Shown piece by piece: positions 1 through 32,154 of a DNA stretch of 32,154 nt. The DNA comes from Acidithiobacillus sp. (GTDB taxonomy: Bacteria > Pseudomonadota > Gammaproteobacteria > Acidithiobacillales > Acidithiobacillaceae). The stretch lies in NCBI RefSeq assembly GCF_027322205.1, contig NZ_DAHVHY010000020.1:1-32154 (forward strand), written 5' to 3'. Each line of letters starts with the position of its first letter. Within the stretch, counting starts at the first letter, position 1. The position numbers were made by a program, and so were the translations under genes. A model generated the notes under the pieces. That model saw nothing but the letters and a program-made list of their open reading frames with translations. It made no database searches and had not been told where the DNA came from.

Positions 1-929
1 AAGGGACGCCGGGCGGCATCCAGTCCCTGTTCCGCAAGGCGTTGTGCCCAGTGCAGGCCATCGCCTGCTGCACCAACGATAATGGGTCCGGCACTCAGGG
101 CCAATATCTCTAGCGCCGCGGCGGCGGCAGTCGGCGCCAACCCACCACGGCCCGGCAGAGGGCCGGTAGGATGCAGGTCCCAGTCGGCGGCGCGCACCTG
201 CAGATCCGTCAGATCATCGTCCTCCGCCAGAAAAATGCTGTGCGAGCCCGCCAGTTGCACGACTTCACCCGGCAGAATCTCCGTCCAGTTAGCTTGCCGC
301 ACCCGCTCCGCAAGGACCAGATTGAACAGGGCGGAGCGGGCAGCGGACCAGAGCAGGCCGCGCCGATGGCGGTCTACCCGCATCGGCTGCCCGGATAACA
401 GTCGCGCGGCCGCCTGCAAATTACGGTGCCCGAAGCGCTGGGCGCCAAAATAGTTGGGGAACCCACCTTGCGCGAGACCTTGCAGACGGGCGTCCCAGAG
501 ACTGTGCTCTCCCGTGGTGGCGCGCAGAATGAGCTGGAAGTGATTGCCACGTAACACGCCCCGACGCAATTTACGGTCATGGCGACCGATCTGCTGAAAA
601 CGCAGGCTGTCATCTTCCAGGCTAGTCCAGTCCGGATCAGGACCCGGCGTAGCCGGCACCGTAAAACTCTGCCGGGTAACGGCATGGCGATCCTTGAGAC
701 CGGCAAAGCCCACATCACGGACCGCCACCCCCGCGCAGCGCGCCAGGCGGTTGGCCACATCCTGGGTATTGAGGCCGCGCTTCTCTACCACCAGCCAGTG
801 GTGGGCGCCCAAACCGGATGCGGCAAAGGGCAGCAGTTCCGTGACCTGAAAGTCTTCCGGAGTCTGTCGCAATTCGGCACCGAGCAGACCGCCCTCTGCG
901 GGATAGATGCGCGGCGGACTTTCAGACAT
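1..929 (-). CDS. truD: tRNA pseudouridine synthase D, 3' end cut by window edge
   Basis: TruD converts uridine 13 of certain tRNAs to pseudouridine in the cytoplasm. About 309 codons are open from the ATG at 929 to the window edge, so roughly the last 40 residues of a usual ~350-residue protein lie outside. The catalytic aspartate is in the family motif GLKDRH (D78), and [10 protein letters not shown], which follows later, is also a TruD signature. The start codon lies inside ispF and overlaps its stop by 8 bases, so the two are probably translationally coupled. The ispD-ispF-truD order is common in gammaproteobacteria. Identification is firm; nothing can be said about the C-terminus. Confidence 0.95.
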
Positions 930-1401
930 GCTGAATCAAAACGACGGCGTGGGCGGCAATGCCTTCACCCCGACCGGTATAGCCCAATTGCTCGGTAGTA
1001 GTCGCTTTGATATTGACCGCATCGAGCTCCACGACGAGGTCAGAGGCAATATGGGCGCGCATCTGTGGGATATGAGTTACCAATTTGGGACGCTGACAGA
1101 CGATGGTCGCGTCCACATTGCCTACCGAAAAACCTTTCTCCTGAACCAACTGGTGACAATGCCGGAGCAGGAGCCGGGAATCTACGCCGGCGAAACGGAC
1201 GTCGGTGTCGGGAAAATGGCGACCGATGTCGCCCAGGGCGGCCGCCCCCAGCAGCGCATCGCAGATGGCGTGAAGGAGCACATCAGCATCGGAGTGGCCG
1301 GCAAGGCCAAGTTTGTAGGGGACCGTCACACCGCCGAGAACAAGGGGTCTAGCCGTCACCAACGCATGTACGTCAAAGCCATGACCAATACGCAATTGCA
1401 T
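922..1401 (-). CDS. ispF: 2-C-methyl-D-erythritol 2,4-cyclodiphosphate synthase
   Basis: IspF catalyses the fifth step of the MEP isoprenoid pathway, releasing CMP to form the cyclic diphosphate. The 159-residue length is normal. GHGFDVHAL at the N-terminus holds the zinc ligands Asp8 and His10; [21 protein letters not shown] and the C-terminal [14 protein letters not shown] are all family motifs. I chose the ATG at 1401 because GAAGAAGAG lies just upstream and because the protein then begins as the family usually does. An ATG at 1419 would add six residues but has no ribosome site. The start is 4 bases after the ispD stop. Confidence 0.96.
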
Positions 1402-1405
1402 GGGG

Positions 1406-2119
1406 TTACTCTTCTTCATCACGAGCGGCAAGAACGGCGGCTGCCAGCACGAGATCATCCTGCAGGGTGACCTTGATATTGTCACCATGCCCGTGAATCA
1501 AACGGGGGCGCCAGCCCTGCCATTCCATCGCCGAGGACTCATCGGTGATCTGCAGATTCTGTCCGCGCGCCGCTTCCAGAGCAGCCAGCAGGGCGCCGAT
1601 GGGAAATGCCTGTGGTGTGAGAGCACGCCACAACCCCTCACGATCTACAGTGCCCAAGGAATGGTCATCCTCAGCACGCTTCAGCGTATCGGCAACCGGT
1701 ACGGCGAGAAGAGCACCCTGGGGCGAATGCGCCAGACTGTCGAGCAAAAGTAACAGGTCTTCGCGACGCAGACAGGGCCGAGCGGCATCATGCACCAGCA
1801 CCCAGTCGGACACCACTGCCCCCTGCCGCAGCAGGGCCTCCAGACCGAGGCGTACTGAATCCGCACGCAGAGCACCGCCGACGACAGGGGGCAGGAACGG
1901 CTCCTGCATGGGTCCCAGTAACTCCCGCCAGGCTCCTGTCGCAATATCCTCGCCCGGCAGAACCAACTGAATGCCGGCAACGCGCGGCTCCCGAAGGAAG
2001 GCCGCCAGGGTGTGGGCAATGACGGGACGGCCGCGCAGCAGAACGTACTGCTTGGCCTGCACAGCACCGAAGCGCTGTCCCCGTCCTCCTGCCGGGATTA
2101 CCACCCAGACGCGCTCCAT
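1406..2119 (-). CDS. ispD: 2-C-methyl-D-erythritol 4-phosphate cytidylyltransferase
   Basis: IspD couples MEP to CTP, the third step of the MEP isoprenoid pathway. The 237-residue protein starts with the nucleotide-binding signature [10 protein letters not shown] followed by the KQY segment, and contains [16 protein letters not shown] and TDESSAME, all conserved in IspD. A strong ribosome site (AAGGAGG) precedes the ATG. In many proteobacteria ispD follows ftsB; here it instead follows, by 10 bases, an uncharacterised proline-rich membrane protein, so its transcription may depend on the promoter of that upstream pair. Identification is firm. Confidence 0.96.
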
Positions 2120-2129
2120 GTGAACCTCC

Positions 2130-2888
2130 TTATTTGTCTTCTTTTGAAATCAGATTTGGAATGTAGCGACAGGCAGATTGTGGAGATGCATGTCCACCAA
2201 CAAATGATATCTGCTCACCAACATAAACATTCATCTGCGGCGGAACAATAGCGGTGGTGCGTACCCCGTAAGGCGCACCAGATGGGTGTACTACCGCCCT
2301 AAGATTATCCGTATATTCAGGATCGATTTTTCCATTAGCCAACTGCTCAGAGCGCGTAATAAGATTTCTGGCGATAGCTGGCGGAAGAAAACCAACGACT
2401 CTCCCGGATACTGGAGGTGGCACATTCAAGCGCACCCGCATTGGTCCATTGTCATTACAATTCTGGTCAGCCTCAAAGAGTTGGCTGCTTATCATTCCCT
2501 GGCGCGGCACCAACGGCGAGGGTGGTACTGATGGTGTCTGTGCCTGCGGACGAAGCGGCTTCAGAACAGGCTGCGGTTCGACCCTGACCTGTGCTGGCGC
2601 GGCGGTGTGCACAACGGGTTCTGGTAACTTGTTGGAGACGATGGGTTGCGGCGGCGACAGCGCTGCAGATGATTGAGGCTGCGCCGCGGCAACATGCTGG
2701 GCATTCTGGCTGGTCATCGGGGCCCTTGCGGACGGAGTCGCTGCTCCCCACTGCCACGGAGGATAAATAAAAGTCACCGATGCAAACAGTCCGGCACCTA
2801 TGAGCGTCCATCGCCATAATGGAGCCTGTCGCCACAGATGACTGAAACTGCTTTTCAGCGATTTTTGCGGGCGGGGTCCGTCTATCAT
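2130..2888 (-). CDS. Proline-rich single-pass envelope protein of unknown function
   Basis: I do not recognise this 252-residue protein. Residues 1-27 are basic and residues 28-43 form a hydrophobic segment, suggesting an inner-membrane anchor with the rest in the periplasm. Residues 50-130 are low-complexity and rich in Pro, Ala, Gln and Ser, typical of a spacer across the periplasm. Residues 135-250 look like a folded domain with the only two cysteines (C144 and C240), which could form a disulfide. The gene starts 7 bases after the AAA+ ATPase gene and ends 10 bases before ispD, so it is probably cotranscribed with both. By eye the DNA is richer in A/T than mfd. A partner or substrate of the ATPase is possible but inferred only from position. 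Confidence 0.8.
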   Translation of the reverse strand: MIDGPRPQKSLKSSFSHLWRQAPLWRWTLIGAGLFASVTFIYPPWQWGAATPSARAPMTSQNAQHVAAAQPQSSAALSPPQPIVSNKLPEPVVHTAAPAQVRVEPQPVLKPLRPQAQTPSVPPSPLVPRQGMISSQLFEADQNCNDNGPMRVRLNVPPPVSGRVVGFLPPAIARNLITRSEQLANGKIDPEYTDNLRAVVHPSGAPYGVRTTAIVPPQMNVYVGEQISFVGGHASPQSACRYIPNLISKEDK

Positions 2889-2895
2889 GGTTATT

Positions 2896-4155
2896 TCACT
2901 CTGGACACGCTACCGGCCTAGCGAAAACAACGCCTTGGCCTTCTATCAATGCCACACATCTGGCCCCCTGTTGTTTAGCCGCTATCAAAGAGTCGGCAAT
3001 GGATTCTTCGATAGCACGCATGAGATCACGGGAAGAAGCCGTGTCGGCCAGTTTCTCCTGACGCTCCATTAACCGATACAGAATTTCCGGATCGATTCCC
3101 TGATCTGCTACCTGCAGTCCATAACCTTCGATCATCCGTTCTATTTCCAACGCGGTAACACGGGCTACATCCAAACCCGTCAACCGGGAGAAAACAAAAA
3201 TCCGGTCAATCCGACTGAGCACCTCCGGCGCAAATCCTGATTCCTTCAAGGTATTCGTGGAGGCTCTGCGCATCTCGTCAGGCGCTTGGGAGTACTGCTG
3301 GCGAATATCCTCCAAGACATCAATAGCGGCATTGGTGGTCAACACAAAAATGGCTCTTGTGGTAGATATCTGTTTGCCATCAGAAGCCTCTGTGATAAAC
3401 CCGTCGTTCCACGCCGTGAGAAATTTTTTATGGATTTCCGGATCGGCCTTCTCAATTTCGTCCAGCAACACGACAGCATCCGGGCTGTCACGCAGGCCAC
3501 TGGTGAGCTTGCCGTAATTGTCTGATCCCACGTACCCCCTGGGAGACCCGAACAAGGCCGTCCCCGCCATCCCCCTGGAAAATTGTGTCATATCAATATG
3601 AAGAAGTTTCCGCCCCAGCTCCGTTGCCAGGCGCTTGCCCATGTATGTTTTACCCGTTCCCGGATTCCCCGCGAACAGAAATATCCCGACAGGCTTCCCA
3701 CGCTGCTGGAGCGCCAAACGACGGCGAATCTGCGCCGCCAGATCGTCACAAATAGCATCCTGGCCGATCACTTTTGATTTGAGTGCATGGGAGAGGGCAT
3801 CCGCATCAATAAAGGTCGCATCCGCGTTGGTGCTGAGGCGTTCTTCCAGGGCCACACGATTGGTCAGGCGATCTAGAATATCCATGATCCATCTCCTCCG
3901 CGATATGGATTGCGGTAATCGTCCGGCATGAGACATCAGACTCAACACCGCCAACACCCCAAGACCTATGAATAACAACAACACGACAACCCAGACGCCA
4001 TAACGCACCAGCAGGTTCAGATGCGCGACAAAGGCGACTAGGCGTGATTGAATAAACGGCCAGTAAAGATGGAACGCTTTGGCGATCGCTAAAACCAAAA
4101 CCATTAAGAAAAGTAGCGGCAAATAGCGGTTGATCACCGAAAGCAATCGGCCCAT
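2896..4155 (-). CDS. Membrane-anchored Clp/Hsp100-type AAA+ ATPase
   Basis: This 419-residue protein has two predicted membrane segments (about 12-33 and 52-74) followed by one AAA+ module resembling the second ATPase domain of ClpA/ClpB. Visible motifs are Walker A GNPGTGKT (163-170), a GYVG pore loop (207-210), Walker B VVLLDEIEKA (228-237), sensor-1 VLTTNA with N275, a likely arginine finger in LSRIDRI (R315), and sensor-2 SSRDL (R376). The pore tyrosine suggests it threads polypeptides. It lacks the ClpA/B N-domain, the first ATPase domain and any protease domain, and I see no ClpP-docking loop. The ATPase domain is predicted to face the cytoplasm. The substrate is unknown. It is the first gene of the minus-strand run leading into ispD. 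Confidence 0.85.
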   Translation of the reverse strand: MGRLLSVINRYLPLLFLMVLVLAIAKAFHLYWPFIQSRLVAFVAHLNLLVRYGVWVVVLLLFIGLGVLAVLSLMSHAGRLPQSISRRRWIMDILDRLTNRVALEERLSTNADATFIDADALSHALKSKVIGQDAICDDLAAQIRRRLALQQRGKPVGIFLFAGNPGTGKTYMGKRLATELGRKLLHIDMTQFSRGMAGTALFGSPRGYVGSDNYGKLTSGLRDSPDAVVLLDEIEKADPEIHKKFLTAWNDGFITEASDGKQISTTRAIFVLTTNAAIDVLEDIRQQYSQAPDEMRRASTNTLKESGFAPEVLSRIDRIFVFSRLTGLDVARVTALEIERMIEGYGLQVADQGIDPEILYRLMERQEKLADTASSRDLMRAIEESIADSLIAAKQQGARCVALIEGQGVVFARPVACPE

Positions 4156-4194
4156 CCTTTACTTTTTCCTTTTGTTATTGTGATCTATGACCTT

Positions 4195-4212
4195 GACAGG
4201 TAGTTACCTGTC
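4195..4212. promoter_or_regulatory. Perfect palindrome, candidate operator
   Basis: GACAGGTA and TACCTGTC form perfect 8-base arms around a GT centre. The site is 40 bases upstream of the AAA+ ATPase start, where a dimeric repressor or activator could act on that gene. The factor is unknown; the size and symmetry suit a helix-turn-helix dimer such as a TetR-type regulator, which is a guess. A short-loop RNA hairpin is less likely because the loop would be only 2 bases. Confidence 0.5.
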
Positions 4213-4457
4213 TGTGCATCCACTTGGCACTTGGCCACTGCTCAGTGTGATCTGAGCCCCCATTTTGCCGATCCTACGGCGGTCGCCCATCACATTAAAC
4301 GATGCCCTGCCCACTTCGTCTCAAGGTTATCTCAGATTAACGTTCATTGCGACTGGTGCGCGCCCTCAGATTCTGGGCCGGGAGAGGGACCTTATGCTTT
4401 GGTGGCAACCGACAGGGGGCACAGGGCGAGAATTAGATTGTCGCTCGGTATCCCGTT

Positions 4458-4486
4458 TTGCAGTTTCCACAGCACCCCTTTACACT
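4458..4486 (+). promoter_or_regulatory. Possible sigma-70-type promoter for mfd
   Basis: TTGCAG (4458-4463) and TACACT (4481-4486) are spaced by 17 bases and would start transcription near 4493, giving a leader of about 30 bases before the TTG start of mfd. Both boxes are imperfect matches, so this is tentative. Confidence 0.35.
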
Positions 4487-4523
4487 AGGACCCTTCAGAG
4501 TCCCCACATAAGATCAGACATTC

Positions 4524-7500
4524 TTGGATCGCAGTCTTTCTCTCGGCACCCCGCCGCGCGCCGGGGCGGCACGCGCATTTAGTCAAATTTACGGTGCTGC
4601 GGATAGCTGGCTGGCGGCGCAGATGGCGCGGCAGTGGCAGCGCCCGCTACTGATTCTGCTGCCGAACACCCGCGACGTGGAAGAATGGCGGCGCGAATGG
4701 CATTTTTTCGCACCAGACTTACCAGCGCCGCTGATTTTCCCAGACCGCGAAATCCTTCCCTATGATCGCCTGGCGCCTCCGGCGGATGCCACGGCCACCC
4801 GTCTGACCACCCTGGCGGCGCTGCCGGAATGGCGTGGCGTGTGCCTCGCCCCACTGTCCGCCGTCCTGCAGCGCCTACCGCCACGCAGCTTCCTCGACCA
4901 GCACGCTTTTGTCCTCGCCGTGGGCGACCACCTCAATCCAGAGGGTTTCCGTCAACGTCTGATCGATGCCGGCTATCGCAATGTCAGTGAGGTTTCGGAG
5001 GCCGGCGAATTGGCCTGGCGCGGCGGGATCATTGATCTCTTTCCCAGTGGCAGCCCCCTGCCCTACCGCATTGAACTCTTCGATAGAGTAGTGGAGAGCA
5101 TCCGTGCCTTCGACCCGGAAACCCAGCGTACCCTGCAAAAGGTCGAGCGGGTCTCTCTGCTCCCGGCGCGGGAAGTGCCGGTGGACGCTGCCGCGCTGCA
5201 GGAATTTCGCAGCCAGTTCCGCGCCCGCTTCAGCGGTGACCCACAACGTGCCGAGATATACCGGGCGGCCAGTCGCGGACAAGTACCCCAAGGCGCCGAA
5301 CATTATCTCCCGCTCTTCTTTCCCGAGAGCAGTCATCTGCTGATGCACTTTCCCAAAGACGGTATCATCTTTTTGCCCCCCGGCCTGGAGGCCTCCGCCC
5401 GGCATATCCGCCAGGACTGGCAGGAACGCCACGAGGAACGCGCCCACGATACCGCGTATCCCATACTGCCCCCGGACGAATTGCTTCTGACCCCCACTGA
5501 ATGGGAAGACGCTTTGCATAGCCAGGCGCTGGTGCATGGACAACAGGAAGGCGACGCGGAACGTCTGCCGACCGCCCCCCTCCCCGATCTCCATGGCCAT
5601 CCAGAAGCGCCGCTGGCCGCGCTCGACACTTTTCTGCGCCACCTGCCAACAGCAGGTCGGGTCATCCTCGCCGCCGAATCGCCGGGCCGCCAGGAGGCTC
5701 TCTCAGAACGCCTCGGCAAAGCGGGTCTGCTTCCTGTCCGCGTCCATGACTGGCCGGAGTTTCTGGCTGGTACGGAACGGATCGCCATCACCGTGGCGCC
5801 CCTGGAACGCGGCTTGCTCATCAAGGAAAATGGCTTGGTCAGACTGGCGCTGGTCTCCGAGGCGCAAATTTTTGGTGATCGCGTCTTTGCCCAGCGGCGC
5901 AGCACTAACGCCCGGCAGCGCAGCATTGAAGGCTTGGTCCGCGATCTCGGCGATTTACAGGCGGGTGACGCCGTTACCCATGAGGAATACGGCATCGGCC
6001 GTTTTCAGGGCTTGGCCACGCCCTTTGCCGCGCAGGGCGACATCAATGAATACGTGGTCCTGGAGTACGCCAACGGCGATCTCGTCTACGTCCCGGCGGA
6101 TCATCTGGATCGTATTGCGCGCTATGTGGGTAACGGTGCGACGGAACCGGTACTCTCCCGCCTGGGCAGCAATCACTGGGAAAAGGCCAAGGCCAAGGCG
6201 CGGCAAAAGGCCATCGATGCCGCCAGCGAACTGCTGGATATCTATGCGCGCCGCGCGGCGCGCACCGGTCGGGCTTTTCCCGCACCCGATGACGCCTACT
6301 GGGAATTCGTGTCCCGCTTCCCCTTTGAGGAAACCCCAGATCAGCAGCAGACCATTGACGCGGTCATTGCCGACATGACCAGTCCCCACCCCATGGACCG
6401 CCTGGTCTGCGGCGATGTGGGCTTCGGCAAAACGGAGGTGGCACTCCGCGCGGCCTTTCTGGCGGCGCACAGTGGTGCGCAGGTGGCAGTGCTGGTGCCC
6501 ACTACCCTGCTCGCCCAACAGCATTACGAGAACTTCCGGGACCGCTGCGCCGGACTGCCCCTGCGGGTGGAAGTGCTCTCCCGTTTCCAGAGTGCCAAAA
6601 CGCACAAGCAGGTGCTCGCCGCCGTGGCCGCCGGGGAGGTGGACATCCTCATCGGCACCCATCGCCTGCTGCAAAAGGATGTCGCCTTCCACGACCTGGG
6701 CCTGCTGATTCTGGATGAGGAGCATCGCTTCGGGGTACGCCAGAAGGAACGGATCAAGGCCCTGCGCGCCGAGGTGGATATTCTCACGCTGACCGCCACC
6801 CCTATCCCGCGCACCCTGAATCTCTCGCTGGCCGGCCTGCGTGACTTATCCATCATCGCCACGCCACCCCAGCGCCGCCAGCCGGTACGCACCTTTGTGC
6901 AGATCTGGGATGATGCGACGGTGATCGAAGCCTGCCAGCGCGAGCTGCATCGCGGCGGTCAGGTGTATTTTCTGCATAATGAGGTGCGCGACATTGAGCG
7001 CATGGCCACCACTCTGCGCCGCCTGTTACCGGAAGCGCGCCTGCGCGTGGCCCATGGCCAGATGCCCGAGGGCGAGCTGGAAGCAGTGATGCTGGACTTT
7101 TACCATCAGCGCTTCGACATCCTCCTCAGCACCACCATTATCGAGTCAGGTATCGACAATCCCCATGCCAACACCATCCTCATCAACCGCGCCGACAAAT
7201 TCGGTCTGGCCCAGCTCCATCAGTTGCGTGGCCGGGTGGGTCGCTCGCACCAGCGCGCCTACGCCTATCTGTTCACTCCGGACCCGCGCGCCATGAGCGA
7301 CGATGCCCGGCGCCGCCTCGATGCCATCCAGTCCCTGGAAGATCTCGGCGTCGGCTTTGCCCTGGCCAGCCACGATCTGGAAATCCGCGGGGCGGGCGAG
7401 TTGCTCGGCGAGGAGCAAAGCGGGCACATGGATGAAGTGGGTTTCACCCTCTTTATGGAATGGCTGAACGATGCGGTGGAGGCCATTCGTGCCGGACATG

Positions 7501-7967
7501 ATCCCCGCAGCCTGGAAGAACAGCGTGCCAGTGGCCCGGAAATCCATCTCAACACGCCTGCGTTGATACCCGGTGACTACCTGCCCGACGTGCACTTGCG
7601 CCTGCAACTTTATAAACGCCTCAGTGACGTGCGCAGTGATGCCGCCATTGGTGAGATCATGGTGGAGATGATCGACCGCTTCGGACCCATTCCTGCGCCG
7701 ACCCGCACCCTGTTCTGCCAGACTCGGTTGCGCTTGAGCGCCCTCCAGATCGGCATCGCCCAGATCGACGCGGGTCCTGCCGGTGCCCGTCTGCAATTTG
7801 CCGCCGAAAATCAGGTGGCCCCTGAAAAAATCATCCAGCTCATCCAGCAGCCCCACAGTATCTACCAACTGGACGGCGAGCACCGCCTGCGCATTCGCCG
7901 CGACCTACCCGATGGTGAAGCGCGCTGTCAGGAATTATTGCAACTCATTGACCAACTAAGGATCTAG
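4524..7967 (+). CDS. mfd: Transcription-repair coupling factor
   Basis: Mfd removes RNA polymerase stalled at DNA lesions and recruits UvrA for nucleotide excision repair. The 1147 residues match the usual length. The N-terminal third is UvrB-like; the polymerase-interacting region lies near 465-540 (THEEYGIGRFQGL). A superfamily-2 translocase follows, with GDVGFGKTE near residue 630, DEEH near 731 and RGRVGRS. The TRG region (DLGVGFALASHDLEIRGAG) is near 940, and the C-terminal autoinhibitory domain closes the protein. The start is TTG: an in-frame stop at 4509-4511 rules out anything further upstream, and no ATG or GTG fits as well. serB follows after 2 bases. Confidence 0.97.
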   Translation: MDRSLSLGTPPRAGAARAFSQIYGAADSWLAAQMARQWQRPLLILLPNTRDVEEWRREWHFFAPDLPAPLIFPDREILPYDRLAPPADATATRLTTLAALPEWRGVCLAPLSAVLQRLPPRSFLDQHAFVLAVGDHLNPEGFRQRLIDAGYRNVSEVSEAGELAWRGGIIDLFPSGSPLPYRIELFDRVVESIRAFDPETQRTLQKVERVSLLPAREVPVDAAALQEFRSQFRARFSGDPQRAEIYRAASRGQVPQGAEHYLPLFFPESSHLLMHFPKDGIIFLPPGLEASARHIRQDWQERHEERAHDTAYPILPPDELLLTPTEWEDALHSQALVHGQQEGDAERLPTAPLPDLHGHPEAPLAALDTFLRHLPTAGRVILAAESPGRQEALSERLGKAGLLPVRVHDWPEFLAGTERIAITVAPLERGLLIKENGLVRLALVSEAQIFGDRVFAQRRSTNARQRSIEGLVRDLGDLQAGDAVTHEEYGIGRFQGLATPFAAQGDINEYVVLEYANGDLVYVPADHLDRIARYVGNGATEPVLSRLGSNHWEKAKAKARQKAIDAASELLDIYARRAARTGRAFPAPDDAYWEFVSRFPFEETPDQQQTIDAVIADMTSPHPMDRLVCGDVGFGKTEVALRAAFLAAHSGAQVAVLVPTTLLAQQHYENFRDRCAGLPLRVEVLSRFQSAKTHKQVLAAVAAGEVDILIGTHRLLQKDVAFHDLGLLILDEEHRFGVRQKERIKALRAEVDILTLTATPIPRTLNLSLAGLRDLSIIATPPQRRQPVRTFVQIWDDATVIEACQRELHRGGQVYFLHNEVRDIERMATTLRRLLPEARLRVAHGQMPEGELEAVMLDFYHQRFDILLSTTIIESGIDNPHANTILINRADKFGLAQLHQLRGRVGRSHQRAYAYLFTPDPRAMSDDARRRLDAIQSLEDLGVGFALASHDLEIRGAGELLGEEQSGHMDEVGFTLFMEWLNDAVEAIRAGHDPRSLEEQRASGPEIHLNTPALIPGDYLPDVHLRLQLYKRLSDVRSDAAIGEIMVEMIDRFGPIPAPTRTLFCQTRLRLSALQIGIAQIDAGPAGARLQFAAENQVAPEKIIQLIQQPHSIYQLDGEHRLRIRRDLPDGEARCQELLQLIDQLRI

Positions 7968-7969
7968 CC

Positions 7970-9088
7970 ATGAGCAGCACACGCCTCGCCATTCTCAGCC
8001 CCGCCGCACACGGCCCCATGCAGCTCCCGGCCAGCATGGGGCAATTGGTGGCCCAAGTAGAAAGCCACCAGGAGGTCTGGGACTGCTGGCTGCAAAGCTG
8101 GGAACTGCCGGTCACCGTGGGCGAGATCGCGCCGTTTCTGGATGAACTCTCGCGGCAGGCACTGCATCAGGGGCGGGAAGTCATCTGGGCACCGATGAGC
8201 AGCGCCAGCAGCAGCGTGCGTCTGGTGCTGCATGGCGTGGGGCAACCCGAAGCACTGCGCCGGGCACTCACTACCCTGCATCTGCAAAATTTTATTCCCG
8301 GTCGCATACTGCATGGTCAGGGAGACGATTTGGCCCTCATTCTGCACGGACCCGATGGCCCGCTGGGCGCGGCCAACCATTGCCTCATCGAAGCCCTGGA
8401 GGGAATTTCTCTCGATGCCGCCGTGACCAGTCTCTGGGACCGGGGTCATTTTCGCCTCCTCCTGACCGATATGGATTCGACCCTCATCAGTATCGAGTGT
8501 ATCGACGAAATGGCCGCTTATCTCGGTCTCAAGCGCCAGGTCGCCGCCCTCACCGAACGCTCCATGGCCGGCGAACTGGATTTCCAGAGCTCCCTGCGCG
8601 AACGGGTGCGTCTGCTCGCTGGCACACCCGCGGACACCATCGACGCAATCATCCGCGAACGGCTCTCCCTCAGCCCTGGAGCCCGCGAGTTGGTCGCTGC
8701 AGCCAAGGCGCAGGGCGTCGAGGTCGGTGTTGTTTCTGGTGGTTTCACGCAATTTGCCCGACATCTTCAGGAAACACTGGACCTCGATTACGCCTTCGCC
8801 AATACCCTGGAGATCATCGACGGACAGATCACCGGCCAGGTGCTCGGTGACATCATCGATGCCGCCGCCAAAGCCGATATCCTCGATCTGCTGGCCGCCG
8901 GCTTAGGCACCGATGCCGGCCATTGCATCGCCATCGGCGACGGCGCCAACGATCTGCCCATGATTCGCCGGGCGGGAGTCGGCATCGCCTACCATGCCAG
9001 GGCGGTCATTCGCGCTCAGGCGGATTTCCAGATTCGCTATGGGGGTCTCGACACCGCGGCCGCCTACTTGGGCTGGAGCACCGCCTGA
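7970..9088 (+). CDS. serB: Phosphoserine phosphatase
   Basis: SerB hydrolyses O-phosphoserine, the last step of serine synthesis. The HAD catalytic module occupies roughly residues 160-372: DMDST (167-171, D167 the nucleophile and D169 the acid), ECIDE with the substrate-binding E177, SGGFT (256-260), the motif-III lysine in KADIL and GDGANDLPM (323-331). The first ~150 residues form an N-terminal regulatory-type region, longer than in E. coli SerB; it could be ACT-like but I cannot confirm this from sequence. The ATG is 2 bases after the mfd stop, indicating cotranscription. No terminator is visible after it. Confidence 0.95.
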   Translation: MSSTRLAILSPAAHGPMQLPASMGQLVAQVESHQEVWDCWLQSWELPVTVGEIAPFLDELSRQALHQGREVIWAPMSSASSSVRLVLHGVGQPEALRRALTTLHLQNFIPGRILHGQGDDLALILHGPDGPLGAANHCLIEALEGISLDAAVTSLWDRGHFRLLLTDMDSTLISIECIDEMAAYLGLKRQVAALTERSMAGELDFQSSLRERVRLLAGTPADTIDAIIRERLSLSPGARELVAAAKAQGVEVGVVSGGFTQFARHLQETLDLDYAFANTLEIIDGQITGQVLGDIIDAAAKADILDLLAAGLGTDAGHCIAIGDGANDLPMIRRAGVGIAYHARAVIRAQADFQIRYGGLDTAAAYLGWSTA

Positions 9089-9118
9089 TCTGTATGTTCC
9101 AGCCGCCCAATTTGATAC

Positions 9119-9147
9119 TTGATTTTATTTTAGACTTTGTCTACAAT
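9119..9147 (+). promoter_or_regulatory. Sigma-70-type promoter with internal palindrome, upstream of peroxiredoxin
   Basis: TTGATT (9119-9124) and TACAAT (9142-9147) are 17 bases apart, a good match to the consensus, with a leader of about 75 bases to the peroxiredoxin start. The inverted repeat TAGAC-TTT-GTCTA (9131-9143) overlaps the spacer and the -10 box, well placed for repression. The leader also contains ATGTGCG/CGCACAT arms (9154-9160 and 9175-9181) that could fold into a hairpin. A redox regulator is plausible but not shown. Confidence 0.6.
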
Positions 9148-9229
9148 CATCCCATGTGCGGTAAGACTCCCCCACGCACATCGGGTACCGGCAATCGTAC
9201 CGCAACTGTAGCGCAAACAGGAGACGAAG

Positions 9230-9973
9230 ATGAAACTCACCAGCATCGAAGGCCAAAGCATTCCCCAAGTCGTATTCCACACCCGCGACAACAACCAGTG
9301 GCGCGACGTCAGTACCGACGATCTTTTCAAGGGCAAAACCGTCGTCGTATTTTCTCTACCCGGCGCCTATACCCCGACCTGCTCATCCAGCCATCTGCCC
9401 CGCTACAACGAACTCGCGCCGACCTTTCGTGAAAATGGCGTCGATGACGTTCTCTGCGTATCCGTGAATGACGCCTTTGTCATGGAAGCCTGGGCCAAGG
9501 ATCTGGCGGTCGAAAACATCCATCTGATTCCCGATGGCAATGGCGAATTCACGGAAGGCATGGGCATGCTCGTGGACAAGAGCGAACTCGGCTTCGGCAA
9601 ACGCTCTTGGCGCTACTCCATGCTGGTAAGGAACGGTGTCATCGACAAGATGTTTATCGAGCCCGACAAGCCCGGTGATCCCTTCGAGGTTTCTGATGCC
9701 GACACTATGCTCCACTACCTCAACCCCGAAGCACGCGACCCAGAGTTCATCACCCTCTTCACCCGTGAGGGCTGCCCGCACTGTGCCCGCGCCAAGGCGC
9801 TCTTGAAGGCGCATGGCATGGCCTTCGAGGAGATCAGGACCGGTATAGGCACCGGTGTCAGCTCGCGCACCATTCGCGCGGTGAGCGGACGCTCCACCGT
9901 GCCGCAAGTCTTTGTCGGCGGCAAACACATTGGCGGCGCTGACGACCTGGAGAAATACTTCGGCGAAAAGTAA
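9230..9973 (+). CDS. Hybrid peroxiredoxin-glutaredoxin
   Basis: The enzyme reduces hydrogen peroxide and organic peroxides with glutathione, using a fused glutaredoxin to recycle the peroxidatic cysteine. Residues 1-165 are a Prx5-type domain with PGAYTPTCS (peroxidatic C51) and R128 in SWRY. Residues 170-247 are a glutaredoxin with CPHC (C182 and C185), the cis-proline motif STVPQVFV and GGADDL. The 247-residue length matches known hybrids. A ribosome site (CAGGAGA) precedes the ATG. Glutathione reductase lies immediately downstream, so peroxide, glutathione and NADPH are linked in two adjacent genes. No missing catalytic residues. Confidence 0.95.
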   Translation: MKLTSIEGQSIPQVVFHTRDNNQWRDVSTDDLFKGKTVVVFSLPGAYTPTCSSSHLPRYNELAPTFRENGVDDVLCVSVNDAFVMEAWAKDLAVENIHLIPDGNGEFTEGMGMLVDKSELGFGKRSWRYSMLVRNGVIDKMFIEPDKPGDPFEVSDADTMLHYLNPEARDPEFITLFTREGCPHCARAKALLKAHGMAFEEIRTGIGTGVSSRTIRAVSGRSTVPQVFVGGKHIGGADDLEKYFGEK

Positions 9974-10005
9974 GCGTATAGTAGGAACAAGGACGGACAC
10001 ACTCC

Positions 10006-10057
10006 GGGCCGTTGTCGACGCGAGCAAACAGCCGCCGCGACGTCGGCCCTTTTGTTT
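10006..10057 (+). terminator. Probable intrinsic terminator between peroxiredoxin and gor
   Basis: GGGCCG (10006-10011) pairs with CGGCCC (10044-10049), and the stem continues with one mismatch into GTCG/CGAC-type pairs. It is followed by TTTTGTTT. The loop is long, so termination may be partial and allow some read-through into gor. Confidence 0.55.
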
Positions 10058-10086
10058 CGTTTAATCCCTAGCAAAAGAGAGATGCC

Positions 10087-11436
10087 ATGACGCAATCCTA
10101 TGATCTCATTGTCATCGGCGGGGGCAGCGGCGGCATCGCCATGGCCAACCGCGCCGCCCGCTATGGAGCAAGCACCGCGCTGGTCGCCGCCGGTCCATTG
10201 GGCGGCACCTGCGTGAATGCAGGCTGCGTCCCCAAAAAAATCTTCTGGAATGCCGCCCACCTTGCCGGACAGATGAAAATGGCGGAAGAATACGGCTTTG
10301 ATGCCGTAGCACTCCGTTTCCACTGGGAACTCCTGAAGCAGCAGCGCGACGCCTACATCGGGCGACTCAATGGCCGCTATGCCCAGGGCCTGAATGGTAA
10401 TGGCGTTACCTTGATTCGCGGGCATGCCCGTTTCTCCGGCGCGCATCAGGTCCGTGTGGATGACAATACACTAGAAGCCGAGCATATTCTGATTGCCACG
10501 GGCGGACAGCCGGTCTGGCCCGACATTCCGGGTGCCGAACTGGGCATCACCTCAGACGGGTTTTTTACCCTCGAAAAGGTACCGCGCTGTGTTGCCGTGG
10601 TCGGCGCAGGTTACATCGCGGTGGAGCTCGCAGGGGTACTCAACGCTCTCGGCAGCGACGTTTCTCTGGTTATGCGTCGCAAGCATTTCCTTAACGATTT
10701 CGAGCCGATGCTACGCGAAAATCTCATGGATGCCATGCTCCATCAAGGTATCAGTCTCCTTGCCCAACGCCAGGTCCGGGAAGTGGAAAAACGCGCCGAT
10801 GGCTTGTGCCTGCACTTTCAGGATGGTGACTGCCTCGGTGGGCTGGATGCCATCATCTGGGCTATCGGTCGCCGCCCGAACAGCGCCGACCTTGGCCTGG
10901 AGCTCGCGAACATTGCCGCTGACCCGCAAGGTTTTATCCCCGTGAATGCTTTCCAGAATACCCAGGCATCCGGCATCTATGCGGTTGGCGATGTCACCGC
11001 CGGCCCTGCACTCACGCCCGTCGCCATCGCCGCTGGCCGTCGTCTCGCCGACCGCCTCTTCGACGCCCAGACAGAGCGTCATCTCGATACCCATCTGGTA
11101 CCCACAGTGATCTTCAGTCATCCCCCCATCGCGACCATCGGGCTCAGCGAGGCAGCCGCCCAGAAACAATATGGAGAAGAAGCGGTCAAAATCTACCAGA
11201 CGGCCTTCACCCCGCTGCTCCGCGCCTTTTCGGTGGAACCGGAAAAAACCGCGATGAAGCTGGTCACGGTGGGCCGGGAGGAAAAGATTGTTGGCCTGCA
11301 TGCCATCGGTGACGGTGTGGACGAAATGCTTCAGGGTTTTGCGGTAGCCCTGCGCATGGGCGCGACCAAACAGGATTTTGATGACACCATTGCCATCCAT
11401 CCCACCAGCTCCGAGGAATTCGTCACCATGCGCTGA
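10087..11436 (+). CDS. gor: Glutathione-disulfide reductase
   Basis: This flavoprotein reduces oxidised glutathione with NADPH. Residues 1-20 carry the FAD-binding GGGSGGIA motif, [13 protein letters not shown] holds the redox-active C42 and C47, and [11 protein letters not shown] starts the NADPH domain. An arginine pair in MRRKHF follows, as in NADPH-dependent rather than NADH-dependent enzymes. AVGDV binds FAD and HPTSSEEF near the end supplies the catalytic His-Glu pair. The 449-residue length is typical. An AAAGAGAG ribosome site precedes the ATG. It supplies glutathione to the upstream peroxiredoxin-glutaredoxin. It converges with the next gene, and the 53-base gap shows no clear terminator. 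Confidence 0.95.
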
Positions 11437-11489
11437 CGGCTTCCGCAATGTGCCGGCAGCAGAGGATGCCATAGACGCGCGCCATTGGG

Positions 11490-12302
11490 TTACTTTTTGT
11501 TATGCAAATGCTTGAGGGCTTCCGGTCCCACAGAAGTGGTACAACTGCACTGCCGACAGTCCGCGAGCAACGGCACGGCGTTTTCCAGCACTTTTCGCAC
11601 CCGCCCCATTCCCTCGTGCATGACGGCATCAATGGCTTCCATGGTAATCGGCTCCGCCGACTTGCCCGCCGCCGGATTGACCACCAGCGACAAGGGCGCG
11701 TAGCACAGACCAATTTCCCGGGCCAGTACCGCTTCCGGAGCCCCGGTCATCCCCACCACATCTCCACCGTCCCTTTCGATACGGCGAATTTCGGCGATGG
11801 TTTCCAGGCGCGGTCCCTGGGTAGCCGCATAGGTGGCGCCGTCAATAACCGCGATATCCGCAGATCCCGCCGCCTGCAGCAGGCGCTCACGTACCCCCTG
11901 ACAATAGGGCTGAGAAAAGTCGATATGCACCACCATGCTTTCCCCACCTTCAAAGAAGGTGCCGGGACGCCCGCTGGTGTAATCAATCAGCTGATCAGGT
12001 AGACAAATAACGCCTGACTGCATAGCTGCAGAGATTCCGCCCACCGCCGCCACCGCAATAACATGGGTCACCCCCACATGGTGCAGTGCCCAGATATTGG
12101 CGCGATAATTGACCCGGTGCGGAGGAATGGTGTGCCCATAACCGTGGCGGGCAATAAACACCACCTCCTGTCCACCGAGCTGGCCGAAAGTCAGCGGGCC
12201 AGAGGTCTCACCAAAGGGGGTGCGGATCACCCGACGGTTGCGAATCTGCAAATTTTTGAGCCGGGTCAGACCGCTGCCACCAATAATGCCCACCACACCC
12301 AT
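11490..12302 (-). CDS. S-methyl-5'-thioinosine phosphorylase (MTAP/PNP family)
   Basis: The enzyme splits methylthioinosine with phosphate into hypoxanthine and methylthioribose-1-phosphate. IGGSGLT near the start is the phosphate loop, PPHRVNYRANIWAL and GGISAAM follow, and TQGPRLET and GMTGAPEA are family motifs. In the base-recognition loop it reads VVNPAAGKSA: N209 replaces the aspartate of methylthioadenosine phosphorylases, which points to a 6-oxopurine substrate as in the Pseudomonas enzyme. The C-terminus has C249, C252 and C254 (a CxC pattern also seen in some archaeal relatives). Its ATG overlaps the hpt stop by one base. Methylthioadenosine phosphorylase is the main alternative. 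Confidence 0.85.
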   Translation of the reverse strand: MGVVGIIGGSGLTRLKNLQIRNRRVIRTPFGETSGPLTFGQLGGQEVVFIARHGYGHTIPPHRVNYRANIWALHHVGVTHVIAVAAVGGISAAMQSGVICLPDQLIDYTSGRPGTFFEGGESMVVHIDFSQPYCQGVRERLLQAAGSADIAVIDGATYAATQGPRLETIAEIRRIERDGGDVVGMTGAPEAVLAREIGLCYAPLSLVVNPAAGKSAEPITMEAIDAVMHEGMGRVRKVLENAVPLLADCRQCSCTTSVGPEALKHLHNKK

Positions 12303-12850
12303 CAGCCGTCCTCCGGCAAAACAAAAATACCCGGTGCATTCCGCCCCAAGCCGCGGGCATCCAACCCGTAACCGAACACAAAGAGGTCCGGCACTTCCAG
12401 CCCCACATAGTCCACCTGCACATCAGCCGCGCGAGGACGGACTTTCCGCACCATCACCGCCGTATGAATGGCAGCAGCGCCCTCCGCCATGCAGTATTCC
12501 TGCAAAGCTTGCAGGGTGATACCCTCATCAAGGATATCGTCCACCAGCAAAACCACAGCACCTGCCAGTGGTTCTTTGGGGCGCGTACGCCACTGCAAGG
12601 CACCACCACTGGTTTCCGCACCGTAGCGACCGACTTGTACACAGTCGAGCACCAAAGGGAAATGCAGGTGAGGCATCAGTTGACCGACTACCACAACGGC
12701 ACCTGCCAGCACGCAAAGCAACACCACCGGACGATGCGGCGTCAGATGCTCCAGGTCCTTATTAATGGCAACGGCCATCCGCTGGATGGCCGTCTCCACC
12801 TCTTCCGCGCTAAACAGATGCTCAGCGGGTCCTAAATGGGTGGGTGTCAT
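12302..12850 (-). CDS. hpt: Hypoxanthine-guanine phosphoribosyltransferase
   Basis: Hpt converts hypoxanthine or guanine plus PRPP to IMP or GMP. The 182-residue protein has the PRPP-binding motif LLVDDILDEGITL (102-114) and the purine-contact segment DYVGLEVPDLFVFGYGLD near 147-164. The ATG at 12850 gives the standard N-terminus; a longer frame exists but would overlap dsrE. No clear ribosome site precedes it, and it starts 10 bases after the dsrE stop, so it may rely on re-initiation. It is coupled to the thioinosine phosphorylase that makes its substrate. Confidence 0.9.
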   Translation of the reverse strand: MTPTHLGPAEHLFSAEEVETAIQRMAVAINKDLEHLTPHRPVVLLCVLAGAVVVVGQLMPHLHFPLVLDCVQVGRYGAETSGGALQWRTRPKEPLAGAVVLLVDDILDEGITLQALQEYCMAEGAAAIHTAVMVRKVRPRAADVQVDYVGLEVPDLFVFGYGLDARGLGRNAPGIFVLPEDG

Positions 12851-12860
12851 AATGGCATTA

Positions 12861-13238
12861 TTAGTAAGTAAAGGTAACCACGTTGTCGTCCATGGCCTGC
12901 TCAATGACATAAGCACCACCGACAATATCCTGGATTTCGGGAATCAAATCTTCCTTGGTGCATTCCCATAACTCAAGGGTTGGAGTGCAGACAAAGAACT
13001 TTACGCCCGCCTCGTGGGCATCCTTGATAAAATCATAAACGCTCTTGGGGCTGCCCGGCATCACAAACATTTTCTCAGCAACACCCTTCTTGGCCAGCTC
13101 GCCAGCGCGGGCGGTCAGCACCACTTCGACCTCAAAATCCATCGCGGCAGCCACCGTCGCCTGAAAGAAAGGCGCGCCCAACTCCTGGGGGTTGGATGGA
13201 TCAGTGTTCACCATAACCATCAACAATTTATCAGCCAT
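12861..13238 (-). CDS. DsrE-family sulfur-transfer-like protein
   Basis: A 125-residue DsrE/DsrF-like fold protein. Members carry persulfide sulfur on a cysteine or act as peroxiredoxin-like proteins of unclear role. The visible signature is the alternating beta-alpha pattern starting LLMVMVNTDPSNPQELG, a glycine-rich MPGSPKSVYDFI loop, and FFVCTPTLELWEC with C84 and C93, the likely sulfur-bearing cysteines. The start has an excellent ribosome site (AAGGAGATATAC). No rhodanese or tusA gene is next to it, unlike the common rhd-tusA-dsrE clusters. It heads the unit dsrE-hpt-phosphorylase. Function in sulfur trafficking is inferred from family only. Confidence 0.82.
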   Translation of the reverse strand: MADKLLMVMVNTDPSNPQELGAPFFQATVAAAMDFEVEVVLTARAGELAKKGVAEKMFVMPGSPKSVYDFIKDAHEAGVKFFVCTPTLELWECTKEDLIPEIQDIVGGAYVIEQAMDDNVVTFTY

Positions 13239-13315
13239 GTATATCTCCTTAAAAAATTCGGCCCGCCCATCATAGTCGTCCCAGTCCAGCGCCGCGCCAT
13301 GAAATGATTGATTAC

Positions 13316-13343
13316 ACCATAAAAAGTCACAGGGCCATATCAA
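13316..13343 (-). promoter_or_regulatory. Candidate promoter for dsrE-hpt-phosphorylase
   Basis: On the minus strand TTGATA (13343-13338) and TATGGT (13321-13316) are 16 bases apart, giving a leader of about 70 bases before dsrE. The site begins just after the YtxH-gene stop, which suggests that dsrE heads a separate unit. Confidence 0.42.
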
Positions 13344-13349
13344 GTGTTC

Positions 13350-13706
13350 TTAGATATCGCTTTCCTGTGCCTCAATACGGCGCGCCCGGCTGGCCCGGGT
13401 CAGAATATCCCGCTCCTCTGCCAACGCTCGCTTGGCCACCTGAATAGCCTCCAGCAGATCCTGGCGTTTGGACTCAACTAAATCACCACCCGCATCCATC
13501 AGGCGTGCGGTTTTCTCCTGGATTTCATCAATGAGTACGCCGATACGTTCTTCGGCCAGCGACTCCATGTTACGCAAGCGATCCCGTCCCTTATCCATGG
13601 CGCGACGCAGCTCCTGGCGCGTCTCTGCGCCACTGGCCGGGGCCAACAACAGGGCACCGACTGCACCGACCAGCACTCCGATAACAAAGCCTTCCGCGTT
13701 CTTCAT
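13350..13706 (-). CDS. YtxH-domain protein, small membrane-anchored stress-type protein
   Basis: The 118-residue protein begins with a glycine-rich membrane segment (about 7-23) and the YtxH signature LLLAPASGAETRQELR, followed by a long charged helix likely to be coiled coil. YtxH proteins are general-stress or envelope-associated proteins of unknown biochemical role. The ATG at 13706 is preceded by GAGGAGAACACA; a longer frame upstream lacks this support and would overlap the DUF948 gene. It lies 23 bases after the DUF948 gene, a pairing seen in many bacteria, so the two likely act together. Confidence 0.83.
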   Translation of the reverse strand: MKNAEGFVIGVLVGAVGALLLAPASGAETRQELRRAMDKGRDRLRNMESLAEERIGVLIDEIQEKTARLMDAGGDLVESKRQDLLEAIQVAKRALAEERDILTRASRARRIEAQESDI

Positions 13707-13729
13707 TGTGTTCTCCTCGCTGTTTCCAG

Positions 13730-14083
13730 CTAATGTTTCCGGAAAAAATAACGCCATCCTGTGCGCAGCGCGCGGTACCACAACCCCAACTCGTGAATCG
13801 GCTGAACCAGGGTATCCGTCGTGTCCATAATCTCCTGACTCAAATATTTGAGCGTGGAATCCATCCGTCCCATCTGTGCACGCCCAGTCTGGGTGATATG
13901 TTTGAGGTCCGCCAGGGCCACCTTAATATCAAACATCAGCGGCCCAACATCCTGCTCAACTCTGGCCAATAGTCTTTCTAGACGTAGGTGGGTCCGTACC
14001 AGCACAGCCGCCGTCACTGCAATGATCAATAAAATAATGATCATGACAATGGCAATGATGGTTACTCCTGCGCTGATGCTCAT
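13730..14083 (-). CDS. DUF948-family membrane protein
   Basis: A 117-residue protein with one strongly hydrophobic segment (about 5-30) and a helical tail with a heptad-like pattern (RLERLLARVEQDVGPL), typical of DUF948. Function is unknown; the family is often paired with YtxH proteins, as here. The ATG at 14083 is preceded by GGGGGAAAT. A 156-base gap upstream contains a good promoter, so it heads the DUF948-YtxH unit. Confidence 0.8.
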   Translation of the reverse strand: MSISAGVTIIAIVMIIILLIIAVTAAVLVRTHLRLERLLARVEQDVGPLMFDIKVALADLKHITQTGRAQMGRMDSTLKYLSQEIMDTTDTLVQPIHELGLWYRALRTGWRYFFRKH

Positions 14084-14178
14084 ATTTCCCCCAGAACTTC
14101 CGCATACCGGAAGCAAATCTTTTAACACCGTAAAGAGCAACAACTCCAGCCATAACCCCTTACCCACCACCTCGTTCC

Positions 14179-14208
14179 ATTATAAGCCGTATCTGCAGCC
14201 TGGGTAAA
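14179..14208 (-). promoter_or_regulatory. Candidate sigma-70 promoter for DUF948-YtxH
   Basis: On the minus strand a perfect TATAAT (14184-14179) is preceded 18 bases upstream by TTTACC (14208-14203). Transcription would start near 14172, giving a leader of about 90 bases. Confidence 0.55.
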
Positions 14209-14239
14209 ATTGCAGGTACCGATATGATGCGCGCAGGCT

Positions 14240-14989
14240 TCATTGGAATGACAATACGTACCCCATCACGGTCAGTCCAGCGATACTCAGTAATCCCAAG
14301 GCCACTCTGCTCCAAATCTGTTGCGCACCGGTCAGTACGTATCGTGGATGCCGATAGCGATAAGTTTGCCAAGCCACCCAGAGCAGGCCCAACCATAATC
14401 CGGACAGCAACCACGCCCCAAATACATCACTAGGCCAATGCACCCCCAGAATCAGGCTGCTCCAGGAGATGGCTGCGACCAATGCCGCAAGCAATGTCAC
14501 CATCGTCAGACGCAGGCCGCGATGCCGCACCGTAGCAAGGAGGTACAGGGCCAAAAGGCCATAGACCACCACACTGAGGCTCACGTGCCCGCTCGGAAAC
14601 GCAGGCGACGGCATTTCTGTCGCAGTCGGAGGCCGGGCATGTGCCGTAGTTACTTTTACCAACTGAACGAGCGCTGCGAATACTGCCGTACCTGAAACCA
14701 ACAGAAGGCCATCGAAAAAACGCCATGCAGCGAAGCAGGCAGCCGCCATCAGCGCCACCAGCCAGGGCAGAAAATCTGGCCCGCCGAGCCGGGTCACCCC
14801 GGCCCAGAACGGCTGCCAGACAGGGTCCCTGGACTGCAGAATCTCCGCCTCCCACCGGGTATCCAACAGCGCCATCCGATGCAAGAGCACACCCGCCAGA
14901 AAATCACCAGCGTAAAGCCAGAGCAGTGCTGCCACCCCCAGGCCGAACAGCAATAAAGCCAACAACTCCCAGCGTTGTGGTCCGCGCAA
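14240..14989 (-). CDS. PAP2-superfamily membrane phosphatase
   Basis: A 249-residue polytopic membrane protein, probably with six helices, that should remove phosphate from lipid phosphates such as phosphatidate or undecaprenyl diphosphate. PAP2 motif 1 is KVTTAHARP, motif 2 is PSPAFPSGH, and motif 3 reads SSLILGVHWPSD. In motif 3 the usual SR pair is SS, so the phosphate-binding arginine is replaced by serine, while the histidine and aspartate remain. The annotated start is TTG, one codon after the in-frame stop of the broken dgkA, with no good ribosome site, so the start is uncertain. Confidence 0.8.
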   Translation of the reverse strand: MRGPQRWELLALLLFGLGVAALLWLYAGDFLAGVLLHRMALLDTRWEAEILQSRDPVWQPFWAGVTRLGGPDFLPWLVALMAAACFAAWRFFDGLLLVSGTAVFAALVQLVKVTTAHARPPTATEMPSPAFPSGHVSLSVVVYGLLALYLLATVRHRGLRLTMVTLLAALVAAISWSSLILGVHWPSDVFGAWLLSGLWLGLLWVAWQTYRYRHPRYVLTGAQQIWSRVALGLLSIAGLTVMGYVLSFQ

Positions 14990-14992
14990 AGT

Positions 14993-15294
14993 TCAAAACC
15001 CCGTATGAAAGCGTCGCCACAACAACAGTGCGGCAATCAATACCGCGACGATACTCAACACCAGCACCGCCGCCGCGCCATAATCCTTCGCACGCATTAC
15101 CAGCGGGTGATATTCCGGGTTTACCACCAGATCAGCGACAGGAGCAAAATACCACCTCCCAGATGTACGGTGCCTGGATCCAATACAGAAGGTCACACCC
15201 ACCACGACTACCAACAACTGGCTTCTTCACGGGCAACAATCCACAGCCCATGCCCTTTTGCAAGCACGCCGCCAGAGTGCGCTGTTTTTTTTCA
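14993..15294 (-). pseudogene. dgkA: Broken diacylglycerol kinase (DgkA) gene
   Basis: The last ~45 codons read NPEYHPL, RAKDYGAAAVL and a final hydrophobic helix, matching the C-terminus of DgkA (E. coli: EYHELSGRAKDMGSAAVL). The upstream part is scattered over three frames. A GTG overlapping the radC stop begins [17 protein letters not shown], then stops. HGLWIVAREEAS is in a second frame, LLVVVVGVTF returns to the first, and HLGGGILLLSLI is in a third. The segment containing the expected ELLNSAIEA motif is missing. At about 100 codons it is some 20 short of the family. Sequencing errors could explain single shifts but not the deletion. Confidence 0.72.
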
Positions 15295-15966
15295 CCAGCC
15301 CCCCTGTTCACGCAGGGACAATGGTTCGCCGTCGCCGACAATGAAGTGATCCAGCAAGCGCAGATCAACCAGTTGCATGGCCTGATCCAGACGCCGCGTC
15401 AGAGAAAGATCTGCCGCACTGGGTTCCGCCACGCCGGATGGATGATTGTGCGCAACGATGAGCGCCGCGGCATTCAACTCCAGAGCGCGCTTCAGAACCT
15501 CGCGAATGTGCACGGTAGCGCCGTCAATGGTCCCCAGGAACATCTCCTCAAAGCGCAGCACCCGATGGCGGTTATCCAGAAAGATCACAGCAAAAACCTC
15601 ACGGCAGCGGTCGCGCAAAATGGCAGACAGATACTGTCGCACCCGCTGCGGCGAATCAAGACTGTCTCCTCGCTGCCATTCCTCGGCGAGATGGCGCTTA
15701 CTCATTTCCAGCACCGCCTGCAAGAGTGCATATTTGGCGTCTCCGAGCCCTTTATGCGCACAAAAGTCATGATGAGACGCGGTGAGTAATGCCCGCAGAC
15801 TGCCAAAGTTTTGCAACAAGTCCCTGGCCAAATCCACCGCGCTTTTGCCCACCACGCCCACCCGCAGAAAAATCGCCAGCAACTCCGCATCCGACAGAGT
15901 CTCCGCCCCCTTTTGCAACAGTCTTTCCCGCGGACGTTCGTCCGCCGGCCAATCAGTGATAGCCAT
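15292..15966 (-). CDS. radC: RadC-family JAB/MPN-domain protein
   Basis: The 224-residue protein has the N-terminal helix-hairpin-helix-like region ([19 protein letters not shown]) and a C-terminal JAB metalloprotease-like domain with AHNHPSG and the following D of AADLSLTRR as metal ligands. Its role remains unsettled; the old DNA-repair assignment in E. coli proved wrong. A GGAAGGGAGGG ribosome site precedes the ATG. It is divergent from coaBC with 32 bases between start codons, an arrangement common in proteobacteria. The stop codon overlaps the GTG of the broken dgkA. Confidence 0.93.
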
Positions 15967-15998
15967 ACGCTCCCTCCTTCCCTTACACTAGGAATGTG

Positions 15999-17255
15999 AT
16001 GATGGAAAGCGTATTCAACACGACAGAGCCCCTCGCTGGCAAACGAATTCTTCTGGGTGTGGGCGGCAGCATTGCCGCCTACAAAAGCCCGGAGATCGTG
16101 CGCGCCCTGCGCCAGGCCGGAGCAGAGTTGCGCGTGGTCATGACACGGGGCGCTACACAGTTTGTAACGCCGCTGACTTTGCAGGCCGTGAGTGGGGAGC
16201 CTGTGCGTAGCGACCTCTTTGCCGCCGCCGAAGAGGCAGCCATGGACCACATCCGCCTGGCACGCTGGGCCGACGCCCTCTTAATCGCACCCATCTCCGC
16301 CAATGGAATGGCCCGTCTCGCCCAAGGTTTGGCCAGTGACCTGCTCAGTACCGTTGTTCTCGCCAACCGTGCACCGCTCTTTCTCGCGCCCGCGATGAAC
16401 AGTGCCATGTGGACACACCCTGCGACGCAGCGCAATGTTGCCCAGTTGCTGGCGGATGGCGCCCACTTTTTGGGTCCGGACAGCGGCAGCCTCGCCTGCG
16501 GTGAGGAAGGTGCCGGACGACTGTTGGCACCAGAGCGCATGGTGGGTGAACTACGTCTTGCTCTGGCCGAGAAAACCCTGCGCGGGCAACGTGTCCTCAT
16601 TACTGCCGGGCCGACCTGGGAGGCAATCGACCCCGCTCGCGGTCTGAGCAATCGCGCCAGTGGCCGCCAGGGTTTTGCCCTCGCCCAGGCCTGCGCGGAA
16701 GCGGGGGCGAATGTATTGCTGATTACCGGCCCTACCCATGAGCAAACGCCGCCGGGAGTAAGCCGCCAGGATGTTCTCTCTGCACAGGACATGCTCGCGG
16801 CCTGCCTGCAGGCACTGGACAAGCCCACGGATATCTTCATCGCCAATGCCGCCGTCGCCGACCACAGGCCGAGTCAGTTCAGCGCGCATAAACTAGGCAA
16901 AACGGATATCGCAAACCCTTTGCCTCTCAGCATCAATCCCGATATCGTCAGCACGGTCCATCAGGACCCTCGGCGACCACGCTATATTGTCGCTTTTGCC
17001 GCCGAGACCCGCGACCACCTCGCCGCAGCAAGTGCCAAGGCGCAGCGCAAGGGGGCGAACGTCATCGTAGTCAACGATATTACTTCTGCCGACGTAGGAA
17101 TAGGTGCTATCGACAATGCCTGCAATATTCTGCAAGGCGAGCGGGTACTGCACATCCCCCGTTGCAGCAAAATAGATATTGCGCGTCATCTGGTGCGTCA
17201 CCTCAGCGCCTTTTTCTCACTTTCCGGTACGGAGTCCGAAGACCTTGATGAATAG
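15999..17255 (+). CDS. coaBC: Bifunctional phosphopantothenoylcysteine decarboxylase/synthetase
   Basis: CoaBC performs two coenzyme A steps: joining cysteine to 4'-phosphopantothenate with CTP and decarboxylating the product with FMN. The CoaC half (about 1-185) has [10 protein letters not shown], the active-site histidine in MDHIRLA, PISANG in place of the usual [14 protein letters not shown], and [10 protein letters not shown] with the catalytic cysteine. The CoaB half has [21 protein letters not shown] and HKLGKTD, a variant of the KxKK motif. GTG 15996, ATG 15999 and ATG 16002 are all possible starts; AGGA at 15990 favours either ATG. dut overlaps its end by 8 bases. Confidence 0.95.
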
Positions 17256-17700
17256 TCTGCAAATTCGCATCCTTGATCCACGCCTCGGGCAGAAATGGCC
17301 CCTCCCCCATTATGCCAGCGCCGACGCCGCCGGCATGGACCTACGCGCCTGCCTGGACGCCCCGCTGCAACTGGCTCCCGGGCAGACGGAACTCGTCTCC
17401 GCCGGGTTTGCCATGCATATTGGCGACCCGCAGGTTACGGCACTGTTACTGCCGCGCTCTGGTCTCGGCCATCGCGGCCTGGTCCTGGGTAATCTGGTCG
17501 GCCTCATTGATGCGGATTATCAGGGGCCACTGAAAATTTCTCTGTGGAATCGCGGCACTGCAGAGATGGTCATTGAACCCGGCGAGCGCGTAGCACAAAT
17601 GGTGCTAGTGCCGGTTATTCGCCCTGACATTACGGTGGTGGCCAGCTTTACCACTACCGAACGGGGCGTCGCAGGCTTTGGCAGCACCGGACGTCAGTAG
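17248..17700 (+). CDS. dut: Deoxyuridine 5'-triphosphate nucleotidohydrolase
   Basis: dUTPase hydrolyses dUTP to dUMP, keeping uracil out of DNA and feeding thymidylate synthesis. All five trimeric dUTPase motifs are present in 150 residues: [42 protein letters not shown] and the C-terminal [10 protein letters not shown] arm. The ATG at 17248 lies inside the coaBC end (ATGAATAG), giving the normal dUTPase N-terminus; a longer upstream frame is not needed. It ends the coaBC-dut unit before a strong terminator. Confidence 0.96.
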
Positions 17701-17813
17701 AGGCAAATATGCCAGGATCCCTCTGTGATACAACCCGGCTTCGCCGCGCCTCCACATGCTGTTTATCTGCCGACAAATGAACTTGCTACTTCCCCATCCT
17801 GAAGATAGTTAAT

Positions 17814-17847
17814 AAAAAACCGGCCTCAAGTATCAGGCCGGTTTTTT
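17814..17847. terminator. Bidirectional intrinsic terminator
   Basis: AAAAAACCGGCCT and AGGCCGGTTTTTT form a 13-base perfect stem with an 8-base loop. The T-run on each strand lets it end dut on the plus strand and the ribosomal operon after rplQ on the minus strand. It sits 16 bases beyond the rplQ stop. Confidence 0.93.
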
Positions 17848-17862
17848 CAGAACAATCTCTGA

Positions 17863-18237
17863 CTATTCAGCAGTGGCTGCTTGCCGATCTACAAGCTCAA
17901 CAATCGCCAACGGCGCATTATCACCAGCCCGAAAGCCGTATTTAACAATACGCAGATAACCACCCGGACGCGCCAGATAGTGCGGACCGAGATCATCAAA
18001 CAACTTGACCACCGCCTGGCGATCACGCAGACGCGAAAACGCCAGCCGCCGCCTGGCCACGGTCGCATCCTTCGCCAGCGTGATCATCGGCTCCGCAAAA
18101 CGCCGCAGCTCTTTCGCCTTAGGCAACGTGGTAACAATTCGCTCATGATGAAATAAAGACACCATCATATTGGCAAACATCGCTTGCCGATGAGTACTAT
18201 TACGATTTAACTGTTTACCACTTTTGCGATGACGCAT
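17863..18237 (-). CDS. rplQ: 50S ribosomal protein L17
   Basis: L17 (bL17) of the large subunit, 124 residues, starting [12 protein letters not shown] with the characteristic [12 protein letters not shown] segment and a C-terminal GYLRIVK...RAGD motif. It is the last gene of the operon, 30 bases after rpoA, as in E. coli, and is followed by the strong terminator. Confidence 0.97.
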
Positions 18238-18267
18238 AAGCCCATTCCCTCTACAAAATTTATAACA

Positions 18268-19287
18268 TTAACTGCCGATAGAATCCGCATCAACTGGCCG
18301 CCCAGGCACCGGTGGCAAATTTTCCGGTGGCCAATTGTCGAGTCGCATCCCCAACGTAAGGCCATGCGCCACTAAAACTTCTTTTATCTCGTTGAGAGAC
18401 TTGCGTCCAAGATTCGGAGCCTTCAAAAGCTCCTGCTCCGACTTCTGAACCAAATCTCCGATGTAAAAAATATCCTCAGCTTTCAAACAGTTCGCAGATC
18501 GTACCGTAAGCTCCAGGTCATCGACCGGCCGAACTAACAATGGTGTAAGGCTCTCATTGGTCTGCGCCAGCGACACCTCAGGTATTTCCCTGGTTTCCGC
18601 ACCAGCTAACACACCGAGCTGACTGCGGAAAATACGGGAAGCCTCTTGCACTGCCCAAATGGGGTCGACCACGCCATTTGTCTCGACATCGAGTATCAGA
18701 CGATCCAGATCAGTCCGCTGCTCCACCCGGGCACTTTCCACCAAGTAGCTTACGCGCAATACGGGACTGAAACTCGCGTCCAGAGCCATCACGCCAATGC
18801 GCTTTTCATGACTCTGCCGACGTGTAGCCGCTGCGTCATAGCCCCGGCCCTCGTCAATACGCAAATGAAGCACCAGTTCAACGTCGCGGGTTAAAGTGGC
18901 AATCACCTGATCAGGATTGGCCACCTCAATGCCGTGCTCAGACACGATGTCCGCACCCGTCATTTGACCGGGACCACGCTTACGCAGCGTCACCACCGCG
19001 TCTCCGCGTCCATGCGCACGCACTGCCAACATCTTCAAGTTGAGCAGAATATCCACAACATCTTCCTGCACCCCTTCGATGCTGGAATATTCGTGCAACA
19101 CCCCTTCAATCTCGACCTCTGTAACCGCCGCACCTTTGAGAGACGATAACAACACTCGGCGCAACCCACTCCCCAAGGTGTGACCAAAGCCACGCTCCAA
19201 GGGTCCGAGGGCAATACGCGCACGGTGTGCTGAAACTTCTTCCACATCGACGCCCTGCGGACGCAACAGCTCTCCTACCTCAGTCAT
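18268..19287 (-). CDS. rpoA: DNA-directed RNA polymerase subunit alpha
   Basis: The alpha subunit dimerises to start polymerase assembly and its C-terminal domain contacts promoters and activators. At 339 residues it has the usual size. The N-terminal domain shows [21 protein letters not shown], the assembly core. The C-terminal domain shows [20 protein letters not shown] and [14 protein letters not shown], with the DNA-contacting arginine in RSANCL. It sits between rpsD and rplQ as in proteobacterial alpha operons. Confidence 0.98.
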
Positions 19288-19309
19288 AAGCGTTCCTCAA
19301 CCCCCGGTC

Positions 19310-19936
19310 TTACTTAGAGTACAACTCCACGACGACCTGTTCGTTCAAATCCGGTGCGATATCTTCTCGCACCGGTACGGCTTTGATAGTGCCCTTGAGT
19401 TCGGTAGTGTCCATACTCACCCATTCCGGGAAACCACGGCCAGCCGCAGCCTCTACCGCAGAGACAATACGCATGTGCGCCCGAGCACCCTCTGCAACAC
19501 TCACCACGTCACCGGCGCGAACCTGATAAGATGGGATATCCACACGCCGTCCATTCACCAGAATATGACCGTGGCGAACCACCTGCCGCGCCTCAGCACG
19601 AGATGCTCCGAACCCTAAACGATAGGCCACATTGTCGAGACGCAACTCCAGAAAACGCAGCAACAACTCGCCGGTAACGCCCCGCGTCTGGCTGGCACGC
19701 TGGAAATAGCGACGGAACTGTCCTTCCAGCACGCCATAGATACGACGGATTTTTTGTTTTTCACGTAACTGACCACCGTACTCACTGACACGTCCGCGTC
19801 GCTGACCGTGCTGCCCTGGGGCATAGGCTCGTATACTCACTGGACATTTATCAGAAAAGCACTTCTCGCCTTTGAGAAATAATTTTCCACCTTCGCGCCG
19901 ACATAAACGGCAACTCGGACCCGTATATTTAGCCAC
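19310..19936 (-). CDS. rpsD: 30S ribosomal protein S4, zinc-binding form
   Basis: S4 (uS4) nucleates small-subunit assembly and in E. coli represses the alpha operon. The 208 residues carry the S4 RNA-binding domain ([24 protein letters not shown]). The N-terminus has CRLC and C26/C31 (C9, C12, C26, C31), a zinc site as in Thermus S4 and unlike E. coli. Its place between rpsK and rpoA is proteobacterial; in Bacillus rpsD is elsewhere. Confidence 0.97.
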
Positions 19937-19956
19937 AGATAACCTCCACCTAAAAA

Positions 19957-20352
19957 TTAAACACGCCGCTTTTTAGGCGGACGGCATCCGTTATGGGGAA
20001 TCGGCGTCACGTCGCGAATGCTCGCAATACGGAAGCCAATAGAATGAAGTGCACGCACCGTACTCTCTCGACCCGGCCCCGGTCCCCGCACTTCGACATC
20101 CAGGTTTTTCACACCATATTCCTGCGCTTTTTTGCCCGCGTTTTCCGCCGCCACCTGTGCCGCGAATGGTGTACTTTTACGTGAACCACGGAACCCCGAC
20201 CCACCCGAGCTGGCCCAGGTTAAAACGTTACCCTGACGATCACTGATCGTGATAATCGTGTTGTTGAAGGATGCATAAATGTGCGCGACACCATCAAGAA
20301 CGTTTTTCTTGACCTTCTTTCGCACACGAGAATTCGCTTGTGTTTTCGCCAT
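19957..20352 (-). CDS. rpsK: 30S ribosomal protein S11
   Basis: S11 (uS11) lies on the platform of the small subunit. The 131-residue protein begins [16 protein letters not shown], a slightly long basic N-terminus, and contains [29 protein letters not shown] and the closing [12 protein letters not shown]. The ATG at 20352 is preceded by AGGAAG; a longer open frame upstream is not part of S11. Confidence 0.97.
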
Positions 20353-20368
20353 TGCTAGATCTTCCTGC

Positions 20369-20725
20369 TTAACGCGTAATGGACTTAGCGGGACCCTTGC
20401 GCGTACGCGCATTGGTCTTTGTCCGTTGGCCGTGAACGGGGAGACCGCGGCGATGCCGTATACCGCGATAACAACCCAAATCCATCAGACGTTTGATATT
20501 CATGGTGACTTCGCGGCGTAAATCGCCCTCCACCAGGAACTTCGCAACCTCTGAACGTATGCGTTCCAACTCAGGCTCGCTGATATCCTTGACCCGCATA
20601 TCAAAGGCGATTTCCGCAGCGCTCAAAACATGCTGAGCACGCGTCCTACCAATGCCATAAATATACGTCAAGGCAATTTCTATTTGTTTATTGTTCGGAA
20701 TATTTACACCAGCGATGCGGGCCAT
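20369..20725 (-). CDS. rpsM: 30S ribosomal protein S13
   Basis: S13 (uS13) in the head of the small subunit contacts tRNA and S19. The 118 residues run from [13 protein letters not shown] through YGIGRTRA to [19 protein letters not shown]. The ATG at 20725 follows GGAGGAATTGCGG. It is preceded by a 63-base leader after rpmJ that contains a small hairpin. Confidence 0.97.
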
Positions 20726-20748
20726 CCGCAATTCCTCCAAGAGACTGA

Positions 20749-20763
20749 GTGGGTTGACCCCAC
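20749..20763 (-). promoter_or_regulatory. Hairpin in the rpsM leader
   Basis: GTGGG and CCCAC form a 5-base stem around a 5-base loop in the leader between rpmJ and rpsM. In E. coli S4 binds a pseudoknot at this place to control the alpha operon; this hairpin could be part of a shorter equivalent, but that is a guess from position. Confidence 0.3.
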
Positions 20764-20788
20764 AGACCAAACAGTTTCGCCTACCGCC

Positions 20789-20902
20789 TTAACCTTGGCG
20801 CTGCTTATGGCGGGGCTCAACACAAATCACGCGAACCACGCCATTACGACGAACAATTTTGCAGTTACGACAAAGCTTCTTAACCGACGCACGAACCTTC
20901 AT
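20789..20902 (-). CDS. rpmJ: 50S ribosomal protein L36, zinc-ribbon form
   Basis: L36 (bL36), 37 residues, is [11 protein letters not shown]... ending RHKQRQG. It keeps the complete zinc ribbon C11, C14, C27 and H32, so it is the zinc-binding paralogue rather than the zinc-free form made under zinc starvation. It lies 9 bases before infA's stop in genome order, that is, directly downstream of infA. Confidence 0.96.
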
Positions 20903-20911
20903 GACTATCCC

Positions 20912-21130
20912 CTATTTGGCACGATAAATGATGCGACCCTTGGTTAAATCATAAGGCGTCATCTCTACGGTAACCTTGTCCCCGGGTAAAATGCGAATAT
21001 AATGCATCCGCATTTTCCCGGAAATATGTGCATTAACGACATAACCATTCTCCAAGCGCACCTTGAATGTCGCACTTGGCAAATTCTCTATCACCTCACC
21101 CTGCATTTCCAGGGTATCTTCTTTTGACAT
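20912..21130 (-). CDS. infA: Translation initiation factor IF-1
   Basis: IF-1 occupies the ribosomal A site during initiation. The 72 residues form a single OB fold ([49 protein letters not shown]). Its ATG directly abuts the adk stop with no bases between. infA between adk and rpmJ resembles Gram-positive order without the map gene. Confidence 0.97.
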
Positions 21131-21790
21131 TTAGCCTACTACCTCTACCGCTTTCACGATTCTAGAGAACACATCATCGGCTTCGCCCTCCCCACTCACC
21201 AGATGATAGGCAGGTCGATCGTGATAATAAGCGATCAAAGGCGCAGTCTCCGCCTGATAAACAGCCAAGCGTTTACGAATTACTGCAGGCTGATCATCAT
21301 CACGTTGCAACAACGCACCCCCACAGAGATCGCAGATCCCATAAACCGTGGGCGTGTGGTAACGTATGTGATAGATTGCCCCGCATTCCGAACACACCCT
21401 CCGTCCGGAGAGACGTGCGACAATTTCTTCGTCATCCAAATCTAAATGCAGCACTGCGCCAATTTTATCGCCATGTGCAGCTAGTAAGTTATCAAGCGCA
21501 TCTGCCTGATGGATAGTCCGAGGAAACCCATCGAAAATAACGCCGGCCGACGCGTCCTCAAGAAGTAACCGCTCCTCAACGATACGGATAATAATTTCAT
21601 CACCCACCAGCGCGCCGGACTCCATCAATGCCGCCGCACACAGCCCGACCTCACTACCAGACTGAACAGAGGCGCGGAGCATATCACCAGTGGACACATG
21701 AGGCAAGTCCATTAACTTGGCGAGTCGCTGAGCCTGAGTACCTTTACCGACGCCAGGGGCACCAAGAAAAATCAAATGCTTTGCCACCAT
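21131..21790 (-). CDS. adk: Adenylate kinase with four-cysteine zinc lid
   Basis: Adk interconverts ATP plus AMP with two ADP. The P-loop is GAPGVGKGT, and FDGFPRT binds AMP. The lid domain carries C133, C136, C153 and C156 (CSEC and CDLC), a structural zinc site typical of Gram-positive enzymes and absent from E. coli Adk. The 219-residue length fits a long-lid form. The ATG at 21790 overlaps the secY stop by one base (TGATG); the GTG one codon earlier is less likely. Confidence 0.96.
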   Translation of the reverse strand: MVAKHLIFLGAPGVGKGTQAQRLAKLMDLPHVSTGDMLRASVQSGSEVGLCAAALMESGALVGDEIIIRIVEERLLLEDASAGVIFDGFPRTIHQADALDNLLAAHGDKIGAVLHLDLDDEEIVARLSGRRVCSECGAIYHIRYHTPTVYGICDLCGGALLQRDDDQPAVIRKRLAVYQAETAPLIAYYHDRPAYHLVSGEGEADDVFSRIVKAVEVVG

Positions 21791-23121
21791 CACCGTCCAC
21801 TGAGAGGGTTTTTACGAATCAATCCCTCGTACTGATGCGTGAGCAGATGGCTCTGAATCTGGCCCATCAAATCCATCATCACCACGACGACAATCAGCAG
21901 ACTGGTGCCACCGAAATAAAATGGCACGTTGTACTGAACAATGAGAAACTCTGGCAGCAGGCAAACCAAGGTCAGATATATGGCGCCCCAAAGCGTGAGC
22001 CGGGTAAGAATACGATCCATGTATTTCGCCGTATGCTCGCCAGGCCGGATACCCGGCACGAAGGCTCCAGACTTTTTCAGATTATCTGCGGTGTCCCGAG
22101 GATTAAACACCATAGCCGTGTAGAAAAAAGCAAAAAATACAATCGCAGTGGTAAACACAACCACGTAAAGTGCAGACCCCGGACTCAACGCCTGTCCAAA
22201 GCGCGCAAGCCACCCCATCCCGGGCACACTAGCGAACCACCCCGATAATGTCGCAGGCAACAAAATGATGCTAGACGCGAAGATTGGTGGAATTACGCCA
22301 GACATGTTCACCTTGAGCGGCATATGCGTGCTTTGACCCCCATATATCTTACGGCCAACCTGGCGCTTGGCATACTGGATGGGAATACGTCTCTGCGCAC
22401 TCTCCATAAATACCACAAAACCGGTTACCCCCAGCGCAAGAATAAAGAGCGCTACCACGAATAACGGCTGAAACTGACCGGTTTTGGTGAGCTCAAAAGT
22501 CGTCCCGATAGCGTCTGGCAGGCCTGCAACGATACCGGCAAAGATGATCATAGAAATGCCGTTACCGATTCCCCGCTCCGTAATTTGCTCTCCAATCCAC
22601 ATCAAAAAGACCGTGCCGCAGGCAAGCGAAATTGTTGTCGTGAACAGAAACAGTGGACCTGGATCAATCACCACAGGAAGATGTCCGGCGTGCATCTTCT
22701 CAATCGCGATGGCGATTCCCAAGCCTTGCATCAGCGCAAGCACGACCGTAGCATAGCGCGTGTACTCCGTTATTTTACGGCGCCCCGCCTCACCTTCTTT
22801 TTTAAGTTCTTCGAGCTTTGGAAAGACTGACCCTGCCAGCTGGAATATGATCGATGCGCTGATGTAGGGCATAATCCCTAAAGCAAACACTGTCAGGCGG
22901 GAGAGTGCGCCCCCCGAGAACATATTGAACATGCCCAGGATAGTTCCCCGCTGCTGGTTAAAAAATGCCGCCATGGCCGCCGGATCAATTCCCGGCACGG
23001 GTATGTGCGCCCCAACACGAAAAACCAGAAGTGCACCCAGCAGAAAAAGAATGCGGTTACGTAACTCATTGATCTTTCCGGCACCCTGTGCGGCGCCGCC
23101 AATGCTACGTAACCCGGCCAT
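21790..23121 (-). CDS. secY: Protein translocase subunit SecY
   Basis: SecY is the channel of the Sec export machinery in the inner membrane. The 443-residue protein has about ten hydrophobic helices, the plug-region signature VPGIDPAAM, the ISASIIFQL helix and a cytoplasmic loop ending in [18 protein letters not shown], which is the ribosome and SecA contact area. The final NPLSGR tail is normal. It overlaps rplO and adk by one base each, so expression is coupled. Confidence 0.98.
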
Positions 23122-23558
23122 TAACTTTCTACCTTTCCGCCAGCGTTCTCAATGGCCGCCCGGGCCCCCGCGCTTACGCGCAGGCCACGCACAGTCAAAG
23201 CCTGCGTGACTTCGCCAGTTAAAATAACCTTAACCGAATCCGGCGAACCGCGAACGATGCGCCGAAGCAGCAACCCTTCAAGATCTACTACGCCGTCAAT
23301 TGCCGCAGACTCCAATTGGGACAACGCCACCTCAACGACGCGGGCACCTAATGCGTTACGGAACCCACGCTTAGGAATACGTCTTTGCAAAGGCATCTGA
23401 CCGCCTTCAAAACCCACCTTATGGTAGCCACCGGAGCGGGCATGCTGACCTTTGTGACCACGACCGGCTGTTTTACCCAAACCGCTTCCGATACCACGTC
23501 CAACACGGCGACGGTCTTTTTTCGAACCCTCTGCAGGTGCAATCGTATTTAGTTTCAT
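23121..23558 (-). CDS. rplO: 50S ribosomal protein L15
   Basis: L15 (uL15), 145 residues, starting [22 protein letters not shown] with the glycine- and arginine-rich N-terminal tail that penetrates 23S rRNA ([15 protein letters not shown]). The ATG at 23558 overlaps the rpmD stop (TGATG) and its own TAA overlaps the secY ATG. Confidence 0.97.
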
Positions 23559-23740
23559 CACAGATCTTCCCACCGAAGTAGATAGGGTATTTTATTGACC
23601 ATTCCACGAATCTCTGGGGTATCCAGACGTTCTACCGAATGATTTGTGTGGCGCAAGCCCAGTCCCACCACAATCCGACGTTGCTTTTCGGCGACTCCAA
23701 TCAGACTTTTTACCAGCGTGATACGCAGATGCTTACTCAT
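23558..23740 (-). CDS. rpmD: 50S ribosomal protein L30
   Basis: L30 (uL30), 60 residues: [38 protein letters not shown] and a closing hydrophobic VNKIPYLL. Two in-frame ATGs (23743 and 23740) follow GGAGGAGG; the second gives the usual N-terminus and better spacing. Either start overlaps the end of rpsE. Confidence 0.95.
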
Positions 23741-24263
23741 CATGCCCTCCTCCGCCGCGAATTTCCTTCAGACTCTTGCCACGTTTCATGGCGATAGCCT
23801 GGGGGCTGGCCAATTTATTAAACGCATCAAAAGTCGCGCGGACGACATTAATAGGGTTATTGGAACCGAGCGACTTGGCTACCACATTCCGTAGGCCTAC
23901 CGCCTCACAAACTGCACGCATCGCACCACCGGCAATGACGCCGCTACCTTCCGGCGCCGGACGCAGAATGACGCGGGCTGCACCATGGCGACCCTCTACC
24001 GGGTAAGGAATCGTGCCACCTCTCATCAGAGGTATACTCGTCATCAACCGACGCGCCTGATCAGTAGCCTTTTGAATCCCCGCAGGGACTTCCTTGGCTT
24101 TTCCGCGGCCGAAACCGACCTTACCATCCCCATCGCCCACCACCATAAGCGCCGCAAAGCCGAACTGACGACCGCCTTTGACCACCTTAGAAACGCGGTT
24201 GATGTGAATAAGTTTTTCCTGCATTCCATCGTTGGACTGCGTATCGCGATTTTCCCGTGCCAT
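23733..24263 (-). CDS. rpsE: 30S ribosomal protein S5
   Basis: S5 (uS5) affects decoding accuracy. The 176 residues contain the double-stranded-RNA-binding region ([34 protein letters not shown]) and the C-terminal [26 protein letters not shown] split over the family's second domain. The N-terminal extension [15 protein letters not shown] is ordinary for proteobacteria. Confidence 0.97.
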
Positions 24264-24275
24264 CTTAGCTCTCCA

Positions 24276-24629
24276 TCAGAACGACAATCCGCCTTCACGG
24301 GCAGCGTCGGCCAAAGCTCTCACCCGACCATGGTAACGATATCCGCTCCGGTCAAATGCCACTTCCTTAACGCCCACAGCCAATGCCTTCGCTGCAACCC
24401 GTTGTCCAATAGTTGCAGCGGCCGCAACATCTGCTCCGCGCGGCATTTGCGTACGGAGTTCACCCTCTAGGCTAGATGCTTGGGCGAGAACCTTCCCCTG
24501 CCCATCATCAATCACCTGAGCATAAATATGCTTGCCGGAACGAAAAACACACAGCCGCGGTTTAGCTTGCGATGCGATGCGAGCCCGGGTTTTACGTGCC
24601 CGACGGAGCCTTGACGAATTTTTATTCAT
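24276..24629 (-). CDS. rplR: 50S ribosomal protein L18
   Basis: L18 (uL18) binds 5S rRNA. The 117 residues run from [15 protein letters not shown] through [18 protein letters not shown] to [24 protein letters not shown]. The ATG at 24629 was preferred over an upstream in-frame start because it gives the standard N-terminus. Confidence 0.97.
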
Positions 24630-24647
24630 AGTAGTAAGCCTCAACCA

Positions 24648-25172
24648 TTATTTTTTCTTCGCTTCTTTACGTCTGACATTTTCACCAGCGTAGCGCACGC
24701 CCTTACCTTTGTAGGGCTCCGGAGGACGATAGGCACGAATATCCGCAGCTATCTGACCGACTTTCTGCTTATCGATACCCCGAATGACGATTTCCGTCTG
24801 TGTCGGTGTTTCGATGGTAATATCGTCAGGCACTAGATAATCCACCGGATGGGAAAAACCGAGACTCAGGCTGAGTGTCTTCCCTTTCGCCTGAGCCCGA
24901 TACCCCACACCGATAATTTCCAATTTTTGTTCAAAGCCGTGTGAGACACCTTGTACCATATTATTCAGTATTGCCCGCATTGTTCCAGCCTGGGCATTTT
25001 GCTCTGCCGCCCAAGTCAGTGACACCACACCGGCATCTAGCTGCAATCCCACAGCCGGGTGGAAAGGAACAGAAATCTGTCCTTTAGGGCCTTTTACTAT
25101 CAGATGCTGTTCTGCAACATGAACTTCGACGCCCTTAGGTAGAAGCACTGGCTGTTTCGCTACACGAGACAT
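24648..25172 (-). CDS. rplF: 50S ribosomal protein L6
   Basis: L6 (uL6) sits near the factor-binding centre. The 174 residues begin [15 protein letters not shown], with two repeated L6 folds, and end [18 protein letters not shown], the family signature. The ATG at 25172 follows the rpsH stop by 13 bases; a longer frame would overlap rpsH and is not supported. Confidence 0.97.
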
Positions 25173-25185
25173 TTTCGTCCTCCCC

Positions 25186-25581
25186 TTAGGATACGACGCA
25201 GAGAACTTCACCACCAATACCCGCAGAACGAGCCGCGCGATCGGTCATGATTCCCTGAGAAGTCGATATAATTGCGATGCCAAAGCCATCACGTACACGT
25301 GGTAAATCTTCGGCGCCACGATAAACGCGAACACCAGGCCGGCTTATTCGCCGAATCTCCACAATGACACCCGCACCCGCATAGTACTTTAACGCTAGGT
25401 TAAGAACGGGATGTCCGTCTAATACGTCTTCTTTCACATCTAAGATGTAACCCTCTTCCACCAAGACCCGCGCAATGGCGCGTTTCAGCTTGGAAGCAGG
25501 CATCTGCACTTTCGCCTTATTTACCTGTTGCGCATTACGAATGCGCGTCAGCATATCAGCAATAGGATCCGTCACGCTCAT
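25186..25581 (-). CDS. rpsH: 30S ribosomal protein S8
   Basis: S8 (uS8) binds the centre of 16S rRNA and in E. coli represses the spc genes. The 131 residues show [17 protein letters not shown] at the start and [24 protein letters not shown] at the end, the RNA-binding signature. Confidence 0.97.
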
Positions 25582-25590
25582 CGTGTTTCC

Positions 25591-25776
25591 TCACCAGCTC
25601 GCTTTAACGATACCGGGAATCGACCCAGCCGAGGCATGCTTACGAAAGCACAAACGACAGAGGCCAAACTTCCGATAGTAACCGCGTGAACGCCCGCACA
25701 ATTTGCACCGGTGATACGCACGCACCTTAAATTTTGGAGTCCTTTCAGACTTTGCGATCAATGATTTCTTTGCCAC
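25591..25776 (-). CDS. rpsN: 30S ribosomal protein S14, short zinc-binding type
   Basis: S14 (uS14) in the small-subunit head. At 61 residues, with CKLC (C24, C27) and CRLC (C40, C43), this is the short zinc-binding form, not the ~101-residue cysteine-free form usual in E. coli-like proteobacteria. The ending PGIVKASW is the family signature. Position between rplE and rpsH is standard. Confidence 0.96.
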
Positions 25777-25789
25777 GCGTCAAACTCCT

Positions 25790-26332
25790 TCAAGACCGGA
25801 AGGGCATCTTGAAAGCTTTTAAAAGCCCAAGGCCCTCTTCATCATTCTTGGCGGTGGTAGTAAATACCACGTCCAACCCGCGCAAACGATCGATTTTATC
25901 ATATTCAATTTCAGGGAATATGATCTGCTCTTTCACGCCCATCGTATAATTTCCACGCCCATCAAACGACCGCGGCGAAAGACCACGAAAGTCTCTGATA
26001 CGGGGAATAGCCACACTGACAAGACGGTCCAAAAACTCGTACATCAGAATCCCACGCAGGGTCACCATGCATCCAATCGGATAACCATCGCGTATTTTGA
26101 AAGCCGCTACGGACTTCCGTGCGCGCGTGACTACGGGCTTCTGACCGGCGATTTTAGTCATATCACCAACAGCTGCTTCTAGAATTTTTTTGTCACCAAC
26201 CGCCTCACCCACTCCCATATTCAGAGTGATCTTCCGCAGTTTTGGCACTTCCATCACACTACTAAAGCCAAAATCCTGCATCAGCTTGGGCGCGATGGAC
26301 GTTTTATACAAAGAATGTAAACGGGCTTCCAT
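25790..26332 (-). CDS. rplE: 50S ribosomal protein L5
   Basis: L5 (uL5) binds 5S rRNA and contacts P-site tRNA. The 180 residues contain [14 protein letters not shown], the loop [15 protein letters not shown], and [17 protein letters not shown], ending in [11 protein letters not shown]. Gap to rpsN is 13 bases. Confidence 0.97.
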
Positions 26333-26346
26333 ATTATTTCCCTTGC

Positions 26347-26667
26347 TTAACGGCGGCCAATAACTTCACCGTTGCTCTTAAAAACACGCACTTTCTGCCC
26401 GTCCTCAAGCACCTTATATCCAATTCGATCCCCGTTACCAGTAGCCGCATTAAAAATTGCCACATTAGATACATGAATTGGCGCCTCTTTTTCCACGATG
26501 CCGCCAGATTTGCCCATGCGATCAGGACGAACGTGTCGCTTGATCATGTTCACCTTTTCGACCACCACCCGTGACTCCTCCCGCAGCACCCTGAGCACTT
26601 TACCCCGCTTGCCCTTGTCCTTACCGGTAAGAATCACGACCTCATCGTCCTTGCGTACCTTCAACAT
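26347..26667 (-). CDS. rplX: 50S ribosomal protein L24
   Basis: L24 (uL24) starts large-subunit assembly. The KOW motif [20 protein letters not shown] is at the N-terminus of 106 residues. ATGs at 26673 and 26667 are possible; GTAGGGG upstream fits the second. Confidence 0.97.
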
Positions 26668-26676
26668 GGTCATCCC

Positions 26677-27045
26677 CTACAGCACTTCCGGCGCCAATGA
26701 AATTATCTTCATAAAATTAGCACCGCGTAACTCGCGTGTCACCGGGCCAAAAATACGTGTACCAACGGGCTGTAACTGGTTATTTAAGAGCACAGCCGCA
26801 TTACTGTCAAAACGAATCAAGGATCCATCTTCGCGGCGTACCCCCTTACGAGTACGCACGACGAGCGCATTGTAAACGTCGCCCTTTTTTACCTTGCCGC
26901 GCGGGACAGCATCTTTGATGCTCACCTTGATGACATCGCCAATACCTGCATAACGCCGATGCGAGCCACCAAGCACCTTAATACACATCACTTCCCGGGC
27001 ACCGCTATTGTCAGCAACACTTAGCCTGGTCTGCATCTGTATCAT
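26677..27045 (-). CDS. rplN: 50S ribosomal protein L14
   Basis: L14 (uL14) lies at the subunit interface. The 122 residues start [18 protein letters not shown] and end with the conserved [12 protein letters not shown]. The ATG overlaps the rpsQ stop by four bases (ATGA). Confidence 0.97.
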
Positions 27046-27317
27046 GCGTTATCCCCTTCCACAATGCCTTCGGTAAGCACCTTCACCAAACGCCAGCGCT
27101 TGGTTTTCGATAATGGACGACATTCTTCAATTTTCACGGTGTCGCCGATCTGGCAGGTGTTTTCCGCATCGTGGGCATGAAATTTCTTGGATCGTCGAAT
27201 AAATTTTTTATAAAGCGGATGTTGGATACGACGCTCAACATTGACGACTATCGTCTTATCCATAAGGTTGCTGACCACTGTACCAACCAAACTACGCGGG
27301 TTCTTCGCCTCGGTCAT
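27042..27317 (-). CDS. rpsQ: 30S ribosomal protein S17
   Basis: S17 (uS17), 91 residues, an OB-fold protein with [14 protein letters not shown] and [27 protein letters not shown]. Overlaps rpmC and rplN by four bases each. Confidence 0.97.
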
Positions 27318-27511
27318 GAGTGCGTTTCCTTCTTCACAGTAATGGCTGTTCGCACACGGGCAATATCACGACGCACAAAGCATAAACGCGACGTCTTGGC
27401 TAATTGCCCTGTAGCGTGTTGCATACGCAATTTGAACTGCTCCTCCAAAAGGAGCATCAATTGTGCTTGGCAGCCTGCCAGATCCAGTTTTTGAACTTCC
27501 TGAGCTTTCAT
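27314..27511 (-). CDS. rpmC: 50S ribosomal protein L29
   Basis: L29 (uL29), 65 residues, lies near the exit tunnel. Two antiparallel helices are evident, with [35 protein letters not shown] as its core (the family's FxLRxQxAxGQL...I.R.RTxI pattern). Overlaps rplP and rpsQ by four bases each. Confidence 0.95.
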
Positions 27512-27924
27512 CCCATCACCCGTCTACTGACAACCACTGTCTGTATCGGAAGCTTAGCCGCACCCAGCGCGAACGCCTCACGGGCCACCTCTTCCGTTAC
27601 ACCCTCCATTTCGTAAAGCACTTTACCAGGCTGAATCAAGGCCACCCAGTATTCCGGGTTACCTTTGCCTTTACCCATACGCACTTCTGCCGGCTTTTTG
27701 CTGATCGGTTTGTCTGGAAAAATACGAATCCACATACGCCCACCGCGTTTTACATGCCGACTGATGGCGCGCCGCGCGGCTTCGAGTTGCCTAGCCGTGA
27801 TACGACCACGTCCAACAGCTTTAAGGCCAAATTCGCCAAAGCTTACTTTGTTCCCGCGAGTAGCAATGCCACGATTGCGACCCTTGTGCTGTTTACGAAA
27901 TTTTGTACGTTTAGGCTGCAGCAT
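27508..27924 (-). CDS. rplP: 50S ribosomal protein L16
   Basis: L16 (uL16) contacts A-site tRNA. The 138 residues begin [19 protein letters not shown] and contain [27 protein letters not shown] in the family's usual order. Standard position between rpsC and rpmC. Confidence 0.97.
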
Positions 27925-27936
27925 CGGACACTCCCG

Positions 27937-28599
27937 TCACTTCTGGCGGGCAGCGGCCGTTTGCGCCGTGCTCCACTCGAGGATCTCGCCTTTGAAGATC
28001 CACACCTTTACCCCGATAATACCGTAGGTGGTGTTGGCCTCCGCGAAACCATAGTCAATATCAGCGCGCAACGTATGTAATGGAACGCGACCCTCCCGGT
28101 ACCATTCGGTACGGGCAATTTCTGCACCGCCAAGACGACCGGCGCAATTGATGCGCATGCCTAGCGCACCAAAGCGCATAGCGTTGGTAACCGCCCGCTT
28201 CATCGCGCGCCGAAACATAATGCGACGGACGAGTTGCTGCGCAACGCTTTCGGCTACCAACTGCGCGTCCAGTTCGGGCTTACGGATTTCTTCCACATTA
28301 ATATGGACAGGAACCCCCATGCGCTTCTGTACGTCGTGACGAAGCTTTTCAATATCTTCGCCTTTCTTACCGATAACAATGCCGGGCCGGGCAGTATGCA
28401 CAGTAATACGTGCACTACGCGCGGGACGCTCGATAATAATGTCAGAGACAGCGCCGCCGACAAGTCGTTCACGAATAAACTGACGGACCTTGATGTCTTC
28501 CAACAACTTCTCTTGGAAGTCGCCTTTACCATACCACCGAGAATTCCAATTCTTAATGATTCCCAGACGCAGTCCGATTGGATTGGTTTTTTGTCCCAT
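27937..28599 (-). CDS. rpsC: 30S ribosomal protein S3
   Basis: S3 (uS3) forms part of the mRNA entry site. The 220 residues start [14 protein letters not shown], carry the KH motif [14 protein letters not shown], and show [33 protein letters not shown] in its C-terminal domain. Gap to rplP 12 bases. Confidence 0.97.
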
Positions 28600-28610
28600 A
28601 CGTTCCTCAG

Positions 28611-28943
28611 TTAACTCTCTGCGACGACAACGGTAATATGGCTGGTGCGCTTGAGTATCCGTGAACCACGCCCCTTCGCTCTAGCCGCAAAGCGCTTGAG
28701 CACTGCACCGCCGTCAATCATGATCTGTTCGACGACCAAAGCATCCACATCTGCACCTTCATTATTCTCGGCATTAGCAACAGCAGACTCCAGACACTTG
28801 CGAATTGGGAGCGCAGCCTTTTTGGTGGTGAAGCGCAGGATCTCCAGCGCCTTACCCACCGGCTGTCCGCGTACCAGATCGGCGACAAGACGGGCTTTTT
28901 GGGGGGACATCTGAAGTCCCTTTAGTACTGCTGATGATTTCAT
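28611..28943 (-). CDS. rplV: 50S ribosomal protein L22
   Basis: L22 (uL22) lines the exit tunnel. 110 residues, with [17 protein letters not shown] and the tunnel loop and [18 protein letters not shown] at the end. The ATG at 28943 follows GGGGAGTGTG; the GTG one codon earlier is too close to the ribosome site. Confidence 0.97.
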
Positions 28944-28954
28944 CACACTCCCCT

Positions 28955-29230
28955 TTAACGCTTAGCTTTCTTATCGGCAACATGACCCTTGAAGGTCCGC
29001 GTTAAAGCGAATTCGCCAAGCTTGTGGCCAACCATATTCTCATTGACGACTACCGGAATATGTTGACGGCCATTATGGATGCTAATGGTTAACCCAATAA
29101 AATCAGGTGTAATCGTCGAACGGCGCGACCATGTCTTGATCGGACGACGGCTGCTGCTCGCCTGAGCACTCTGCACTTTACGGTCCAGATGTCCATCAAT
29201 GAACGGACCTTTTTTAATTGAACGTGGCAC
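28955..29230 (-). CDS. rpsS: 30S ribosomal protein S19
   Basis: S19 (uS19), 91 residues, in the small-subunit head with S13. [15 protein letters not shown] at the start and [21 protein letters not shown] at the end are family signatures. Confidence 0.97.
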
Positions 29231-29248
29231 GTGAAATCCCCTTAACCA

Positions 29249-30073
29249 CTAACGCGAACGACGACGCACAATCATATTACTCGTACGCTTGTTTCTACGG
29301 GTACGATAACCCTTAGTCGGCTGACCCCAAGGTGATACGGGATGACGGCCACCGGAGGTGCGCCCTTCGCCACCGCCATGCGGGTGATCCACAGGGTTCA
29401 TCGCAACACCACGAACCGTTGGCCGCACACCACGCCAGCGCGTCGCACCAGCCTTACCCAATTGGCGGGAGCCGTGTTCTTCATTTCCAACCTCACCTAT
29501 CGTAGCGCGGCAGGATACATGAATTCGACGTACTTCACCAGAGCGCAAACGCACTTGAGCATAATCTCCGTCACGCGCCATGAGCTGAGCAGATGCTCCA
29601 GCAGAGCGAGCGATCTGCCCACCCTTGCCTGGCCGCATTTCAATGTTATGCACCACCGCTCCCACGGGAATATTGCGGAGCGGCATGCAATTACCCGGCT
29701 TTATGGGCGTCTGCTCAGCGGAGAGCACGGGATCACCACTGGACATGCCTTTTGCCGCAAGAATATAGCGACGTTCGCCATCGACATAACAAATCAACGC
29801 AATGTGGGCTGAACGATTGGGGTCATACTCTAAGCGTTCGACCTTGCCCGGTATATCTAACTTATTGCGCTTAAAATCTACCAAGCGATAGTGTGACTTG
29901 TGCCCACCACCCTGGTGCCGCCGCGTAATACGCCCAAGGTTGTTGCGGCCACCACTGTGAGACTGTGCCTCAACCAGAGCGGGATATGGATCTCCCTTAT
30001 GGAGTCCCGCATCGACCGGTTTTACTACGAAACGCCGTCCCGGAGAGGTCGGCTTGGTTTTAATAAGTGCCAT
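29249..30073 (-). CDS. rplB: 50S ribosomal protein L2
   Basis: L2 (uL2) helps form the peptidyl-transferase centre. The 274 residues include [18 protein letters not shown] near the start and the catalytic-centre loop [18 protein letters not shown] with the conserved histidine, ending [12 protein letters not shown]. Confidence 0.98.
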
Positions 30074-30089
30074 CTGTTATCCCTTTTCC

Positions 30090-30383
30090 TCAGGCAACGC
30101 CGTAATCTATGCTGCTGCCCTCGGCCAGCCGTACATAGGCTTTCTTCCAAGAAGAGCGGTGGCCGACATGACGACCCATGCGCTTTTCCTTACCTAGATA
30201 GTTGCAAGTCTGAACAGAAAGAACCTGAACCGCAAAGAGTTTTTCAACCGCCGACTTGATTTCCAGCTTGGTAGAATCACGGGCGACCTTAAACACAAAC
30301 TGATTCGACTGCTGCTGCACCATCGTACTCTTTTCACTGATAATAGGCGCCAGCAAGACAAGATACTTACGCTCAGCGTTCAT
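30090..30383 (-). CDS. rplW: 50S ribosomal protein L23
   Basis: L23 (uL23) docks trigger factor and SRP at the tunnel exit. The 97 residues begin [19 protein letters not shown] and contain [20 protein letters not shown] and [17 protein letters not shown]. Overlaps rplD by four bases. Confidence 0.96.
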
Positions 30384-30997
30384 CCGTACACCTCACCTAA
30401 TCTGGCTGCCGCTTCGGTATCAAGTAAAACACGGCCATACTGGAGAAGATCAGCCGGCCCGATATCCTGCCAACCAGCGATACCTACCCTCGGGAAGTTG
30501 CGCAAGCCCAGGAAGAGATTCAACGGCACCTCACCCATGACCAGCAGAAAATTGTCTCCGCCCGCGCGGCTCAACCAGTCTTTGGCTAATCGACTCCGTG
30601 GCTCGCCGAGATCCTCCTGCTGAATGATTTGCAAACGACCCTGGCGCAGCAATTCCGCCAGCACAGTACGCATTGCCCCAGCCCACATTTTCTTGTTGAC
30701 TTTTTGGGTATAATTTTCATTACCACCAGGAAAGGCCCGCCCGCCACCGCGCCAGATCGGGCTGCGAATACTGCCGGCACGTGCCCGACCGGTACCCTTC
30801 TGTTTCCACGGCTTGCGGCCACCACCACGCACTGCCGAGCGATTTTTCTGCGCAGCGTTCGCCGAACGCATACCGGCCATCTGGGCTACCACCACTTGAT
30901 GCAGCAATGCCTCATTATAAGGCACTCCAAACACCCCATCGGCGACATCGAAATCACTACTTTTCCCGGTAGTCACTTCCAAGCTTTGCACTTGCAT
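30380..30997 (-). CDS. rplD: 50S ribosomal protein L4
   Basis: L4 (uL4) lines the exit tunnel and represses the S10 operon in E. coli. The 205 residues include [24 protein letters not shown] with the tunnel loop and [16 protein letters not shown]. The ATG at 30997 follows TAGGAG; an upstream in-frame start would overlap rplC. Confidence 0.97.
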
Positions 30998-31007
30998 TAT
31001 TTTTCTC

Positions 31008-31640
31008 CTAACCACGCACGGCAGGACGAACTATCACGTCCCCGTCACGGGCACCGGGAACAGCGCCCTTAATCATGAGTAGGCGGCGATTTGCATCAAT
31101 ACGCACCAACTCAAGATTGAGCGTCGTGACCTGCTCGGCACCCAAATGTCCTGCCATTTTCTTGCCCTTGAACACCCGTCCAGGTGTCTGGCGACAACCG
31201 ATAGAACCAGGTGCACGGTGTGACAGCGAGTTACCATGACTAGCCCGGTTACTCCGAAAATTATGACGTTTGATGGCACCAGCAAAGCCTTTGCCTTTGC
31301 TGACTCCAGACACGTCCACGCGCTGACCTTCCGCGAAAATATCGAGGCCGATGTCCGCACCGCAGACATAAGCAGCGTCCTCCGCTATACGAAACTCCCG
31401 TAAAAGCCGCCCTGGGGCTATTCCACTCTTGCGAAAATGTCCAGCCAACGCAGAGGTTACCCGTTGTGGACGGCGTTCACCGGTTGCCACCTGCACTGCG
31501 CTGTAACCGTCAGTGGCGATATCTTTAACCTGTGCCACCGTATTCGGTGCCACATGAATGACGGTTACCGGCAGCACACGCCCGTCCTCTGCAACGATGC
31601 GCGTCATACCTACTTTCCGTCCGATCAGGCCCATTACCAT
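31008..31640 (-). CDS. rplC: 50S ribosomal protein L3
   Basis: L3 (uL3), 210 residues, reaches to the peptidyl-transferase centre. [12 protein letters not shown] at the start, [15 protein letters not shown], and the loop [22 protein letters not shown] are conserved. ATG 31640 is favoured by AAGGAC eight bases upstream; ATG 31634 is also possible. Confidence 0.97.
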
Positions 31641-31657
31641 TGTATCGTCCTTATAAA

Positions 31658-31966
31658 TTACAGCTTGATCTCGACATCGACGCCAGCCGCCAAATCAAGT
31701 TTGATCAGGGCATCTACCGTCTTGTCGTTGGGATCGAGAATGTCGAGTAAGCGCTTGTGCGTGCGTTGTTCAAATTGATCACGCGCATTTTTATCCACAT
31801 GCGGTGAGCGCAGGACCGTAAAGCGTTCAATTTTTGTAGGAAGCGGAATTGGCCCACAAACACGCGCACCGGTCCGGCGCGCGGTTTCTACGATTTCCGC
31901 AGCAGAAATATCGAGCATGCGGTAATCATACGATTTAAGGCGAATGCGAATTTTAGAACTGTCCAT
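31658..31966 (-). CDS. rpsJ: 30S ribosomal protein S10
   Basis: S10 (uS10, NusE) is a small-subunit protein and a transcription antitermination factor. 102 residues, with [27 protein letters not shown] and [23 protein letters not shown]. Its ATG overlaps the tuf stop by one base (TAATG), so no leader for L4 control exists between them. Confidence 0.97.
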
Positions 31967-32154
31967 TACTCGACCACCTTTGAGACCACGCCAGCGCCAA
32001 CGGTACGGCCACCTTCGCGTACCGCGAAACGCAAACCTTCTTCCATCGCAATCGGTGCAATCAATGCCACCTTGAACAAAATGTTGTCTCCCGGCATCAC
32101 CATCTCCACCCCTTCCGGCAATTCCACCGCACCCGTTACGTCGGTGGTACGGAA
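31966..32154 (-). CDS. tuf: Elongation factor Tu, 5' end outside the window
   Basis: The last 62 codons of EF-Tu are present, translating to [22 protein letters not shown] and the C-terminal [19 protein letters not shown]-Tu brings aminoacyl-tRNA to the ribosome. The gene continues beyond the window edge. It precedes rpsJ as in many proteobacterial S10 operons. Confidence 0.97.

Follow-up and report, generated by a model that had tools for sequence, protein, structure and literature searches.

We identified a gene module of many Gram-negative bacteria in which a membrane-tethered, single-ring AAA+ ATPase of the Clp type is encoded directly beside a single-pass protein whose outer domain is exchanged from locus to locus. 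The module lies in a 32,154-nt stretch of Acidithiobacillus sp. DNA (GCF_027322205.1, contig NZ_DAHVHY010000020.1, positions 1-32,154 of the forward strand; hereafter the window), and the module itself, meaning its genes, their adjacency and their architecture, is well supported. For its mechanism, our preferred reading, to which we give a probability of about 0.42, is that a single-ring motor of the HSP100/Clp type, tethered to the membrane, forms the core of a horizontally acquired module for envelope remodelling, with clients chosen by an exchangeable periplasmic domain.

On the minus strand of the window, the AAA+ gene (gene B, 4155..2896, 419 aa) is followed after seven bases (2889-2895), the spacing originally reported, by the partner gene (gene C, 2888..2130, 252 aa) and after another 10 bases by ispD, with Pfam assigning the flanking genes as ispD-ispF and mfd. 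The whole pair and its upstream region form an insertion of ~2.3 kb between ispD and mfd (2130..4451, no strand assigned), present in 3 of the 17 genomes of the genus; ispD adjoins mfd in the remaining genomes, and closer species, the closest congener among them, carry ~70 bp in its place. Reading of the open reading frames revealed no insertion sequence within the insert, and G+C is about 0.53-0.56 in the pair vs. 0.61-0.64 in the flanks. Two congeners carry homologues at 97-99% identity, the AAA+ homologue again having a close partner homologue adjoining it, and dS between carriers is lower for the pair (0.03-0.04) than for the adjacent ispD (0.12-0.16). The empty site in relatives, the low G+C and the dS below that of ispD point to horizontal acquisition of the pair in the window genome, perhaps with later exchange between species. 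Between congeners, dN/dS is 0.18-0.32 for the AAA+ gene, a clear sign of protein-level constraint, and 0.66 for the partner, a high value that stems from its spacer, where constraint is relaxed; judged by these ratios and by the close congener homologues, the pair is more than chance open reading frames. The pair reads towards ispD-ispF, stopping 10 bp short of the ispD start codon (window 2120-2129), and in carrier strains it may have taken over ispD-ispF transcription.

Gene B combines two membrane helices with one Clp D2-type AAA+ domain. A hydropathy scan places two N-terminal hydrophobic segments at residues 12-30 and 56-74 with a short intervening loop (3934..4122), and Pfam AAA_2 covers residues 154-318 (E = 1.2e-29); in NCBIfam it matches best to the second ATPase domain of ClpA and that of ClpB (E ~ 1e-43), and in PDB to the D2 domains of ClpE, ClpC and ClpB. 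Of the two profiles named at the outset, AAA_2 was thus recovered, while Pfam ClpB_D2-small is unlisted at E <= 1, though the NCBIfam ClpA alignment reaches residue 391. A 34-row family alignment spans the gene B proteins from end to end and shows no variation at the catalytic residues: Walker A, with the sequence GNPGTGKT (residues 163-170, 3646..3669; G163, P165, G166, G168, K169 and T170 invariant), the pore loop GYVGS (residues 207-211, 3523..3537; G207, Y208, G210 and S211), Walker B VVLLDE (residues 228-233, 3457..3474; D232 and E233), the arginine finger R315 (3211..3213), and likewise sensor 1 (N275) and R376, all features lying on the minus strand. The Walker motifs, pore loop, sensor residue and arginine finger first read from this one sequence are therefore kept across the family.

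For gene B, Pfam lists no protease or peptidase domain, M41 included, the ClpP loop [ILV]G[FL] is absent between sensor 1 and the arginine finger, and there is no second AAA+ ring, which upholds the initial description of an anchored Clp-D2-like AAA+ protein without a protease. Against the curated NCBIfam families, gene B aligns to ClpA through one AAA+ domain only (149 bits vs. a cut-off of 993) and scores 131 bits against TssH (ClpV), whose cut-off is 885. A profile of the family itself gives its members ~530-650 bits (with one exception, G674, at 273), compared with 189 for the ClpB and 172 for the ClpA of the window's own genome. That genome separately encodes ClpB-like, ClpA-like, ClpX-like and HslU-like proteins, and gene B is therefore an additional motor. 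By its sequence, gene B belongs to the Clp/HSP100 superfamily, in the AAA_2 D2 type, sharing with the D2 domains of ClpA, ClpB, ClpC and ClpE the AAA_2 domain, Walker A and B, a GYVG-type pore loop, the sensors and the arginine finger, but differing in its single ring, its two N-terminal membrane helices and its lack of an N domain, D1 ring, M domain and ClpP loop; ClpA, ClpB and ClpV proper, in contrast, have an N-terminal domain and a pair of AAA+ rings. Two N-terminal membrane helices beside an AAA+ ring are also seen in FtsH and the membrane AAA+ proteases related to it, but gene B is of the AAA_2 instead of the AAA type and has no peptidase domain.

The partner is built from a constant N-terminal part and a swapped C-terminal one. 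In the window copy (all features on the minus strand), the motif LWRQAPLWR (residues 18-26, 2811..2837), a proposed docking segment, leads into a membrane helix (residues 24-41, 2766..2819), a Pro/Ala/Gln-rich spacer (residues 45-140, 2469..2756) and a folded C-terminal domain (residues 150-250, 2139..2441). The pattern L[WY]x5[WFY][RK] stands directly before the membrane helix in 50 of 55 partners, tandem paralogues included, against a shuffled mean of 0.15, and hydropathy finds one membrane helix at the corresponding site in 42 of 53 homologous partners. For the single-pass protein with a Pro/Ala/Gln spacer that had been described, the spacer is borne out by its composition (18 Pro, 15 Ala and 12 Gln among 96 residues), by an AF2 pLDDT mostly <50 across residues 68-130 and by its relaxed constraint; the helix is predicted by AF2 but is only marginally hydrophobic, being missed by a 19-residue hydropathy scan at a threshold of 1.6. 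The C-terminal domain is likewise folded in the AF2 model (block pLDDT 78-92), yet of the two cysteines placed in it only C240 lies within and is invariant among 8 relatives, C144 just preceding the folded domain. The partner has no match above Pfam or NCBIfam cut-offs. We assign its domain to an OB-like 'CxYIPN' class, with relatives at L016, L017, L018 and L034 and weakly at L039; its Foldseek matches (CspE/NfeD-type, E ~ 0.09-0.11) are not significant and serve as a hint only, and a PDB profile search with this class returned nothing significant.

Beyond the spacer, partner C-termini are mutually unrelated among loci. Besides the 'CxYIPN' class of the window, we distinguish a 'LPLPxGxW' class, which is the commonest and for which a PDB profile search again gave nothing significant, Sel1 repeats (Pfam E down to 1e-57), weakly Ig-like (Big_9, E = 0.013), SPRY-like (ryanodine receptor SPRY, E = 0.004), PA14-like (E = 0.04) and BamE-like (E = 0.04) domains, these last four labels being tentative, and partners with no outer domain at all. 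Mapped onto the AAA+ tree, the classes form clusters and require nine changes where the minimum possible is six and the shuffled mean is 25, and the domains are therefore swapped, yet kept for long periods. From these comparisons, the conserved elements of the partner are the cytoplasmic/juxtamembrane motif and the membrane helix, whereas the C-terminal domain with two cysteines that had been described is, cysteines included, exchangeable.

Other loci show this layout in reduced and expanded forms. On Microvirga plasmid pMVF16-3, an unannotated 64-aa ORF right behind the AAA+ gene (L011:16017-16211) is a partner pared down to motif, membrane helix and short tail, its similarity to the window partner being confined to the first part of that protein, and the same short form occurs in four Microvirga chromosomal loci (L060-L063). 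Two tandem partner paralogues with a common N-terminal motif are found around one AAA+ gene at L038:10564-12336 and L041:1227-5339, and in rhizobial operons a fourth, apparently multi-helix membrane protein follows directly after a Sel1-type partner (L051:5146-6174 and L054:12030-13082).

The first distant relative, on the Microvirga plasmid, has the same AAA+ protein with N-terminal membrane helices at 51% identity (tblastn). A motif-based scan of genome contigs with two short peptide patterns then gave at least 52 loci of the AAA+ family, a lower bound in which L011/L056, L012/L014 and L013/L015 are duplicates from the same record, in hosts including Burkholderiaceae, Dyella, Pseudomonas, Cardiobacterium, Moraxella, Stenoxybacter and rhizobia, as well as single metagenome-assembled contigs labelled, by label only, as Nitrospira, Acidobacteriaceae and Rokuibacteriota. 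Across the 52 loci the AAA+ stop and the start of the following gene are usually no more than a few bases apart, and ATGA-type overlaps are frequent, some automatically picked partner start codons being too early. In one further family, probably Acetobacteraceae to judge by gene content, the AAA+ gene is present in 32 of 150 genomes, at one copy per genome and in ~2-Mb genomes too, and the operon mostly lies between a rimP-nusA-infB-like cluster and ABC-transporter/aconitase-like genes, as read by eye; each of the 20 loci examined there has a motif-bearing partner after the AAA+ gene (the motif expression being slightly relaxed for one). The co-occurrence as neighbours that was originally proposed as a check is thus borne out, the partner being adjacent downstream almost always in at least 52 loci and in these 20.

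A phylum-wide search that scored the four best candidates per genome recovered the AAA+ gene in at least one genome besides the window's among 398, and two scans of viral contigs revealed no relatives. A tblastn search of the whole partner against plasmids and phages found no match, because only the partner N-terminus is widely conserved. Matches to phage ClpA-like proteins and plasmid ClpL were rejected as relatives, showing generic Clp similarity only (about 30-35%). Several hosts resemble acidophiles or acid producers, such as the Acidithiobacillus of the window, the probable acetic acid bacteria, Paraburkholderia acidicola and a bog Acidobacteriaceae, a suggestive link to acid habitats that is an uncontrolled impression.

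The two-gene description of the module needs revision, as many relatives carry a third gene. In 24 of the loci a member of the gene A family immediately precedes the AAA+ gene, and at L050 one lies downstream instead; none is found upstream at L016, L017, L018 and L034, nor in the window genome at E <= 1e-6. The gene A product has a single helix at its N-terminus and ends in a domain whose residues D183, D188, D190, D229, G233, G234, T236 and G254 are invariant; AF2 gives a confident eight-strand beta-sandwich. A PDB profile search returned nothing significant, and the best listed fold match, a CBM60 carbohydrate module (probability 0.87, E = 0.098), is not significant and a hint only. Among the 150 genomes of the further family, gene A occurs in 24, all within the 32 AAA+ carriers and at neighbouring coordinates, and in 0 of the 118 AAA+-free genomes (Fisher p = 3e-21, a value inflated by shared ancestry, as most carriers are vertical copies at one locus). 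From these gene neighbourhoods, the module is usually one of three genes and not intrinsically two, the window holding a version without gene A. A possible cousin on a mobile element lies at L071:4706-8832 (minus strand), where a divergent gene A precedes two AAA proteins, a membrane one of 357 aa and a CbbX-like one of 310 aa, the set adjoining a TraG/VirD4-like gene.

No profile in Pfam, NCBIfam or PADLOC names the pair or the module, database names for the AAA+ protein are generic ('AAA family ATPase'), and we found no description of the module in the open-access literature, a search mostly outside subscription papers. No T6SS genes are recognised in the window, and among the neighbourhoods read no T4SS or conjugation genes are recognised, the distant cousin at L071 being the one set beside a TraG/VirD4-like gene. 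Having looked for a match to a characterised secretion or conjugation complex, as originally proposed, and to a defence complex, we found none named that fits, and the module is apparently undescribed so far.

The mechanism that we infer covers topology, physical docking, client choice and threading. Gene B would sit in the inner membrane by its two-helix hairpin, with the ATPase ring cytoplasmic; this placement, and that of the partner C-terminus and the gene A beta-domain in the periplasm, is predicted from hydrophobicity and charge. Gene C would dock on the motor through its LWxRAPLWR-type segment and membrane helix, which we take as the motor-bound part because they are constant, and would extend a disordered Pro-rich spacer into the periplasm, with the exchangeable binding domain at its tip, taken as the part bound by the outside world because it is not constant. 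Gene A, single-pass with its beta-sandwich domain and missing from the window, would complete the module in many of its versions. Recognition of a client, or of a cell-wall or outer-membrane ligand, would fall to the exchangeable domain, and ATP hydrolysis with pore-loop pulling would then unfold, remodel or extract a protein of the membrane or envelope, with no ClpP-type degradation. More tentatively still, we picture a trans-envelope machine in which an inner-membrane HSP100-type ring carries two periplasm-facing anchors, one with an interchangeable 'bait' domain, so that cytoplasmic ATP pulls on or remodels clients selected across the membrane. The role first suggested, in which the pair may extract or remodel envelope proteins while the partner senses or anchors, is reasonable given this anatomy. 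Two findings speak against our preferred reading: the membrane helix of the window partner is marginal, and the short Microvirga partners are without any outer domain, which is therefore not essential everywhere.

The closest architectural parallel is GspB/OutB of type II secretion, which has a short cytoplasmic region, one membrane helix, a variable periplasmic linker and a small beta domain, and whose gene usually lies beside that of the membrane AAA+ protein GspA (GspA/GspB, or ExeA/ExeB; PMC9239104), although by analogy the partner would at most work like it. Secretins are encoded elsewhere in the window genome, and the pair might be an assembly factor that scaffolds or positions a structure of the outer membrane or cell wall, with ATP driving a conformational switch instead of threading; the AAA+ protein may indeed act without threading, like scaffold-type ATPases. 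We regard this as unlikely, if a real contender: gene B is AAA_2/Clp D2 with two N-terminal helices, whereas the GspA membrane segment comes after the ATPase domain (PMC9239104), the gene B pore loop is invariant, the outer domain is variable rather than fixed, the HR fold is not among the listed fold matches of the window partner domain, none of which is significant, and no secretion-system genes, type II included, are recognised beside the module in the window and the loci read. The same invariant pore loop would equip an HSP100 ring to act on the partner itself, gripping the short tail that gene C (or gene A) has in the cytoplasm and pulling the protein from the membrane so as to remove the periplasmic domain on cue, and the tail and juxtamembrane motif, on the predicted ATPase side, are the partner's only constant part. 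That motif suits a stable docking site equally well, however, and no protease is encoded to dispose of an extracted partner, which leaves such extraction of the partner distinctly improbable.

Patchy, partly mobile distribution and diversified binding domains would also fit a role in defence or conflict, with the swapped outer domain sensing a phage or rival and the AAA+ protein setting off a response, and NTPase conflict systems with a constant NTPase and a partner with swapped domains, some after a membrane helix and including Sel1, have been described (PMC7159879). Their ATPase class differs, though, and our module has no recognised vWA, MoxR, toxin-like or effector gene. PADLOC gave no match for the partner and only partial, generic AAA-domain similarity for the motor (DolB of Dodola at 68 bits, PDC-M37B at 89 bits), and long-term retention at a fixed locus across a whole bacterial family, at one copy per genome even in ~2-Mb genomes, argues against this explanation, which we consider very unlikely. 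An accessory role in surface or type I secretion, handling adhesins, RTX proteins or curli, seems to us the most remote of the alternatives; TolC, C39-ABC transporter and HlyD genes lie directly upstream at L032:3486-8504, RTX proteins near L038 (12417-20330), L048 (6528-12212) and L062 (8085-8687), a large M10 protease near L064 (3-3974) and a curli locus at L018 (12982-15988), but such neighbours occur in about six of 52 loci, counted without a background rate, and none is recognised at the window or the 20 further loci.

The HSP100/Clp motors known so far are in the main soluble, have two rings and act as disaggregases or feed proteases. What is new here is the extent of this family, the constant partner motif set against a swapped domain, the association with gene A and the insertion between ispD and mfd. 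The operon occurs in non-pathogenic genera that can be cultured, Paraburkholderia, Dyella and Bradyrhizobium among them, and offers a concrete setting for the question of how ATP work is coupled across the inner membrane. If the envelope-remodelling reading is true, these genes would encode a conserved, membrane-fixed single-ring Clp motor whose partners combine a constant docking segment with periplasmic domains that can be exchanged, and bacteria would possess a modular way to aim an unfolding motor at different envelope targets.
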